From: Afipia sp. GAS231
GTDB lineage: Bacteria > Pseudomonadota > Alphaproteobacteria > Rhizobiales > Xanthobacteraceae
DNA length: 64,000 nucleotides
Direction of reading: 5' to 3'
Assembly: GCF_900103365.1 (NCBI RefSeq)
Contig: NZ_LT629703.1
Location: forward strand, 3,720,001-3,784,000
The notes under the pieces are model-generated. The model saw only the letters and a program-made list of their open reading frames with translations, was not told the origin of the DNA and made no database searches. Position 1 is the first letter of the stretch. Each line of letters starts with the position of its first letter. Positions 1 through 64,000 of the stretch are shown piece after piece. The translations under genes were made by a program, and so were the position numbers.

Positions 1-642
1 GTTGGCGAGCCACGTCAGCCCGACCAGGGGATCGCCGAGCACATTCTTGCCGTGGCCGATGAACTGCTGACCGCGCAGCGTGATGACGGGCTTCTCCTCG
101 ACGAGATCGAGCGCGCGCCAGTCCGTCGTTGTCGGCGGACCGAGCACGAACAAATGCGCGCAGGCATTGTCCGCGATGATCTGCGCGGCGCCGGCGCTGA
201 CGAAATCCGCAAATCGCGAATCCGGAATCTCGATCGCGGGATGCAGCGTGTCGACCGCATCGAGCACCTGCTGCACCGTGTAGGGTGTGGAGCGCGCCGG
301 CAAATCCTTACGCATGCGAAAGGCAAATTCGGGCTCGGCAACGCGCATTTCATTGCCGGCCAAGTGAGCCGTGCCGCCGTCCGATATCACCGTCTCGGCC
401 AGGATCCGTCCGGCCATCGGGCCGTCGACATTGATGTGCCTTTGCCCGGCCTCGCTGGTGGCTGCGATCTTCCAGCCGAACAGCGGCAGGTGAGAATATT
501 TTTCGATCGCCGCCTGAATCGCATAGCCCTCGGCGCGGTCGCGTGGCCGCTGATCGGCATCGATGCCCGCGAACTTGGTGCCGGCGCGCCAATGCTCGTG
601 CAGCGTCTTCGACGCCGCGGCGATCTGGTTCCTGTCGAGCAT
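1..642 (-). CDS. 2-keto-4-pentenoate hydratase-like protein (FAA-hydrolase fold), 3' end off the window
   Basis: The reading frame starts at the ATG at 642 and runs without a stop off the left edge, giving 214 visible codons; family members are usually about 260 residues, so roughly 45 are missing. The fold is that of the hydratase/decarboxylase branch of the fumarylacetoacetate hydrolase superfamily, which adds water to 2-hydroxy-alkadienoates in meta-cleavage pathways. E103 and E105 (in EPEFAF) and E138 (in AIEIPD) sit where the divalent metal ligands lie in MhpD-type enzymes, and GWKIAATS (about 56-63) is also family-typical. The conserved GDPLVGLTWLAN segment is the last thing visible. 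It lies 15 bp downstream of an L,D-transpeptidase gene on the same strand. No other meta-cleavage genes are visible, so the substrate is unknown. Confidence 0.82.
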   Translation of the reverse strand, partial: MLDRNQIAAASKTLHEHWRAGTKFAGIDADQRPRDRAEGYAIQAAIEKYSHLPLFGWKIAATSEAGQRHINVDGPMAGRILAETVISDGGTAHLAGNEMRVAEPEFAFRMRKDLPARSTPYTVQQVLDAVDTLHPAIEIPDSRFADFVSAGAAQIIADNACAHLFVLGPPTTTDWRALDLVEEKPVITLRGQQFIGHGKNVLGDPLVGLTWLAN

Positions 643-657
643 GGATTGGGTCCCCGG

Positions 658-1167
658 TCAGCCGATGATGATCTTGGTCGCTGGGCCCATCCGCCGCAAC
701 AGACGCAGCATGTCGGATTTCGTCATCGATACGCATCCCGCCGTCGGTGAGAAATTCGGGCGCGCCAGATGCAGGAACACGGCGCTGCCACGACCGGCGA
801 CGCGCGGACTAAAATTGTGGTCGATCTCGACGATGAAGTCGTAGAGGTGATCCTGCCGCGTCAGCCGGTCTCCGGCCTGGCCGTCAGCCAGCCGGATCGG
901 CTGGTTGTAGCGGCGGTCGGTGGGATCCTCGCACCAGGCGTCTTCGGGTTGGATCGGCCGCGCCGGCAGATAGGTCTGCGGTTGCGGATGGCGGTCGGCG
1001 CGCCACCACAACTGCAGCGGGCGGAAGGTCCCCCTCGGGGTGCCGCCATCGCCTTCGCGCTTGTTGGCGAGGATGCCGCCGCGGCCAAGTGCCACCGGGA
1101 TGGTCCAGCCATCCACGGTCAGCCAGCCCCGGCGGGGGTCGCCGGCGGCGCGGTGGACCCGGATCAT
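658..1167 (-). CDS. L,D-transpeptidase (YkuD) family protein
   Basis: This 169-residue protein carries the YkuD active-site signature, with H133 in FLHLARP and the catalytic C145 in SPTAGCVSM. Such enzymes make or use L,D crosslinks in peptidoglycan with a cysteine nucleophile. I chose the ATG at 1167 because the conserved domain starts right after it. An in-frame ATG at 1227 would add 20 residues; neither has a convincing ribosome binding site, and no export signal is visible from either, which is odd for a cell-wall enzyme. Some relatives are short, unsecreted-looking proteins that are annotated only as L,D-transpeptidase family members. A second, clearly exported member of the superfamily lies at 55115-55627. 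Confidence 0.8.
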   Translation of the reverse strand: MIRVHRAAGDPRRGWLTVDGWTIPVALGRGGILANKREGDGGTPRGTFRPLQLWWRADRHPQPQTYLPARPIQPEDAWCEDPTDRRYNQPIRLADGQAGDRLTRQDHLYDFIVEIDHNFSPRVAGRGSAVFLHLARPNFSPTAGCVSMTKSDMLRLLRRMGPATKIIIG

Positions 1168-1483
1168 CGAGGCTGGTCGATCACGCGCAAGTGTCTGATA
1201 AGTGATTGAAAAGGTGGAATTTCCCATGCCTATGCCGAATCTTGGGGTTGTCTGTCTGGCGGCAATTGCTCTATCTGGCGCCATTACAGGACATTCATCC
1301 AAATACCTTCCGAATCTGGGATAGACTGCGGTTCGCCTTGTGAATCTGTAACAATCTCTTACTTGAATGCGAATCACTACCTGACGGCCTAGGCTCGCCC
1401 CTGAGCCGGCTCCCGTCACCGACCAAGACCCGGCTAGAGACGCTTCCCTTGTGTCCGCCGCCTGCCTCAAGAGGATCGTACCT
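1168..1483. other. intergenic region between divergent genes, no gene seen
   Basis: This 316-base stretch separates the L,D-transpeptidase gene (minus) from the response regulator gene (plus). It must hold both promoters, but I see no hexamer pair, operator palindrome or RNA gene that I would defend. A GTG at 1451 is in frame with the response regulator but lies upstream of its conserved start. Confidence 0.5.
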
Positions 1484-2170
1484 ATGGCCAATGCCCGCAA
1501 GATCCTGATCGTGGAAGACGATACCGATCTGCGCGATACGCTGGTCGAGCAGTTGTCGCTGCATGAAGAGTTCGAAGCTTCTGCGGTCGATACCGGCGCC
1601 AAGGGTGCCAGTGCTGCGAAGGCCAATTCCCCCGACCTGGTGCTGATGGATGTCGGCCTGCCCGACACCGACGGAAGGGAAGTCGTTCGGTCCCTGCGCA
1701 AGGGCGGCTTCAAGGCCCCGATCATCATGCTGACCGGCCACGACACCGATTCGGACACCATTCTCGGGCTGGAATCCGGTGCCAACGACTACGTCGCAAA
1801 ACCGTTCCGGTTCGCGGTGCTGCTGGCCCGGATCCGGGCCCAGCTCCGCCAGCACGAGGCCAGCGAGGATGCGGTGTTTTCCGTCGGGCCGTACAGCTTC
1901 CGCCCTGGCTCCAAGATGCTGACCGGCGCCAACGCCCGGAAGGTGCGGCTGACCGAGAAGGAAACCGCGATTCTCCGCTTCCTGTACCGCGCCGGCCAGA
2001 TGCCGGTGTCGCGCGAAACGCTGCTGCAGGAAGTCTGGGGCTACAATTCGGGCGTCACCACGCACACGTTGGAAACCCATATCTACCGCCTGCGCCAGAA
2101 GATCGAAAAAGATGCAGCCAACCCCGAAATCCTGGTGACGGAAGCCGGTGGCTACAAGCTGGTGCCGTGA
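1484..2170 (+). CDS. OmpR/PhoB-family response regulator (CenR-like)
   Basis: This 228-residue two-component regulator has an N-terminal receiver domain. The acidic pocket is E11-D12-D13, the phosphoacceptor is D56 (LVLMDVGLP), and the switch residues are T84 and K106. A C-terminal winged helix (about 130-228) ends in the family-typical THTLETHIYRLRQKIE recognition region and GGYKL wing. The ATG at 1484 places the IVEDD strand close to the N terminus. No histidine kinase gene is adjacent, so it is an orphan here. The tail and the LRDTLVEQLSLHEEFEA segment recall CenR, the cell-envelope regulator of alphaproteobacteria; I hold that only as a likely subfamily call. A cNMP-binding protein gene follows 54 bp downstream. 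Confidence 0.9.
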   Translation: MANARKILIVEDDTDLRDTLVEQLSLHEEFEASAVDTGAKGASAAKANSPDLVLMDVGLPDTDGREVVRSLRKGGFKAPIIMLTGHDTDSDTILGLESGANDYVAKPFRFAVLLARIRAQLRQHEASEDAVFSVGPYSFRPGSKMLTGANARKVRLTEKETAILRFLYRAGQMPVSRETLLQEVWGYNSGVTTHTLETHIYRLRQKIEKDAANPEILVTEAGGYKLVP

Positions 2171-2224
2171 TACGTTTAGCACCTGCGATTCGTAAATTTT
2201 TGCGCATCCCGGTGCCCGGTCCAA

Positions 2225-2665
2225 ATGTCGATCGAAGATGATGTAGCTCTGCTCGAGCGGGTCCCGACATTGCGACTGTTGGGCAATACGGCTCTGCGCA
2301 TGCTGGCGATCGGCTCCGAGCAGCGCGATTTCGCGCGTGGCGACCAGCTGTTCAACGCCGGCGACGAGGCCGATGCCGGCTATGTAGTTCAGCGCGGCGC
2401 GTTCCGGGTCGAGGATGGCGGCGCCGAAATCATTGCAGGACCCGGCGCCCTGATCGGCGAGCTGGCGCTGATCGTCTCAATGCAGCGGCCGTCCAGCGCG
2501 GTTGCGATCGAACATTCCTCGGTGATCCGGGTGGCGCGCAGCCTGTTCCAGCGCGTGCTCGAAAGCGACCCTGCCGCGGCGCGCCGGCTGCGCGACGAAC
2601 TCGCCACCCGCACCAGCCAGCTCGCCAGCGATATCTTGATGGCCGGCGCCAAGCTCAGCACCTGA
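2225..2665 (+). CDS. cyclic nucleotide-binding (CAP_ED) domain protein
   Basis: This 146-residue protein is essentially one cNMP-binding beta barrel: an RGDQLFNAGDEAD strand near residue 40, an LIGELALI phosphate-binding cassette near residue 77, and a closing helix. It has no DNA-binding helix-turn-helix, unlike CRP/FNR, so it probably acts as a stand-alone ligand-sensing or protein-binding module. The arginine expected after the GELAL turn is present in the QRPSSA segment (R-P-S), so cyclic nucleotide binding is plausible but unproven. It follows the response regulator in the same direction and may be co-transcribed with it. Its 3' end converges on xth. Confidence 0.85.
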   Translation: MSIEDDVALLERVPTLRLLGNTALRMLAIGSEQRDFARGDQLFNAGDEADAGYVVQRGAFRVEDGGAEIIAGPGALIGELALIVSMQRPSSAVAIEHSSVIRVARSLFQRVLESDPAAARRLRDELATRTSQLASDILMAGAKLST

Positions 2666-2686
2666 TCCCTTTACGAACGTAATTGC

Positions 2687-3502
2687 TCACACGTCCAGCG
2701 TCACCGTGACCGGCACATGGTCGGACGGCCGTTCCCAGCCACGGGCATCGCGGGTGATACGGAAATCGCTGATGCCGTCTTTCAGCGCGCGCGAGACCCA
2801 GATGTGGTCGAGCCTGCGGCCGCGGTCGCCCACGGTCCAGTCGGCGGCGCGGTAGCTCCACCAGGTATAGACCTTTTCCGACATCGGGATCCGCTCGCGC
2901 GCGACGTCAAACCATTCGCCATGGGTCTGCGCCGCCAAGAGCTTCTCGGTTTCGATCGGCGTATGCGACACGATCTTCAGAAGCTGCTTGTGCGACCACA
3001 CGTCGTTCTCGTGCGGCGCGACGTTGAGATCGCCGACCAGGATATGCCGGTCGTCGCCGCGCGGATGCAGCGGCTCGCAGGCTTTCATCTCATCGAGGAA
3101 TTTCAGCTTGTGATCGAACTTCGGATTGAGCACGGGATCGGGAATGTCGCCGCCGGCCGGAACGTAGAAGTTATGCAGCACCAGCGGCTTTGCCAGTTGC
3201 GCCTTCTCGCCGAACGACACCGAGATGTGGCGTGAATCGACCTTGTCGCAGAAGGTCCGGATGTCGGTGTTTTCGAACGGCAGTTTCGAGACGATGGCGA
3301 CGCCGTGATAGCCCTTCTGCCCGTTCAGCGCGACATGCTCATAGCCAAGACGCTTGAAGCGTTTCAGCGGGAAGGCATCGTCGATGCATTTGGTTTCCTG
3401 CAGGCACAGCACGTCCGGCCGCACCGATTTGAGGAATTTGGCGACGATGTCGATGCGCAGGCGCACCGAGTTGATATTCCAGGTTGTCAGGGAGAAGCGC
3501 AT
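2687..3502 (-). CDS. xthA: exodeoxyribonuclease III
   Basis: This 271-residue member of the exonuclease III/AP endonuclease family repairs abasic sites and trims 3' ends. Family signatures are in order: NINSVR near the start, LCLQETK with the metal-binding glutamate (about 42), a GDLNVAPHENDVW segment (about 155), and the C-terminal SDHVPV catalytic histidine motif. I chose the ATG at 3502, which gives the usual MRFSLTTWNINS start; an in-frame upstream ATG would add 18 residues read from a palindromic repeat. It lies downstream of lolA and ftsK on the same strand, an order common in Rhizobiales. Confidence 0.95.
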   Translation of the reverse strand: MRFSLTTWNINSVRLRIDIVAKFLKSVRPDVLCLQETKCIDDAFPLKRFKRLGYEHVALNGQKGYHGVAIVSKLPFENTDIRTFCDKVDSRHISVSFGEKAQLAKPLVLHNFYVPAGGDIPDPVLNPKFDHKLKFLDEMKACEPLHPRGDDRHILVGDLNVAPHENDVWSHKQLLKIVSHTPIETEKLLAAQTHGEWFDVARERIPMSEKVYTWWSYRAADWTVGDRGRRLDHIWVSRALKDGISDFRITRDARGWERPSDHVPVTVTLDV

Positions 3503-3530
3503 CACAGGGATGTAGCAGCTTTTTGCTGCT

Positions 3531-3563
3531 GTCATGGCCGGCTGGACACCGGCCATCCACGTC
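3531..3563. repeat. short palindromic repeat (GTCATGGCCGG...CCGGCCATCCACGTC type)
   Basis: An inverted repeat (ATGGCCGG and CCGGCCAT arms) lies between lolA and xth and ends in CATCCACGTC. It is a short version of the GTCATGCCCGGG family found again at 36676-36759 and 38455-38582. Confidence 0.6.
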
Positions 3564-3579
3564 TTTCTGCGCGGCGAGG

Positions 3580-4380
3580 TCAGCCCGGCGGGGTCTGATA
3601 ATTGGTGAAATCAATCTTGAACAGGGCGGGATCGACCTTCTTGGAGGTGTCCAGATTGTAGACCGCGACCGTGGTGTCGTAGCCCTGCGGGTCGGTCACC
3701 GTCCATTGCTTGAGCTGGCCGTCCTTGGCGCCGACCATCATCATCAGGCGGCTGGTGCCGATCACGACATTCTTCTCCTCGATCGTGACGCTGATGAAGA
3801 CATCATCGGCGGTGATGCTCACGACATTGGTGTCTTTCAGCAGATCGATCCGGTCCGACAGCAGGAAGCGCAGCGGTGTTTGCGACAGCGGATAGATGTC
3901 CTGGGTCGCGAGCTTGTTGTCGCGTACCGCCAGCGACGATCCGTCGGCGATGATGGCAATCGGGCTCTGGTCATACTCGAAGCGCACCTTGCCCGGCTTC
4001 TGGATGTAGAAGTCGCCCTTGGTCTTGCTGCCGTCGGGGCCGACCTGAACGAAATTCCCGACCAGGGTCTGCAGCGACGACAGATAGGAGCTCACCTTCG
4101 CGGCCTGCGCCTTCTGGCTGGCATCGAAGCTCGCGAAAATATTGGCTGGCACATTGCGGCGCGGATCCGGAATGATCGGATTGGGCGGCGCCTGGGTCGT
4201 CCCTGTCGTCATCGCCTTGTCCTGCGCGCTCAGCTGCGCGCCGCCGTCGCGCGCCTTGGGCGCGGGTTTCGGCACCGGAACGGTTTGCGAGAACACGGGG
4301 GTCGCAGCGCCCGCCAAGGATGTCGCGATCAGCAGCGCCAGTCCGCAACGGAAGCCGCGTGAGAGGGATGGTTGTGTCAT
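3580..4380 (-). CDS. lolA: outer-membrane lipoprotein carrier protein LolA family
   Basis: This 266-residue protein is exported: residues 1-33 form a Sec signal (positive MTQPSLSRGFR, hydrophobic LALLIATSLAGAA, cleavage near VFSQT). A proline- and alanine-rich linker runs to about residue 80, then a LolA-like half-barrel domain with FVQVGPDGSKTKGDFYIQ and PLRFLLSD (about 165), both typical of the family. LolA chaperones lipoproteins across the periplasm from LolCDE to the outer membrane. The start at 4380 gives the signal peptide; the frame is open upstream but that extension lacks sense. It sits 142 bp downstream of ftsK and 77 bp upstream of xthA, a conserved cluster. Confidence 0.9.
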   Translation of the reverse strand: MTQPSLSRGFRCGLALLIATSLAGAATPVFSQTVPVPKPAPKARDGGAQLSAQDKAMTTGTTQAPPNPIIPDPRRNVPANIFASFDASQKAQAAKVSSYLSSLQTLVGNFVQVGPDGSKTKGDFYIQKPGKVRFEYDQSPIAIIADGSSLAVRDNKLATQDIYPLSQTPLRFLLSDRIDLLKDTNVVSITADDVFISVTIEEKNVVIGTSRLMMMVGAKDGQLKQWTVTDPQGYDTTVAVYNLDTSKKVDPALFKIDFTNYQTPPG

Positions 4381-4522
4381 CAGATATTTCGGATCTCTAT
4401 TCGACGCGGCAATCTTGATCACATCGGTCTCGCCGATTCCGGTCATTTTATCGCGCTTTCGACCAAAGGAGGTATCGTTTTTCCGTGAAAATCGTTTCGC
4501 CGGGCCTGCTTGACAGCAGCCT

Positions 4523-6973
4523 TTAGAAGCGTCCCTGGCCCTCTTCTTCCTCAACCAGAATTTCGCGCTTGCCGGCGTGATTCGCCTGCCCGACGATACC
4601 TTCGAGTTCCATCCGCTCCATCAGTGACGCAGCGCGGTTGTAGCCGATTTGCAGTCGGCGCTGAATGTAGGAGGTCGAGGCCTTGCGATCGCGTTTGACG
4701 ATCGCAACCGCCTGCGAGAACAGGTCGCCGGCGCCATCGCCGCCGCCCATGCCGGTGGAATCGAACACCGCGCCGTCCTCGTCGGTCGGCTCTTCCGCCG
4801 TGACCGCTTCGAGATATTCCGGCTGGCCCTGGGTCTTGAGATGGCGCACCACCTTCTCGACTTCTTCGTCCGACACGAAGGGCCCGTGCACGCGGCTGAT
4901 GCGTCCGCCACCTGCCATATAGAGCATGTCGCCCTGGCCGAGCAGTTGTTCGGCACCCATCTCGCCAAGGATGGTGCGGCTGTCGATCTTCGAGGTGACC
5001 TGGAACGAGATGCGGGTCGGGAAGTTCGCCTTGATCGTGCCGGTGATGACGTCGACCGACGGACGCTGGGTCGCGAGAATGACGTGCAGGCCGGCGGCGC
5101 GCGCCATCTGCGCCAGGCGCTGCACCGCGCCTTCGATGTCCTTGCCGGCGACCATCATCAGGTCGGCCATTTCGTCGACGATGATGACGATGTAGGGCAG
5201 CGGCTCGAGGTCGAGCTTCTCTTCCTCGTAGATCGCCTTGCCGGTCTCCTTGTCGAAGCCGGTATGTACCGTGCGCGTCAGGTCCTCGCCCTTGCCCTTG
5301 GCTTCGACCAGCCGCTGATTGTAGCCGTCGATGTTGCGCACGCCGAGCTTGGACATCTTCTTGTAGCGCTCTTCCATCTCGCGCACGGCCCATTTCAGCG
5401 CGACCACCGCCTTCTTCGGATCGGTCACGACAGGCGTCAGCAGATGCGGAATGCCGTCATAGACGGAGAGTTCGAGCATCTTGGGATCGACCATGATCAG
5501 GCGGCACTGGTCCGGCCGCAGCCGGTACACGAGGCTCAGGATCATGGTGTTGATGGCGACCGACTTGCCCGAGCCGGTGGTACCGGCGATCAGCATGTGC
5601 GGCGTACGCGCCAGATCGATAATGATGGATTCGCCGCCGATGTTCTTGCCGAGGCAGAGCGGCAGCTTCGCGGAGGACTCGTCCTTCGCGGTCAGCAATT
5701 CGCGCAGGTAGACCTTTTCGCGATGGACGTTCGGCAATTCGATGCCGATGGCGTTGCGGCCGGCGACCACGGCGACGCGCGCCGACAGCGCGCTCATCGA
5801 GCGGGCGATATCGTCGGCAAGGCCGATCACGCGCGAGGACTTGATGCCGGGAGCGGGCTCGAGTTCGTACAGCGTCACGACCGGACCGGGGTTGGCCTTG
5901 ACGATCTCACCGCGGACACCGAAGTCTTGCAGCACGCCTTCCAGCGCGCGCGAATTGGCTTCCAGCTCGGCCTTGCTGAGCGGCTGGCGATCCGATGCCT
6001 TGGGCGCGGTCAGGACCGAGACCGAGGGCAGCTCAAACTTGTCGGATTTCTTGGTAGCGCGCGGTGCGGCCTTCTTGCGCGGGGCGCGGGCGGCTGGAGC
6101 CTCCTCTTCCTCGTCTTCCTCTTCTTCCTCGTCCTCGAAGTCTTCTCCCTGCGGTGCGATCGACGGCGCGGTGCGACCGCTCAGGCTTGGTTCCTGGCGC
6201 TCAAAGGATGAGGTGCGGGGCTGCGGCGCGCTTGCGACCAGCGAACGATAGGCGGTGCCGAACAGCCAGGCGAGGCGAGCCTTCGTGCTCATCAGCGCAT
6301 GAAACACCCATCCAAGCGAAACCGAGCTGCGATCGTCCTCTTCTTCGACGAACGGTGTGTCGTCGTCCTCGATCGGCGTCAGCTCTTCCTCCCGCGCCCG
6401 CGAACCCCAGCCACTGGCGAACATGAAGGCCGCGCACATCGCCGCGAACAGAATGGTTCCGAGCACCAGCCGGTAGGTGAAACCGGCAGGGCCGAACACC
6501 ACGGCCGGCGCACGCACCAGCGCGTCGCCGACGACGCCGCCAAGCCCGGTCGGCAGCGGCCATGCACCGCCATGCGGCCAGCAGCTGGCAAAGCCCGCCG
6601 CGATCACGGTGCAGAGAATCCAGCAGCCGAGGCGCAATGCCTCGCGGTCGAAGGTGCGATGGGTCAGCATGCGCCAGCCCCACACTGCGACGGGGAGGAT
6701 CAGCATGATCGCGCCGAGGCCGAGAATCTGCATCAGGAGGTCGGCGCCGATCGCGCCGGGATAGCCGACGATGTTGCGGATCGGACGCGAGGTCGCATGG
6801 CTCAGGCTCGGGTCCTGCACCGACCAGGTCATCAGCGCAGTCGCCGCCACGCCGGACAGAGCGATCAGGCTCAGCCCTGCGAGTTCGCGCACGCGTCGCG
6901 CCAAAGCGTCGCGGATCGAGGCCGGCAGGTGGCCGACCAGGGGAATGACACGTTCGATCGCTGGCATGCTCAT
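4523..6973 (-). CDS. ftsK: DNA translocase FtsK/SpoIIIE
   Basis: This 816-residue protein pumps chromosomal DNA through the closing septum. An N-terminal membrane domain (about 30-190) has four hydrophobic segments. A linker (about 195-320) is first acidic (a run of Asp/Glu at 278-292), then basic and Ala/Pro-rich. The motor follows: Walker A GTTGSGKS at 464-471, Walker [11 protein letters not shown] near 585, and [13 protein letters not shown]. The C-terminal gamma domain (about 755-805, [23 protein letters not shown]) reads polar KOPS-type sequences and contacts XerD. Length matches the usual 800-850 residues. It is followed by lolA and xthA, and lies 12 bp downstream of the dapC-like gene. 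Confidence 0.97.
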
Positions 6974-6985
6974 GGGGCCCTGCGA

Positions 6986-8212
6986 TTAATCCAGAATTTC
7001 GACCAGCCGGTGCAACGCCTCGGCCGTTGATTCACTATCGGAGACCAGCGCGAGCCGGATGTAACCCGCGCCGGGATTGAAGCCGTCGTCCTGCGGACGC
7101 GACAGATAGCTGCCGGGGATCACGCGCACGCCGGCGTCGCGGTAAAGCCTCACGGCCGCGGCTTCGTCGCCGCCACGCTCGGAGACGTCGAGCCAGACGC
7201 AGAAGCCGCCGGCCGGCCTGACATAACCGTAGCGATTGCCGAGGATCTGGTCGGCGAGATCGAACTTGATGCGGTAGAGCCGGCGATTTTCCTCGACATG
7301 CGCTTCGTCGCTATAGGCCGCGACCGCGACATGCTGCAGCGGTACCGGCACCTGCGGTGCCGCGACGTTGCGCAGTTCATGGAAGGCCGCGAGGAAATTC
7401 TTGTCGCCGGCGGCAAAGCCGACGCGCATGCCCGGCAGATTCGATCGCTTCGACAGCGACTGGAAGGCGACAACATTGCTAAAATCGGGTCCGGCATATT
7501 CCAGCGCGCTGCCCGGCGCCTGCTTGGTGTAGATTTCCGAATAGCACTCGTCGCTCAGGATCATGAAGCCGTAGCGGTCTGCGAGTTTTTTCAATTTTGC
7601 AAAATAGTCGGGTGAGGCGACCGAGCCTTGCGGATTGGCCGGCGAGGCGATGAAGATCGCGACCGTGCGCGCCAGCGTCGCGTCATCGAGCGCGTCGAGA
7701 TCGGGCAAAAATCCGTTGGCGAGCGTGGTCGGCAGATAGATGGTTTCGCATCCGGCGGCGCGGGCGCCGGCGCCATAGGCCGGATAGAAGGGGTTCGGCA
7801 CCAGGATCGCAGGCTTCCCCCGGCGCGCGCCGACGTAACGGGCCGCAGTGATGGCCGCGAAAAACAGCCCTTCGCGGCTGCCGTTCAAAACCAGGATTTC
7901 GCTCTCGGGATCGACCGGCCGCGGCAAATGGAATCGGGTCGAAAGCCAGTTCGAGGCCGCCCGCCGGAACGGCTCGATTCCCTTGGCGATCGGATAGCGG
8001 CCGAAATCGGCGATATGCTTTGATAGCACTGGGCCGACAAAGGCCGGCACGGGATGCTGCGGTTCACCCAAAGATAGCGTAATCAATGGCTTAGCCGGCT
8101 GGTAGGGGGCCAGCAGCTCGGCCGTCCGCGCAAATGGCGAACGCTCGGCCTGACCGGCAGGAGAGACGCTGCCGGCGCCCTGCGCCACGCCGGAAGAGGC
8201 GGTCATTGCCAT
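6986..8212 (-). CDS. class I/II PLP-dependent aminotransferase, DapC-like
   Basis: This 408-residue fold-type I aminotransferase has YPIAKG near residue 73, SPANPQG near 190-196, the SDECYSEIY cofactor segment near 220, and the Schiff-base lysine K255 in SLSKRSN. The combination most resembles N-succinyldiaminopimelate aminotransferase (DapC) as annotated in alphaproteobacteria, which would place it in lysine and peptidoglycan precursor synthesis. Substrate assignment within this family from sequence alone is unsafe, so I leave the symbol out. The gene ends 12 bp upstream of ftsK on the same strand, so the two may share a transcript. A second in-frame ATG lies two codons downstream of the chosen start. 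Confidence 0.85.
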   Translation of the reverse strand: MAMTASSGVAQGAGSVSPAGQAERSPFARTAELLAPYQPAKPLITLSLGEPQHPVPAFVGPVLSKHIADFGRYPIAKGIEPFRRAASNWLSTRFHLPRPVDPESEILVLNGSREGLFFAAITAARYVGARRGKPAILVPNPFYPAYGAGARAAGCETIYLPTTLANGFLPDLDALDDATLARTVAIFIASPANPQGSVASPDYFAKLKKLADRYGFMILSDECYSEIYTKQAPGSALEYAGPDFSNVVAFQSLSKRSNLPGMRVGFAAGDKNFLAAFHELRNVAAPQVPVPLQHVAVAAYSDEAHVEENRRLYRIKFDLADQILGNRYGYVRPAGGFCVWLDVSERGGDEAAAVRLYRDAGVRVIPGSYLSRPQDDGFNPGAGYIRLALVSDSESTAEALHRLVEILD

Positions 8213-8470
8213 GTCTGAAACGCCAGCACTTTCAAAAGCGGTCGGAGGATCGGAGCGACCATCGGAAACCGATCAAACCACCATAGATACGGCGAGGTTA
8301 AGACGCGATTAACCATCGGCGCCAGCGCCGATTTTGATCGAAATTGGTAGCCCAAGTGCAGCGGCTTCTCCGGAATGGCCATACCCCAAGACCGTCACCC
8401 TGAGGCTCGCAGCGGTCGTGACGATCGCGATCGCCTATTCCAGCAAATGGAGGCAACGTAACGGGTTGCG

Positions 8471-8872
8471 TTACCGCGCCGGCATGCGCTCGAAACTCGG
8501 CATGCCCTCGGGAATGTGGTGGAAGGGCTGCTTGTCGATCGTGAAGATCGCGATCTGCGGCGTGATCTGGGCGGGGTTGTCGAGTGTCCCGACCTTCACC
8601 ACCACGACCGGCCGCTGCGGCCGCGTCACCACATGCGTGCCGCATTCGGCGCAGAATTCGCGCGTCACCGGCTTCTCCAGGTCCTTGCGTGCAAACTGCT
8701 TCGGCGCGCCCTTGGTGTATTTGAAGCCGTCGCCCGGCATCACCACGAACATGTTGGGCGACCCGCCCGTGATGAACTGGCATTCGCGGCAATGACATTG
8801 CGCCTGCAACAACGGCTCGCCTTCGGCCTCATAGCGCACCGCGCCGCAATAGCATCCGCCTTCGAGTTTCAT
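8471..8872 (-). CDS. GFA (CENP-V/glutathione-dependent formaldehyde-activating) family protein
   Basis: This 133-residue zinc-binding protein has the complete cysteine pattern of the GFA fold: GGCYCGAVRY at residues 6-15, CHCREC near residue 26, and FCAECGTHVV near residue 73. Members include a spontaneous S-hydroxymethylglutathione synthase, but most are uncharacterised small zinc proteins, and I cannot name a reaction. The start at 8872 follows a GGGAGGACGTC segment that serves as a ribosome binding site. The 258 bases between it and the aminotransferase gene show no gene. Confidence 0.9.
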   Translation of the reverse strand: MKLEGGCYCGAVRYEAEGEPLLQAQCHCRECQFITGGSPNMFVVMPGDGFKYTKGAPKQFARKDLEKPVTREFCAECGTHVVTRPQRPVVVVKVGTLDNPAQITPQIAIFTIDKQPFHHIPEGMPSFERMPAR

Positions 8873-8903
8873 GACGTCCTCCCTGTTCTTTGTTGCTTCA
8901 AGA

Positions 8904-9713
8904 TTACTGCGTTCCGGACAACCTTACTCGGCTGTCGCGCACTTCATCGCGGAGTTCGCCCTGAACTTCCAATTGACCACTTTTTACCAACGCCCTCAGT
9001 CGCCCCATGACGAAGGTGTCGCCATATTCGATTAAGTCGTCTGGCCCGCTTACCAAAGTCTGCCCCACGACTTTCCAGACATTCTGCCACCTGTTCGTCA
9101 CCTGGGACGTCAGCCTGGAATCGAAGAAGGAAATTGGTGCCGATACAAGTACGCCACCTTTGATGACCCGCAGCGGCGCGTTCTCCGCCAGAAGTTGCCG
9201 CCAGAGATTTTGATAGTGCTTTCGAGCGGTTTCCTGCAATGGTTTTGCCAACTCCCAGAACTTTTCGCGGCAGATGATGTCGTGATGAAGCATGCCGATG
9301 CTTATTAGCAAACGCGCCGGTCGAGCTCTCTCTTGCTCCGACTGACTGGGCACTGTGACCTCGCTCAGGTCGACCACCTCGCATGGTGCATCGCCGAGGC
9401 GCGATAACCAATCGAGGAAGCCCGCGTACTCCTTCGCGGATCGTCGCGTCAGCCAGACGATCTTGCGTTTGTCAGGTGCGCGAGCGTCATCCGATACTCG
9501 CTCGGAGTCGGTGCAGATCTCGATCCAGTTGGGGGCGCCCAATTCATCCGCAACCCACTTCGCGCGCACGTGCGGGTCAGACGAATTGATGGGTCCGAAG
9601 CTGAGGTCGTCGTACGTCGTGATCACGGGATCGGATCGCCCGGCCTTTCGGAGAGCCTGAAGCAGGCATCCCGCGCCGGACGACGTAAAAACGAAATGAA
9701 GATCGGCCTTCAT
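8904..9713 (-). CDS. DUF1835-type protein of unknown function
   Basis: This 269-residue protein begins with a DUF1835-like domain (HFVFTSSGAGCLLQAL, then DDLSFGPI at about 36-43, then IEIC and KRKIVWLTRRSAKEY). A DUF3658-like C-terminal half follows (about 160-265: NLWRQLLAENAPLRV, then DTFVMGRLRALVKSGQL). The function of this family is not known. I chose the ATG at 9713 (MKADLHFVF); an in-frame ATG 11 codons upstream lies inside a perfect inverted repeat and is less likely. It is flanked by the amtB terminator and the GFA gene and looks like a single-gene unit. Codon use appears somewhat less GC-biased than in its neighbours, which hints at later acquisition. Confidence 0.75.
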   Translation of the reverse strand: MKADLHFVFTSSGAGCLLQALRKAGRSDPVITTYDDLSFGPINSSDPHVRAKWVADELGAPNWIEICTDSERVSDDARAPDKRKIVWLTRRSAKEYAGFLDWLSRLGDAPCEVVDLSEVTVPSQSEQERARPARLLISIGMLHHDIICREKFWELAKPLQETARKHYQNLWRQLLAENAPLRVIKGGVLVSAPISFFDSRLTSQVTNRWQNVWKVVGQTLVSGPDDLIEYGDTFVMGRLRALVKSGQLEVQGELRDEVRDSRVRLSGTQ

Positions 9714-9728
9714 CACGGATCCTCGATG

Positions 9729-9751
9729 GAAGTGCCTAGATGGCACTTCCG
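9729..9751. promoter_or_regulatory. perfect inverted repeat upstream of the DUF1835-type gene
   Basis: The arms GGAAGTGCC and GGCACTTCC are separated by TAGAT, 16 bases upstream of the start codon at 9713. It could be an operator or a hairpin in the 5' leader. No T-run follows on either strand, so an intrinsic terminator is unlikely. Confidence 0.4.
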
Positions 9752-9793
9752 GAAGTCCGCGTCCACTTCAACGTATTCCTTGGCATTGGTGAC

Positions 9794-9828
9794 AAAAAGA
9801 AAGGGGCCCCAACTTGCGCTGGAGCCCC
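9794..9828 (-). terminator. intrinsic terminator downstream of amtB
   Basis: Read on the minus strand, an 11-bp stem (GGGGCTCCAGC with GTTGGGGCCCC, including G-U pairs) closes a GCAA tetraloop and is followed by TTTCTTTTTG. It lies 80 bases after the amtB stop at 9909 and is a textbook rho-independent terminator. Confidence 0.9.
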
Positions 9829-9873
9829 TCTACGGTCAGGGCATTGCCGGGTATGTGCCCGAACCGAAGTTGT

Positions 9874-9899
9874 GGGTGCGACCCCTGGGGATCGCACCC
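9874..9899. repeat. hairpin just after the amtB stop codon
   Basis: GGGTGCGA and TCGCACCC arms enclose CCCCTGGGGA, which can pair again (CCCC with GGGG). It lies between the amtB stop and the terminator. It has no T-run and may be an mRNA 3'-stabilising structure. Confidence 0.5.
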
Positions 9900-9908
9900 C
9901 GGGAGAAC

Positions 9909-11351
9909 CTACATGTTGTAAGCGCGCTCCGTGTGCTCGGTGACGTCGAGGCCTTCACGCTCGGTCTCGACGTTGACGCGCAGGCCAACGATGACGTCGA
10001 CCACCTTGTAGAGGATCGCCGAACCGATGCCCGACCACACCAGCGTGGTGCAGACGCCCCAGCTCTGCGAGATCATCTGGGCAGCGAAGTCGTAGTCCGC
10101 GATCTTGCCGGTGGTGTAGTCCATGATGCCCGTGCCGCCGAGGGCCGGATTCACCAGGATGCCGGTGCCGAGCGCGCCGACGATGCCGCCGACGCAGTGG
10201 ACGCCGAACACATCGAGCGAGTCGTCATAGCCGAGCGCATTCTTCACCACGGTGCAGAAGAACAGGCAGACGACGCCAACCACGAGACCGAGCACGATCG
10301 CGCCCATCGGACCGGAGTAACCGGCCGCCGGCGTAACCGCGACGAGGCCTGCCACCGCGCCCGACAACGCGCCGAGCACCGAGGGATGACCCTTGACGAT
10401 CCATTCCGCGAACATCCAGGCCATCGCCGCCGCTGCAGTTGCAACGAAGGAGTTGGTCATGGCGAGCGCGGCGCCGCCGGAGGCTTCGAGGTTCGATCCG
10501 GCGTTGAAGCCGAACCAGCCGACCCAGAGCAGCGAAGCGCCGATCATGGTCATGGTCAGCGAGTGCGGAGCCATCAGCTCCTTGCCGTAGCCGACCCGCT
10601 TGCCGATCAGGAGCGCACCGACGAGACCGGCGATACCGGCGTTGATGTGCACCACGGTGCCGCCAGCGAAGTCGATCGCGCCCTTCTTGAAGATCCAGCC
10701 GGCGTCGGCGTTCACTTCGTCGAGCTTGGCCTGCGCCGCGGTCTTCGCCGCACCGTCAGCCGCCGCAGCCAGCGCCTTCACCGCATCCGAGATCGCGTCC
10801 GGTCCGGCCCAGTACCAAACCATGTGTGCGATCGGGAAGTAGATCAGCGTCACCCAGAGCGGGATGAACAATGCGATCGCCGCGAACTTCATGCGTTCGG
10901 CAAAGGCGCCGACGATGAGGGCGGGGGTGATCGCCGCGAAGGTCATCTGGAAGCAGACATAGACCAGTTCCGAGATGTTGGCGTCGACGCTGAAGGTCGC
11001 CGCTTTCGAATCCGGGGTCACGCCCATCAGGAAGGCCTTGGAGAAGCCGCCGATGAAGTCGGAACCGCCGGTGAAGGCGAGGCTGTAGCCGTAGAGAGCC
11101 CAGATCAGGGTCACGATGCAGACCGTGTAGAAAACCTGCATCAGCACCGAGAGCATGTTCTTGGAGCGGACCAGGCCGCCATAGAACAGCGCAAGGCCCG
11201 GGATCGTCATCAACAGCACCAGCACTGTCGATGTCAGCATCCAGGCATTGTCGCCCTTGTTGATGGTTGGTTCGGCGTAGGCCGCGGTCGCCGCGAACAG
11301 GCCGACTGCGAGAGCCGCCAATCCCGCGCTATAGGGACGCTTAAACGTCAT
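9909..11351 (-). CDS. amtB: ammonium transporter AmtB (first pair)
   Basis: This 480-residue Amt/Mep/Rh channel protein has a cleavable signal peptide (about 1-26, ending AAYAEP), then eleven membrane segments. Hallmarks are DFAGGTVVHINAGIAG with the first pore histidine, WVGWFGFNAGS, and DVFGVHCVGGIVGALGTG with the second pore histidine of the twin-His pair. It conducts ammonium and is blocked when unmodified GlnK plugs its cytoplasmic face. glnK lies 36 bp upstream on the same strand, so GlnK and AmtB are co-expressed, and a strong terminator follows at 9794-9828. Expression is probably nitrogen-controlled from the sigma-54-like promoter at 11831-11846. Confidence 0.96.
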   Translation of the reverse strand: MTFKRPYSAGLAALAVGLFAATAAYAEPTINKGDNAWMLTSTVLVLLMTIPGLALFYGGLVRSKNMLSVLMQVFYTVCIVTLIWALYGYSLAFTGGSDFIGGFSKAFLMGVTPDSKAATFSVDANISELVYVCFQMTFAAITPALIVGAFAERMKFAAIALFIPLWVTLIYFPIAHMVWYWAGPDAISDAVKALAAAADGAAKTAAQAKLDEVNADAGWIFKKGAIDFAGGTVVHINAGIAGLVGALLIGKRVGYGKELMAPHSLTMTMIGASLLWVGWFGFNAGSNLEASGGAALAMTNSFVATAAAAMAWMFAEWIVKGHPSVLGALSGAVAGLVAVTPAAGYSGPMGAIVLGLVVGVVCLFFCTVVKNALGYDDSLDVFGVHCVGGIVGALGTGILVNPALGGTGIMDYTTGKIADYDFAAQMISQSWGVCTTLVWSGIGSAILYKVVDVIVGLRVNVETEREGLDVTEHTERAYNM

Positions 11352-11387
11352 TTGTTGTACTCCTGAGTGGTAAGGTTGAGCGCGAAA

Positions 11388-11726
11388 TCAGAGGGCTGCG
11401 GCATCCGCCTCACCCGTGCGGATGCGAACCGCATGGTCGAGGTTGATGACGAAGATCTTGCCGTCGCCGATCTGGCCGGTTTTGGCAGCCGTGGTGATGG
11501 CGTCGATGGTCTTGTCGACCTGGTCCGAGGCGACGGCGACCTCGATCTTGATCTTGGGCAGGAAACTCACGGCATATTCGGCGCCGCGATAGATTTCGGT
11601 ATGACCCTTCTGTCGGCCATATCCCTTGACTTCCGTCACCGTGAGACCGTGAACGCCAATGGCGGTCAGGGCGTCACGGACTTCTTCGAGCTTGAATGGC
11701 TTGATGATCGCCATAACAATTTTCAT
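11388..11726 (-). CDS. glnK: P-II nitrogen regulatory protein GlnK (first pair)
   Basis: This 112-residue P-II protein starts with the family [20 protein letters not shown] sequence. The T-loop [15 protein letters not shown] carries Y51, the residue uridylylated by GlnD. The nucleotide-binding [10 protein letters not shown] segment is at about 84-93, and the RTGE motif lies near the C terminus. It senses 2-oxoglutarate, ATP and ADP and controls AmtB. The ATG at 11726 is set by homology; upstream codons do not resemble the family. It is the first gene of a glnK-amtB transcript. Its product is close to the second GlnK at 13426-13764, with changes mostly in the first 30 residues and around position 55-75. 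Confidence 0.96.
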   Translation of the reverse strand: MKIVMAIIKPFKLEEVRDALTAIGVHGLTVTEVKGYGRQKGHTEIYRGAEYAVSFLPKIKIEVAVASDQVDKTIDAITTAAKTGQIGDGKIFVINLDHAVRIRTGEADAAAL

Positions 11727-12031
11727 GGGTCCTATCCCCGCTTGGGCCCGGCTTGGACAAACCGGGCGTTCTCGACTGAGGTTCACCACGCGGAGAAGTT
11801 CACTACGCGGGCACAGCCAGGACCCTTAGAGTCAAATACCGTGCCAGATCGGCGGAATTCCCTAACGGTTTATGAATCCGGCCCTTTTCGCCCTTTGCGG
11901 GAAAAGGCCCCACCTGCGCTATTCCGTCGCGCTCAAAGCGTAATCAGGCATGCTTAAAACGTGAGCACGTCAGAGTGCGAACATAATCCTGCCCAGCGTG
12001 AGGGCAGCGGAACGGTATTTAGATGGGGATT
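11727..12031. other. intergenic region upstream of the first glnK
   Basis: This 305-base region lies between the second amtB (ending at 12032) and the first glnK. It contains the sigma-54-like promoter described separately. I see no convincing GCACCA-N-TGGTGC pair for NtrC, and no gene. Confidence 0.6.
11831..11846 (-). promoter_or_regulatory. sigma-54 (RpoN) promoter-like element for glnK-amtB
   Basis: On the minus strand the sequence reads TGGCACGGTATTTGAC. The -24 part TGGCACG is a perfect consensus match, and the spacing to TTGA at -12 is right. The only deviation is A in place of C in the TTGC core. It lies 105 bases upstream of the glnK start at 11726. glnK-amtB transcription from RpoN and NtrC is well established in proteobacteria. 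Confidence 0.75.
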
Positions 12032-13336
12032 TTATTGCAGCGCTTCGCCGTGTTGCGAAATATCCAGGCCTTCGAGCTCCTGCTGCAGCGACACCCGCAG
12101 CGGTACGAACACGCTCACCAGCTTGAGCAGCACGTAGGTCACACTCCCGGACCAGACCAGGGTGACGGCGACCCCGTAGAGCTGAATCAGCACCTGCTGC
12201 GGATGACCCTCGATCAGGCCGGAGGTGCCGCCGATGGCGCTGACCGCGAAGACGCCGGCGAGCAAGGTGCCGGTCAGTCCGCCGATGCCGTGCACGCCGA
12301 ACACGTCGAGCGAGTCGTCATAGTTGAAACGGTGCTTGAGCCAGGTGCAGGCCCAGAAGCACACGATACCGGCAACGATGCCGATGATGACGCCGTGCCA
12401 CGGCGCCACGAAGCCGGACGCCGGCGTAATCGTTCCGAGACCGGCGACTGCGCCGGAGATCATGCCGAGCACCGAGGGCTTGCGCCGCGTCGCCCACTCG
12501 ATTGCGCCCCAGGTCAGCGCGCCGGCGCAGGCCGCCAGATGCGTCGAGATGATCGCCATCACCGCACGCGAATTGGCCGCGAGTGCCGATCCGCCATTGA
12601 AGCCGAACCAGCCGACCCACAACAGGCCGGTGCCCATGACCGCGAGCGACAGGTCGAACGGAGAAAGGTTGTCGCTGCCATAGCCGTGGCGCCGGCCCAT
12701 CACCTTTGCTGCGACCAATCCGCCGATGCCGGCGGAAAGATGCACGACCAGCCCGCCGGCGAAATCCAGCACGCCTTTGGTGGCGAGGAAGCCGCCGCCC
12801 CATACCCAATGCGCCAGCGGCACATAGACGAACATGAACCAGCCGATCGCGAACAGCAGATAGGCGGAAAACCGCATCCGGTCGGCCACCGAACCCGCCA
12901 CCAGCGCCACCGTGATGATCGCGAACGTCATCTGATAGAGCATGAAAAGCGCTTCAGGGATGGTCTTTGCGGCCGGGTTGACGCTGTCCATGGTCATCCC
13001 GATCAGGAGCCAGCGGTCGAGCGTGCCGAGCCAGGGCCCGTCGCCGACAAAGGCCAGCGAATAGCCGAACGCCACCCACAGGATCGAGATCATCGCGACC
13101 GCCGCGAGCGACTGCGCCATGGTCGCCAGTACGTTCTTCTTGCGCACCATGCCGGAATAGAACAGCGCCAGACCCGGTATCGTCATCATCAACACCAGCG
13201 CGGTGGCGACGATCATCCAGGCGGTGTCGGCGGTGTTGATGGTCGACGCTTGGGCGAAGGCCGGTGTTGCCAGCGAAGTCGCCGCAAGCGTGATGAGCGC
13301 AGCCAGCTTCGCTGCACGATAAGATAGTGCCCCCAT
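12032..13336 (-). CDS. amtB: ammonium transporter AmtB (second pair)
   Basis: This 434-residue Amt channel is a paralogue of the protein at 9909-11351 but shorter, because it lacks the insert (about residues 165-200 of the longer one) between membrane segments. It has a signal peptide ending near ATPAFAQA, DFAGGLVVHLSAGIGG and DVFGVHGIGGLTGTLLAG with the two pore histidines, and WVGWFGFNGGS. Its own glnK lies 89 bp upstream on the same strand. Transcripts could continue into the first glnK-amtB pair because no strong terminator is visible between them. Two linked amtB/glnK pairs are also known in Rhodopseudomonas. Confidence 0.95.
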   Translation of the reverse strand: MGALSYRAAKLAALITLAATSLATPAFAQASTINTADTAWMIVATALVLMMTIPGLALFYSGMVRKKNVLATMAQSLAAVAMISILWVAFGYSLAFVGDGPWLGTLDRWLLIGMTMDSVNPAAKTIPEALFMLYQMTFAIITVALVAGSVADRMRFSAYLLFAIGWFMFVYVPLAHWVWGGGFLATKGVLDFAGGLVVHLSAGIGGLVAAKVMGRRHGYGSDNLSPFDLSLAVMGTGLLWVGWFGFNGGSALAANSRAVMAIISTHLAACAGALTWGAIEWATRRKPSVLGMISGAVAGLGTITPASGFVAPWHGVIIGIVAGIVCFWACTWLKHRFNYDDSLDVFGVHGIGGLTGTLLAGVFAVSAIGGTSGLIEGHPQQVLIQLYGVAVTLVWSGSVTYVLLKLVSVFVPLRVSLQQELEGLDISQHGEALQ

Positions 13337-13425
13337 GGAATTACCCCGGCCTGTTGTCGTTTTTTCCCGCGCGTTCGGCGTCGTTGCCGCCGCGCCCTGG
13401 ATTTGTTGCTTGGATTTGTTTGACG

Positions 13426-13890
<465 letters not shown>

Positions 13891-13909
13891 TTAAGGGGAA
13901 AACATTTGG

Positions 13910-13953
13910 GGCTGGTGATCCCGGTCACTGTACAGGGGTAAGCATCACCAGCC
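13910..13953. promoter_or_regulatory. inverted repeat upstream of the second glnK-amtB pair
   Basis: Ten-base arms GGCTGGTGAT and ATCACCAGCC are separated by 24 bases in the region between glnK (minus) and the GYF_2 gene (plus). The arms contain the TGGTG/CACCA cores seen in NtrC sites, but the spacing is not canonical. Confidence 0.35.
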
Positions 13954-14019
13954 AGAATGCAGTTCCGTCGCCGGCCCCCGCTGGCTTTGTCCGTCCCCCC
14001 AACGGCTCAAGGAAATAAA

Positions 14020-14898
14020 ATGTCGGACCGATCGTGGTTTTATGCATCCAACGGCCAGCAACAGGGCCCTTATCCCGAAGTCCAGCTACGCGACCTGATT
14101 GCCCGCGGAACGGTCAGGGCGGATACCCTGGTCTGGTCCGAGGGCATGGCCGGCTGGCAGAAGGCGGGAGAAATTCCGGGCCTGATGTCCGGGGCTACGA
14201 GGCCCCCGGCGATGCCGCAAGCCGGCGCGCCGCCGATGACCGGTGGCTATGGCGGCGGCGGTGTCGAGGGGCCGCTGTCGATCGATCTGCCGCTGTTGCC
14301 GATGCTCGGGCGTTTCCTGCTGCTGGTGGTCGGATATTTTCTGGTGATTCCGTCGCCGTGGACCGGCACCGCCTTCTATCGATGGATGGCGTCCCGCGTG
14401 ACGGTCCCGGGCCGGCCCAACTTTGCTTTTACCGGCCAACCCCTCGACATCTGGTACGTCTTCATCGCGACGGGCGTGATGTCCTATGTCGGCGCCTACG
14501 AAAGCTCCCTGCAGCTCATCACCATTCCGATTTCGGCGGTTCTGGGCTGGGTCATGCTGCGTTGGCTCTTCAGCAATCTGAGCTCGAACGGTCAACAGCT
14601 TCCGATCGCCTTCAACGGCAGCGTATGGACCTTCCTCGGCTGGCAAGTGCTGATGTACATTTCGTTCATCACCATCATCGGCTGGGCCTGGGTCATCGCA
14701 GCCTGGATGCGCTGGATCTGCCGCAACATTACCGGCACCCGGCGCGAGGTGATCTTCATCGGCACCGGATTGGAAATTCTGTGGCGGACGCTCGTGTTCT
14801 CGATCGCCTGCATCTTCATCATCCCGATTCCGTGGGTGCTGCGCTGGTATAACCGCTGGTACATCTCGCAATTCGCACTGGTCGAGCGCACCGCCTGA
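14020..14898 (+). CDS. GYF_2 (DUF4339) domain membrane protein
   Basis: This 292-residue protein starts with a GYF_2 domain (about 1-60): WFYASNGQQQGPYPEVQLRDLIARGTVRADTLVWSEGM shows the typical G-P-Y and W-x-E-G-M positions. A Gly/Pro linker (about 60-95) follows, then a membrane domain with about five hydrophobic segments and conserved-looking charged loops (for example NRWYISQF at the end). GYF_2 domains are thought to bind proline-rich peptides, and the membrane part resembles DUF898-like proteins only loosely. The ATG at 14020 follows AAGGAAATAAA, a good ribosome binding site. Function unknown; it stands alone, divergent from glnK-amtB. Confidence 0.85.
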   Translation: MSDRSWFYASNGQQQGPYPEVQLRDLIARGTVRADTLVWSEGMAGWQKAGEIPGLMSGATRPPAMPQAGAPPMTGGYGGGGVEGPLSIDLPLLPMLGRFLLLVVGYFLVIPSPWTGTAFYRWMASRVTVPGRPNFAFTGQPLDIWYVFIATGVMSYVGAYESSLQLITIPISAVLGWVMLRWLFSNLSSNGQQLPIAFNGSVWTFLGWQVLMYISFITIIGWAWVIAAWMRWICRNITGTRREVIFIGTGLEILWRTLVFSIACIFIIPIPWVLRWYNRWYISQFALVERTA

Positions 14899-14919
14899 GC
14901 GGGTCTATGCGCCGGCGCA

Positions 14920-15783
14920 TTATAGCTTGCGCTGGCGCACCGAGCCTTCCTGCGCCACCGACGCCACCAGCGTGCCGTCGGGCTTGAAGATCTGGCCGCG
15001 GGTCAGCCCGCGGCCACCCTGTGCGCTCGGCGAATCCTGCGCATAAAGTAGCCATTCGTCGGCGCGGAACGGGCGGTGAAACCACATCGCGTGGTCGAGG
15101 CTCGCCGGCATCATGCGCTTGTCGAACAGCGTACGGCCGTAGCGCGCCATGATCGCATCGAGCAGCGAGAAATCCGAAGCATAGGCCAGCGCGCACATGT
15201 GCAGCGCCGGATCGTCGGGCAGTTTCGCCGCGGTGCGAATCCAGACGTGAATGCGGCCGTCGTCGATCTTCTGGCCGAAGTAGCGGCCGAGCTCGACCGG
15301 ACGCAGTTCGATCGGCCGGTCGGATTCATAATAGCGGCGAATGAAGTCCGGCATGTCGCGGAACATCGGCTGCTTGGCAACTTCCTCGGCGGTGAGTTTT
15401 TCCGGCGGCGGCACGTCGGGCATCTTGTCCTGATGATCGAACTCGGTCTCCTCGTCGTTGTGAAACGACACGATCATCGAAAAGATCGCATTGCCGTGCT
15501 GGATCGCGGTGATCCTCCGCGTCGCATAGCTCTTGCCGTCGCGCAGCCGTTCGACCTCGTAGATGATCGGAATCTGCGGATCGCCGGGCAGGATGAAATA
15601 GCAATGCAGCGAATGCGGCAGCCGGCCTTCGACGGTGCGGCATGCCGCCACCATCGCCTGTCCGATCACCTGTCCGCCGAACACCCGCTGCCAGCGCGTC
15701 TTCGGGCTGTTGCCGCGGAACAGGTTCACCTCGATCTGTTCGAGATCGAGGATGGAGATCAGGTCAATCACGCCGTTGGACAT
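14920..15783 (-). CDS. tesB: acyl-CoA thioesterase II (TesB)
   Basis: This 287-residue double hot-dog protein hydrolyses acyl-CoA to free fatty acid and CoA. It has the TesB hallmarks FGGQVIGQAMVAA (about 30-43), LHCYFILPGDP, a central catalytic-region Asp in the ASDFSLLD segment (about 205), and SLDHAMWFHRPFRADEWLLY near the C terminus, ending in QEGSVR. The start at 15783 gives MSNGVIDLISILDLE; 14 upstream codons are open but are read from a palindromic repeat. Converges with the GYF_2 gene. No operon partner is visible. Confidence 0.94.
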   Translation of the reverse strand: MSNGVIDLISILDLEQIEVNLFRGNSPKTRWQRVFGGQVIGQAMVAACRTVEGRLPHSLHCYFILPGDPQIPIIYEVERLRDGKSYATRRITAIQHGNAIFSMIVSFHNDEETEFDHQDKMPDVPPPEKLTAEEVAKQPMFRDMPDFIRRYYESDRPIELRPVELGRYFGQKIDDGRIHVWIRTAAKLPDDPALHMCALAYASDFSLLDAIMARYGRTLFDKRMMPASLDHAMWFHRPFRADEWLLYAQDSPSAQGGRGLTRGQIFKPDGTLVASVAQEGSVRQRKL

Positions 15784-15804
15784 TGAAATGCTTTCGGTTT
15801 CCCG

Positions 15805-15906
15805 GTCATTCCGGGGCACGCGCAAGCGTGAACCCGGAATCTTGAGATTCCCCGGGGGTGCAATTGCACCCCTGAGGTTCGATGCTGCGCATCGCCCCGG
15901 AATGAC
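15805..15906. repeat. mosaic palindromic repeat, GTCATTCCGGGG family
   Basis: Starts GTCATTCCGGGGC and ends GCCCCGGAATGAC, with nested palindromes (GGGGGTGCAATTGCACCCC and others) inside. Related copies are at 25556-25657 and 41582-41663. It sits between tesB and the UbiH-type gene. Confidence 0.85.
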
Positions 15907-16002
15907 GGTCGAAGGGATTACGCCCCTTGTTTCAGCCCCTGTTTCGCCCAGCTATTATCAGGTAGCAAGCGTAGTCTGATGAAGTAACCAGGTTAGGATT
16001 TC

Positions 16003-17223
16003 ATGACGGCACAGCGAAGCATTGTCATCTGTGGCGGCGCCTTTGCCGGGCTGGCGCTGGCGTTGGCGCTCCGTCAGGGGCTCGGACCCGATATTCCGGT
16101 GATTGTCGCCGATCCGACACTGGCCACACGGCCGAGCCGCGATCCGCGCGCGACCGCGATCGTCGCCGCCTGCCGGCGGCTGTTCGAGGCGCTCGGCGTC
16201 TGGGACCAGGTCGCAGCGGATTCGCAAGCCATCCTCGACATGGTCGTGACCGATTCCAGGCTGGAAGACGCAACGCGGCCGGTGTTCCTGACCTTTGGCG
16301 GCCATGTCGAGCCGGGCGAGCCGTTTGCGCACATGGTCGAAAACCGCCGCCTGATCGATGCGCTGGTGGTGCGGGCCGAGGCCGAAGGGATCGACCTTCG
16401 CGCCACCGCGGTGTCGAGCTACGATTCACGCGCCGATGGCGTCGACGTGACGCTCGCCGATGGCAGCGTCATCGAAGCCAGCCTGCTGGTCGCCGCCGAC
16501 GGCGCGCGTTCGAAACTGCGCGAACGCGCCGGGATCGCCACCCATGGCTGGGATTACGACCAGTCCGGCATCGTCGTCACGGTCGGTCATGAGCGCGATC
16601 ATCACGGCCGCGCCGAAGAGCATTTTCTCCCCGCAGGCCCGTTCGCGATCCTGCCTTTGACCGGCAAGCGCTCGTCGCTGGTGTGGACCGAGAACCGCGC
16701 CGAGGCTGTGCGGATCATCGCGCTCAACGAAGAAGAATTTCATGCCGAGCTCGAACGGCGTTTCGGGCTGCATCTCGGCGAGATCAAGGCGCTCGACAAG
16801 CCCCGCGCATTCCCGCTCGGCTATTTCGTCGCGCGCTCGTTCATTGCCGAACGACTGGCGCTGGTCGGCGACGCCGCGCACGTAATTCATCCGATCGCGG
16901 GGCAGGGGCTCAACATGGGCCTGAAGGACGTAGCTGCACTGGCCGAAGTGGTGGTCGATGCGGCGCGGCTTGGCATCGATCTCGGCCAGGCCGACGTGCT
17001 CGAGCACTACCAGCGCTGGCGCCGCTTCGACACCATGGCGATGGGCGTCGCCACCAACACGCTGAACTTCCTGTTCTCCAACGAATCGACCTTGCTGCGC
17101 ACCGTGCGCGATATCGGTCTCGGCCTGGTCGATCGCGCGCCGCCGCTGAAGAGCCTGTTCATCCGCCAGGCGGCGGGATTGTCGGGCGAAGTGCCGCGGC
17201 TGCTGAAGGGCGAGGCGCTGTAG
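16003..17223 (+). CDS. UbiH/UbiF/COQ6-family FAD-dependent hydroxylase
   Basis: This 406-residue flavoprotein monooxygenase has the N-terminal FAD dinucleotide fold (VICGGAFAGLALALAL, about 7-22), the DGARSKLRE motif near 166, and GDAAHVIHPIAGQGLNMGLKD (about 290-310), which is the ubiquinone-ring hydroxylase signature. It probably adds one hydroxyl during ubiquinone synthesis; which ring position (UbiH, UbiI, UbiF or an alphaproteobacterial UbiL/UbiM-like role) cannot be told from sequence. The ATG at 16003 opens directly into the Rossmann strand. Not in an operon with other ubi genes here. A GTCATTGCGAG repeat follows it. Confidence 0.9.
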   Translation: MTAQRSIVICGGAFAGLALALALRQGLGPDIPVIVADPTLATRPSRDPRATAIVAACRRLFEALGVWDQVAADSQAILDMVVTDSRLEDATRPVFLTFGGHVEPGEPFAHMVENRRLIDALVVRAEAEGIDLRATAVSSYDSRADGVDVTLADGSVIEASLLVAADGARSKLRERAGIATHGWDYDQSGIVVTVGHERDHHGRAEEHFLPAGPFAILPLTGKRSSLVWTENRAEAVRIIALNEEEFHAELERRFGLHLGEIKALDKPRAFPLGYFVARSFIAERLALVGDAAHVIHPIAGQGLNMGLKDVAALAEVVVDAARLGIDLGQADVLEHYQRWRRFDTMAMGVATNTLNFLFSNESTLLRTVRDIGLGLVDRAPPLKSLFIRQAAGLSGEVPRLLKGEAL

Positions 17224-17244
17224 GGGGCGAGTTACGCTTTAGCC

Positions 17245-17362
17245 GTCATTGCGAGGAGCCAACGGGTCGCGCGAATGCGCGCCCGATGACAGGCTCCGCG
17301 ACGAAGCAATCCGTTCTTTCTTTGCGCGGCGCGATGGATTGCTTCGCTTCGCTCGCAATGAC
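17245..17362. repeat. mosaic palindromic repeat, GTCATTGCGAGGAGC family
   Basis: Runs from GTCATTGCGAGGAGC to GCTCGCAATGAC, with GAAGCAATCC/GGATTGCTTC inner arms. A second copy is at 39367-39447. It lies between the convergent UbiH-type and Trm112 genes. Confidence 0.85.
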
Positions 17363-17388
17363 GGGGAGAGGGATCGGCGCAGACGCCG

Positions 17389-17586
17389 TCAGTCGATCTT
17401 CCGCGCCTCTTCCGGCAGCATGATCGGGATGCCGTCGCGGATCGGGTAGGCGAGCTTGGCCGAGCGCGAGATCAGCTCCTGCCGCGCGGTGTCGAATTCC
17501 AGCGAGCCCTTGGTGACCGGGCACACCAGGATTTCCAGCAGTTTTGGATCGACGGTGCTGTCGAGGCGTTCAGGCGAAGCGCTCAT
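17389..17586 (-). CDS. Trm112 family small zinc-ribbon-like protein
   Basis: This 65-residue protein has the Trm112p core: [20 protein letters not shown] (about 13-33) and a C-terminal [18 protein letters not shown] segment. In eukaryotes and archaea Trm112 activates RNA and protein methyltransferases; the short bacterial form (YcaR-like) has no settled role. Only one cysteine of the usual zinc set is kept, as in other alphaproteobacterial members. Its start overlaps nothing, and it is on the same strand as the TetR gene 69 bp upstream. Confidence 0.9.
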
Positions 17587-17655
17587 TGATATCTCCGGTC
17601 ATGCCGGGGTGCCTTAGCACATCGACGCGCAGGCTGTCATGACGCGTGGCGGCGG

Positions 17656-18192
17656 TCATGACACCGCCATCCGCAGCAGTTCCTCGACCACGGCCTGCCG
17701 CCGCGCTTTCGGCAGGGGTTGCTCCGACGACGCATAGCCCACGAACGTCCAGTAGAGAATTTGCGCGCGGGCGCGGGCGACCTCGGTGGACAATCCGGCC
17801 TGCTTCAACAGCACCTCGATATAGCCGATGCGCCTGAGGCCGATGGCCTGTACGGCCGTCCGCGCGCCAGCATCCACCGTTGCCCAGGTGCGGACCGCAT
17901 TCTCCAGCGCCGGCCTTGCGGAAAACGCCCCGCGCAACAGCACCGACAACGCATCGCGGTCCTTCGGCGTCGCCTCGAGGCCGGCAATGACCTGCTCGGT
18001 CGCGACGTCGCTCCAGTGTTTGAGGATGGCGGCGTGGAACGCGGAGATATCCGCGAAATGCCAATAGAAACTGCCGCGCGACACTCCCATCGCCTTCGCC
18101 AGCGGCTCGGCCTTGAGCGCGGTGAAGCCGCTTTTCGTCAGGGTTTCGAGGCCCTGGTCGAGCCAGTCCTTGGCGGAGAGTTGATCGGTCAT
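17656..18192 (-). CDS. TetR/AcrR-family transcriptional regulator
   Basis: This 178-residue repressor has an N-terminal helix-turn-helix (about 13-55: LETLTKSGFTALKAEPLAKAMGVSRGSFYWHF), in which GVSRGSFYWHF is the recognition-helix signature, and a C-terminal all-alpha ligand domain. It is divergent from a small membrane protein gene. The space between them carries one perfect and one imperfect CATACA/TGTATG palindrome, so the protein most likely represses both genes. The ligand is unknown; it could be a hydrophobic compound, given the membrane partner. Confidence 0.92.
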   Translation of the reverse strand: MTDQLSAKDWLDQGLETLTKSGFTALKAEPLAKAMGVSRGSFYWHFADISAFHAAILKHWSDVATEQVIAGLEATPKDRDALSVLLRGAFSARPALENAVRTWATVDAGARTAVQAIGLRRIGYIEVLLKQAGLSTEVARARAQILYWTFVGYASSEQPLPKARRQAVVEELLRMAVS

Positions 18193-18213
18193 GCTGATAC
18201 CTGCGACGTTCCA

Positions 18214-18231
18214 CCATACACAACTGTATTG
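18214..18231. promoter_or_regulatory. imperfect CATACA/TGTATTG palindrome (probable TetR operator 2)
   Basis: CCATACACAACTGTATTG shares both half-sites (CATACA and TGTAT) with the perfect palindrome 43 bases away. It lies 22 bases upstream of the TetR gene start at 18192, a position suited to autorepression. Confidence 0.6.
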
Positions 18232-18256
18232 ACAGCCGCCAGCGCATGGTCATATA

Positions 18257-18274
18257 CCATACAGTACTGTATGG
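18257..18274. promoter_or_regulatory. perfect 18-bp palindrome (probable TetR operator 1)
   Basis: CCATACAGTACTGTATGG is a perfect palindrome ending 12 bases before the start of the membrane protein gene at 18286. Binding there would block its ribosome-binding region and promoter exit. Confidence 0.75.
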
Positions 18275-18285
18275 AGGGCCGTCAG

Positions 18286-18636
18286 ATGCGCGATATCATC
18301 CTGCAATGCGCCGGCGTCGCCGGAATTCTCGTCGCCATCATCCACGGTCTGCTTGGCGAAACCAAAGTATTCGCGCGCGCCAAGATCGAGCCGGAGCATC
18401 TGCGCACCTTGATCCGGCTGGTGTGGCAGGCCGGCACGGTCGCATGGATCGGTGGCGGCGTGCTGCTGCTGGCAGCACCTTCGCTGGGGTCGGAGAGCGC
18501 GCGGCACTGGATTGTCGTCACCACCGTCGCCGTCTATGCCGTCGGCGTCGCCGCCAATTGCTGGTGGTCGCGCGGCCGCGGCTTCGGCTGGAAAGCGCTC
18601 GGCGTGGTCGTGGCGCTCGCGGTGGCCGGATATTAG
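18286..18636 (+). CDS. small membrane protein under TetR control
   Basis: This 116-residue protein has four predicted membrane segments: about 4-20 (ILQCAGVAGILVAIIHGLLG), 45-65, 75-92 and 102-116. A histidine lies in the first one (IIHG), and ARAKIEPEHLRTLIRLVWQAGT is the cytosolic loop. The ATG at 18286 is preceded by GGAGGG at the right distance; an ATG at 18271 is in frame but lies inside the operator. I do not recognise a characterised family. Its only visible context is the divergent TetR gene and the shared palindromes, which suggests an inducible membrane protein. Confidence 0.8.
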   Translation: MRDIILQCAGVAGILVAIIHGLLGETKVFARAKIEPEHLRTLIRLVWQAGTVAWIGGGVLLLAAPSLGSESARHWIVVTTVAVYAVGVAANCWWSRGRGFGWKALGVVVALAVAGY

Positions 18637-18908
18637 AGGAATCCGAAACCCGTCACGCCGGCGTTTTCGGATCGCCCGTCCGGCACCGCCTGCGCAGGCC
18701 TGCGATTAAGACTTCATTTCCGGATTCGCAGAACCGGTCCCGGCCGGTTGTAGCCGGGGCGCTCTGCCAGATGCCATAACCGTTGAAATCATTGCATAAT
18801 TATCGTTTACGACCCGATAACCATACCCGCATAAGTTGTGGGTACGTTAGCGGGATAGAACTTGTTGGTGCCAGCATTGGTCGGGGCAAACAACCGTAGG
18901 CGAAAGAG

Positions 18909-21410
18909 ATGTTCCGCGTTCTCACCTGCGTTACGGCCGAGCACGATTGGCGACTGGTGCTGCTCGCCGGCCTGGTTTGTTTCGTCGCGAGCATCGTTGC
19001 CATCAACATTTTTCATCGTGCGATCACGTCGCAAGCCAGGACGCGGCTGATCTGGATTTTGATTGCGGGTGCTGCGATCGGCTACGGGATTTGGGCCACG
19101 CATTTCATCGCCATGCTCGCCTACGAGCCCGGCGTCTCAACCGGATACGGCGTCGTTCTGACAACGCTGTCGCTCGTCGTGGCAATGGCACTGACCTGCG
19201 GCGGTTTCGGTTTTTCCGCCAACGTTCCCGGTCGATGGCAGGCGCCGATCGGCGGCGCCATTATTGGGGCGGGCATTGCCAGCATGCATTATCTCGGCAT
19301 GTGGGCGCTCGAGGTTCCGGGCCGGGTCACCTGGTCGATGGATCTCGTGTTCACCTCCATCGTTCTCGGGATGGCTTTCGGCTACGTCGCGCTCGTGATT
19401 GCGCTTCAACACAGAGAAAGGTGGGGGACGCTTGTTTCCGCGGTTTTCCTGACGCTGGCAATTGTCTCGCATCATTTCACCGCGATGGGCGCGGTGGAGA
19501 TCATTCCCGATCCGACGCGGGCACCCGACGCGCTGTCGTTTTCTCCTGCCTTTCTCGCCATAACGATTGCCGGCGTGGCGCTGTCGGTGCTCGGGATGAG
19601 TCTCGTCGGCACGATCGCGGATCGCCGCCTTGCCAGCCGAACCCTCAGGTTCGAGGAAATCATCGACCAGCTCTCGCTCGCCCAGCGGCAGCTTGAAGGC
19701 ACCCAAAGGGAATTGCAGGAGCAGAAACTCAGGCTGGACTCGGCGATCAATCACATGGGCGAGGGCCTGTGCATGTTCGACGCCGAAAAGCGGCTTGTCG
19801 TCTGCAATGATCGTTATGCCAGAATGTATCGCCTGCCGCCGGAACTGCTGCGGGCGGGGACGCCACATCGCGAAATCATCAGCCATCGCATTACCAGCGG
19901 CATTCTCGAGGGTGAGACCAGCGACAACGCGGCAAAACAACTGCTGTCGACCCTGAATGCGCTGCCAAGCGATGCCACCGCAAGCCGGGTCGACGAGCTT
20001 GCCGATGGTCGGTTGATCTGCATTACCAGGCAGCCAATGCCCGGTGGCGGCTGGGTCGCAACCCACCGCGACGTCACCGAGCAGCGGCGGTCCGAGGCCA
20101 AGATCACCCACATGGCCCAGCATGACGCGCTGACCGACCTGCCAAACCGGGTCTTGCTCAGGGAGCGGTTGGAGCACGCCCTCGCGGTCACCCGCACCGG
20201 AGGTTCCAATCTAGCGGTGTTGATGCTCGATCTCGATCGCTTCAAGGAGGTCAACGACACGCTCGGACATCCGACGGGCGATACCCTGCTGCAGGCAGTA
20301 GCCACGCGCCTGCTCGGCTGCGTCCGGGAAACGACGATGATCGCCCGGTTGGGCGGCGACGAGTTCGCCGTCATCGAACACATGGACGATCCGGCCGTCG
20401 AGGCCGTTGCGCTGGCCGAGCGGATCAAGAAGGCGCTTTGCGAACCCTTCGATCTCGGCGACCATCGGGTTACCGCAGGAACGAGCATCGGCATTGCCGT
20501 TGCGCCGTGCGATGGAACCGATTCCGACGAGATTTTGAAGAGCGCCGATCTTGCACTGTACTCAGCCAAGAGCTGCGGCCGCGGCTCGTTCCGCTTCTTC
20601 GAGCCGGCGCAGGACCAGCTCATGCACGCCCGCCGCAACCTCGAACGGGATATGCGCAGCGCGCTTGCCAATGATGAGTTCGAACTCTGCTACCAGCCGT
20701 TCGTCAATCTCAAGAGCGGCAAGATCGTCGGTCTTGAGGCGCTGGTGCGTTGGCATCATCCCCAGCGTGGCCTGGTCATGCCCGGCGAATTCATCCCGCT
20801 GGCTGAAGAAACCGGCCTGATCGTGCCGATCGGGGAATGGGTGTTGCGGACCGCGCTCGCCGAGGCGGCAGGCTGGCCCGCCAATCTCAAGATCGCGGTC
20901 AATCTGTCCCCCGCTCAATTCAGGGGCAAAGAGCTGGTTCCGATCATCGTCAGCGCGATGGCGAGTTCGGGAATTGCGCCACGAAGGCTCGAACTCGAGG
21001 TGACCGAGACCGCCATCATGCATGATTGCGACGCGGTGTTCTCCGCGCTCGGCCAGTTGCACAAACGCGGCGTGCGCGTGGCCCTGGATGACTTCGGCAC
21101 CGGTTACTCGTCCCTGAGCTTTCTGCAAAAATTTCCCTTCGACAAGATCAAGATCGACCGCAGTTTCGTCAGCGAACTATCGAGCGCCAGGGAGGAATCT
21201 CGCCGGATCGCGCGCGCGGTGGTCCGCTTTGCCGTCAGTCTCGGCAAGACCACCACGGCAGAGGGCGTGGAAACCAGGGAACAATGGGACATTCTCCGCG
21301 AAGAGGGATGCGTCGAATCGCAGGGCTATCATTTCAGTTCGCCGATCGCCGCCTCCGAAGTCGCGCAAATGGTGCGCACCCGGATCCGGGTGTCGGCCAA
21401 TGCGGCGTGA
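18909..21410 (+). CDS. MHYT-PAS-GGDEF-EAL cyclic-di-GMP signalling protein
   Basis: This 833-residue protein combines four modules. An N-terminal seven-helix MHYT sensor (about 15-240) has ATHFIAM, SMHYLGM and SHHFTAMG, the metal-binding Met-His repeats thought to sense O2, CO or NO. A PAS-7-like domain (about 275-390) follows. The GGDEF domain (about 400-565) has an intact RLGGDEF signature, so diguanylate cyclase activity is possible. The EAL domain (about 575-825) keeps EALVRW, NLSPAQF, EVTETA and DDFGTGYSSL, so phosphodiesterase activity is also possible. Dual enzymes of this type adjust c-di-GMP and thus motility and biofilm. It is a single-gene unit with about 270 bases of leader. Confidence 0.95.
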   Translation: MFRVLTCVTAEHDWRLVLLAGLVCFVASIVAINIFHRAITSQARTRLIWILIAGAAIGYGIWATHFIAMLAYEPGVSTGYGVVLTTLSLVVAMALTCGGFGFSANVPGRWQAPIGGAIIGAGIASMHYLGMWALEVPGRVTWSMDLVFTSIVLGMAFGYVALVIALQHRERWGTLVSAVFLTLAIVSHHFTAMGAVEIIPDPTRAPDALSFSPAFLAITIAGVALSVLGMSLVGTIADRRLASRTLRFEEIIDQLSLAQRQLEGTQRELQEQKLRLDSAINHMGEGLCMFDAEKRLVVCNDRYARMYRLPPELLRAGTPHREIISHRITSGILEGETSDNAAKQLLSTLNALPSDATASRVDELADGRLICITRQPMPGGGWVATHRDVTEQRRSEAKITHMAQHDALTDLPNRVLLRERLEHALAVTRTGGSNLAVLMLDLDRFKEVNDTLGHPTGDTLLQAVATRLLGCVRETTMIARLGGDEFAVIEHMDDPAVEAVALAERIKKALCEPFDLGDHRVTAGTSIGIAVAPCDGTDSDEILKSADLALYSAKSCGRGSFRFFEPAQDQLMHARRNLERDMRSALANDEFELCYQPFVNLKSGKIVGLEALVRWHHPQRGLVMPGEFIPLAEETGLIVPIGEWVLRTALAEAAGWPANLKIAVNLSPAQFRGKELVPIIVSAMASSGIAPRRLELEVTETAIMHDCDAVFSALGQLHKRGVRVALDDFGTGYSSLSFLQKFPFDKIKIDRSFVSELSSAREESRRIARAVVRFAVSLGKTTTAEGVETREQWDILREEGCVESQGYHFSSPIAASEVAQMVRTRIRVSANAA

Positions 21411-21504
21411 TGGTATCCCCTTGCACGACCGGCTGCTGCAGCCCGGCGTGGGCGTCGCGCTTGCGGTCGCCGGATACTAGGCGCTCGCCGAACGGGAGCA
21501 TCGC

Positions 21505-21927
21505 ATGACCTCAAGCCCGGCACTCGATCTACAAAAACTTGTCGCGCTCAATGCGACCGCCGGCTTGAACAGGCTGGCGGGATTCGAAGTCGTCGCGGCC
21601 GGCGACGGCAACGCCGAACTTCGCATGCAGTGGAATGACGACTTCACCCAATATGCCGGTTATCTCCACGCCGGCATGATCGCCGCGCTGCTCGATACCG
21701 CCTGCGGATTTGCTGCCGCCACCCTCGTCGGCGGCGTGATGGCGTCGCACTTCTCGATGAACTGCCTGAAGCCGGCGGTCGGAAGAATTTTCGTCGCAAA
21801 GGGCACGACGCTGCGGGCCGGACGCAAGCAGATCTTTGCACGCGCAGAGTTGTTTGCTGAAAGCGAAGCAGGCGAGCGCTCGCTGGTCGCGACCGGGGAA
21901 ACCCTGATGGTGCCGACCGGCGCCTGA
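21505..21927 (+). CDS. PaaI-family hot-dog thioesterase
   Basis: This 140-residue single hot-dog domain protein has the PaaI-type YAGYLHAGMIAALLDTACGFAA segment (about 52-72, with the catalytic-region His and Asp) and a late FVAKGTTLRAGRKQIFARAEL strand pair. Such enzymes hydrolyse aromatic or fatty acyl-CoA thioesters; the substrate is unknown. The start at 21505 follows GGGAGCATCGC. It is on the same strand as the MHYT protein and converges with a truncated sugar dehydrogenase gene. Confidence 0.9.
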   Translation: MTSSPALDLQKLVALNATAGLNRLAGFEVVAAGDGNAELRMQWNDDFTQYAGYLHAGMIAALLDTACGFAAATLVGGVMASHFSMNCLKPAVGRIFVAKGTTLRAGRKQIFARAELFAESEAGERSLVATGETLMVPTGA

Positions 21928-21940
21928 CGTGCCGCGCGGC

Positions 21941-22852
21941 TCACGGGTGCGTAATGCGCCAGATCGTGCCGTTGTCGCCGAGGCCGTCGCGTTCGTTGGT
22001 CGAGCAATAGAGATCGCCGGTCGAGGGATGCACGGCGAGGCCGACGCAATTGCGGATCCCGGTGGCGAAGACGCCCACGTTCTTTCCGTCGGGATCAAAC
22101 GTCAAAACGCCGGCGCGGTTGGTCTCGTCGCCCCAGCTGGCGCCGAGCGGGCGTTGCGCGATCCACGACGGCAGTCCCCCCGGCGCGCTGCCCATGCCCT
22201 GGCCGACATTGCCGAGCGAGCCGACCGAAACCAGCATCTGCTTGTCGTCTTTGCTGAAGACGACATCGCGTGTCGAGTGTCCGCCTTCCGGCAGTGAGGC
22301 GATCACGGTTTCCGGTTTGCCGGCAGCCTTGGTATCGCCGGATGTGTAGGGAAAGCGAACGACGCTGTTGGTATTCGCCACGTAAATCCATTTGGGATGA
22401 TCGCCGCTGGGGAAGAACGCAATCCCGAACGGTGCATCGAGTTTGCCAGCGAAGATCTCGCTGACCGCGGGCTTTGAGCCGTCGCTGGATGGACGCAGGA
22501 CACGAATGCGCCCTGCATCGGTCTCCGCAACGAAGATGTCACCATTGGGCGCGACGCGCATCTGGCGCGGCCCGCTCAATCCTTCGGCGAACAGCTCGAT
22601 CTTGAAGCCCGCCGGAACCTGCGGTGCTGCCGACGAAGGCCGGGGCACGACGCGCGAACTATTCGACGCCGAGGTAGTCGCGCCCGACTTTGGCAAATCG
22701 GCGGGGCGAATCAGCCTGACGACGCCGGGCTTGTCGGAACGCCAGTCGCCAAATGCGGCCTCGCCGGTCAGTGGTCCGTTTTGCGCCGAAGCGTGATCGA
22801 GCCCAGCGAACAGGATGACGCCGGCGCAAATCCATCGATGCATCGATCGCAT
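21941..22852 (-). pseudogene. sorbosone-dehydrogenase-like protein with a large internal deletion
   Basis: This exported 303-residue protein has a signal peptide (about 1-23, ending DHASAQ) and the first part of a beta-propeller PQQ sugar dehydrogenase (FKIELFAEGLSGPRQMRVAPNGDIFVAE, DAPFGIAFFP, VGLAVHPSTGDLYCSTNERDGLGDN). Relatives are about 420-450 residues and continue after GDN with roughly 130 residues of propeller before ending in a GTIWRI-like strand. Here GLGDN is followed directly by GTIWRITHP and the stop. This looks like an in-frame deletion that fused the two ends. The full-length relative at 35324-36586 shows the missing portion. The frame is open, so a shortened protein may be made, but an incomplete propeller is unlikely to be active. 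Confidence 0.65.
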
Positions 22853-23011
22853 GATCCCTCGTCTGTCGCCGTTGTTTGCGAAGACACTCTAACCGGGAAA
22901 GCAATCTAACGCCGCGTTCGTTCCGGCATGAAAGCATGCTTCGACGCAATCGTGATCAGACATGATGGGATCCGAGGGCGTTACCCTCGGATTCCATCCC
23001 TTGGATCTCGA

Positions 23012-23785
23012 TCAGGAAGCCGGCACCTGGACCTGCTTGGCCGATGCGTGGCTGAGCCAGTCCGCGAACCTGACAGCACCGATCCGTGCTTTACCGATTG
23101 GTGTCAGCGATTGATCGTCCAGCTCGGAGCCGAAGTAGCGGGCGTGGACATCAGCGATCACCTTGCGCCGGTCGCCCTTGGCGGCAAGGAACTGCCGCGC
23201 GAACTCGTCGAGCGGAGCGGCGTCGGCTCCGGCGACTTCGACCGTGCCATTGACGGGCGGTGCGACCGCAAGATCGGCCAGCGCCGCGGCAACGTCATCC
23301 GACGCGATCGGCTGGAACAAGGCAGGCGACAGCCTGATCGTGTCGCCGCTGGCGCCGGATTCAACAATGCCGCCGACGAATTCGAAGAACTGCGTGGCGC
23401 GGAGAATCGTGTAGGGCCGCGCGGAGGCCTTGATCAGGTCTTCCTGCGCTTTCTTGGCGCGGAAGTAGCCGTTCTCGGGGGAGCGTTCGCAGGCGACAAT
23501 GGACAATGCGAGATGAAGTCCGACGCCGGCGGCGGCTTCGGCGGCCAGCAGGTTCCGGGTCGAGGTCTCGAAAAACGCCAGCACCGCGGCGTCTTCCCAC
23601 GAGGGCGAATTCGCGACGTCGACGACGACCTGGGCGCCCGACATCGCCTCGGCCAGCCCTTCGCGCGTGATGGAATTGACGCCCGACTGGGGCGAGGCCG
23701 CCACGACTTCGTGACCCTTTTGCCGTAGCCTTGCGACAACATTCGATCCGATGAGGCCGCTGCCTCCAATAACGACGATCTTCAT
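23012..23785 (-). CDS. NmrA-like/atypical SDR NAD(P)-binding protein
   Basis: This 257-residue protein starts with a Rossmann strand (MKIVVIGGSGLIGSNVVARL, glycines at 8, 9, 11 and 14) and has no Tyr-x3-Lys catalytic pair. This places it with NmrA/HSCARG-type atypical short-chain dehydrogenases that sense or use NAD(P)H. The mid-region PYTILRATQFFEFVGGI and a late SDDVAAALADLAV segment are family-typical. The ATG at 23785 replaces an upstream in-frame start that would add 28 unrelated residues. It diverges from the CadC-like/TPR regulator at 23959, which may control it. Confidence 0.88.
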   Translation of the reverse strand: MKIVVIGGSGLIGSNVVARLRQKGHEVVAASPQSGVNSITREGLAEAMSGAQVVVDVANSPSWEDAAVLAFFETSTRNLLAAEAAAGVGLHLALSIVACERSPENGYFRAKKAQEDLIKASARPYTILRATQFFEFVGGIVESGASGDTIRLSPALFQPIASDDVAAALADLAVAPPVNGTVEVAGADAAPLDEFARQFLAAKGDRRKVIADVHARYFGSELDDQSLTPIGKARIGAVRFADWLSHASAKQVQVPAS

Positions 23786-23958
23786 GATTTTTCTCCGGTT
23801 TGTCGCCCGTCCATCGGGCTGGCAGCCGGACCATGCGCGCGAGGCGGCCGGAAAGCCTTGCAGCGTCATTGGATTGTTATTGAATTCCTCTTGGAGTTTC
23901 GTCCAAGGATAGCCAGCAACGATAGAAATCGCGGCAGTACGGGGCAGGGAGTGCCGAA

Positions 23959-25542
23959 GTGCAATTCTTGTTCGAAAATTGCGTCCTCGACACCGACCGG
24001 CGGGAGTTCAGCCGAGGTTCGGGGCCGGTCGCCATGGGACCGCAGGTCTTCGACCTGCTGCTCTATCTGGTCCAGAACCGCGCCCACGTCGTCAGCAAGG
24101 ACGATGTGCTGGATGCGGTATGGGCCGGGCGGATCGTTTCCGAATCGACCTTGACCAGCCATATCAATGCGGTGCGCAAGGCGATCGGCGACTCTGGTGG
24201 CGAGCAGCGCCTGGTCCGCACCATTGCCCGCAAGGGATTTCGCTTCATCGGCGAGGTCAAGGAAATCGATGCGCCGGATAGCGCAGGTTCATCCGGGGCG
24301 GAGACCGCCCCACCGGAAGTGGCGCCGGCGCCGTTGCCGGCCCTTCCCGACAAGCCGTCGATTGCCGTGCTGGCCTTCCAGAATCTGAGCGGCGATCCGG
24401 CACAGGAATATTTCGCCGACGGCGTGGTCGAAGACATCATCACCGCGCTGTCGCATTATCGCTGGCTGTTCGTCATCGCCCGCAACTCGAGCTTCACCTA
24501 CAGGGGCCGTGCGGTCGACGTGAAGCAGATCGGCCGCGAACTCGGCGTGCGCTACGTGCTGGAAGGCAGCTTGCGCAAGGCGGCGAACCGGGTTCGCATC
24601 ACCGGCCAGCTGATCGACGCTGCGACCGGGGCGCATATCTGGGCGGAACGTTTCGAAGGCACGCTCGACGACATCTTCGAACTGCAGGACCGGATCGCCG
24701 CTGATGTCGTCGGCAACATCGCGCCGCAGCTCGAGCGCGCCGAGATCGAACGGGCGAAACGCAAGCCGACCGAAAATCTCAACGCCTATGATTATTATCT
24801 GCGCGGGATGGCCAACCTGAATCGGGGCACACGCCAAGCCATCGACGAGGCGCTGCCGCTGTTCGAAAAGGCCATCCAGCTCGACGCATCCTACGCCTCG
24901 GCCTACGGCATGGCCGCCTGGTGCCATTTCTGGCGCAAGGTCAACGGATGGATGGCCGATCCTGTCAGCGAGATTGCCGAGGGCGCCCGGTTGGCGCGCC
25001 GGGGCGTCGAACTTGGCCGGGACGACGCGGTCGCGCTGACGCGCTGCGGTCACGCGCTGGCGCATCTTGGCGGCGATCTCGATGGCGGCATTGCCTTGCT
25101 CGACCGCGCCGTGATGCTCAATCCAAATCTGGCGGCGGCCTGGTTTCTCGGCGGATTTTTGCGGGTCTGGCTCGGCGAACCCGACAACGCCATCGCCCAT
25201 TTCGAGCGCGCCATGCGCTTCAGCCCGCTCGATCCGGAAACCTACCGGATGCAGGCCGGAATGGCCGCGGCGCATCTGTTCGCCCGGCGTTTCGACGACG
25301 CCTCTGCTTGGGCGGAAAAAGCATATCGCGACTTGCCGAGTTTCCTGATGGCTGTGGCCGTGGTCGCGGCCAGCCATACGCTGGCCGGTCGAATCGACGA
25401 GGGCCGCCGGGCCATGGATCATCTGCGCAAGCTCGATCCCATGCTGCGCATTTCAGGTCTCAAGAATTGGCTGTCGATCCGTCGTCCGGAAGATCTGGCG
25501 GTGTTCGCGGATGGTCTGCGACGCGCGGGGCTGCCGGAGTGA
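23959..25542 (+). CDS. CadC-like winged-helix regulator with TolB/FlgO-like and TPR domains
   Basis: This 527-residue protein begins with an OmpR-type winged helix (about 1-97: VFDLLLYLVQNRAHVVSKDDVL, ESTLTSHINAVRKAIGD, IARKGFRFIG). After a Pro/Ala linker comes a domain (about 130-265: SIAVLAFQNLSGDPAQEYFADGVVEDIITALS) found in many adenylate-cyclase-like and CadC-like regulators, then TPR-like repeats from about 280 to 520. I see no membrane segment in the linker, so it looks like a soluble one-component regulator and not a classic membrane-bound CadC. The start codon at 23959 is GTG. It diverges from the NmrA-like gene, a plausible target. Confidence 0.88.
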   Translation: MQFLFENCVLDTDRREFSRGSGPVAMGPQVFDLLLYLVQNRAHVVSKDDVLDAVWAGRIVSESTLTSHINAVRKAIGDSGGEQRLVRTIARKGFRFIGEVKEIDAPDSAGSSGAETAPPEVAPAPLPALPDKPSIAVLAFQNLSGDPAQEYFADGVVEDIITALSHYRWLFVIARNSSFTYRGRAVDVKQIGRELGVRYVLEGSLRKAANRVRITGQLIDAATGAHIWAERFEGTLDDIFELQDRIAADVVGNIAPQLERAEIERAKRKPTENLNAYDYYLRGMANLNRGTRQAIDEALPLFEKAIQLDASYASAYGMAAWCHFWRKVNGWMADPVSEIAEGARLARRGVELGRDDAVALTRCGHALAHLGGDLDGGIALLDRAVMLNPNLAAAWFLGGFLRVWLGEPDNAIAHFERAMRFSPLDPETYRMQAGMAAAHLFARRFDDASAWAEKAYRDLPSFLMAVAVVAASHTLAGRIDEGRRAMDHLRKLDPMLRISGLKNWLSIRRPEDLAVFADGLRRAGLPE

Positions 25543-25555
25543 TCGAGTGGGCACC

Positions 25556-25657
25556 GTCATTCCGGGGCGATGCGGAGCATCGAACCTCAGGGGTGCGATT
25601 GCACCTCGGGGAATCTCGAGATTCCAGCTCTGGTCCTTCAGATCAGCCCGGAATGAC
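25556..25657. repeat. mosaic palindromic repeat, GTCATTCCGGGG family
   Basis: Runs from GTCATTCCGGGGCGATGC to CCCGGAATGAC and is a rearranged relative of the copies at 15805-15906 (inverted order of inner blocks) and 41582-41663. Confidence 0.85.
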
Positions 25658-25665
25658 AGCCGCGC

Positions 25666-25728
25666 CTACCGCAGCCCGGTGTCGCCGCTGGTGCGCTTCT
25701 TGGTGAGGTCATCTCAGTCACCGCGATC
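25666..25728 (-). pseudogene. remnant copy of the LON-domain gene 3' end (direct repeat of 29452-29515)
   Basis: Sixty-three bases match the last 64 bases of the LON-domain gene at 29452-30126 with only six substitutions and one missing base; a 29-base core (25675-25703) is identical. Read on the minus strand it encodes the same C-terminal residues (KKRTSGDTGL) and a stop, but the missing base breaks the frame. The two copies are in the same orientation and bracket the porin-FMN-ApbE-cytochrome block. Confidence 0.8.
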
Positions 25729-25732
25729 CAGA

Positions 25733-25812
25733 GTTAGAATCGTTCCAATCGTTGGCGCATTACTTTAGGATTTTTCTAATTCTAAGTTCGATCGAGTTAG
25801 AGAAATTCCAAT
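25733..25812. promoter_or_regulatory. three phased ICE/Irr-box-like sites upstream of the porin operon
   Basis: Three imperfect palindromes of the form TTAGAA-N3-TTCTAA occur in a row: TTAGAATCGTTCCAA (25734-25748), TTTAGGATTTTTCTAAT (25764-25780) and TTAGAGAAATTCCAA (25797-25811). Their centres are 31 and 32 bases apart, about three helical turns each. The pattern matches the iron control element bound by Irr in Bradyrhizobium as I know it. They lie 96-174 bases upstream of the porin start at 25907. Confidence 0.6.
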
Positions 25813-25906
25813 CCATCGCAGCACTTCTGATTCCCGAAATATTTTGCAACAGTGTTAGTTGCTCCCGCTGCCGCGGAGGCCTGATCTCCGCAGTCTTGGG
25901 GGATCC

Positions 25907-27490
25907 ATGTCGCCGCACCAAACTCCGCGCTCACCGCGCCTGACGCTTCGTCCGGCACTTCTTCGTCCGATCCGGACAACCTTGCTCGCCGCAACGGCGA
26001 TGTCGATGATGAGCGCGGCGGCATCGGCCGGCGACGGCGACGCCAACGATCTTCTGCTCAAGAAGCTGGAGAAGATGGAACAGCGCATTCAGTCGCTCGA
26101 AGCGGAGCTGAAGCAGAAGCAGGCACCTCCTTCGGCTACCGCGGCGAAACCGCCGCAAGCACCGGCTTCGCCGAAAAACGCCAATGCGGCCGTTCCCCCG
26201 GCCCCGCCCGCCGATGCGGGCAAGGCTACGGAAACGGCGTCGGTCAAATCCTCCACGCTATTGCCGGAAAAACCCATTCTGGGCTTGACCGATTCTCCGG
26301 TACCCGGTCTCACCATCGGCGCCTATGGCGAGATCAAGTTCGGCTCGCAGCAAAATCCGGCCGCCAACGGCCAATGGCAGAAGGGCTTCGACGCAGCTCG
26401 CGTCGTCCTGCTGCCGACCTATGCGATCACTCCGAACATTATCTTCAATGCGGAGATCGAATTCGAGCACGGCGGCATCGCGTTCGATTCGGATGACAAG
26501 CGTCATGGTTCAGCCGAGATCGAGCAAATCTGGGTCGATTTCAAGATCATCGACCAGTTCAACTGGCGTGCGCCAGGCATCGATCTGGTGCCGATCGGCT
26601 ACATCAACCAGCATCACGAGCCGACACAGTTCTACAGCGTGAACCGCCCCCAACTCTACAACGGCCTCATTCCGTCAACCTTTCACGTGCCAGCCAGCAG
26701 TGTCTATGGCCGGATTGCCGACGGCCTGAGCTACCAGTTCCAGATCAGCTCGAGCGTCGAAGATTTCGGCGACGACTTCGGTTTGCGTACCGACGCAAAC
26801 ACCGTTCCGGCTTTCCCGACTGGGTATGCCGCGGGTATCACCGGCTTGAACGCGCTTGGCAATTCGAGGCCGGTGGTCGGTGACTTCAGGCAGTTGAGCA
26901 ACGACCTGGCCTATTCCGGAAAACTGGACTTCGCGCCGGCGTTCCTGCCGGGTTTTGCCGGCAGCGTGAGCGCCTACTACACGCCCAACACGACACCGCG
27001 CGGAGCTCACGACGATCTTGGCGGCTTGCTCGGAAAGTCGAGCCTCGCATTGTTTGATGCAGAATTCCGCTACCGGGTTCAGGGTACGGGTCTTGAATTG
27101 CGTGGCGAGTACGTTCAGGCAAGGTTTGGCAATCCGGCAAATCTGCGCGCAAACAACGACAGCGATCCGACCAACAACGTCGGCAAGACGATGTGGGGCT
27201 ATTCCGGCGAGGTTGCGTATCATGTGCCGCTGGGAACCGTCCTCAACAGCGAGTGGGAGGCCGTCCCGTTCTACCGCTACACCCGCCAGGACTTCCAAAC
27301 CGCGGGCTTCGCCGGTACCGACGCGAACACGCCGACCAGCTCGGGCCAGCGTCAATACCATACCGCCGGCATTGCCGTCTTCCCATCGCCCAAAGTCGTG
27401 CTAAAGGCGACCTATCAAAGGGTGATCGACAAATCCCTTGCCGGGGCATTGTCGGATTCCTTCCTCGGGGGTGTCGGTTTCTTCTTCTAA
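25907..27490 (+). CDS. outer-membrane porin-like protein with coiled-coil N terminus
   Basis: This 527-residue exported protein has a long signal peptide (about 1-42: basic RTLRPALLRPIRTT-type n-region, then hydrophobic, ending AASAGD). A short coiled coil (about 50-70, LLKKLEKMEQRIQSLEAELK) and a Pro/Ala linker (70-125) follow, then a beta-barrel domain to the C-terminal phenylalanine (GGVGFFF), as in OprO/OprP-like porins. The ATG at 25907 follows GGGGGATCC. It is the first gene of a probable operon with an FMN-binding protein, ApbE and a small membrane cytochrome b candidate. The phased iron-box-like sites upstream suggest that the substrate entering through it is linked to iron. Substrate unknown. 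Confidence 0.8.
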   Translation: MSPHQTPRSPRLTLRPALLRPIRTTLLAATAMSMMSAAASAGDGDANDLLLKKLEKMEQRIQSLEAELKQKQAPPSATAAKPPQAPASPKNANAAVPPAPPADAGKATETASVKSSTLLPEKPILGLTDSPVPGLTIGAYGEIKFGSQQNPAANGQWQKGFDAARVVLLPTYAITPNIIFNAEIEFEHGGIAFDSDDKRHGSAEIEQIWVDFKIIDQFNWRAPGIDLVPIGYINQHHEPTQFYSVNRPQLYNGLIPSTFHVPASSVYGRIADGLSYQFQISSSVEDFGDDFGLRTDANTVPAFPTGYAAGITGLNALGNSRPVVGDFRQLSNDLAYSGKLDFAPAFLPGFAGSVSAYYTPNTTPRGAHDDLGGLLGKSSLALFDAEFRYRVQGTGLELRGEYVQARFGNPANLRANNDSDPTNNVGKTMWGYSGEVAYHVPLGTVLNSEWEAVPFYRYTRQDFQTAGFAGTDANTPTSSGQRQYHTAGIAVFPSPKVVLKATYQRVIDKSLAGALSDSFLGGVGFFF

Positions 27491-27577
27491 TGTGCGGTCC
27501 GGAAGCTGCGCGATGGCTCGATTGGGATCGCAACCCGGCCCGTGATCGACTGGTACTCGTTTTAGGGACGATGAAGT

Positions 27578-28051
27578 ATGACGAAATGGCTTCGATATGT
27601 CGTGCCCGCTGCAACGGTCGCGTCGATGGCTTCACCGGCGTACGCCGTCCAGTATCTGTCGATCGGTGAAGCGCAAAAGCAGGCGTTTCCATCGGCGACG
27701 CACTTCAGCGAAGTGCAGGCCGGCCGGGTCTGGAAAGCCGAGGCCGGAGGACGCGGGATCGGATTTTTCATCTTCGATCGTGTTGTCGGCAAGCACCTCT
27801 TCATCGACTACGCCGTCGCCTTGAGTCCGAACGGCGCCGTGCAAAAGGTCGAGATATTGCAGTACCGGGAATCCTACGGTGGGGAGGTCAACAGCCCGAG
27901 CTGGCTTGCGCAATTCGTCGGCAAGACCAGCGGCAGCCCACTCCGGATCAACGGCGATATCACGAATATCGCGGGTGCGACGCTGTCATCGACGCATGTG
28001 GCGGAAGGGGTCAAGAGGATACTGGCCGCATATGGCAATCGCCTCCGATAG
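27578..28051 (+). CDS. periplasmic FMN-binding domain protein
   Basis: This 157-residue protein has a Sec signal (about 1-23, ending SPAYAVQ) and one FMN_bind domain. The flavinylation motif is AGATLSST (about 131-138); its threonine would carry covalently attached FMN, put there by ApbE. Such domains occur in NqrC, RnfG and many secreted flavoprotein electron carriers. The apbE gene overlaps its 3' end by 20 bases, which supports the modification. The upstream gene is the porin (87 bp away). I infer a periplasmic one- or two-electron carrier that works with the membrane cytochrome encoded two genes downstream. Confidence 0.9.
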   Translation: MTKWLRYVVPAATVASMASPAYAVQYLSIGEAQKQAFPSATHFSEVQAGRVWKAEAGGRGIGFFIFDRVVGKHLFIDYAVALSPNGAVQKVEILQYRESYGGEVNSPSWLAQFVGKTSGSPLRINGDITNIAGATLSSTHVAEGVKRILAAYGNRLR

Positions 28052-28943
28052 TTTACGCCGCGCAAGACCGCTGCTCGGAACGTATGTCGAGATTACGGTC
28101 GCGGGAGCAACTGCGCCCGCGATGGAGGCGGCGGTGAATGCCGCGTTCGAGACCATCGCGACGGTCCACCGGCTGATGAGCTTTCACGAGGCGGACAGTG
28201 ACGTCAGCCGCCTCAACCGCGAAGCTCACCTGCGCGCGGTCGGCGTGCATGACTGGACCTTTCAGGTTTTGCAGATGGCGGTCGACCTGCATCGACGGTC
28301 AGGCGGAATATTCGACGTCGCCGTCGCGCCGGCGCTGCAGTGGATCGGCCTGTTGCCCCGGATGGATGACCGTTCCCCGACCGCGACCGAACCCCGATCG
28401 TTCGACGCGATCGAACTGCTTCAACGGCAAACGGTTCGATTTCTGGATCGCGGGGTTGCGATTGACCTCGGGGGGATTGCAAAGGGATTCGCCGTCGACC
28501 GCGCGCTGCAGGTCTTGCGCGGTCTCGACATGCCAAGCGGTCTGGTGAACGCCGGCGGCGATCTTGCCGGCTATGGGCCCGACCCGCACACCGTTCATAT
28601 CCGCGATCCACGCGACCCGCGCCGCCTGATCTGCCGCGTGGAGGTCACCAATGAAGCGCTGGCAACGACGGCCCGTCGTTTCGATTTGTTTCATTCGGCC
28701 GACACGACGGGTTCGGCTGTCATCGATCCGGTCACCAGCAGGCCGGCCGACGGCATCGATGGTGCCACCGTGCGCGCCCCCTCCTGCATGGTCGCCGACG
28801 CCTTGACGAAAATCGCCATGATTTCCGGGACCGACGCGCTGGCGCTGCTGGAGCATTACAACGCCGAGGCGCTATTGATCTCGACGGACGGCGACATCCA
28901 GATCACCCCCGGCTGGCATCAGGCAGTACACCTTGCGGCTTAA
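28032..28943 (+). CDS. apbE: FAD:protein FMN transferase ApbE
   Basis: This 303-residue ApbE enzyme attaches FMN from FAD to a threonine of FMN_bind proteins. It shows RPLLGTYVEITV at the start, VAIDLGGIAKGFAVDRAL (about 143-160), NAGGDLAGYG (about 175-184), and the catalytic VIDPVTSRPADG and CMVADALTKIAM segments. The ATG at 28032 overlaps the end of the FMN-binding gene, so translation is probably coupled. No Sec or Tat signal or lipobox is visible, although ApbE usually works in the periplasm; either the start is wrong or modification occurs before export. The target is very likely the protein encoded just upstream. Confidence 0.93.
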   Translation: MAIASDSLRRARPLLGTYVEITVAGATAPAMEAAVNAAFETIATVHRLMSFHEADSDVSRLNREAHLRAVGVHDWTFQVLQMAVDLHRRSGGIFDVAVAPALQWIGLLPRMDDRSPTATEPRSFDAIELLQRQTVRFLDRGVAIDLGGIAKGFAVDRALQVLRGLDMPSGLVNAGGDLAGYGPDPHTVHIRDPRDPRRLICRVEVTNEALATTARRFDLFHSADTTGSAVIDPVTSRPADGIDGATVRAPSCMVADALTKIAMISGTDALALLEHYNAEALLISTDGDIQITPGWHQAVHLAA

Positions 28944-29382
28944 ACCCTCACTCCGGTTTTCAACCTACGCGGCTTTCGCGACGCTGTTCCTGACGGGAGC
29001 GGGCTGGCTGGTGGCGGACTGGCAAAAGGACATCTCCAGCGACGATATCTGGCAGTCGACCGCCGTCTACCTGCTCATGGTTCACGGCGGCGCCGCCATG
29101 GCGACACTGTTGCTGATCGGCGCCCTGATTCCCGTGCATGTGCTGCGCGGCTGGCGCAGCGGCAAGAATATGGTTTCGGGATCGGTGATGATTACGCTGA
29201 ATGCGCTTCTGATCGTGACCGCCTTCGGACTCTACTATTTGGGATCCGAGACGGTGCGGCCCTGGATGAAGCTGATACACCTTGGCGCCGGGTTTGGTTT
29301 GCCGGCGCTGTTTGCGGTCCATATCTTCCTGGGACGACGACAATCCAGCCAGCGCGATCCGCTTCGCTCACGCGTTCCCTGA
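28933..29382 (+). CDS. small four-helix membrane protein, probable diheme cytochrome b (DUF4405-like)
   Basis: This 149-residue protein has four membrane segments (about 10-28, 45-68, 80-100 and 112-133). Four histidines sit in two of them, LLMVHGG...IPVHVL and LIHLGAG...FAVHIFLG, a pattern that can hold two b hemes across the membrane. It starts at a TTG (28933) overlapping the last 11 bases of apbE, so it depends on translational coupling; there is no nearby ATG that keeps the first helix. I infer that it passes electrons from the quinone pool or cytosol to the periplasmic FMN protein. Bradyrhizobium is known to use a diheme membrane ferric reductase (FrcB), which gives a precedent, but homology is not tested here. 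Confidence 0.72.
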   Translation: MRLKPSLRFSTYAAFATLFLTGAGWLVADWQKDISSDDIWQSTAVYLLMVHGGAAMATLLLIGALIPVHVLRGWRSGKNMVSGSVMITLNALLIVTAFGLYYLGSETVRPWMKLIHLGAGFGLPALFAVHIFLGRRQSSQRDPLRSRVP

Positions 29383-29451
29383 AGCGGTTATTCTGAAATC
29401 CTGCGCTCCGCTGGCGCGCCTGCGATCGTTCACCAATCGGGAACCAAACAA

Positions 29452-30126
29452 CTACTGCAACCCGGTGTCGCCGCTGGTGCGCTTCTTGGCGAGGTCCATT
29501 TCGGTCACCGCGATCAGGATTTCCGCGCGCGTCTTCAGGTCGGCGGCTTCCAGCATCGCCTGCTTTTCCGCCGGCCCGTAGGGCGACATCATCGCCAGCG
29601 CGTTGACCAGCGCTTCGTTCGGCGCGCTCTCGATGCCTTCCCAATCCACTTTCAGATTGTTCGCTTTGAGAAAATCGGTCAGCACATCGAGCAACGCCGC
29701 GCGGTCGACGGCGTCCTCGCCCTTGCGCGCGACGAAATCGTCGACATAGGAAAAGAAATCCACCTTGCATTGCCGATACGCGGTCAGCACGGTGAGTTCC
29801 TCGACCACCTTGAAGCGCGAGACGCCGGTCAGTTCGAGGATGTAGCGGCCGTCGCCGGATTCGGCGAGCTGGGTGATGCGGCCGACGCAGCCGACGCGAA
29901 ACAGCACCGGGCGGGCCTCGTCCTTGCTGTGCGAAATATCCGGCTGGATCATTCCGATCAGGCGGTGGCCGTCGCGCAGGCTATCGTCGACCATCGCCAG
30001 ATAGCGCGGCTCGAAAATATTGAGCGGCATCTGGCCGCGCGGCAGCAGCAGCGCGCCGGGTAGCGGGAACACCGGAATGGTTTCGGGAAGCTCGCCGGGT
30101 CCGCGGTATTCGGCATTGATCGGCAT
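29452..30126 (-). CDS. LON peptidase substrate-binding (PUA-like) domain protein
   Basis: This 224-residue protein is the stand-alone N-terminal domain of Lon protease without ATPase or peptidase parts. It has IPVFPLPGALLLPRGQMPLNIFEPRYLAMVDDSL (about 17-50), the IGMIQP strand, and GCVGRITQLAESGDGRYILELTGVSRFKV, all family-typical. Its function in bacteria is unclear. It lies 89 bp downstream of the YbbN-like thioredoxin gene on the same strand, an arrangement common in Rhizobiales. Its last 64 bases are duplicated at 25666-25728, so this 3' end appears to be one border of an inserted block. Confidence 0.93.
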   Translation of the reverse strand: MPINAEYRGPGELPETIPVFPLPGALLLPRGQMPLNIFEPRYLAMVDDSLRDGHRLIGMIQPDISHSKDEARPVLFRVGCVGRITQLAESGDGRYILELTGVSRFKVVEELTVLTAYRQCKVDFFSYVDDFVARKGEDAVDRAALLDVLTDFLKANNLKVDWEGIESAPNEALVNALAMMSPYGPAEKQAMLEAADLKTRAEILIAVTEMDLAKKRTSGDTGLQ

Positions 30127-30214
30127 CTGCGGTCCCGGCGTTAGTGCGTTACAGGTTTGCGCGTGTTCTGATCACAAAGCTGCTGCCCACTTATGTGGAA
30201 TACACGCGTCAGTT

Positions 30215-31138
30215 TTACGAAAACAGAATCGTCGACAGCCGCTTGCGTCCGTCCACGGTGGCTTCGTCCATGCCGCCCCACGCCTCGAAGAACTGCACCA
30301 GCTGCTTGCGGGCGCCGTCCTCGTTCCATTTGCGATCGCGCCGGACGATTTCGAGCAACTGGTTGGTCGCTTCAGCGCGGTTGCCCTGCGCGTTGAGCGC
30401 GGTCGCCAGGTCGAATCGCGCCTGATGATCGAGCGGGTTTGCGGCGACTTTCTGTTCCAGCTCGGCCACCGGACCGACCGCCTGGGCCTGTTCGGCAAGA
30501 TCGATCGAGGCCTGCACCGCCTTGACGGCGGCGTCGTTGCGCTTGGATTCCGGCACCATGCCGATGGTCTGCTTGGCTTGCTCGAGCGCGCCGGTGGTCA
30601 CGTAGCATTTTGCAAGACCGGCCAGCGCCGCAATATTGGTGGCGTCGACACCCAGCACCTCGGCATAGATTTGCGCGGCGGCCGCGGGATCGCCCTCCGC
30701 CAGCACCGCCTCGGCCTCCCCGAGGATTTCGGCGATATTCGGTTCACCCGGCGCCGCCATGCCCTTGGTGAGCTTGTCGATGAAAGCGTTGACCTGGCTC
30801 TCCGGCTGCGCGCCCATGAAACCGTCGGCGGGCTGGCCGTTGACGAAGGCGATCACGGCCGGGATCGACTGGATGCCCATCTGGCCGGGAATCTGCGGAT
30901 GCTCGTCGATGTTCATCTTGACCAGCTTGACCTTGCCCTTGGCCGCGCGGACCGCCTTTTCGATGATCGGCGTGAGCTGGCGGCAGGGGCCGCACCAGGG
31001 CGCCCAGAAGTCGATCAGCACCGGCTGGCGCTTCGATTCCTCGATGACGTCCTGCACGAAGGTCTGGGTGGTCGTCTCCTTGATCAGATCGGCGGTTGCC
31101 TGCGGCACTGCGGCGCCGCCCTGCTCAACTATGGTCAC
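30215..31138 (-). CDS. thioredoxin-domain/TPR co-chaperone, YbbN (CnoX) family
   Basis: This 307-residue protein has a thioredoxin domain (about 20-130) with the active site WAPWCGPCRQL near residue 52 and the cis-proline segment SIPAVIAF. A C-terminal tetratricopeptide part (about 145-300) comprises EAEAVLAEGDPAAAAQIYAEVL, AALAGLAKCYVTTGALEQA and so on. YbbN/CnoX proteins protect clients from oxidation and hand them to GroEL; the CxxC pair is kept here, as in alphaproteobacterial forms. The ATG at 31138 fits the family length. It is upstream of the LON-domain gene on the same strand. Confidence 0.92.
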   Translation of the reverse strand: MTIVEQGGAAVPQATADLIKETTTQTFVQDVIEESKRQPVLIDFWAPWCGPCRQLTPIIEKAVRAAKGKVKLVKMNIDEHPQIPGQMGIQSIPAVIAFVNGQPADGFMGAQPESQVNAFIDKLTKGMAAPGEPNIAEILGEAEAVLAEGDPAAAAQIYAEVLGVDATNIAALAGLAKCYVTTGALEQAKQTIGMVPESKRNDAAVKAVQASIDLAEQAQAVGPVAELEQKVAANPLDHQARFDLATALNAQGNRAEATNQLLEIVRRDRKWNEDGARKQLVQFFEAWGGMDEATVDGRKRLSTILFS

Positions 31139-31546
31139 GGTATCCTCGCCTGATGTCTCGAGAAGATGCGGAATGGATCTGGTCGGCCGCTTCTAGCACG
31201 GCTGGGGACCAAGTTCTTGCCAGCTAAATGGCGGTTTGGCCGCAAAATTCAATCCGCGCCGGACTTCCAACCGGGGTTACGAGCCGGGCCTTGGTGCAGC
31301 CGGTCGCGGGCGGCAATTCCCTCGATTCGTCCTCCCGAAATGCATGTGCCCGTCCCTGGGTTCCCAAGATAGGTGAAAACAGCCGGATTAGGCCCGTTTC
31401 GGCGTGGTTTCGACCCGATTCGCGCCTATTTGTTAAGAAGGCCGGATGATCCGGATGTCACGGAAGCGCGTTCGCCCTGTTGCATTCGCGGTCGGCATTT
31501 GGCATAGCTCTGCCGCTGACGGCGAGCGATCGCCGCCACATCGGAT
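31139..31546. other. intergenic region between the thioredoxin gene and tRNA-Gly
   Basis: These 408 bases contain the divergent promoters of the YbbN-like gene and the tRNA. Apart from a weak promoter candidate before the tRNA, I see no gene, repeat or RNA structure I can support. Confidence 0.5.
31480..31508 (+). promoter_or_regulatory. candidate promoter for tRNA-Gly
   Basis: TTGCAT (31480-31485), a 17-base spacer and CATAGC (31503-31508) would start transcription about 30 bases before the tRNA. The -10 match is weak. Confidence 0.3.
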
Positions 31547-31621
<75 letters not shown>

Positions 31622-31657
31622 AGATTTTCTCAATTGGCAAATCATTGACGCAACGAC

Positions 31658-31688
31658 AGGCCGCCTTTTGGCGGCCTTGTTGTTTTTT
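31658..31688 (+). terminator. intrinsic terminator after tRNA-Gly
   Basis: An eight-base stem AGGCCGCC/GGCGGCCT around a TTTT loop is followed by TGTTGTTTTTT. It ends the tRNA transcript 37 bases after the CCA. Confidence 0.9.
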
Positions 31689-31790
31689 GATCTGTTCATG
31701 TGATCCAGCTCGCTTTCAATCCGATCGGAATGTGCGATGCTGTAATACCTGAGGTTGCAATTCCATTTGCTGTCGCGGCGGGGCATTTCC

Positions 31791-34133
31791 ATGGGCCGAA
31801 AGATCGTTCTGCTGTCCGACGGCACCGGCAATTCCGCCGCCAAGGTCTGGCGCACCAATGTCTGGCGCACCTTCGAGGCGCTGGATCTCTCCGGCAACGA
31901 CCAGGTCGCGCTCTATGACGACGGCGTCGGCACGTCCTCGTTCAAGCCGATGGCAATCCTCGGCGGCGCGTTTGGCCTCGGGCTGCGGCGCAACGTCATC
32001 GCGCTCTATAAGTTCGCCTGCCGCAACTACCACAGCGCCGACGACGAACTGTTCGGCTTCGGCTTCAGCCGCGGCGCCTTCACCATCCGGATCGTGATCG
32101 GCCTGATCGTCAGCCAGGGGCTGGTCAAGGCCGACAGCGAGGCCGAACTCGACAGCCTGGCGAAGGCCGCCTACCGCGCCTATCGCCGGGCGCGTTACAA
32201 ACACCTGAAGCTCGAGCGGCCGTACCAGGCGATCCGCAACCTGTTCCCGCCGAAGTACCCGCCGAAGGAGGTGCGCACGCACGTCAAGATCCGATTCGTC
32301 GGGGTCTGGGATACGGTCGCGGCCTACGGCATGCCGATCAGTGAAATGACCGCCGGTATTCACAAGTACCTCTGGCCGATCGAACTTCCTGATGACCACC
32401 GGCCGCACCCCGATATCATGCGCGCCTGCCAGGCGCTGGCGCTGGACGAGGAGCGAACCACGTTCCACCCCCAGCTCTGGGACGAGAGCGACGAGGAAAG
32501 CGGCGGCGGGAAAACGGCCGATCCGCAAGGGCGGCGTTTCATCAAGGATGAGCGCGTCAGCCAGGTCTGGTTCGCGGGCGTGCACACCAATGTCGGCGGC
32601 GGCTATCCCGACGATGCGCTGGCCTACATTCCGTTCGTCTGGATGATCACCGAAGCGCAGCGCTGCGGGCTCCGGTTCAAGTCGGACTACGCCAACCAGC
32701 CCGACGATCCCGACCTGATGCGGGCCGATCCGGACACCTTCAAGAACGCCATTTCGAAACGGGACAAGGACGGACGACTCTACGATCCGCGCAAGGGGCT
32801 CGGCGGCTATTATCGCTATGGGCCGCGCAAGCTGGTGCCTCACTTCTATCCGGACTCGAAGAAGGAGGAGGATGACGAGATAGAGGTCCAGCGCGCCAAG
32901 ATCCACGAGAGTGTTTTCCGGCGCATCGACAACCATGCCCAGGCCTATGCACCGGTCGGGCTTCCGCCGTTTTATGACGTCGTCAAGGACACCGGCGAAA
33001 TCGTATCGCCGGACGAGTTCAGGATCGCGGCCGGCCGCGAACCGTTCGAAACCAGAAAAGCCGCGGCGCAACGTGCGCTGGCGCAGGAACACGTCTGGAA
33101 CTGGGTCTGGGCGCGCCGCATCCTGTATTTTGCCACCGTCGGCGCGACGCTGTGGCTGGTGATGTTTCCGCTGCTGAGCAGCGCGCAGAAGGTCGACGAA
33201 CTCACCAGTCCGTTCCGCATGATCTCAGATTTCGTCCGGTTCGCCGGCTCGTTCCTGCCGGACTTTGCCCAGACCTGGGTCGAGGGCTATGCGCGCGCGC
33301 CGTTGTGGTTCGCCGTCATGGCGGGCCTCGTCACCGCTCTGCTGTACCTGTCGTCCAAGGTTGCGTCGCGCACCTCAAGCGTGATGGCCTCGATCTGGGG
33401 AAAAACATCGCACGCGCCGAAGGGCCTGCCGGACAACTTCGTCTATCACTTGCGCAGCAACCGTTTCTACATCGGCTTTCACGAGGGGTTGAAAAAGAAG
33501 ATAGCGCCGCTCTTCTTCGCGGTGATGTTCGTCTATCTCGCCGCCGGTCTCGTCAGCCATTTCCTTTTCGATGTCTTTGACGTGGCCGGGGCGACCTGCG
33601 AAGGCAGCAAACCTCCCTTGGTCGAGCTGAAGGCGCCCGCTCAGGGCATTGACCCGAAGGAAACGAAGAGCAGTCCGGTCGATTTCGGACCGTCAGACCT
33701 TTGTGTGGCGACAGGCATCATGCTGACGCGCGGTGCGCACTATCGGGCCACGATCGTACCGGTCGAGCCGGTCCAGGCGTGGAGCAACGGCATCTGGCAT
33801 TACGACTTTCCGATCGGCGGATATCCCACGATAGCGCCGCCGCCCTGGTACATCCGTCTCTATTACTCGCTGTTCCTGCCATTCCGGCGCGAGTTCAACC
33901 ACGACTGGTTCCGGATCGTGCTGCGGTTCGGCGAGGTGGGCGGTGAGGAAACGTTTTACGACCCGGATCCCACCGACCCCGTCATCGAGTTTCCGTTCAG
34001 GCCGACCCGCGATGGCGAATTGTTTGTTTTCGTCAACGACGCCGTGATCGGGATTCCAGGCCTGTATCGCGCCTTCTATCGCAACAACACCGGCACGGCA
34101 CGCCTCACCATCGAACGGCTCAAAGGAAGATAG
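31791..34133 (+). CDS. DUF2235 alpha/beta-hydrolase (Tle1-like phospholipase fold) with membrane segments
   Basis: This 780-residue protein opens with the DUF2235 core: KIVLLSDGTGNSAAK at residue 3, DDGVGTSSFKPMAILGGAFG, and the nucleophile elbow GFSRGAFTIR near residue 93. WFAGVHTNVGGGYPDDAL near residue 260 holds the likely catalytic aspartate and histidine region. Type VI effectors of the Tle1 group share this domain, but here there is no VgrG, PAAR or immunity gene nearby. The protein also has hydrophobic segments near 440, 505 and 570-590, so it is probably membrane-anchored and housekeeping or lipid-related. An upstream in-frame TTG at 31755 is possible; I prefer the ATG at 31791. Confidence 0.88.
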   Translation: MGRKIVLLSDGTGNSAAKVWRTNVWRTFEALDLSGNDQVALYDDGVGTSSFKPMAILGGAFGLGLRRNVIALYKFACRNYHSADDELFGFGFSRGAFTIRIVIGLIVSQGLVKADSEAELDSLAKAAYRAYRRARYKHLKLERPYQAIRNLFPPKYPPKEVRTHVKIRFVGVWDTVAAYGMPISEMTAGIHKYLWPIELPDDHRPHPDIMRACQALALDEERTTFHPQLWDESDEESGGGKTADPQGRRFIKDERVSQVWFAGVHTNVGGGYPDDALAYIPFVWMITEAQRCGLRFKSDYANQPDDPDLMRADPDTFKNAISKRDKDGRLYDPRKGLGGYYRYGPRKLVPHFYPDSKKEEDDEIEVQRAKIHESVFRRIDNHAQAYAPVGLPPFYDVVKDTGEIVSPDEFRIAAGREPFETRKAAAQRALAQEHVWNWVWARRILYFATVGATLWLVMFPLLSSAQKVDELTSPFRMISDFVRFAGSFLPDFAQTWVEGYARAPLWFAVMAGLVTALLYLSSKVASRTSSVMASIWGKTSHAPKGLPDNFVYHLRSNRFYIGFHEGLKKKIAPLFFAVMFVYLAAGLVSHFLFDVFDVAGATCEGSKPPLVELKAPAQGIDPKETKSSPVDFGPSDLCVATGIMLTRGAHYRATIVPVEPVQAWSNGIWHYDFPIGGYPTIAPPPWYIRLYYSLFLPFRREFNHDWFRIVLRFGEVGGEETFYDPDPTDPVIEFPFRPTRDGELFVFVNDAVIGIPGLYRAFYRNNTGTARLTIERLKGR

Positions 34134-34138
34134 TGCGA

Positions 34139-35023
34139 TCAGCCGGAAACGGCTGCGATCTCGCTCTCCTTGTCGAGATGCGACGGTGCCCAGCCTAGTT
34201 CGAGGCGCGCCTTGGCGCCGCTCAGCCGCTGGTCGAGCGCATACCCTCTCGCCCATTCGCCGAGTTCGGCGGCGATCGCGTCGGCAGACAGGATCTGCGG
34301 CGCTTGGTCCGGCTTGCCGAAGCGTCTGGCGAAAGCGCGCGCGATGCGGCCGACGGAAAATCCCTCGATCGACGCGCCGATGTAACTCGATCCTGCGGGC
34401 GCCCGTTCGAGCGCCAGAGCATAGAGGGCGGCGAGATCCTCGCTGTGCACCAGCGGCCATCGCACCGCCTCGCTTTCGACAATGCGGACCCCTTCGCCGT
34501 CGCGGGCCTCGCCGGCGAAACGGCGAAATACCCCGCCTTCGGCCTCGTAGACCATCGCCGGATGGATGACGATGCCCGCGATGTCTGATGACGTCAGCAC
34601 GCGCCTGATCTGCGGGACCATCCAGGCGAAGGCGGGAAGGGGCCGGAACGGCGTCTCTTCCGTGGCACCACCGTCACCCGTGGCGCCGAATAGCCAGCAG
34701 CCGCCGGTATAGATGAAGCGCGGCCTGTTTTCTTGTCGCGCGAGCGCGGGCAGGATGGCGTCAAGCAGCCGACGATCCACCGCGCCCATGTCGGTGTTGA
34801 AATCACACGCCGCGTGAATGACGGCGTCGATCCGCGGCAGCCTCGCGGTCCAGGCTTCGGGCGACCCGATGTCGCCGGCAAGCGGCGTCGCGGCCAATTG
34901 CCGGAGTTTTGCCGCGGACGCTTCGGATCGCGCGAGGCTGAACAATTCATGTCCCCGTTCAATCAGTTCCCGCACCACGGCGGAGCCGATCGAGCCTGTC
35001 CCACCGAGAACCAAGACGCGCAC
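34139..35023 (-). CDS. NAD-dependent epimerase/dehydratase family protein
   Basis: This 294-residue extended SDR has the N-terminal VLVLGGTGSIGSAVVREL nucleotide-binding strand and the DAVIHAACDFNTD segment near residue 68. The RFIYTGGCWLFGATGD region is near residue 105. The usual catalytic Tyr-x3-Lys is not visible where expected (about 130-140), so it may bind NAD(P) without classical epimerase activity. SYIGASIEGFSVGRIARAFARRFG is typical of the substrate-binding half. It converges on the DUF2235 gene, with only 5 bases between them. Confidence 0.87.
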   Translation of the reverse strand: MRVLVLGGTGSIGSAVVRELIERGHELFSLARSEASAAKLRQLAATPLAGDIGSPEAWTARLPRIDAVIHAACDFNTDMGAVDRRLLDAILPALARQENRPRFIYTGGCWLFGATGDGGATEETPFRPLPAFAWMVPQIRRVLTSSDIAGIVIHPAMVYEAEGGVFRRFAGEARDGEGVRIVESEAVRWPLVHSEDLAALYALALERAPAGSSYIGASIEGFSVGRIARAFARRFGKPDQAPQILSADAIAAELGEWARGYALDQRLSGAKARLELGWAPSHLDKESEIAAVSG

Positions 35024-35323
35024 GATCTACCTCTTATGTGCAGCCCGCCCGTCAGTTGGCGCTGCTCGCCTGACCACCGCGTTAGCTTCGTACGAATATT
35101 GCGGTGCACGCGCGTGGCCGCAAAAAAGTCCCAAACCAATTCGCCGGCAAGAAAATTTTCTCTCAATTTGTTTCGGTCTGACTGAGCAGCGTATCGTACG
35201 CTTTTCACCCGCACTGGATGTGCTACCATTTTGCCGTCTGTTCCACCTCACCAAACCAAATTCGTCTCTCGAACGTTCAAAAAATAACAGGCGCAGCCAT
35301 CAAGCTGCATAGGGAGTGACGCG
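35024..35323. other. intergenic region, no gene seen
   Basis: These 300 bases separate the epimerase gene (minus) from the sorbosone-dehydrogenase-like gene (plus). They are more AT-rich than the surroundings, as promoter regions are. A GGGAG ribosome binding site lies just before the start at 35324. No operator that I would defend. Confidence 0.5.
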
Positions 35324-36586
35324 ATGAAATCGGCTTTCCATCGATCTATTCTTGCGCTCACGGCAATCCTCGTTGTCGCGGGGGCCAGTCAGGCCAACGC
35401 ACAACAGAAGCCGCTGAAGAAATACGAGTCCGGTACCAAGGAGTTCTGGACCCATCCGCCGGACGACTGGTTCCTCGGCGACGAAACCGAAGCCCAGAAG
35501 GGGCTCGCGCCGCCGTCCGGTCCGCCGACCGGCTCATCCGACGCCGAACTGGCGACGCTGATGAAGAAGATCAAGCTGCCCGCGGGCTTCAAGATCGAGG
35601 TCTATGCCTCGAACGTGCTGGCGGCGCGGCAGATGGCCTGGGGCGACAAGGGGACGCTGTTCGTCGGCTCCTTCGGCCTCGGCAATGTCTATGCGATCAA
35701 GGACAATGGCGGCAAGAAAGAGGTCAAGACCATCCTCAAGGGCCTCAACATGCCCACTGGTCTGGCTTTCCGCGACGGCGCGCTCTACGTCATCGCCGTC
35801 GACAAGCTGATCAAGTACGAGAACGCCGAAGCCAATCTCGACAAGCTCGGCGACGGCAAGGTGGTGTATGACGACATGCCGTCCTACGCCGCGCATGGCT
35901 GGAAATATATCGCGGTCGACAAGGAAGGCTGGTTCTACATTCCGTTCGGACCTCCCTTCAACGTCGGTATTCCCCCGACCAGCGTGTCGCAGATCCGCCG
36001 CGTCGATCCCAAGACCGGCAATGCCGAAGTCTGGGCGCTCGGCGTTCGCAACAGCGTCGGCGGCGACGTCGATCCGCGCACCGGCAAATACTGGTTCACC
36101 GAAAACGCCCGCGACTGGATCAGCGACGATCTGCCGAGCGACAAGCTCAACATGATCAACAAGATCGGCGAGCATTTCGGTTATCCCTATTGCCACCAGG
36201 GCGATTTGCCGGATCCGAAGTTCGCGATGGGTCACAAGTGCTCGGAATTCACACCGCCGGTGCTGAATCTCGGCGCCCATGTGGCCCCGCTCGGCATGAA
36301 GTTCTATACCGGCGATCAATTCCCCGCCGAGTACAAGAACAACATCTTGATCGCCGAACACGGCTCATGGAATCGGCATAAGTACCAGGGCGCCAACATT
36401 ACGCGCGTCACCGTCGGTCCGGATGGCAAGAACGCCAAGAAAGAGGTCTTTGCTTCCGGCTTCCTCGAAGGCGACCAGGGCTATCTCGGCCGTCCGGCTG
36501 ATATCATCCTGGCCAAGGATGGTTCGATCCTTGTCGCCGACGACTGGGCCGGTGCGATCTACCGCATCAGCTACAGCAAGAAGTAA
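35324..36586 (+). CDS. sorbosone-dehydrogenase-like PQQ-type sugar dehydrogenase
   Basis: This 420-residue exported protein has a Sec signal (about 1-26, ending SQANAQQ). A six-bladed beta-propeller of the glucose/sorbosone dehydrogenase family follows (FKIEVYASNVLAARQMAWGDKGTLFVGSFG, MPTGLAFRDGALYV, GYPYCHQGDLPDP, VAPLGMKFYTGDQFPAEYKN, GYLGRPADIILAKDGSILVADDWAGAIYRI). Family members oxidise sugars or aldoses in the periplasm with PQQ. A diheme cytochrome c gene follows in the same direction and is the likely electron acceptor. A terminator-like hairpin and a palindromic repeat lie between them. It contains the portion that the truncated relative at 21941-22852 lacks. Confidence 0.88.
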   Translation: MKSAFHRSILALTAILVVAGASQANAQQKPLKKYESGTKEFWTHPPDDWFLGDETEAQKGLAPPSGPPTGSSDAELATLMKKIKLPAGFKIEVYASNVLAARQMAWGDKGTLFVGSFGLGNVYAIKDNGGKKEVKTILKGLNMPTGLAFRDGALYVIAVDKLIKYENAEANLDKLGDGKVVYDDMPSYAAHGWKYIAVDKEGWFYIPFGPPFNVGIPPTSVSQIRRVDPKTGNAEVWALGVRNSVGGDVDPRTGKYWFTENARDWISDDLPSDKLNMINKIGEHFGYPYCHQGDLPDPKFAMGHKCSEFTPPVLNLGAHVAPLGMKFYTGDQFPAEYKNNILIAEHGSWNRHKYQGANITRVTVGPDGKNAKKEVFASGFLEGDQGYLGRPADIILAKDGSILVADDWAGAIYRISYSKK

Positions 36587-36599
36587 GGCTTAAGTGAAG

Positions 36600-36645
36600 A
36601 AGAGGCTGCGGTTGCTCCAGCAATGGAACTCGCCGCAGCCTTTTC
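36600..36645 (+). terminator. intrinsic terminator-like hairpin after the sugar dehydrogenase
   Basis: GGCTGCGG (36604-36611) pairs with CCGCAGCC (36633-36640), followed by TTTTCATTT. It lies shortly after the stop at 36586 and could attenuate reading into the cytochrome gene. Confidence 0.65.
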
Positions 36646-36675
36646 ATTTGAGGTATTGGCGATCTCATTTCGATC

Positions 36676-36759
36676 GTCATGCCCGGGCTTGACCCGGGCA
36701 TCCATCAAACAAAAGATTCACTCAAGAAGATGGATTGCCGGGGCAAGCCCGGCAATGAC
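36676..36759. repeat. mosaic palindromic repeat, GTCATGCCCGGG family
   Basis: Begins GTCATGCCCGGGCTTGACCC and ends GGCAAGCCCGGCAATGAC, containing two nested palindromes. It lies between the sugar dehydrogenase and the cytochrome genes, ending 16 bases before the cytochrome start codon. Confidence 0.85.
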
Positions 36760-36775
36760 AGCCGGAGGAATTGCG

Positions 36776-37360
36776 ATGCGCAATGCACTTGTCGGAGCAT
36801 CCGTTGCGGCGTTGATCGCGTTTGGTCCTGCGTCCCACGCCGCCGATATCGCCGCCGGCAAGGAGAAGGCCGAGCTCTGCGCCGGCTGTCACGGCGACAA
36901 CGGAATTTCGCAGACCGAGAACATTCCTTCGCTGGCAGGCCAGCTCGATCAGTTCATCCAGTGGCAACTGGTGTTCTTCCGTGCCGGCACCCGCAAGAAC
37001 GAGCAGATGCAGCCGGTTATCGAGCAGCTCAACAATGACGACATCCGCAACCTCGGCGCCTATTTTGCGCAGCTCGCGCCGCCGAAGGCGTCGAAATCGG
37101 ACGACAATCCCGATCTGTCGACAAAGGGCGCCCAGGCCGCTGCCGGGCGGCGCTGCGCCTCATGCCACGGCGATAGTTTCGCCGGCACCAAGGCGGTGGC
37201 CCGCATCGCCGGCCAGCGCGAGGAATATCTCGTGAAGGCGCTCCGCGACTACAAGTCGGGCGTCCGCGCCGGCGGCGCGATGGCGACGATGGCCGACGTC
37301 GCCTATCCCCTCAGCGAGGAAGAGATCGAGGCACTGGCGCATTATCTGGCGAATTTGTAA
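36776..37360 (+). CDS. diheme cytochrome c (c4-like)
   Basis: This 194-residue protein has a Sec signal (about 1-22, ending PASHAAD) and two c-type heme motifs, CAGCH near residue 36 and CASCH near residue 124, each with a distal methionine region, as in cytochrome c4. It is periplasmic and passes electrons to a terminal oxidase or another cytochrome. The ATG at 36776 follows CCGGAGGAATTGC, an excellent ribosome binding site. The 51 open codons before it are read from a palindromic repeat and are not part of the gene. Probably accepts electrons from the upstream sugar dehydrogenase. Confidence 0.94.
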   Translation: MRNALVGASVAALIAFGPASHAADIAAGKEKAELCAGCHGDNGISQTENIPSLAGQLDQFIQWQLVFFRAGTRKNEQMQPVIEQLNNDDIRNLGAYFAQLAPPKASKSDDNPDLSTKGAQAAAGRRCASCHGDSFAGTKAVARIAGQREEYLVKALRDYKSGVRAGGAMATMADVAYPLSEEEIEALAHYLANL

Positions 37361-37366
37361 ATCTTT

Positions 37367-37483
37367 GTCGTCCCTGCGAACGCAGGGACCGATACCGCGT
37401 GATCTGTCGATAAGATGCGGTGGCTGGGACCATTTGCACAACAACTGCCGCGGCGTATGGGTCCCTGCTTTCGCAGGGACGAC
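37367..37483. repeat. mosaic palindromic repeat, GTCGTCCCTGCGAACGCAGG family
   Basis: Runs from GTCGTCCCTGCGAACGCAGG to CTTTCGCAGGGACGAC with inner GGGACCGATACCGCG and ATGGGTCCC blocks. It is the intact relative of the repeat broken by the IS110 element at 47804-49049. Confidence 0.85.
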
Positions 37484-37498
37484 ACCGAATGGTGGCTC

Positions 37499-38419
37499 TC
37501 ACCCCCGCTGCTTCTCATAGGCCTTGAGATGCGTGTAGGCCGTCCGCAGCTTCGCCAGCGGCACCTTCGCGGCGTCGCCACGCGCGACGAGATCGCCGAT
37601 CACATGATCCGCTTCGACCGCAGCACCCGCCTTGATGTCGCGGAACATCGACGCCGTCATTTGCGAGCCTTCGGCGGTGAGCAAGCCGCGGGTGCGCTCG
37701 AAGAACGGTCCGGTCGGGGCATGGCCCGCCGCTTTCGCGATCGCGCTGGTCTCATCCAGCATGCCGAGCATGAAATCCCGCCCCCCCGGGGCGGCCAGGA
37801 TATTGCCCACTGACGTCCGCATCAGGCAGGTCGAGGCGGCGAGCGTGGAGAGAAACACCCATTTCTCCCACATCTCCTGCACGATGTTCTCGCTGGCGAC
37901 CGCGCCGGTGATGCCGTTGGTCATGATTTTCGCAATGGCGCGGACGCGATCCGACATCTTGCCGTCGCGCTCGCCGAAATTGAGCGATTGCATCGGCTGG
38001 AGCTGCACCACCTCGCGCTTCTCGTTGAGCGTGGCCGCGATCGCACAGAGGCCGCCGAGCACGCGCTCGCGGCCGAATTTCGCATCGAGTATATCCAGAT
38101 GCAGCATCCCGTTGAGCATCGGGATGATAGAGGTCTGCGGCCCGACCGCCGGCGCGAACGACTTGATGGCGTCGTCGAGGTCGAAAGCCTTGCAGCTCAG
38201 CAGGATGACGTCGAAATGTTGCCTGAGCGTATCCGCCTGCACGGTCGGCGGATTTTTCAGCGTGACGTCACCGTTCGGGCTCTTGATGACGAGGCCCGCG
38301 CTCGCAAGCTCGGAGGCGCGCTTCGGCCGCACCAGGAAGGTGACGTCGTTGCCGGCCTGAAGCAGCCTGCCGCCAAAGTATCCGCCGATGGCTCCGGCGC
38401 CGACCACGAGAACGCGCAT
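37499..38419 (-). CDS. ketopantoate reductase family (PanE/ApbA) protein
   Basis: This 306-residue NADPH-dependent reductase has VLVVGAGAIGGYFGGRL at the start (GxGxxG), VILLSCKAFDLDDAI near residue 75, and SIIPMLNGMLHLD near residue 100. The C-terminal helical domain has EMWEKWVFLSTLAASTCLMR (about 205) and a conserved late ADHVIGDLVARG segment. PanE reduces 2-dehydropantoate to pantoate in coenzyme A synthesis; many paralogues reduce other 2-keto acids, so the exact substrate is open. It starts at 38419 and is followed by repeat DNA on both sides. Confidence 0.9.
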   Translation of the reverse strand: MRVLVVGAGAIGGYFGGRLLQAGNDVTFLVRPKRASELASAGLVIKSPNGDVTLKNPPTVQADTLRQHFDVILLSCKAFDLDDAIKSFAPAVGPQTSIIPMLNGMLHLDILDAKFGRERVLGGLCAIAATLNEKREVVQLQPMQSLNFGERDGKMSDRVRAIAKIMTNGITGAVASENIVQEMWEKWVFLSTLAASTCLMRTSVGNILAAPGGRDFMLGMLDETSAIAKAAGHAPTGPFFERTRGLLTAEGSQMTASMFRDIKAGAAVEADHVIGDLVARGDAAKVPLAKLRTAYTHLKAYEKQRG

Positions 38420-38454
38420 GGATAACTTCCTTTTGTTGTTGTTGTACCCGGCTT

Positions 38455-38582
38455 GTCATGCCCGGGCATAGTAGTCTTGCTTTTGCGCAGACTACGTAAA
38501 CTTGTCTGCGATCCCGGGCATCCACGCCTTTTCACTTCGATAGATGAAGACGCGGATGGCCGGGTCAAGCCCGGCCATGACG
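38455..38582. repeat. composite palindromic repeat, GTCATGCCCGGG family
   Basis: This longer mosaic begins GTCATGCCCGGGCATAGTAG, has inner AGTCTTGC/GCGCAGACT-like arms, and ends CCGGGTCAAGCCCGGCCATGAC. It lies between panE and the SDR gene. Confidence 0.8.
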
Positions 38583-38607
38583 CGTCAATGCATGATTGAT
38601 ATGCGCG

Positions 38608-39345
38608 TCACCATTTCTCTCCGAACGGTCGAATCTCCAGCTCGAACGTCCAGGCGCTGCGCGGCTGCTGGTAGAGTTGCCAATAGGACGCGGCGACCGA
38701 GGCGGGCGGCATCAGCAGATCGGGATTGTTGAGCGCTTCCTTGCCCCAGAGCTGCTCGCGGCGCTCGCGTACCCAGGCGGTATCGACGCCGGAATCGATG
38801 ATGAGATGGGCGACATGGATGTTCTGCGGCCCCAGTTCGCGCGCCATCGATTGCGCGACCGCACGCAACCCGAACTTGGCGCTGGCGAAAGCCGCAAAGC
38901 CGCTGCCGCCGCGCAAGGACGCGGTCGCACCCGTGAAGAAGATGTTGCCCTTGCCGCGCGGCAGCATCAGCCGGGCCGACTCGCGCCCGGCCAGGAAGCC
39001 GGCCCAGCAGGCCATTTCCCAGACCTTTCGGAACACACGATCGGTGGTTTCCAGGATCGGAAAATTGACATTGGCGCCGACATTGAAGATGCAGACTTCG
39101 AGCGGGGCATGCGCGTCGGCGTCGTTGAGGAAGGCCGCGACCTCGTCCTCCTTCCGCGCATCGAGCGTGCGCGCCACGATCGATCCGCCGGCCGCTTCGA
39201 TCTCCTTGACCAGCGGTTCCAGCTTGGCGCCGTCGCGTCGGCCGGCGAACACGGTAAATCCCTCGGCGGCAAATTTCTTGGCGATCTCGCCGCCGATGTA
39301 GTCGCCGGCGCCGATCACGGCCACGGATGCGTTTCGCTTTTGCAT
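38608..39345 (-). CDS. short-chain dehydrogenase/reductase (SDR)
   Basis: This 245-residue SDR has VAVIGAGDYIGGEIAKKFAAEG near the start (nucleotide-binding glycines), an NVGAN segment near residue 90 in place of the usual NNAG, and GNIFFTGATASLRGGSGFAAFASAKFGLRAVAQ (about 135-165). In that segment the usual catalytic Tyr is replaced by Phe (GFAAFASAKFG), with the lysine kept. Loss of the tyrosine makes ordinary oxidoreductase chemistry doubtful; the same change occurs in a subgroup of SDRs. The ATG at 39345 (MQKRNAS) is set by the fold; the open upstream codons come from a repeat. It precedes an HCCA isomerase gene on the same strand. Confidence 0.87.
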   Translation of the reverse strand: MQKRNASVAVIGAGDYIGGEIAKKFAAEGFTVFAGRRDGAKLEPLVKEIEAAGGSIVARTLDARKEDEVAAFLNDADAHAPLEVCIFNVGANVNFPILETTDRVFRKVWEMACWAGFLAGRESARLMLPRGKGNIFFTGATASLRGGSGFAAFASAKFGLRAVAQSMARELGPQNIHVAHLIIDSGVDTAWVRERREQLWGKEALNNPDLLMPPASVAASYWQLYQQPRSAWTFELEIRPFGEKW

Positions 39346-39366
39346 TGTAGTGTTCCTTGGGCCTCC

Positions 39367-39447
39367 GTCATTGCGAGGAGCGAAGCGACGAAGCAATCCA
39401 CACTTCCTTCGTAGTAAGATGGATTGCTTCGCTTCGCTCGCAATGAC
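39367..39447. repeat. mosaic palindromic repeat, GTCATTGCGAGGAGC family
   Basis: Runs GTCATTGCGAGGAGCGAAGC to GCTTCGCTCGCAATGAC and folds into one long hairpin. The second copy is at 17245-17362. Confidence 0.88.
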
Positions 39448-39455
39448 GGCGAGGG

Positions 39456-40061
39456 TTATTTCCCCGAAACCATTTCCTCGACTTCGCGCAACTGCTCCTT
39501 GCCGAAGAACATCTCCTTGCCGACAAAGAACGTCGGCGATCCGAACGCGCCGCGTTCGACCGCGGCCTGGGTGTTCTCGATCAGCTTTGCCTTCACCTCG
39601 GGCTCCTGCGAGCGGGCGAGCAGCTTTGCCGCGTCGATGCCTGACGACGTGAGCGCCTTCACGGCGACTTCCGGGTCGTCCATCTTCTTCGGCTCGACCC
39701 ACATGTGATGGTAGGCCGCGTCGACATACTTCTCGAACACGCCCTCCAATTGCGCGGCTACGGCCGCCCGCATCAGGTTCAGCGTGTTGACCGGGAAAAA
39801 TGGATTCATGACATAGGGCTTGACGTCAAAACGCTTGACGAAGCGCTCGGTCTCCAGCGCGTGAAACTCGCGCTTGTTCTTGATGCCGGCGAGCGTTTCG
39901 GCGGGCGACTTGTTGTTGGTGGCCTTGAAGATGCCGCCGAGCAGCACCGGGACATATTCGAATTTCACGCCCGTGCGCTTTTCGATCGCCGGGATCGCCT
40001 CATGGCTGAGGAAGGCGTTGGGGCTGCCGAAATCGAACAGGAATTGCGGATTTGAGCTCAC
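39456..40061 (-). CDS. 2-hydroxychromene-2-carboxylate isomerase family (DsbA-fold, kappa GST-like)
   Basis: This 201-residue protein has the HCCA isomerase start FLFDFGSPNAFLSHEAIPAIE, in which the serine of GSPN is the glutathione-activating residue, then YVPVLLGGIFKATNNKSP and a DsbA-like closing FGSPTFFVGKEMFFGKEQL. Family members isomerise naphthalene-pathway intermediates with glutathione; in most genomes they are general GSH-linked isomerases. It lies upstream of the SDR gene on the same strand, 110 bp apart, with a palindromic repeat between. No ring-cleavage genes are close. Confidence 0.92.
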   Translation of the reverse strand: MSSNPQFLFDFGSPNAFLSHEAIPAIEKRTGVKFEYVPVLLGGIFKATNNKSPAETLAGIKNKREFHALETERFVKRFDVKPYVMNPFFPVNTLNLMRAAVAAQLEGVFEKYVDAAYHHMWVEPKKMDDPEVAVKALTSSGIDAAKLLARSQEPEVKAKLIENTQAAVERGAFGSPTFFVGKEMFFGKEQLREVEEMVSGK

Positions 40062-40164
40062 GGCGGTCTCCCCGAAACGGCGCTTCTTATATGATCGCTA
40101 TCATTCCAATTAGCGTAGCGGCTCGGATTGGCGGGATCAACCGGAGCTGCCCGGGTTTCTTGGC

Positions 40165-40770
40165 TCAGATTTGGCGTAGAAACGCCCGTTCCGCCAGACG
40201 TGCGGCGTGGTCGCGTATATCCGCCGGCCATTCGGCGATCAATTTTTCGAAACGGCGCGGGTCGGCGGCGAACAGCGCACGGATCGCCTCCTCGTAATGC
40301 GGCCGGTTGCCGGCCATAACGGACATGAAGCGGTAGGTCGCTTCCTGCCCGAGGCGGATACGGTCGGCGTCCTCGTTCACGCGCCGCGCCTCGTCGACCA
40401 GTTTTCGGATCGCCACCGAGGCGCCGCCCTTTTGCTGCGCCAGCCAGTCCCAGTGCCGCGGCAGCAGCGTGATTTCGCGGGCGACCACGCCGAGTTTCGG
40501 GCGGCCGGGACCGCGCGGTGGGGTGACCACAACATCTTCGTCGGCCGACGGCGTTGTGGCCGGTGGAATTCGCGCCAGCACGTCGTCGACCGAGCCGCGA
40601 AAGTCGAGGTCGACCGGCGCGCTGGTTTGGGCGTCAAAAACCAGGATCGAGGCGTGCGAATGCCGGTCGAGCGCGTCGCGGCCGGCGCGCGCGACGTCGC
40701 GGAGACTGCCCGATCCAATACAGCGATCGCCGTCGAAGGCGACGTAGGCGGGGTCAGCGGCCGGGGTCAT
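40165..40770 (-). CDS. DUF2239 family protein
   Basis: This 201-residue protein matches DUF2239: an N-terminal AYVAFDGDRCIGSGSLRDVA beta part, ILVFDAQTSAPVDLDFRGS, a Pro-rich linker with RGPGRPKLGVVAREITLLPRHWDWL (about 88-113), and a helical C terminus (ADRIRLGQEATYRFMSVMAG). The GRPKLG-REITLLPRHWDWL segment resembles a ribbon-helix-helix-like DNA-binding piece, so a regulator role is possible but not shown. Starts at 40770; single-gene unit divergent from a GST gene. Confidence 0.88.
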   Translation of the reverse strand: MTPAADPAYVAFDGDRCIGSGSLRDVARAGRDALDRHSHASILVFDAQTSAPVDLDFRGSVDDVLARIPPATTPSADEDVVVTPPRGPGRPKLGVVAREITLLPRHWDWLAQQKGGASVAIRKLVDEARRVNEDADRIRLGQEATYRFMSVMAGNRPHYEEAIRALFAADPRRFEKLIAEWPADIRDHAARLAERAFLRQI

Positions 40771-40906
40771 ACAATTCCTCAGGTTTGGGGCGTATATTAC
40801 CCGGGTAAATTGTCGCTGTCAAAGAACCCGAGTCATCACCCGAACGGGTGTCTCGACTTTCGCGCGGCCGGCTGGCACCAACGCGCCATCAATCCGGGGG
40901 ACGGTC

Positions 40907-41572
40907 ATGCTGACGGTGCATCATCTCAACAATTCCCGCTCGCAGCGCGTGCTGTGGCTGCTCGAAGAACTCGGCGTGCCCTACGAGATCGTTCGCTATC
41001 AGCGCCAGCCGGACATGCGTGCGCCAAAGGAATTGCGCGCCATCCACCCGCTCGGCAAGTCGCCGGTCATCACCGACAACGGCAATACCATCGCCGAGTC
41101 TGGCGCGATCTGCGAGTACCTCATCGATACCTATGGCAACGGCCGCCTGATTCCATCAGCGAAGACGCCGGAACGGCTGCGCTATACGTATTGGCTGCAT
41201 TACGCGGAAGGCTCCGCGATGTCGCCGCTGCTGCTGAAGCTGCTGTTCACACTGATGCCAAAGCGGGCGCCGGCTTTGCTGCGGCCGCTGGTGCGCAAGG
41301 TTTCGAACCAGGCGCTGACCACGCTGGTCAATCCGCAGCTCAAGCAGCACATGGATTATTGGGAAGACGAACTGGCGAAAAGCGAATGGTTCGCCGGCCA
41401 AGAATTCACCGGCGCCGACATTCAGATGAGCTTTCCGTTGGAAGCCGCTGCGGCGCGTGGCGGACTGGAGCAGGGCCATCCCAAGGCGATGGCGTTCCTC
41501 GAACGCATTCATGCGCGGCCGGCCTATGCGCGGGCGTTGGAAAAGGGCGGGCCGTATGTGGTTGGAAGGTAG
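40907..41572 (+). CDS. glutathione S-transferase
   Basis: This 221-residue GST has an N-terminal thioredoxin-like domain (about 1-80) with HHLNNSRSQRVLWLLEELGVPYEI, in which S10 or a nearby polar residue is the glutathione-activating site, and GKSPVITDNGNTIAESGAICEYL, where the E-S pair binds the gamma-glutamyl group. An all-helical C-terminal domain follows, with EFTGADIQMSFPLEAA. Soluble; role probably detoxification or a dedicated thiol transfer. The start at 40907 follows GGGGGACGGTC. Divergent from DUF2239. Confidence 0.93.
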   Translation: MLTVHHLNNSRSQRVLWLLEELGVPYEIVRYQRQPDMRAPKELRAIHPLGKSPVITDNGNTIAESGAICEYLIDTYGNGRLIPSAKTPERLRYTYWLHYAEGSAMSPLLLKLLFTLMPKRAPALLRPLVRKVSNQALTTLVNPQLKQHMDYWEDELAKSEWFAGQEFTGADIQMSFPLEAAAARGGLEQGHPKAMAFLERIHARPAYARALEKGGPYVVGR

Positions 41573-41581
41573 CTAAGCTCT

Positions 41582-41663
41582 GTCATTCCGGGATGGTGCG
41601 CTAGCACCAGACCCGGAATCTCGAGCTTCCGGGTTCGATGCTGCGCATCGCCCCGGAATGACG
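41582..41663. repeat. mosaic palindromic repeat, GTCATTCCGGGA family
   Basis: Runs GTCATTCCGGGATGGTGC to GCCCCGGAATGAC with nested GGTGCGCTAGCACC and CCGGAATCTCGAGCTTCCGG palindromes. Sits between the convergent GST and serine hydrolase genes. Confidence 0.87.
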
Positions 41664-41670
41664 ACAACGG

Positions 41671-43095
41671 CTAGGGCTGCACCGCCCCAATCACTTCCTT
41701 CACCAGCCGTCCGAGCCCCCTGATATCTCCCGTTGGATCGACGCTGTCGCCGAGACGCACCACGACCAGATGCTGCGACGGCATGATCACGATGCGCTGG
41801 CCGAGATCGCCGGATGCGAAGAACGCATCGCGGGGAATGCCGAGCCGCTCGCGCCCCTTGGCGCTGGGATATTCGCTGCGATTGGTCCAGAAGCCCGCGG
41901 CATAATCCGTGTCGAGCGTTGCGGCGGCACAAAAATCGACCCAGTCCTCGTGCAGGATGCGTTTGCCGCCGACGATGCCGTCGTTGAGATAGAGCAGGCC
42001 GAACCTCGCCCAGTCGCGCGCGCTCGCCAGCATGTAAGTCGAGCCTTGCAGGGTGCCCGCGCCATCGAATTCCAGCGTCACGTTGCGCATGCCCAGCGGA
42101 TTGAACAATTCGCGCCACGCGAACGCCAAGGTCTGCTCCGGTCCGCCGACGGCATCACGCACGATGCGCGCCAGGATTTGCGTGGTCGGGCTCGAGTAAT
42201 GCCACCGCGTGCCCGGCGGTGCGATCATTCTGGCGTTGACGGCATAGGCGGCGGTGTCGTCGTGCAGGAACATTTGGCTCGAGCGATCGAAGCCGGAATT
42301 GGTTTCATCGAGATCAAGGCCCGAGGTCATGCGCATGAGATGCTCGACTTCGATCTCGCGGCGCGGATCGTCGGCACCGTGCCATTCCGGAATCGGCGCC
42401 GGCATCGAGGGCGTCACCAGGCCCTGCTGCGTCAGGATGCCGATCAGCGCATTGACCACCGACTTGGTTATGGAAAAACCGAGCAGCGGGGTGTCGACGC
42501 CGATGCCTGTGGCGTAGCGCTCGGCGATCACCTGGCCGTTGTGCACCACGACGACCGCCTTGGTGCGCCGAAACGGTGGATCGGGCGGCTCTTCGAAGGC
42601 GTGATCGAGCGCGGCCTTCAAGGCCGGATTTGAAGGCTCGACCACAGCGGGTCCTGCGATCTCAGGCAACAGCGGCGGCGTCTTCGGGGTCTTGAGCGCT
42701 TCGAGGTCGCTTCGCACAAGATAAGGCGGCTTCGATCCGTGTTGCTCGACGCAACCAAGCCCATCGTGAAACACAGCACGGCTGCGGAACAGGCCGAGCG
42801 TCGAGGTGTCGACGGTTTTGCCGGTGCGATCGAGCTGGAAGCCGAGCACAGGGCGCAGCAGACGAATCCCGGAGCGGTCGGAAGCTTCCGTGAAGATCGT
42901 CTGCGGATCGAGGCCCGAGACGAATGTTTTGACGCAGATGTTATGGGCGACATAGCCGGTAGCGACACGAATGGCGCGATCCGGGCGGAAGATCACGCCG
43001 GCAGCAGCCAGAATGGCCAGTACCAAACCGGCGACGATCCACTTTGCCCAACCCACACGCCTCTCCTGCAGACGGTCACACGGCGCCGCGGTCAC
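41671..43095 (-). CDS. beta-lactamase-family serine hydrolase
   Basis: This 474-residue protein has one N-terminal membrane anchor (about 17-37, IVAGLVLAILAAAGVIF) and a class C beta-lactamase/esterase-like domain from about 160. The nucleophile serine and base lysine are in GFSITKSVVNALIG (about 208), HYSSPTTQILARIV near 290 replaces the usual Tyr-x-Asn, and a late GDLGQRIVIMPSQHLVVVRLGD strand completes the site. Family members hydrolyse small esters, amides or peptides, with roles from carboxylesterase to peptidase. Probably faces the periplasm. It lies downstream of an MFS gene on the same strand. Confidence 0.88.
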   Translation of the reverse strand: MTAAPCDRLQERRVGWAKWIVAGLVLAILAAAGVIFRPDRAIRVATGYVAHNICVKTFVSGLDPQTIFTEASDRSGIRLLRPVLGFQLDRTGKTVDTSTLGLFRSRAVFHDGLGCVEQHGSKPPYLVRSDLEALKTPKTPPLLPEIAGPAVVEPSNPALKAALDHAFEEPPDPPFRRTKAVVVVHNGQVIAERYATGIGVDTPLLGFSITKSVVNALIGILTQQGLVTPSMPAPIPEWHGADDPRREIEVEHLMRMTSGLDLDETNSGFDRSSQMFLHDDTAAYAVNARMIAPPGTRWHYSSPTTQILARIVRDAVGGPEQTLAFAWRELFNPLGMRNVTLEFDGAGTLQGSTYMLASARDWARFGLLYLNDGIVGGKRILHEDWVDFCAAATLDTDYAAGFWTNRSEYPSAKGRERLGIPRDAFFASGDLGQRIVIMPSQHLVVVRLGDSVDPTGDIRGLGRLVKEVIGAVQP

Positions 43096-43123
43096 GTATG
43101 GTGCGACCGCGGGCTATCCTCAA

Positions 43124-44422
43124 TCAGGCGTCCGCATGCAATACCCTGCCACGGGTTTCCGGCAGCGCGAAGGCGGCAATGAAGAATACGCCATAGGCGG
43201 CGACAGCAAAGATGGCGATCGCGTTGGCGAGCGTCGTCGAGGTCGAGAGCGATCCGACCAGGAACGGAAACAGCGCGCCGATACCACGGCCGAAATTGTA
43301 GCAGAAGCCTTGCCCCGATCCGCGCAGCCTGGTCGGAAACAGTTCGGTGAGGAACGCGCCGACGCCGGAGAAGTAGCCGGAGGCGAAGAAGCCGAGCGGG
43401 AAGCCCAGCAGCCACAGCATCTCGTTGGTCAGTTGCAACTGCGTGTAGAGGATGACGATGGCGATGGCGCCGAGCGAGAAGGTCAGGAACAGGTTGCGCC
43501 GTCCGATGCGGTCGGCGAGCCAGGCGCCGACGAGATAGCCGGCGAACGAGCCAATGATCAGCGCCGAGAGGTAGCCGGTCGAAGAGACCACCGAGAGCTT
43601 GCGCTCGACGGTGAGAAAACGCGGCACCCAGAAGGTGATGGCGTAGTAGCCGCCCTGACAGCCCGTGACCATCAGCGACGCCAGGATAGTGGTCTTCAGG
43701 ATCGGGCCTGAGAAGATCTCCCACAGTGCCGGCCGGTCACCCGAGGCGGCCTGCTTGACCCGCGTCGCCGCGGCGATCTCCGGCTCGGTGACGTAGCGGC
43801 GCAGATAGAACACCAGGAGCGCCGGCAATGCGCCGATCGCGAACATCCAGCGCCAGGCGAGTTCGGGCGGCAGATACGAGAACAGGATCGCCTGCGAAAG
43901 CACCGCCAGGCCCCATCCGACCGCCCAGCCTGACTGAACCGAACCAACCGCGCGGCCGCGATATTGCGCCCGGATCGCCTCGCCCATCAGCACCGCGCCC
44001 GCGGCCCATTCGCCGCCGAAGCCCAGGCCCAGCAGCGCGCGTGCAATGATCAACTGATCGAAATTCTGCACGAAGGCGCAGACCAGCGAGAAGAACGAGA
44101 ACCACAGGATGGTGAGTTGAAGCGTCCTGACCCGGCCGATGCGATCGGCGAGATAGCCGCCGAGCCAGCCACCGACCGCGGAGGCCAACAGCGTCACGGT
44201 TCCGGCAAGTCCGGCGCTGCCCGGATCGACCTTCCACATCGCGATGATGGTGCCGATCACGAGCGGATAGATCATGAAGTCCATGCCGTCGAGCGCCCAG
44301 CCCGCCGCGCAGGCCCAGAACGTCCGCCGTTCCGGCTGATTCATATCGCGATAAAAAGCGAGAAGGCTGGTGTCCTCGATGGCAGCGACTTCGATCGCGC
44401 CCGATGGTTCGGCCGTGCTCAT
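43124..44422 (-). CDS. MFS transporter, sugar/aromatic-acid:H+ symporter type
   Basis: This 432-residue carrier has twelve membrane segments. The two MFS loop signatures are GGYLADRIGRVRTLQL (after TM2) and GAWLADRIGRRNLFL (after TM8). ALLGLGFGGEWAAGAVLMGE near residue 120 is typical of the AAHS/metabolite:H+ symporter branch, and LPETRGR closes it. Probably imports an organic acid, but the substrate is unknown. The ATG at 44422 gives MSTAEPSG; the 50 codons open before it are not family-like. It follows a gamma-glutamyltransferase gene on the same strand and precedes the serine hydrolase by 28 bp. Confidence 0.92.
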   Translation of the reverse strand: MSTAEPSGAIEVAAIEDTSLLAFYRDMNQPERRTFWACAAGWALDGMDFMIYPLVIGTIIAMWKVDPGSAGLAGTVTLLASAVGGWLGGYLADRIGRVRTLQLTILWFSFFSLVCAFVQNFDQLIIARALLGLGFGGEWAAGAVLMGEAIRAQYRGRAVGSVQSGWAVGWGLAVLSQAILFSYLPPELAWRWMFAIGALPALLVFYLRRYVTEPEIAAATRVKQAASGDRPALWEIFSGPILKTTILASLMVTGCQGGYYAITFWVPRFLTVERKLSVVSSTGYLSALIIGSFAGYLVGAWLADRIGRRNLFLTFSLGAIAIVILYTQLQLTNEMLWLLGFPLGFFASGYFSGVGAFLTELFPTRLRGSGQGFCYNFGRGIGALFPFLVGSLSTSTTLANAIAIFAVAAYGVFFIAAFALPETRGRVLHADA

Positions 44423-44549
44423 GATGTTTCCCCCGGAAGTTCTTAGCCGGCCTTTGCGCCACCCCACGCCGGCCGGTTGACGTGAGGCGCGGGCACCATA
44501 CGCCGATGCCGTGGCCGGGCAAATCCCAAGCCCTCTAAATCCGGAGCCG

Positions 44550-46295
44550 CTATTGTCCCGCCGCGGCAGCACCGCGGGTGCGCGGATCGGGCGCGCCGAG
44601 CAGGCCGTTGGGCGTCACCGCAATCGAGTTGGCCGAGGTCTGGCCGACTGGCTCGATCACCTGATGACCCCTGGCCTTCAGGTCATCGAGGACTTCTGTG
44701 GGGAAGCCGCGCTCGACCCGGACCTCGTCCGGCATCCATTGATGGTGCACACGCGGGGCCGCCACGGCGGCGGCGACGTCCATCTTGTAGTCGATGACGT
44801 CGACGACGATCTGAACCACTGCCGAGATGATGCGGCTGCCGCCCGGCGTCCCCGTGACCAGCACCGGTCTGCCGTCCTTCAGCACGATGGTCGGCGACAT
44901 CGACGATAGCGGCCGCTTGCCGGGGCCGGGCAGGTTGGCCTCATAGCCGACGAGCCCAAAAGCGTTCGACGCGCCTGGCGCCGCGGTGAAATCATCGAGT
45001 TCGTTGTTGAGGAGCACGCCGATGCCGTCGGCGACCAGGCCGACGCCATAGGGAAAATTCAGGGTGTAGGTGTTGCTGACCGCGTTGCCGCTGCTGTCGA
45101 CCACGGAATAATGCGTGGTGTTGCTGCCTTCGCGCGGCGGTTTCAACGCCAATGCGTCGGCCGGCGTCGCGCGCGCGAGGTCGATGCCGTCGCGCTGTTT
45201 GGCGGCGTACTCCTTCGAGATCAGGATGTCGGCTGGCGCGTTGACGAAAGCGGGATCGCCGAGATAGCGCGCGCGGTCGGCGTAAGCGCGCTTCATGGCT
45301 TCGACGATGACATGCAACGAGGGCGCCGAGCCCTGCTTCATGTCGGACATCGGAAACCCTTCGAGGATGTTCAACGTTTCCAGCAACACCGTGCCGCCGG
45401 ACGACGGCAGCGGCATCGACACGATGTCGTAGCCGCGATAATTGCCGCGCACGGGGTTTCGGATCACCGCCTGATATGATTTCAGGTCTTCCGGCGCTAT
45501 GATGCCGCCGGCATTGCTGACGGCCTTGGCCAGCCGCTCGGCGATCGGCCCTTCGTAAAAGGCGCGCGATCCCTTTTCGGCAATCGCCGACAACGTCGCC
45601 GCAAGGTCGGCCTGGATCAACCGGTCGCCATCATGCAGCGGCGTGCCGTCGACGTGAGAAAAGATCTTTGCGGAATTCGGCCAGCGCGCCATCCGGCGGT
45701 ACATGTCCGGCAAGGTGTCGGCCATGTCGTCGGTGACCACAAAACCGTCGCGGGCGAGCTCGATGGCAGGCTTGAGAATTTGCGCCAGCGTGAAACGGCC
45801 GGAGCCGTATTTTTCCAGCGCCAGCGTCAATCCCGCAACCGTGCCGGGTACGCCGATGCCGAGCGCCGAGTTGCGCGACTTGTCGGCATCGGGTTTGCCA
45901 TCCGCGCCGAGAAAGCTGTCGCTCTTCATCGCCGCCGGCGCGGTCTCGCGATAATCGATCGCGATGTCTTCATGGCGCTCGGCCGAATGGATCACCATGA
46001 AACCACCGCCGCCGATGTTTCCGGCACGCGGATAGGTGACGGCCATCGCAAAGCCGGTCGCGACCGCGGCATCAATGGCATTGCCGCCCTGCCGCAGGAT
46101 GCCGGCGCCAACTTCTGCGGCGAGTTTCTCCTGTGCAACCACCATGCCGTGTTCGGCGGGAACGGCATGAACAGTGGTGAGGACCGGCGGCGAATAGACC
46201 TGACGCTCCTGCGCAACGGCCGTAACACTGCAGGCGGACAGCAGCACGAGGGCTGAAATTCTCGCGCGCCACCCAGATGAAAATATCGTCATCAA
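44550..46295 (-). CDS. ggt: gamma-glutamyltransferase
   Basis: This 581-residue periplasmic enzyme has a signal peptide (about 1-29, ending TAVAQE). The large chain has AAEVGAGILRQGGNAIDAAVATGFAMAV and NIGGGGFMVIH, and the maturation site is EGSNTTHYSVVD (about 388), where the threonine after N-T becomes the catalytic N terminus of the small chain. The small chain shows NTYTLNFPYGVG, LNNELDDF, the SSMSPTIVL loop and TGTPGGSRI, all active-site motifs. It cleaves glutathione and transfers gamma-glutamyl groups. Divergent from the UMF1-type gene. Confidence 0.96.
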   Translation of the reverse strand: MMTIFSSGWRARISALVLLSACSVTAVAQERQVYSPPVLTTVHAVPAEHGMVVAQEKLAAEVGAGILRQGGNAIDAAVATGFAMAVTYPRAGNIGGGGFMVIHSAERHEDIAIDYRETAPAAMKSDSFLGADGKPDADKSRNSALGIGVPGTVAGLTLALEKYGSGRFTLAQILKPAIELARDGFVVTDDMADTLPDMYRRMARWPNSAKIFSHVDGTPLHDGDRLIQADLAATLSAIAEKGSRAFYEGPIAERLAKAVSNAGGIIAPEDLKSYQAVIRNPVRGNYRGYDIVSMPLPSSGGTVLLETLNILEGFPMSDMKQGSAPSLHVIVEAMKRAYADRARYLGDPAFVNAPADILISKEYAAKQRDGIDLARATPADALALKPPREGSNTTHYSVVDSSGNAVSNTYTLNFPYGVGLVADGIGVLLNNELDDFTAAPGASNAFGLVGYEANLPGPGKRPLSSMSPTIVLKDGRPVLVTGTPGGSRIISAVVQIVVDVIDYKMDVAAAVAAPRVHHQWMPDEVRVERGFPTEVLDDLKARGHQVIEPVGQTSANSIAVTPNGLLGAPDPRTRGAAAAGQ

Positions 46296-46417
46296 AAATC
46301 CGCCGCAGTTGGAGTCTGTGACGCTTGGCGAACGCGCAAGCGTGGGTGACGCATGCTATATGGGTTCGCAGGCGCTCGGCAAAACGCCTTCGCGTGAATT
46401 TTGAAGGAATTCGAGGC

Positions 46418-47854
46418 ATGGCGGTCGCTTCCGAGACCATTGGCGGCGAAATCCCGCAGCAATACCCGCGCCGGTCCGCCGTCATCAGCTGGATTTTCTT
46501 CGACTGGGCGGCGCAGCCTTATTTCACGCTGATCACGACCTTCGTGTTTGCGCCCTATTTCGCCAGCTTCGTGGCGCCGGATCCGGCCAGCGGACAAGCG
46601 CTGTGGGGCTTTGCCACTGCAGCCGCCGGCCTGATGATCGCGCTGATGTCGCCGGTGCTGGGCGCGATTGCCGATGCCAGCGGCCGGCGCAAGCCGTGGA
46701 TCGCGGGTTTTGGCGTATTGCTTGTGATCGGCTCCGCGTTCATGTGGATCGGCAGGCCCGGCGATCCCGCGGTGATTCCGCCATTGCTGCTCGCCTATGC
46801 GATCGCGAGCGTCGGCGTCGAATTCGCCACCGTGTTCAACAACGCTATGATGCCGACCTTGGTGCCGCCGGACAAGATCGGGCGATTGTCCGGCACCGGC
46901 TGGGCCACCGGTTATATCGGCGGCATCCTCAGCCTGATCCTGGTGCTGGGCTTTCTCGCCGCCAATCCCGATACCGGGCGCACGCTGTTCGGCTTCTCGC
47001 CGCTATTCGGTCTCGATCCGGCCACGCACGAGGGCGACCGCATCACCGGTCCTTTGACCGGCATCTGGTTCATCATCTTCGTGCTGCCGATGTTTCTGCT
47101 GACGCCGGACTATCCGGCGCGACGACCGCTGCGTGCGGCGCTGCGCGAAGGCTTGACAGGCTTGAGGCAAACGCTCGGCGAACTGCCGAAGCAGAAAGCG
47201 ATGGCGACGTTCCTGCTCGCCAACATGATCTACACCGACGGCCTGGTGTCGCTGTTCGCCTTCGGCGGCATCTATGCGGCCGGCACCTTCGGCTGGCATA
47301 CGATCCAGATCGGTACCTTCGGCATCATTCTCGCCATCGCCGGAACTTTCGGCGCCTGGCTCGGCGGCAAGCTGGACGATCGTTTGGGACCGAAGCAGGT
47401 CATATCAGGCAGCATGCTGGTGCTGCTGTTCGCCATCACCGCGATCCTCTTGGTCGACAAGGATTCGATCTTCTTGGTGAAAGTTGCGCCGCCGGTACCG
47501 GGCGCGCCATTGTTCTCCGGCGCGGCCGAGCGCGCCTATCTCGTGCTCGGTTGCCTGATCGGCGCGGCCGGCGGTCCGCTGCAAGCGGCATCGCGCACGC
47601 TTTTGATTCGCCTGGCGCCAAAGGATCGCATCGCGCAATATTTCGGACTGTTCGCGCTGACCGGAAAAGTCACTTCTTTCATTGGCCCGCTGCTGATCGG
47701 CGCGATCACCGCGGCCACCGCAAGCCAGAAGGCGGGCATGGCGACGCTGGTGCTGTTCTTTGTCGCGGGGTTGGGGCTGTTGGTGCGGGTGAGGGAATTG
47801 CCCGTCGTCCCGGCGAACGCCGGCAACTGTTATGAAGGCCGTGGTGCGAGGTAG
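46418..47854 (+). CDS. UMF1/Atg22-type MFS transporter, C-terminus altered by an IS110 insertion
   Basis: This 478-residue transporter of the UMF1 (Atg22-like) branch begins with the family SWIFFDWAAQPYFTLITTFVFAPYF segment and has about 12 membrane helices. SPVLGAIADASGRRKPWI is the loop motif and ASRTLLIRLAPKDRIAQYFGLFALTGKVTSFIGP is near the end. The ATG at 46418 follows TCGAGG. The last codons (VVPANAG) are already read from a GTCGTCCC palindromic repeat, and the final nine (NCYEGRGAR) from the inserted element. Before the insertion the frame would have ended four residues further (THTA) at a TGA inside the repeat. Since only the tail differs, the transporter may still work. Substrate unknown. 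Confidence 0.87.
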   Translation: MAVASETIGGEIPQQYPRRSAVISWIFFDWAAQPYFTLITTFVFAPYFASFVAPDPASGQALWGFATAAAGLMIALMSPVLGAIADASGRRKPWIAGFGVLLVIGSAFMWIGRPGDPAVIPPLLLAYAIASVGVEFATVFNNAMMPTLVPPDKIGRLSGTGWATGYIGGILSLILVLGFLAANPDTGRTLFGFSPLFGLDPATHEGDRITGPLTGIWFIIFVLPMFLLTPDYPARRPLRAALREGLTGLRQTLGELPKQKAMATFLLANMIYTDGLVSLFAFGGIYAAGTFGWHTIQIGTFGIILAIAGTFGAWLGGKLDDRLGPKQVISGSMLVLLFAITAILLVDKDSIFLVKVAPPVPGAPLFSGAAERAYLVLGCLIGAAGGPLQAASRTLLIRLAPKDRIAQYFGLFALTGKVTSFIGPLLIGAITAATASQKAGMATLVLFFVAGLGLLVRVRELPVVPANAGNCYEGRGAR

Positions 47855-48774
47855 GCTTTCCGGTCTCGCACCATGGCGTTGAGGGTCGTGAGGAGTTTTC
47901 GGGCTACGGCGATCAGGGCAAGTTTGGCGGGTTTACCGGCGGTGCGGAGCTTTTGGTAAAAAGCTTTAACCGAACCATCGCGGCGTACGGCGTTGAGAGC
48001 GGCCATGTAGAGAGCGTCGCGGACCCGCTTGCGGCCGCCACCGATGGCTCGTTTGCCGCGATATAGGCCGCTATCGACGTTAAGCGGAGCCAGACCAGCC
48101 AACGCAGCCACCTGCTTAGGCCCGACGCGACCGAGTTCGGGCATCTGGGCGATGAGCTGCATACAGGCGACAGGCCCGACGCCTGGTGCCGATCGTATCA
48201 GACGCGCGTCGTCGGATATCGTCGGCTCGGCCTTGATGAGGGTTTTGATCCTGGCCTCGATCGCCTTGACCTCGCCGTTGAGGAAGTCGATGAGGCGCGC
48301 AATGCTTTCGATCATGGCGGGATCACGCGTCTCGCTGCGCCGGTTCTTCTCCTGAGCCCGCATGTGGACCAGTTGATCGCGGCGTTTTGCGAGGAGTGAC
48401 AGGGCGTTCCGGGCTGGATCTGGCGCCTGTTCGGAAGCCGGCGCCATCGTCCGCGCAAAGCCGGCGAGCATGTGGGCGTCAATCGCATCGGTTTTAGCCA
48501 GCCGTCCTCGCGCGCGGGCAAAGTCGCGAGCGCGGGCGGGATTGATGCGGGCAAACCGGATCCTGGCCCGATGCAACGCTTCGGCAAGTTCTCGGTCGTA
48601 GACGCCTGTGGCTTCGAATACGACAAAGACATTGCCGCATCGCCAACGCGCCACCTGCTCCGTGATGGCCTGTAGCGCGTTGGCGATGCGCTCGGGTTTG
48701 CCGACGGCATCATCAAAAATGTCGAGCGTATGCTTGGAGACGTCGATTCCGACGCAGCGAAGGGATAAGATCAT
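47830..48774 (-). CDS. IS110-family transposase (RuvC-like DEDD plus serine domain)
   Basis: This 314-residue recombinase is full length for the family. The N-terminal RuvC-like domain has CVGIDVSKHTLD (first Asp near residue 10), FVVFEATGVYD (Glu near 54), and KTDAIDAHMLA (Asp residues near 94-98). The C-terminal Tnp2 domain has SAPGVGPVACMQLIAQMPELG and AALAGLAPLNVDSGLYRGKRAIGGGRKRVRDALYMAA, in which the serine of NVDSG is the expected nucleophile. IS110 enzymes join DNA strands under guidance of a bridge RNA made from the element's own non-coding end. All key residues are present and the frame is intact, so the element may be active. Confidence 0.95.
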   Translation of the reverse strand: MILSLRCVGIDVSKHTLDIFDDAVGKPERIANALQAITEQVARWRCGNVFVVFEATGVYDRELAEALHRARIRFARINPARARDFARARGRLAKTDAIDAHMLAGFARTMAPASEQAPDPARNALSLLAKRRDQLVHMRAQEKNRRSETRDPAMIESIARLIDFLNGEVKAIEARIKTLIKAEPTISDDARLIRSAPGVGPVACMQLIAQMPELGRVGPKQVAALAGLAPLNVDSGLYRGKRAIGGGRKRVRDALYMAALNAVRRDGSVKAFYQKLRTAGKPAKLALIAVARKLLTTLNAMVRDRKAYLAPRPS

Positions 48775-48789
48775 GGGGCCTGTCCCTGT

Positions 48790-48911
48790 GATGCGAGGTC
48801 TGTTGGCGCAGCCTCGTGCAACTGTTCAGGTTAATGGTCGAAACGGGCGGGAGACCGAGCCGGTTTACGGCGTCATGCGCCAGGGACCCAACGGCTTCCC
48901 GCCCACCCCAT
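48790..48911 (-). ncRNA. probable IS110 bridge RNA with target and donor guides
   Basis: Read on the minus strand, 48904-48845 folds as a target-binding loop. The outer stem is GGGCGGGA/TCCCGCCC, the next stem AGCCG/CGGCT, and the apical hairpin GGCG-CATGA-CGCC; the left loop strand carries TGGGTCCC (plus 48883-48890) and the right side ACGCCG (plus 48868-48873). TGGGTCCC equals the left target flank and ACGCCG is the complement of the right target flank (CGGCGT). Further along, AACAGTTGC (plus 48818-48826) equals the element's own transposase-side end (47823-47831), followed by a CGAGG/CCTCG hairpin, as expected for the donor-binding loop. The exact ends are estimates. Confidence 0.7.
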
Positions 48912-49058
48912 CATGACAGACCCTGCACACACAGGGACCCATACCGCGTGATCTATCGTTAGTTCGTTGAGGCCGGTCGCTTCTTCAACAACGGCCTGTG
49001 GTTATGGGTCCCCGCGCCCGTGCGCAATTGCGCACTAGGCGGGGACGACGATGGATAA

Positions 49059-50657
49059 TCAATGCCTGAAATGCCTTACCCCAGTAAACACCATCGCGAT
49101 GCCGTGTTCATCGGCGGCCTTGATCACTTCCTCGTCGCGGAGCGATCCGCCGGGCTGGATCACCGCGGTGGCGCCGGCCTCGATGCAGGCCAGCATGCCG
49201 TCGGCGAACGGGAAGAATGCGTCGGAGGCGACCACCGAACCCTTGGTCAGCGGCTCTGCCAGCTTCAGTTCGGCGGCGGCATCCAGCGCCTTGCGGGCGG
49301 CGATGCGCGCGGAATCGACCCGGCTCATCTGGCCGGCACCGATGCCGACGGTGGCGAGATCCTTGGCATAGATGATGGTGTTCGACTTGACGTGCTTGGC
49401 GACCCGGAACGCAAACTTGAGATCGCGCAGTTCGGCATCTGACGGCGCGCGCTTGGTCGCGACCTTCAGCGCCATGTCCTCGACCACGGCATTGTCGCGA
49501 CTCTGCACCAGCATGCCGCCGGCCACCGTCTTCGCGGTCAGGCCCACGGTGCGCGGATCGGGCAACCCGTCGGCCAGCAGCAGGCGCAAGTTCCGCCGTC
49601 CGCCGATGATGGCGATCGCTTCTTCGGTCGCATCGGGCGCGATGATGACTTCGGTGAAGATGCCGATGATGGCGCGCGCGGTTTCGGCATCGAGCGTTCG
49701 GTTCAACGCGATGATGCCGCCATAGGCCGAGGTCGAATCGCAAGCCAGTGCCTTGCGGTAGGCCTCGACGAGATCGGCGCCCTCGGCGACGCCGCAGGGG
49801 TTGGCGTGCTTGACGATGACGCAGGCCGCGGTGCGCTTCGGATCGAATTCGCCGATGCATTCATAGGCCGCATCGGTGTCGTTGATGTTGTTGTAGGACA
49901 GTTCCTTGCCCTGCAACTGCCGCGCGCTGGCGACGCCCGGGCGCTTGTCCGGCGTGGCATAGAAGGCCGCGGTCTGGTGCGGGTTCTCGCCGTAACGCAG
50001 CGACTGGATCAAGCGGCCGCCGAAGGCGCGGTAATCAGGCGCATCGTTCTTGAGCTGAACCGCAAACCAGTTCGAGATCGCAGCGTCATAGGCCGCGGTG
50101 CGCGCATAGGCCTTGGCGGCGAGGCGGCGGCGCAGCCCAAGCGTGGTGGCACCCTTGTTGGCGGCGAGTTCGTCGAGCACGGCCTGATAATCGGAAGCTT
50201 CCACCACGACGGCGACATCGTCGTGATTCTTCGCCGCCGCGCGGATCATCGCCGGGCCGCCGATGTCGATGTTCTCGATGCAATCCTCGTAACCGGCGCC
50301 GTTGTCGACGGTGGCCTCGAACGGATAGAGGTTCACGACCAGGAGATCGATCGGCGCGATGCCGTGCGTCTTCATGGCGTCGGCGTGTTCCTTGTTGTCG
50401 CGGATCGCGAGCAGGCCGCCATGCACCTTCGGATGCAGGGTCTTGACCCGTCCATCCATCATTTCCGGAAAGCCCGTGAGGTCGGAAACGTCGGAGACCT
50501 TCAGCCCCGCTGCCGCGATCGCCTTGGCGGTGCCGCCGGTGGAGACGAGATCGATGCCGTGGCCGGCCAGCGCCTTGGCAAATTCAATCAGGCCGGTCTT
50601 GTCGGAAACGGACAACAGAGCGCGGGTGACGCGTCGCGGATGGTCGGTCATGGGCAA
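49059..50657 (-). CDS. purH: bifunctional AICAR transformylase/IMP cyclohydrolase
   Basis: This 532-residue protein carries out the last two steps of IMP synthesis: formylation of AICAR with 10-formyl-THF, then ring closure. The N-terminal IMP cyclohydrolase domain (about 1-150) has [27 protein letters not shown] and [18 protein letters not shown]. The transformylase part has [15 protein letters not shown], the catalytic KHANPCG (Lys-His, about 275), and a C-terminal [10 protein letters not shown] with [11 protein letters not shown]. Full length. Last gene of a minus-strand rsmB-heparinase-purH cluster, 172 bp after the heparinase gene. Confidence 0.97.
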
Positions 50658-50829
50658 GTTCCTCGGTTAAAGGGTGCTATTGCCCAGGCGCGCGGCAGCT
50701 ATGCCCGCGCTTCCCGATGGTGCTCCATCCAAAGTCGCCAGTCGCGCGAACGGCGGGTGGTTAGCAGATTTCGACGGCGGTAACAACGGCCAGATCCGGT
50801 TCGTGCCGGCACCCCTGCGCGACATTTTA

Positions 50830-52584
50830 CTACAACGGCAATTCCGGCTCGCGGCGGGCGTTGCGCCTTGCGGTGGTGGCCGAGGGCGAGGTCGTCGAGC
50901 GCACAAAGCTCCAGCGGATCGACGGGGCGGTCCGCGAATCCTGCCGGATCACGATCTGGGCGGTGCGGCGGGGGCCGTCATTGCCGGCCAGGAACACGCT
51001 GTCCTCGAGGTCGACCTTGTCGTCGAGCGCTTCAAAGGTCCAGACGTCGCGGTTCGGCAATACCAGCATGACGCCGCGGGCGTCGCTGAGGCGGCTCGCC
51101 TTGACAGCGGGATGCAGATGAAACCGCACGGCAAAGTCGGTCTCGTTACCTTTAATGCGCGCGCCCGGCGCCGGCGACACCGTGTCCTCGCCGTCGAGCC
51201 GGGCGCCGTCCTGGGCAATCATCAGTACCCGGCGATGCACGATGCCAAATCGCGCGAGATAGCCGTCGTGCGAGGTGTGCAGCAGGTCGCCGTTCGCGAC
51301 CGCCTCGCGATAGCTCTCCACATTGGACGGACCGCTGACAACAGGCGCGCCCTGCAACAGGCGCTTCATCGCCGACAGTTCGACGAACTGGCACGACGAA
51401 GTCTCGTGATAGGTCAGGGTCGAATGCGCCGCGGTCGAGCGCGCGAAGGCGCGCCAGTTGTCGCGGCCGGTCGAGGGCATGCCGCAATTGACGACGATCC
51501 GGCTCGGCCCCGAGGACAGTTCGAACGCCAGGCAGCCGGCATGCGCGTCCTGGCTGACATTTGGCGGCGGCGGCGGGCCGGTGTCGATGATGACGGTGGT
51601 GGCGCCGGCATCGAGGCGCTGAAATCCGGTATGCGGCATGCTCGACATCGGCACGCCGTGGGTGTCGTCGTAGGCGAGCAGGGTCGCGACCAGGTCGGAC
51701 GGCGCGTTGCTCATGCCGTTGAACAGCGCAAAGCTGCCGTCGCCGTGGCGGAAGAAGCGCAGCATCGGCATCATGCGATCGATCGCGTTCAGCAGCGCCG
51801 CCGGCGGCGCGATGTTGCGCGCTGCAAATGTCTGGCGCAGCGGCAGCATGTCGCTGAGCAGTTCGACCAGCGCGCCGGGATTGCGCGAAATGTGCCCGCC
51901 GTCGGGCAGGATCTGCCGTTGCAGTTCGTCGGACAGCCGCCTTGTTGCCGAGCGGATGTGCTTGGCCTGGTTGGCCAGGCACAGCGAGGCGTAGCACAGC
52001 GCGATCAGCACCTGCAGCCGCGGGACGCCGTCGGCGATGTCGATCATGGTGTAGCGCAGGTAGCGAATCTCGCGGGTCAGTCCGCGCAGATATTTGCGAT
52101 AGAACTTGTTGTCGGTGTCGCCGAGCACCAAAGGCGCCTGCGACAACAGCGAGATCACCCGGCGCGCCAGCACGTCGGCGCGGCGTTCGAGCGGCCGCCG
52201 CCGCCCCGGATTCGAGATCCAGTCGTCGACCAGCGAGCGGGCGTTGGCGCGGGTCAGCGCGGTATCGGCGGCGCGCAAGTGCCGCAGCCATCCGAAGCCG
52301 AGCAGCGCCACTTCCCAGTCTTCCGACGGCGGCTCGAGATCGAAGATCGAGCGGCCGTGGCAGGTCACGATCTTGCCGGCGAAGACGAAGCGGCCGGCAT
52401 AGATTTCGGCGGCGCGGGTGGCGTCCGCGGTCCGCAGGTCATGCGGCGCGATGATCAGGCGGTCGGCCCGGCCCGGCCACAGCCGCGACAGCGCCACCGT
52501 CCCGCCGCTGGCGCGCGCCGCCATGCTCCGCGCAAAGCGGCCCATGATAAGCGTCGAGATGCGTCTGCGTTGAGCGACCGACAC
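50830..52584 (-). CDS. heparinase II/III family protein
   Basis: This 584-residue protein has an N-terminal alpha/alpha-toroid part (about 100-320; helical, for example LGFGWLRHLRAADTALTRANARSLVDDWI) and the heparinase II/III C-terminal beta domain (about 350-560). The latter includes GCLAFELSSGPSRIVVNCGMPSTGRDNWRAFARSTAAHSTLTYHETSSCQF, with the conserved R-x-S-A-A-H-S-T stretch. No signal peptide is clear. Its location between rsmB and purH is conserved in Rhizobiales, but its natural polysaccharide substrate is not known to me. Confidence 0.9.
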   Translation of the reverse strand: MSVAQRRRISTLIMGRFARSMAARASGGTVALSRLWPGRADRLIIAPHDLRTADATRAAEIYAGRFVFAGKIVTCHGRSIFDLEPPSEDWEVALLGFGWLRHLRAADTALTRANARSLVDDWISNPGRRRPLERRADVLARRVISLLSQAPLVLGDTDNKFYRKYLRGLTREIRYLRYTMIDIADGVPRLQVLIALCYASLCLANQAKHIRSATRRLSDELQRQILPDGGHISRNPGALVELLSDMLPLRQTFAARNIAPPAALLNAIDRMMPMLRFFRHGDGSFALFNGMSNAPSDLVATLLAYDDTHGVPMSSMPHTGFQRLDAGATTVIIDTGPPPPPNVSQDAHAGCLAFELSSGPSRIVVNCGMPSTGRDNWRAFARSTAAHSTLTYHETSSCQFVELSAMKRLLQGAPVVSGPSNVESYREAVANGDLLHTSHDGYLARFGIVHRRVLMIAQDGARLDGEDTVSPAPGARIKGNETDFAVRFHLHPAVKASRLSDARGVMLVLPNRDVWTFEALDDKVDLEDSVFLAGNDGPRRTAQIVIRQDSRTAPSIRWSFVRSTTSPSATTARRNARREPELPL

Positions 52585-52703
52585 GCCGTGCCTTGGAAGG
52601 GAGGGAGGGAATTGTGGCGAATCCTTTTAATCCGGAAACGCCAGCATGACACCATCTTGAAACCGCGCGAATCACCCGAAGGGTATGGGATTCCGGCTTA
52701 AAA

Positions 52704-54050
52704 TCAGGATTTAACCAGTCGTGCCGCGTAAAATCCATCCAACCCGCCAAGCCGGGGGTCTTCGTGGGGCAAATGGCAGGGCAGGGTGCGCAAATCGCCG
52801 TCTGCGGTGATGATTTCGCTGAGGCCCGCGACCTCGCCGGCCTCAACCGGCGCACGGCGGACGGCGGATTCGGTGGCCAAAAGCGCCGCGACCGCCTGCT
52901 CGCCTTCCTCGGGTTCGAGCGAGCAGGTGCAATAGACCAGCGTGCCGCCCGGCTTGAGCAGGGCGACGGCCTTGTGCAGCAACCGCTTCTGCAGGGTTGC
53001 CAGTGCCGCGATGTCGGCTTCCTGTCGCAACCAGGCGACATCAGGGTGACGGCGGATGGTCCCGGTCGAGGTGCAGGGTGCGTCGACCAGGACGCCGTCG
53101 AAGGTGCCGTCGCCGCCGGTCCATTCGGCGGCGTCGGTCACCACGTCACTGGCTTTGAGGTCCAGCCGGGCCAGATTGTCGCGCAGCCGCGACATCCGCG
53201 CCGGCGACCGATCGACCGCTGTGACGTCAGCGCCCGCAAGCGCCAATTGCGCGGTTTTGCCGCCGGGCGCCGCGCAGAGGTCGACGATGCGTTTGCCGCT
53301 GACGTCGCCAAAAAGCTTTGCCGGAAGTGCTGCGGCGGCGTCCTGCACCCACCATTGGCCTTCGGTAAAGCCGGGCAGCATCATCACCGAACCCTGCAGC
53401 AGGGTGCGGACGGTTCCGGTTGGCAGCGTTTCGCCATGCAGCCGCGTCGCCCATTGGGCTGCGTCTGTTTTCACGGTGATGTCGAGCGAGGGCTCATGGC
53501 TGATCGCCAGCGCCATCGCGCGCGCGTTGGCTTCGCCATAGGCGGCAATCCAGCGTGCCGACAGCCAGGGCGGAATATCCAGCGTCTGTGCCTTGACCTC
53601 GTCGATCAGGGGCTGGCCTTCGCGGGCGCAACGGCGCAGCACGGCATTGACGAGCCCGGCATATTTCGCGGCCCGCCGGTCCGATTGCACCAGCCGGACG
53701 CTGAGGTCGACGGCGGCATGATCGGGCACATCCATCCAGAGAATTTGCGCCGCGCCGATCAACAGCGCGCTTTGCGCGCGCGGCGCGTCGGTCGGGATGC
53801 CGCGATCGAGCAGGCGCGAAAGCAAATGGCCGAGGGTGCCGAGCCGCCGCAGGATCGTCGCCACAAGACGCCGCATCAGCGCGCGGTCGCGATCGGCCAG
53901 CGACTTCAGGCCGGGATGCGCGCCGGCGCCGTCGAGCTGGTCATCGAGCGTGCGGTGCTTGTGCAGGACGCCGTCGAGAATATCCGCAGCGATCCGCCGC
54001 GCCGCGAGACCAGGCACTTCGGAAGGTACTGCGAATCTTGAAGGGGGCAT
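52704..54050 (-). CDS. rsmB: 16S rRNA (cytosine-967 C5)-methyltransferase-like protein (RsmB)
   Basis: This 448-residue protein has an N-terminal NusB-like RNA-binding helical domain (about 10-150: ARRIAADILDGVLH, DRALMRRLVATILRRLG, AALLIGAAQI-type helices). A Rossmann methyltransferase domain follows, with VDLCAAPGGKTAQLAL (SAM-binding, about 262), DGVLVDAPCTSTGTIRRHPDVAW (first catalytic-region cysteine), and LVYCTCSLEPEEGEQ with the nucleophile cysteine TCS. It methylates C967 of 16S rRNA. Divergent from the SdhAF4-like gene; first gene of the rsmB-heparinase-purH cluster. Confidence 0.94.
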   Translation of the reverse strand: MPPSRFAVPSEVPGLAARRIAADILDGVLHKHRTLDDQLDGAGAHPGLKSLADRDRALMRRLVATILRRLGTLGHLLSRLLDRGIPTDAPRAQSALLIGAAQILWMDVPDHAAVDLSVRLVQSDRRAAKYAGLVNAVLRRCAREGQPLIDEVKAQTLDIPPWLSARWIAAYGEANARAMALAISHEPSLDITVKTDAAQWATRLHGETLPTGTVRTLLQGSVMMLPGFTEGQWWVQDAAAALPAKLFGDVSGKRIVDLCAAPGGKTAQLALAGADVTAVDRSPARMSRLRDNLARLDLKASDVVTDAAEWTGGDGTFDGVLVDAPCTSTGTIRRHPDVAWLRQEADIAALATLQKRLLHKAVALLKPGGTLVYCTCSLEPEEGEQAVAALLATESAVRRAPVEAGEVAGLSEIITADGDLRTLPCHLPHEDPRLGGLDGFYAARLVKS

Positions 54051-54222
54051 GAATCAGGAACGTCTCGGGAGGCGGAAAGGTTTCGGCGTATGCCTTTGAA
54101 AACAAAAACTCCTTTGGCAGGCGAATATGCCAAATGTAAGAATCGCCACGACGATTTCACGATTGTGATGTCATCCCGGCGTCCCTATTTTGGATACGAA
54201 GCGTGCCGCCGAAGAGTTTGAG

Positions 54223-54429
54223 ATGACCGACGATCCTTCACCACCCTCTGCGCCAGAACGCAAGCCGTTGACACCGGCTGCCGAGCGCGCCCTCGCCGAG
54301 GCCGAGGCGCGCCGCAAAGCCGCTGCGGCCGCCGCCACGCCGCATCCGAAGGAATTTCAGGGCCCGAAAGGCCCGGAACCGACACGATATGGCGATTGGG
54401 AGCGGAAGGGCATCGCCTCGGATTTCTGA
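54223..54429 (+). CDS. DUF1674/SdhAF4-type succinate dehydrogenase assembly factor
   Basis: This 68-residue protein ends in the DUF1674 signature GPKGPEPTRYGDWERKGIASDF (about 48-68), which in eukaryotic SdhAF4 shields flavinylated SdhA before complex II assembly. The N-terminal half is charged and Ala-rich and probably disordered. I prefer the ATG at 54223 over a TTG 11 codons upstream. The sdh genes are not in the window. It lies just upstream of the nuclease-like gene on the same strand. Confidence 0.88.
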   Translation: MTDDPSPPSAPERKPLTPAAERALAEAEARRKAAAAAATPHPKEFQGPKGPEPTRYGDWERKGIASDF

Positions 54430-54482
54430 GGCTGTCTTTGCAGGGCTTGCCGATTGCCCCGACTCACCCCCTAGTCGGACAA

Positions 54483-55070
54483 ATGCCCCCATACGAGAGG
54501 ATTCGTCCTTACCGGTCCGCCCGAAACCGCTGGTTTGCGGCGGCGCTGCCGTGGCTGTTCGTGATCGCCGTGGCGGCGGGGACGATGCTGCCTGTGCGTC
54601 ACTGGGTGCGTGACCTGTGGCAGCACCCGGCGGATAGTCAGGCGGCGCGAGACGCGGAAACCATCTGGCGACAGGCCGGCCATCCGGACCTGCACTATCC
54701 CGTCGACGTGCTGCGAACGATTGACGGCGACACGTTTCTGGCGCGCGTGCATGTGTCGCCCGGCCTCGACCTGACCACGCGGGTCCGCCTGCGCGGCATC
54801 GACGCGCCGGAGTTGAAAGCGGCCTGTCCGCAGGAATTGCAAATGGCCGAAGCCGCGACGGATGCCTTGCGCGCCTTGCTCGGCGAGGGCGAGGTCACGA
54901 TCTCAAATATCGGCCCGGACAAATATAGCGGCCGGGTCGACGCGGATGTTGCGACCAGGAAGACTCCAAACGTATCGAGCGCGATGCTCGCGGCCGGTCA
55001 TGCGCGCAGTTACAACGGCGGCCACCGCAGCGGCTGGTGTGCGAATGCCGATCAATTGCTTCCGAAATGA
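54483..55070 (+). CDS. thermonuclease-like (SNase) domain protein with N-terminal anchor
   Basis: This 195-residue protein has one membrane segment (about 18-37, WFAAALPWLFVIAVAAGTMLP) and then an SNase-like OB-fold (about 75-190). The fold shows VLRTIDGDTFLARVHVSPG, RVRLRGIDAPELKA (the calcium- and substrate-binding Arg/Asp/Glu set) and a later KYSGRVDADV segment. The second catalytic arginine region is less well kept, so nuclease activity is likely but not certain. Start chosen at the ATG 54483, which gives the membrane anchor. A bidirectional terminator lies just after its stop. Confidence 0.83.
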   Translation: MPPYERIRPYRSARNRWFAAALPWLFVIAVAAGTMLPVRHWVRDLWQHPADSQAARDAETIWRQAGHPDLHYPVDVLRTIDGDTFLARVHVSPGLDLTTRVRLRGIDAPELKAACPQELQMAEAATDALRALLGEGEVTISNIGPDKYSGRVDADVATRKTPNVSSAMLAAGHARSYNGGHRSGWCANADQLLPK

Positions 55071-55071
55071 A

Positions 55072-55095
55072 AAAGCCGCGCGGCTGCGCGGCTTT
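55072..55095. terminator. bidirectional intrinsic terminator
   Basis: AAAGCCGCGC and GCGCGGCTTT form a ten-base stem around GGCT, ending in T-runs on both strands. It separates the convergent nuclease-like and L,D-transpeptidase genes. Confidence 0.88.
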
Positions 55096-55114
55096 CGTAT
55101 TGAGATGTCGCGGA

Positions 55115-55627
55115 TCAGCGCGTGACGGTCACGCTGGTGCCGACCGAGACGCGTTGATAGAGGTCGGTGATATCGGCGTTCAGCATGCGGATGCAGCCGT
55201 AGGAGACGAAGCCGCCGACCGAGCCCGGCATGTTGGTGCCGTGGATGGCGTATTCGCCGCCGGCCAGGGTCATCGCCGCGACGCCCATCGGGTTGCGCGG
55301 CGAGCCACCTTCAATCAGGTCCGGAATGTTCGGCTTGTCGCGCTTGACTTCCTTCGGCGGAGCCCAGGCCGGGTTGCGGTACTTGCCGTCGATCCGGGTG
55401 GTGCCGGCCCACTGCTTGCCGGACTTGCCGACGCCGACCGGGTAACGCATGGCGTGGCCGGAATCGAGAATGAGATACAGCCGGCGCTCGTTGGTCTTCA
55501 CCACGATCGTGCCCGGCGTGTAATCGCCGCGGATGCCGACCATCTCCGGCCGCGCTTGCGCTGCCGACGACATCAAAACGCCTGCCCCAATGGTGGCGGC
55601 CAGCGCCATCGCTACTTTGATCGACAT
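55115..55627 (-). CDS. exported L,D-transpeptidase (ErfK/YbiS/YcfS/YnhG family)
   Basis: This 170-residue protein has a Sec signal (about 1-25, ending SSAAQAR) and a YkuD domain whose active site is complete: IHGTNMPGSVGGFVSYGCIRM holds His, the SxGC cysteine and arginine (about 130-150). It ends in VSVGTSVTV. It makes 3-3 crosslinks in peptidoglycan or attaches proteins to it, in the periplasm. I use the ATG at 55627 (MSIKVAMALAATIG); the frame is open for four more codons. It contains a tract of conserved strands before the active site (VVKTNERRLYLIL, MRYPVGVGKSGKQWAG). Confidence 0.93.
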   Translation of the reverse strand: MSIKVAMALAATIGAGVLMSSAAQARPEMVGIRGDYTPGTIVVKTNERRLYLILDSGHAMRYPVGVGKSGKQWAGTTRIDGKYRNPAWAPPKEVKRDKPNIPDLIEGGSPRNPMGVAAMTLAGGEYAIHGTNMPGSVGGFVSYGCIRMLNADITDLYQRVSVGTSVTVTR

Positions 55628-55999
55628 TCCAATCTCCACTTCCGCGCGCCCGTGCGAGGGGCCCTCAAATTGCCTGCAAATCCAGCGCGTTGCCGGTTTG
55701 CCGTCCTACCCACCCAATATTAACCGCGTGCCTTAACCGGATGGTTTCCACGCCGGGCCGGTGGTGAATTTCGATGAGGGGAAGAAACGGAATGTTCGAA
55801 TCAAAGTAAATGACTTGAAAACAACACTTGGCCGCGAAATGCGCACAAGGCCGCCACGCGGCTGACAAAGGCGTGACCGGGTCAAGGCAAGGGGGCAAGC
55901 AAGAGCCCGGATGACGGATTTACCGCCGCGAAGGGTGGGCAGCTACCGCGCGCGCCCCGCGCCCTGTTTGGGCGCGAGGCGGATGCAATCGACGGTCGC
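55628..55999. other. intergenic region between the L,D-transpeptidase and acs genes
   Basis: These 372 bases hold the promoter side of the transpeptidase gene and, near 55958-55976, a CGCGCCC/GGGCGCG hairpin after the acs stop (no T-run). The part around 55780-55850 is AT-rich. No gene seen. Confidence 0.5.
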
Positions 56000-57952
<1,953 letters not shown>

Positions 57953-58326
57953 CGTTCCCTCCACTCATCGCGGCGCCGTACCAAATCTGGCGGCCGCAAA
58001 CCCGATTTCATTGCCACGATTATGCGTCGCGGGGCGATCCCCGGACAAGGCGGAAACGTCTGCGACCTTGGTCGGTTGGGCGGCCCGCTGACCCCACCCC
58101 AAGTCAAAACGGCGATCATTTTCGCGGTTTGGAGGAGGTTGAAATCAACGTTATCGCGCGAATGGCTCCCATGACCGGTATCCAGTAACCGCAAATAACG
58201 GAATCGGGACTCGCAATGGCCATCCTTACCCCTTAAATGGCTTTCCCGGGGCCGGACGGCTCCCCCGGAACCAAGCCCATCAAGAGGCATTACCGGAAGA
58301 ACCAGCGGAGCAAGGCAACGACGACG
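57953..58326. other. intergenic region between divergent acs and topoisomerase IB genes
   Basis: These 374 bases should hold both promoters. I see a short GTTGAAATCAAC palindrome near 58138-58149 but no recognisable -35/-10 pair or regulator site. If topoisomerase starts at 58237 instead of 58327, the region is 90 bases shorter. Confidence 0.45.
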
Positions 58327-59502
58327 ATGATGGATCAGCAGAATTTCGAGGCTACGCGGCCCGTTTCCGCCGATCCTGCCGTTGCTTTGGCAGAAGCGCT
58401 CGGGCAATTGCCCAAAACAACCCCCTCCTTGAAGGCGCCGGCGAGAATTCCGGCGCCGAAGGCCAAGATCGAAACCCGCGCGACGGTGGAGTCACTGGCG
58501 CAGGGCCACGGGCTGAAGCTCGGCGATCAGAACGGGCTGACCATCCGCCGCATCAAGCGCGGAAAGGGATATTCATTCATTCGCGCCAATGGCACGCCGA
58601 TCCGACATGCCGGCACCATCAAGCGCCTGCACTCGATGGCGGTTCCGCCGGCCTATCGCGAAGTCCGCTATTCGGCGGATCCGGCGTCGCATCTGCAAGC
58701 CGTCGGCCTCGATGCTGCGGGCCGGTTGCAGTACCGCTATCACGCCGATTGGGAAAAGGTCCGCGAGCACCGCAAGGCGCATCGCCTGGCGCGGCTGGTC
58801 GCAGCACTGCCGAAGATCCGCCGCAACGTCTCGATGCACCTGTCGGGCAATGAGCCGACGCGTGAATTCGCGCTCTCGGCCGTGATCGAACTGATCGCGC
58901 GCACCGCGATCCGGCCTGGCAACGAGTCCTATGCCCGTCTCAACGGCACCCGCGGCGCCACCACGCTATTGAAGTCCAATGTCACCCTGGAAGACGACAG
59001 CCTGGTCCTGACCTTCAAGGCCAAGGGCGGCAAGGCCACGCGCAAGGAATGCGACGCGGCCAAGCTGGTGCGCGCCATCGGCATCCTGCGCACCGTTCCG
59101 GGCAAGCGCATGTTCCAGTACCGCGATAAATCCGGCACCGTGCGCGCCGTCTCGACCACGTCGGTGAACGCGTTCCTGCGCGAGATCGCCGGCATCAAGA
59201 TTTCGCTGAAGGATTTCCGCACCCTGATGGCATCGGCCGTGGTGCTGGAATCGCTGTCGCGGATTTCGCCGGCGGCCAGCGAGCGCGGCCGTCGCAAGCA
59301 GGTGCTCGACGCCGTGCGCGCCGCAGCCGACGAACTGTCGAACACACCGGCGATCTGCCGCAAGAGCTATGTCCACGACACCATCGTCACCGCGTTCGAA
59401 GACGGCATCCTCGAACGCTTTGCCGCGACGATGAAGGGCTACCGCACCCAGGCCAAGCGCGAAGCGCTGCTGGCGCAGGTGGTGACGGCGGCGGCGGCGT
59501 AA
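58327..59502 (+). CDS. DNA topoisomerase IB (bacterial type)
   Basis: This 391-residue poxvirus-like type IB topoisomerase relaxes supercoils by a tyrosine intermediate. The N-terminal part has IRRIKRGKGYSFI and HSMAVPPAYREVRYSADPASHLQAVGLDAAGRLQYRYH. The catalytic domain has IARTAIRPGNESYA (Arg), FKAKGGKATRKE, and near the end KSYVHDTIV with the active-site tyrosine. An in-frame ATG at 58237 would add 30 residues of basic, low-complexity sequence. Neither start has a good ribosome binding site, and family length favours 58327. Function probably in stress or DNA repair. Confidence 0.93.
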   Translation: MMDQQNFEATRPVSADPAVALAEALGQLPKTTPSLKAPARIPAPKAKIETRATVESLAQGHGLKLGDQNGLTIRRIKRGKGYSFIRANGTPIRHAGTIKRLHSMAVPPAYREVRYSADPASHLQAVGLDAAGRLQYRYHADWEKVREHRKAHRLARLVAALPKIRRNVSMHLSGNEPTREFALSAVIELIARTAIRPGNESYARLNGTRGATTLLKSNVTLEDDSLVLTFKAKGGKATRKECDAAKLVRAIGILRTVPGKRMFQYRDKSGTVRAVSTTSVNAFLREIAGIKISLKDFRTLMASAVVLESLSRISPAASERGRRKQVLDAVRAAADELSNTPAICRKSYVHDTIVTAFEDGILERFAATMKGYRTQAKREALLAQVVTAAAA

Positions 59503-59564
59503 GACGCACAAACGCGCGCGTCGTTTTTCTGCTCCGCCTGGAAGCCGCGTGAGCCGACCTCGGA

Positions 59565-60023
59565 TTACATCTTGCCAGGTGGCTGGCGCGCATCCGGTCC
59601 GGGATCCCGTCCCGTGGCCGCAATCGCCAGCCGTGCAAAATAATGCATCCAACCCTTTTCGTGGTTGGCGCACTGCACAGCGTTCGGCAAGCCGCTATGG
59701 GTCATGCACAGCAGGGTGCCGCCGTCGCGATCAATCAGATCGATCTCGATCAGGCTCGAGCCCGGCGGCACCTCCTCGTTGCCGTCCCAACCGAAACTGT
59801 AGGCCAGACGGTGGACCGGGACGACTTCGCGGAACGCGCCGCGGGCGGTATTGCCGCGCTCACCGATTCCCTTGACGAGGTAGAGCCCGTCCGGATGCGG
59901 CTCGGTCGCGGCCTCCGTGCCCATCCAGCTCAGGATTTTGTCAGGATCTGTCAGGAAGGCGAAAACCGTGGCACGCGGGGCCGCGATCTGGGTCTCGCGT
60001 CGAACGATGAGAGGCTCAGTCAT
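59565..60023 (-). CDS. SRPBCC (AHSA1-like) domain protein
   Basis: This 152-residue protein is one START/Bet v1-like cavity fold of the AHSA1 type: IVRRETQIAAPRATVFAFLTDPDKILSWMG at the N terminus, then FREVVPVHRLAYSFGW, and a C-terminal HEKGWMHYFARLAIAATG helix. Such proteins bind hydrophobic ligands or act as toxin-stress modulators beside ArsR regulators; none is nearby. Start at 60023 is set by the fold; the frame is open for another 44 codons on the same strand. Divergent from the nucleotide cyclase gene. Confidence 0.88.
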   Translation of the reverse strand: MTEPLIVRRETQIAAPRATVFAFLTDPDKILSWMGTEAATEPHPDGLYLVKGIGERGNTARGAFREVVPVHRLAYSFGWDGNEEVPPGSSLIEIDLIDRDGGTLLCMTHSGLPNAVQCANHEKGWMHYFARLAIAATGRDPGPDARQPPGKM

Positions 60024-60136
60024 CCATGCTGCTCCAAGAAGCTGCTCCAAGACCTGAATGGGGCAGATGGCAGCGCCGGGGCCGGTCGTCAAGGTTAGGT
60101 CGTGACAAGGATGGCGCGCCAACCCATGATCGCGCC

Positions 60137-61225
60137 ATGCAGCTCTCCTCGACACTCGCCTGGCTCGTCGATACGGCCGCCGAGACCGCGGGCGCCGACC
60201 GGCTGCTCGCGGAGCTTGGTGCGCATCTGGTCGCCGACGGATTGCCGCTCGTGGCGGGCGCGCTGACGCTCGACGTGCCGCACCCGCTGATTGCCAGACG
60301 CACCTGGCTGTGGCGCGCCGAAACCGGAGCGGTCATCGAAGCCGTGGACTTTGCGCCGGGCGCGACGGCGTTGGTACCGGAGGCGCCCAACCATGCCGGC
60401 CGCCGCTGGTTGAGTGAAATCGCGGAAGGCCGCGCTTACGAGGACGTCATCGGGCCGGGTCCGGACGGACCGTCGCTCGGCTGGATCGGGCCGCGTCCCT
60501 TCACCCCCAAAGAGACGAACGAACTCCGCCAGGCGGCACGCTTCGCGGCTTCGCCGCTTGCGGTCCTCGCCGTACGCGCCACGTTGACGGCAACGCTCGA
60601 AGCCTATCTCGGCCGGCGCAGCGCGGCGCGTGTGCTGGCAGCGCCGTTGCGACGCGACCGCGGCGAGACCATTCAGGCCGCGCTGCTCTATGCCGATCTG
60701 CGTAACTTTACCGCGCTCTCGGAGAGCAATCCTCCAGCGACTGTCATCGCCGCACTCGACGCCTGGTTCGATCGTATCGCCGGCGCGGTTCATGCGTTCG
60801 GCGGCGAGGTGCTGAAGTTCATCGGTGACGGTGTGCTGGCGATCTTTCCGGTGGTCAACGAGGCGCCGCGGCGCGCCTCCGAGGCGGCATTGCGCGCAGC
60901 GTCCGCCGCGCAGGCCGGGATGGCGCATCTGGATGACGAGCGGCGCCGACAAGGGCTGCCGCCGCTGTCGTTTGGTGCCGCGTTGCATCTCGGCGAGATG
61001 CTCTGGGGCAATATTGGCGCCGCCAACCGGCTCGATTTCACCGCGATCGGTCCGGCCGTTAACCTGGTGAGCAGACTCGAGGGGTTGTGCCGGCCACTCG
61101 GCAAGACGGTCCTTGTTTCCGGTGCGCTGGCGGCCGAGACCGACATCCCGTTGATGCCGCTTGGGACGCATTCTCTCCGCGGTATCGCTTCGCCCTGCGC
61201 GGTCTTCACCCTGCCGGAGGGTTGA
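60137..61225 (+). CDS. class III adenylate/guanylate cyclase
   Basis: This 362-residue protein has an N-terminal sensor-like part (about 1-165, no membrane segment) and a class III cyclase catalytic domain (about 175-355). The two metal-binding Asp residues are in LLYADLRNFTALSE and FIGDGVLAIFP, and the transition-state Asn/Arg region is GNIGAANRLDFTAIGPAVNLVSRLEGL. It probably makes cAMP. The ATG at 60137 (MQLSSTLAW) follows the end of SRPBCC in divergent orientation; a longer frame upstream has no family resemblance. The diguanylate cyclase gene lies 3' of it on the other strand. Confidence 0.93.
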   Translation: MQLSSTLAWLVDTAAETAGADRLLAELGAHLVADGLPLVAGALTLDVPHPLIARRTWLWRAETGAVIEAVDFAPGATALVPEAPNHAGRRWLSEIAEGRAYEDVIGPGPDGPSLGWIGPRPFTPKETNELRQAARFAASPLAVLAVRATLTATLEAYLGRRSAARVLAAPLRRDRGETIQAALLYADLRNFTALSESNPPATVIAALDAWFDRIAGAVHAFGGEVLKFIGDGVLAIFPVVNEAPRRASEAALRAASAAQAGMAHLDDERRRQGLPPLSFGAALHLGEMLWGNIGAANRLDFTAIGPAVNLVSRLEGLCRPLGKTVLVSGALAAETDIPLMPLGTHSLRGIASPCAVFTLPEG

Positions 61226-61276
61226 GCCGGATCGCCGGCATCGAGCGCCGGCGTGACCCCATCCACGGTTGATCGT

Positions 61277-62632
61277 CTACCTGGCCGACGAGGCCACCAC
61301 CCTGACGGAATTCGCCGCCGAACTTTCCGGGCCCGGCGACAGCGGCTGCAAACGACACGCGTCCTCTGCGGCATGCGCATTCGACAGGAACACCAGGTTC
61401 CTGCCGCCACGCTTGGCGTCGTAAAGGGCGTCATCGGCCCATTTTGCGACGATCTCCGGCGCGGCATCTTCCTGCGCGAATGCGACGCCGAGGCTGATCG
61501 TCACCACATTGGCGGCGCCGTCCGCGGGATCGATTCCGGGATTGACGATGCTGAGCGCTTCTACCGAGCGGCGGATGCGTTCCGCGATCGTCCAGGCGAG
61601 ATCGGGCGAGGCGTGCGCGAGAACGACAAGGAATTCCTCGCCGCCATAGCGAAAGACGGCGTCTTCGCCTAACCGCACCGATTCCGCGATCGTCTTCGCG
61701 ACCCGTCTGATGCATTCGTCGCCGGCGGCATGGCCGGCGGTGTCGTTCAGTCGCTTGAACCAGTCGATGTCGGCCATGATGAACGCGATACAGGCTCTCG
61801 GGATCGCCGGGTCGCGCCACAGCTTCTCGATCAGATCGGTCGCCGAGCGGCGGTTGCCGAGCCCGGTGAGCGGGTCGCATGTCGCCAGTATTTCCAACTG
61901 ATCATTGGCTCGTTTCAGCGCGTCGCTGCGAAACTGGCTGCGCAGCGACATCAGGAAGGCTTTTTGACCGAGGATCGACTGGGTTTTCCGCGCGATCGTC
62001 GCCGCGTAGATTCCCATGGCGTAGAACACCGAGGTCCCGATCGCTTCCTCGAGGTTGATCGCGGGATTGAAGATTTCGAAGCCGAAAAAGGTCGCCGTGG
62101 AGCAGACCATCAGGGCCAGCGTCCAGACATAGTCGACATTGAACACCACGATCGCGATGGTGTTGGCGTACATGATGCAGGTGAGGAAGCGCTCATAGTC
62201 GGTGCCGCCGGCCGCGACGGCGAGGTAGCCGTAGGCGATCATGACGGTGATCATCAGCAGCAGCAGCGACAGGCCTTCGACCGCGGCGCTGCGGGGCTTT
62301 CGCCAGACCAGGTAGGCACAGCCGTGCAGCGCCGGAACCAGCAGCCCGCTGATGGCGGTGGTGAGGATGAGGAATTCGGGAGCGAGAAGATAGCTGATCG
62401 GCACGAAGGCCATGCTGATCAGCGCGACCCAGACCATCCATGCGCGCGCAATCTTGCTTCGTTGCGACCAGTCCTTCGTGCGATAGGCCAGAACCATCTC
62501 GGGAGAAAACCGGATGTCACGGGTGCGTTGCGACAGCAGCCGCTCCGCCTCGGCTTCGAGCGCTGAAGTCATGGACAGGCTTGCGGTGTCCTCGAGCGCT
62601 GCCGGGCTCAGGTTGCTGGCACCCGATTTCAA
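61277..62632 (-). CDS. membrane diguanylate cyclase (GGDEF)
   Basis: This protein of about 451 residues has six hydrophobic segments between about 65 and 240 (ARAWMVWVALISMAFVPI onward), then a GGDEF domain (about 255-425). The substrate and catalytic motif is YGGEEFLVVLA, preceded by DPLTGLGNRR and IADIDWFKRLNDTAGHAAGD. It should make c-di-GMP. The domain is complete, with no inhibitory RxxD site visible at the expected place. The start is uncertain: I choose the TTG at 62632 because GGGGAGGAACAGCTC precedes it with good spacing. The first in-frame ATG is at 62572, and an unsupported TTG lies at 62686. It is convergent with the class III cyclase. Confidence 0.92.
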   Translation of the reverse strand: MKSGASNLSPAALEDTASLSMTSALEAEAERLLSQRTRDIRFSPEMVLAYRTKDWSQRSKIARAWMVWVALISMAFVPISYLLAPEFLILTTAISGLLVPALHGCAYLVWRKPRSAAVEGLSLLLLMITVMIAYGYLAVAAGGTDYERFLTCIMYANTIAIVVFNVDYVWTLALMVCSTATFFGFEIFNPAINLEEAIGTSVFYAMGIYAATIARKTQSILGQKAFLMSLRSQFRSDALKRANDQLEILATCDPLTGLGNRRSATDLIEKLWRDPAIPRACIAFIMADIDWFKRLNDTAGHAAGDECIRRVAKTIAESVRLGEDAVFRYGGEEFLVVLAHASPDLAWTIAERIRRSVEALSIVNPGIDPADGAANVVTISLGVAFAQEDAAPEIVAKWADDALYDAKRGGRNLVFLSNAHAAEDACRLQPLSPGPESSAANSVRVVASSAR

Positions 62633-62758
62633 GAGCTGTTCCTCCCCGGCGTCATTCTTGCCGCAGGGTCCAGAGTAAGCGCCCAAAATGCTAAATTTCC
62701 CTGAGGCGGAGGGGCAAAGCAGGAAGTAGGGGTGTTATAATACCTATCGACGACGAAT

Positions 62759-63172
62759 CTACAGGCCGCCCATCTTGCAGACCATTTTCCATTCGTCGGC
62801 CGTGACCGGCTGAACCGACAGCCGCGAATATTTCACCAGCGCCATGTCAGACAGTTTCTTGTCGGCCTTGATCGCGGCCATCGTCACCGGTGTTTTCAGG
62901 GGCTTGTCCGCCTTGATGTCGACGCAGACGAATTTTCCGGTCTTGTCGGTCGGATCGGGATAGGCCTCCTTGACGATCTCGGCGATGCCGACGATCTCCT
63001 TGCCTTCGTTGGAGTGGTAGAAGAAGGCGCGGTCGCCCTTCTTCATGGCCACGAGATTTTGGCGTGCGGTGAAATTGCGTACGCCGGTCCAGGCCTCGCC
63101 CTTGGCGCCTTTGGCGACCTGCTGGTCCCACGACCAGGTTGAGGGTTCGGATTTCACCAGCCAGTACGCCAT
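62759..63172 (-). CDS. EVE domain protein
   Basis: This 137-residue protein is a single EVE (PUA-like) domain: YWLVKSEPSTWSWDQQVAKG at the start, TGVRNFTARQNLVAMKKGDRAFFYHSNEGKEIVGIAEIV, and a closing ALVKYSRLSVQPVTADEW. EVE domains bind modified bases in DNA or RNA (5-methylcytosine and others) and appear in McrBC-linked systems, but the stand-alone form, as here, is widespread and of unclear use. Starts at 63172. No restriction genes are nearby. Confidence 0.94.
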   Translation of the reverse strand: MAYWLVKSEPSTWSWDQQVAKGAKGEAWTGVRNFTARQNLVAMKKGDRAFFYHSNEGKEIVGIAEIVKEAYPDPTDKTGKFVCVDIKADKPLKTPVTMAAIKADKKLSDMALVKYSRLSVQPVTADEWKMVCKMGGL

Positions 63173-63381
63173 TGCATCTTCCTCTGTGGCACGGCGGCAA
63201 TTCCGCCGGCGCGTCGCCGTTGACGATATCGTTACGTCCGTCCGATCGCAACGGCGGCAGGCTAGCGCCCAAGCCTCGCGCCGATTTATTCCAGGCCCCA
63301 GAACAAGATGTTTTGACCGCCGGCCGCATTGAATGCGTTCGCCGCGGATGACATCCGTTGCCGATGTCGAGAGGTCGTCAC

Positions 63382-64000
63382 ATGTCAGCGCATCGCCGGG
63401 ATTTTCTCCATCTGGTCGCAGCAGGCGTCGCTGCCGCGGCGATCGCCACGCCGTCCGTCAGGGCGCAAGCGCCGGGGCCAAAGAAAATCAGGGCGATCGC
63501 CTTCGACGGCTTTCCGATCATCGATCCGCGTCCGGTATTCGCCAGGGCCGAAGCGATGTTTCCCGGCAAAGGCGGGGAGTTGAGCAATGCCTGGCGCACG
63601 CGGCAGTTCGAGTACACATGGTTGCGGACCATGAGCGGCAGCTATGTCGACTTCTGGCAGGTCACCGAACAGGCGCTGGTGTTTGCCGCCAGGCTGGTGA
63701 AGCTGGAAATGTCGCCGACGCAGCGCGACCAGTTGATGGAATCCTATCTCAGACTGAAGGCTTGGCCCGATGTGGCGGCGGCGCTGAAGCAATTGAAGGA
63801 CGCCGGCATCCGGATGGCGTTCCTGTCCAACTTTACCGCCGAGATGCTCGATGCGGCGGTCAGGAATTCGGGGCTCGAGGGGATATTCGAACCGCATCTC
63901 AGCACCGACCGCGTGCAGGCGTTCAAGCCGGATCCGCGCGCTTACCGGATGGGTGTCGATGCCTTCGGGATGGCGAAGGAAGAAATCGCCTTCGCCGCGT
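63382..64000 (+). CDS. Tat-exported HAD-superfamily (haloacid dehalogenase type II-like) protein, 3' end off the window
   Basis: At least 206 codons are visible from the ATG at 63382 to the window edge. Residues 1-29 look like a twin-arginine signal (SAHRRDFLHLVAAGVAAAAIA, cleavage near VRAQA). The mature part resembles haloacid dehalogenase type II: nucleophile D42 in AFDGF, LSNFTAEML (motif II serine region), and FKPDPRAYRMGVDAFG (motif III lysine), with MSGSYVDFWQVTEQAL in the cap. The usual FDxxGTLxD nucleophile motif is changed to FDGFPIID, so dehalogenase chemistry is uncertain. Neighbouring genes do not explain its role. Confidence 0.8.
   Translation, partial: MSAHRRDFLHLVAAGVAAAAIATPSVRAQAPGPKKIRAIAFDGFPIIDPRPVFARAEAMFPGKGGELSNAWRTRQFEYTWLRTMSGSYVDFWQVTEQALVFAARLVKLEMSPTQRDQLMESYLRLKAWPDVAAALKQLKDAGIRMAFLSNFTAEMLDAAVRNSGLEGIFEPHLSTDRVQAFKPDPRAYRMGVDAFGMAKEEIAFAA

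Follow-up and report, generated by a model that had tools for sequence, protein, structure and literature searches.

The window, a 64,000-nucleotide stretch of a Bradyrhizobium genome (G000), carries an IS110-family insertion sequence on its minus strand (47822..48935) that interrupts a palindromic repeat dispersed in the same genome. This locus raises the question of whether an RNA encoded by the element directs it into such repeats, and through which of its segments. The recombinase matches and the co-variation of guides with targets support the proposal, made in an earlier note on this DNA, that an intact IS110 (IS621-type) element encodes, upstream of its recombinase gene, a bridge RNA guiding it into the dispersed palindromic repeat. 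We give a probability of about 0.93 to the reading of this feature as an IS110-group (IS621-type) element that is intact, was mobile recently, uses bridge RNA guides in both loops and lands mostly in host palindromes.

The element and its insertion site

The element measures 1114 bp from core to core on the minus strand, and the boundaries first proposed for it (47822-48935) were borne out by comparing its four near-identical copies in G000, which have unlike flanks and a single base difference in 1114. This base (48864, minus strand) is A in the window copy and G in the other three, and it falls inside the right target guide described below. The left core dinucleotide CC (48934..48935, minus strand) is common to the right end, RE (CAGTTG-CC), and the flank (TGGGTC-CC), and the right core CC (47822..47823, minus strand) is likewise shared by RE and flank. 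CC was present at both ends in 97/97 copies counted, a figure to be read knowing that the end patterns required CC; among the 99 copies put in, only L092 failed, its right end not being found. The held-out copy L125 also has a CC core. No duplication beyond CC was seen, in line with the short-core insertion of the IS110 family, and of the 110 inverted pairs the 25 longest include none that links the two element ends. The CT core that is a trait of IS621-type bridge RNAs was not observed, the right target and right donor guides carrying GG opposite CC. Two other core placements were considered: a CT donor core predicts TGGGTCCCGGTG for the left junction, which instead reads TGGGTCCCTGTG, and a core shifted one base to the left (GC donor, CC target) is compatible with the letters alone but makes donor and target cores unequal.

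The recombinase (47830..48774, minus strand, 314 aa) combines the DEDD RuvC-like domain PF01548 with PF02371, and its conserved residues D11, E54, D96, D99 and S235 align with the DEDD residues and catalytic serine of IS621. It scored 201 bits against NF033542, the IS110 family RNA-guided transposase (cut-off 140), and matched the IS621 structure 8wt6 with an E-value of 4.7e-38. The 159 non-coding nucleotides upstream of the recombinase, versus 6 nt from the gene to the right core, place the element in the IS110 group, not IS1111. The remaining IS110 types in G000, which make up 36 of 40 matches, were at most 40% identical, and of these the ends of L005-L020 were viewed briefly. A plasmid search returned 17 records that matched in part, all of them below 80% coverage.

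The interrupted palindrome consists of a left half, GTCGTCCCGGCGAACGCC (47804..47821, plus strand), which is uninterrupted in L132, L133 and L138, and a right half, GACCCATACC (48936..48945, plus strand), which follows the core GG at 48934-48935. A second, uninterrupted copy of the repeat adjoins the element (48995..49049, plus strand) and matches many dispersed places. The pre-insertion repeat, originally rebuilt by joining the flanks, was recovered as an orthologous empty site in G239 (L159), besides its three uninterrupted siblings; L159 alone of the three orthologous loci looked at has the empty repeat, L157 and L158 containing neither GGGTCCC nor GGGACCC. The left-flank sequence TGGGTCCC occurs five times in the window with both strands counted, three of the occurrences belonging to the guide itself, to the left flank and to the adjacent repeat at 49005. 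Free sites in G000 numbered 57 for TGGGTCCCGG versus 12 for the reversed pattern, and the surroundings were viewed for 30 of the 57.

Over 58 distinct Bradyrhizobium sites, the target footprint reached 1.66-2.0 bits at target positions 2-11 and stayed below 0.9 outside. The TGGGTCC/GG junctions are indeed common to other copies, as had been anticipated, with T at target position 2 in 57/58 sites and at position 6 in 55/58. Because TGGGTC-CC-GG lies within the dispersed palindromic repeats of the host, the element would mostly land there; by eye, the relatives L028, L038 and L039 appear to be insertions outside such repeats.

Target guides and the terminal hairpin

Guide-target statistics were computed on 85 distinct insertion sites, drawn from a set of 29 genomes and falling into 11 bridge-RNA clusters. 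The search gave 71 + 27 + 1 = 99 places, and since eight candidates per genome were scored (five in later rounds), copy numbers are lower bounds. Removing L092 and the duplicate L052 left 97, from which 12 copies were dropped because their flanks (14 letters on the left, 16 on the right) equalled those of another copy. The single locus given by the contig search, the last term of the sum above, was the same insertion as L039 and dropped out as a duplicate. Where two left-end candidates existed (15 copies) the candidate closer to the gene was used, G197 with its two variants counts as two of 30 groups, and L125 was excluded from the statistics as a held-out case. The sites are partly dependent, coming from related genomes and shared repeats.

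The left target guide (LTG), UGGGUCCC (48883..48890, minus strand), was already recognised in the earlier note: this part of the non-coding end reads exactly as the left flank does, a match that exceeds chance. In a scan of 6384 guide-target diagonals, the five best belonged to the left-guide register with both weightings, and the best complementary diagonal to a register following the terminal hairpin. Permutation over the 11 clusters reached the observed value in 0/100,000 trials for the left guide and in 6/100,000 for the post-hairpin guide. The single-column scan ranked guide columns first, second and fourth, with nucleotide 62 of the left end (LE) against target position 19 third; unrelated column pairs scored almost as high there, and only the diagonals separate clearly. 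All six non-core left target bases matched the guide at 76/85 sites, with the misses including L039 (2/6), L122 (3/6) and L101 (4/6). Guide and target changed together in UGGGCCCC/TGGGCCCC (G744, 5/5 sites), UGGAUUCC/TGGATTCC (G776, 4/4), UGGAUCCC/TGGATCCC (G924, 1/1) and GUGCACCC/GTGCACCC (G666, 4/5), as well as for GGGGUCCC (G296, 1/1) and UGGUCCCC (G910, 1/1). The held-out L125, read by eye, pairs AGCAAUCC with AGCAATCC and fits its right side at 6/7.

The right target guide (RTG) is AAACCGG in the window copy (48860..48866, minus strand) and AAGCCGG in the other three copies, and its assignment draws on the best complementary diagonal, the permutation result and an association at position 12. 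At least four of its five non-core bases matched at 63/85 sites and all five at 31/85. Positions 12-14 of the right target are often mismatched across the 85 sites, and the guide thus acts mostly via CCGG. Right covariants were AGGCGGG/CCCGCCT (G333), AGACCGG/CCGGTCT (G772) and GATCCGG/CCGGATC, the last complete at 7/12 sites with that guide. The present guide of the window copy fits its own site at 3/5, worse than the guide of the other copies would, because their G would pair with target C12. Both target guides, as read from these alignments, have natural covariants in which guide and target change together.

The earlier note had instead taken ACGCCG (48873-48868), the exact complement of CGGCGT in the right flank, as the right target guide. 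ACGCCG complements CGGCGT fully both in the site of the window copy and in that of L060, but it is the 3' arm of a terminal hairpin, GGCGCATGACGCC (48869..48881, minus strand, holding most of ACGCCG), whose helix is paired in 97.3% of cells with compensatory changes on both sides at 3 of 4 pairs. It is also constant in the 58 Bradyrhizobium sites although their targets vary. The five non-core bases in these columns were all complementary at 3/85 sites (the window copy, L060 and L107, the last with the letters AGACCG) and in 1/4 of the G000 copies; the mean number of matches over the 85 sites was 2.7 of 5, versus 4.1 for the post-hairpin segment. Diagonals over ACGCCG are absent from the 12 listed as best with either weighting. 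We thus regard ACGCCG as a very improbable guide, and the coverage of 13 consecutive target bases that depended on it is not confirmed. A guide read by eye can err when the target is palindromic and the RNA carries a similar hairpin.

It is equally improbable that the recombinase protein, not an RNA, recognises the palindrome and that common ancestry produced the guide matches as a side effect. In favour of this, the targets are palindromes, related genomes supply many of the copies, and transposase recognition was considered in older work, with experimental hints from IS3-family elements in the text available of PMC1525189. However, the conserved footprint is asymmetric and ends at the guide-covered positions 2-11, the target changes in step with the guide in elements whose proteins are ~48-56% identical, and IS621 is RNA-guided by experiment according to the accessible part of PMC11208160. 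That TGGGTCC, present at nearly all Bradyrhizobium copies, is part of the element end and the left match an internal similarity can practically be dismissed, as TGGGTCC varies within single genomes between copies of the same element (G444, G084, G150, G398, G666), continues the host palindrome across the junction and, in the 10-mer with GG, stands uninterrupted 57 times in G000.

Bridge-RNA structure, donor guides and a proposed cycle

The folding of the non-coding end proposed from the single sequence proved modest on that basis (MFE -71 kcal/mol, z -1.92, 8/200 shuffles at least as good), and it is the alignment that brings out IS621-like helices. There, 96.3% of cells were paired and 9/23 pairs changed on both sides, versus 33-47% and 0-4 pairs in slid controls; one of five measures, the number of further pair types, did not exceed shuffles (14 observed, 14.4 shuffled). 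The tested helices had been picked out of what RNAalifold predicted for that alignment, and RNAalifold's own consensus pairs part of the LTG with the RTG rather than leaving them open. The scan and the structure alignment place the outer stem of the target-binding loop at 48897..48904 (5' arm) and 48845..48852 (3' arm), and the alignment gives the donor-binding loop an outer stem (helix 3) of CCUG (48827..48830) and CAGG (48779..48782), all on the minus strand; CAGG is likely also the ribosome-binding site of the recombinase.

No Rfam family, a bridge-RNA family included, matched the region at gathering score. Below gathering, the only matches were to sX15 (27.6 bits, gathering 55) and SpR20 (16.3, gathering 45), both on the opposite strand. 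RF02234, the sRNA family sX15, has the appearance of an IS110 bridge-RNA region read on the complementary strand, a link that could re-label an existing RNA family.

The left donor guide (LDG), AACAGUUGC in the RNA (48818..48826, minus strand), had been identified as AACAGTTGC (48826-48818), and its identity to the opposite element end (47831-47823) stands. The right donor guide (RDG), left as "not clear", can now be assigned to CACAGG (48785..48790, minus strand), which would pair CC-TGTG across the core and left end. AACAGTTG was found in every copy row compared and CACAGG in all except L098 (CACGGG); L125, by eye, has CATAGG with CC-TATG, the sole donor covariant. As in IS621-type RNAs, the two loops thus carry guides that match and co-vary with target and donor, donor co-variation being thin because the donor guides are nearly constant, so that donor pairing rests on identity and that covariant. 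By IS621 geometry, candidate handshake guides would be CU (48858..48859, minus strand), whose C would pair with donor G7, and GA (48783..48784, minus strand), whose G and A would pair with target C7 and T6.

Excision as a circle would create a sigma70-like promoter at the joined ends, as predicted from sequence alone. The sequence TTGCCT, built across RE-core-LE (TTG 47826-47824, CC 47823-47822, T 48933, minus strand), would lie 17 nt from a -10-like CATGAT (48910..48915, minus strand), giving 8/12 consensus letters in the circle versus 6 for the best integrated alternative. A 17-nt spacer was best in 29/30 groups, TTGCCT itself following from the end patterns used. By analogy with the IS621 papers, this promoter would transcribe a bridge RNA of ~130 nt, encoded in the long end that precedes the recombinase gene. 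Its target loop would pair both host strands around CC, with UGGGUCCC matching TGGGTC-CC and the post-hairpin (A)AGCCGG pairing CC-GGCT, and its second loop would pair the element's own joined ends via AACAGUUGC and CACAGG. The recombinase would then join circle and target at CC, the RNA-protein complex, strand exchange and handshake pairing presumably being those of IS621. Boundaries, both loops, guide-target co-variation, target footprint and empty site are established here at the level of compared sequences.

Comparison with known systems

IS110s that target repeats, bridge RNAs and re-targeting in nature have all been published, and the window element belongs to that known kind; a literature search covering few subscription papers found no paper on this element. 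More tentatively, it may represent a CC-core bridge recombinase clade in Rhizobiales whose target guide drifts after the common dispersed palindrome of each new host, the window copy being one base into such a change, with sX15 being either antisense to bridge RNAs or bridge RNAs recorded on the wrong strand; we hold this somewhat less probable than its opposite. Of four 10-mers tested, the one specified by the guide was the most frequent in G924 (213), G744 (201) and G000 (57), and another of the four was commoner in G150, G069, G776 and G444, so that tracking of the commonest repeat holds in 3/7 genomes. The guide-target pairs form a natural series, each genome contributing several copies, in which the evolutionary re-targeting of bridge RNAs can be followed, and a CC-core clade, if active, would widen the set of usable cores.

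In the available text of PMC11208160 and PMC11208158, IS621 resembles the window element in its DEDD + Ser recombinase, its long left end upstream of the gene, its target- and donor-binding loops with LTG-hairpin-RTG and LDG-RDG, its circle-junction promoter and its insertion in REP repeats. The window element differs by its CC core versus CT, the second core T being almost invariant in IS621 and related orthologues according to the portion available of PMC11208158. Its LTG has 8 nt versus 9 nt, host and target also differ, and since its left end is only 159 nt its RNA must be shorter than the 177 nt of IS621.

ISPpu9, ISPpu10, ISPa11 and other REP-targeting IS110s likewise sit at a single position within a palindromic repeat, as described in the accessible sections of PMC1525189 and PMC8450116. 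A structured 5' UTR is a further point in common with ISPpu9, where it is believed to conceal the ribosome-binding site (PMC8450116, same sections). The repeats of ISPpu9, ISPpu10 and ISPa11 differ from that of the window element, and ISPpu9 has a demonstrated antisense RNA (Asr9). The seekRNAs of ISEc11/ISXne4 and ISEc21, as far as the available text of PMC11187229 describes them, similarly have guide segments matching both target strands and natural re-targeting via changed segments. Their targets differ from that of the window element, and ISEc11 and ISXne4, unlike it, are of IS1111 type, with the non-coding region downstream and the order reversed.

The element, its relatives and the host repeat

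The IS110-family element (47822-48935, minus strand) is 1114 bp long with the CC core counted at each end, and its 314-aa recombinase (47830-48774, minus strand) carries Pfam domains PF01548 and PF02371. The protein matches NCBIfam NF033542 "IS110 family RNA-guided transposase", aligns with IS621 (PDB 8wt6, E = 4.7e-38) and retains the DEDD and Ser residues in that alignment. Together with a non-coding end located upstream of the recombinase gene, as in the IS110 group, these matches confirmed the family assignment of an earlier note. The Afipia genome contains four copies encoding 100% identical proteins in different flanks. It also harbors 36 further IS110-like places (e.g., loci L005-L020) of several types, several of them multicopy, with at most 40% identity. 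Counting the own genome in every tally, we recovered the element in 16 of 265 genomes of the genus, in at least 71 places (E 1e-90 or better), in 12/391 genomes of the family draw, which overlaps some same-genus genomes, and 8/397 of the order draw (both at 1e-75), and in 2/385 of the class draw (1e-65). Loci L039 (genome G250) and L052 are the same insertion.

The copies occupy junctions of the form LT-CC-RT. Over 58 distinct Bradyrhizobium sites, target positions 2-11 (TGGGTC-CC-GG) carried 1.66-2.0 bits and all other positions examined (-14 to 39) less than 0.9 bits. By eye, most sites belonged to one of two repeat types, TATGGGTCCCGG...CCGGGACGAC or CTGGGTCCCGGCTCTGCG...GTCCGGGAC, and a few lay elsewhere. 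The proposed insertion into a host palindromic repeat was borne out, since the orthologous gap in genome G239 (locus L159) lacks the element and carries the repeat as an inverted pair, and uninterrupted TGGGTCCCGG occurs 57 times in the Afipia genome vs. 12 for the reversed pattern. A transporter-like ORF upstream (46325-47854, listed mechanically) crosses the repeat and ends within the inserted element (47780-47854, plus strand); the window reads GAATTGCC where G239 has GAATAACC, perhaps the original stop.

Four candidate targets were counted on both strands of eight genomes (G000, the own genome, then G150, G069, G444, G776, G744, G666, and G924). In this order, we obtained 57, 52, 50, 31, 82, 6, 8, 6 for TGGGTCCCGG; 41, 114, 109, 42, 68, 11, 9, 10 for TGGATTCCGG; 16, 70, 53, 24, 13, 201, 15, 44 for TGGGCCCCGG; and 16, 30, 43, 24, 55, 2, 18, 213 for TGGATCCCGG. 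Reversed controls were low in most cells, except in G744 (78 for its own 10-mer) and G444 (22 vs. 31 for TGGGTCCCGG). The guide corresponded to the commonest candidate in G000, G744, and G924 but not in G150, G069, G776, and G444, the G666 target being outside the four. The guides thus aim at abundant repeats, not always the most abundant.

Target guides and their covariation

In IS621, the target loop runs from left target guide (LTG) through a stem loop to right target guide (RTG), with the core within both guides (PMC11208160, PMC11208158). Following this geometry, we placed, all on the minus strand, the LTG UGGGUCCC at 48890-48883, the hairpin GGCGCAUGACGCC at 48881-48869, a GU linker and the RTG AAACCGG at 48866-48860. 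We also scanned, free of any assumed register, 6384 six-base diagonals between aligned left ends (LE) and target, weighted by bridge-RNA cluster. The top diagonal was LE nt 44-49 vs. target 2-7 (observed 0.97, expected 0.67) and the top complementary one LE nt 69-74 vs. target 13-8 (0.91 and 0.77); the same two won under genome-group weighting. A single-column scan was noisier, the guide columns ranking first, second, and fourth and an unrelated pair third. The LTG, previously noted as identical to the left flank, was thereby upheld. The segment ACGCCG, put forward as right target guide, was dropped because it lies in the hairpin and the best complementary diagonal is elsewhere; geometry and scan both give AAACCGG. 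Permuting guides among the 11 clusters equaled the left match in 0 and the right match in 6 of 100,000 trials. At RTG position 12, guide G faced target C at 47/66 sites and guide U faced target A at 14/17, with Fisher values that are too strong because the sites are related.

Covariant pairs were AGGCGGG with CCCGCCT (G333) and AGACCGG with CCGGTCT (G772) on the right, and UGGGCCCC with TGGGCCCC (G744), UGGAUUCC with TGGATTCC (G776), and GUGCACCC with GTGCACCC (G666) on the left. The most distant relative (L125, 44% identity) was kept out of the statistics and read by eye: its LTG AGCAAUCC has the counterpart AGCAATCC in the adjoining flank, its RTG GCUCUGG pairs at 6/7 positions with CCAGGGC, and its right donor guide (RDG) CATAGG covaries with CC-TATG. 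The other parsed copies have RDG CACAGG with CC-TGTG, except L098 (RDG CACGGG) and G690 (CC-TGTA).

The left guide match was incomplete at 9/85 sites and all five non-core right-guide bases matched at 31/85. Target positions 12-14 seem tolerant, which may be expected because the basic IS621 RTG has 4 nt (PMC11208160). Over 1114 bp, a single base differs among the four Afipia copies, at 48864 (A here, G in the other three), within the RTG; the chance that one difference hits the 15 target-guide positions is about 1%, but this is one event. The altered guide fits fewer positions of its own site than the guide of the other copies would, because their G pairs with target C12 and the A does not; the change may therefore postdate the insertion or have no effect on fitness. 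In G666, locus L124 has a second, partial left end upstream of the element, cut exactly after its own LTG sequence, as though recombination had taken place at the guide DNA of the element itself.

Structure and predicted expression of the bridge RNA

In an alignment of 19 sequences (18 of 30 groups), two outer stems and two hairpins resembling those of IS621 had 96.3% of cells paired and both-side changes at 9/23 pairs; slid versions gave 33-47% and 0-4 pairs. These helices had been chosen from the consensus that RNAalifold gave for this very alignment. In four of five helix measures the observed value exceeded all 500 shuffles, and the number of further pair types showed no excess (14 vs. 14.4 in shuffles). 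Taken by itself, the consensus also shows partial pairing between the guides.

The circle junction of the own element forms TTGCCT-17-CATGAT. The best promoter spacer was 17 in 29/30 groups, the end patterns we applied already implying TTGCCT itself. In every group, the circle junction outscored the best alternative in integrated DNA. As integration swaps out the TTG half, the bridge RNA would be transcribed mainly from the circle. The likely ribosome-binding site coincides with CAGG (48782-48779, minus strand), the 3' arm of the donor stem, and translation should therefore be repressed when the RNA is folded. A structured RNA has been proposed to restrain translation in ISPpu9 (PMC8450116).

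On the strand opposite the left end, Rfam RF02234 (sX15, a Xanthomonadaceae sRNA) matches over its full model (48771-48918, plus strand; 27.6 bits, E = 0.0052), as it does in 7 of 13 relatives tried (L099, L096, L113, L094, L109, L095, and L097; best 45.9 bits, E = 0.00018; weakest E = 0.52), all below gathering (55 bits). A genuine sX15 copy in Xanthomonas hortorum (L160, 1350-1508) matches the full model at 150.9 bits. On the opposite strand, which by eye can be read as a CT-core target loop, an ORF start MNGIGIDVCKAKLFVG lies 26 bases on and stops after 24 codons; by our reading, it is IS110-like at the N-terminus. The annotated ORF of this locus, in another frame, neither hit a Pfam family nor showed real similarity to the window protein. 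The sX15 family may represent either a transcript antisense to a bridge RNA or a bridge RNA read on the wrong strand. The window also contains a Bradyrhizobiaceae sRNA and a ZMP/ZTP riboswitch (50675-50755, minus strand) directly before an ORF (49059-50657) that, by our reading, resembles purH.

Core dinucleotide and comparison with known systems

The IS621 core is CT, with an almost invariant second T (PMC11208158), whereas the core of the window clade is CC, with GG opposite in RTG and RDG. The LTG base opposite the second core base is U in Bradyrhizobium relatives (wobble) and C in the own genome. The glycine said to contact the second core T sits in a conserved EATG, and the CT to CC change is thus not explained by that glycine. 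Production of the bridge RNA mainly from the circle is published for IS621. IS110 elements landing in REP repeats (Tobes and Pareja, 2006, PMC1525189; IS621, PMC11208160), bridge RNAs (PMC11208160, PMC11208158), and seekRNAs with natural re-targeting (PMC11187229) have already been described; to these, the window element adds a corrected guide map, a CC core and a dense covariant series.
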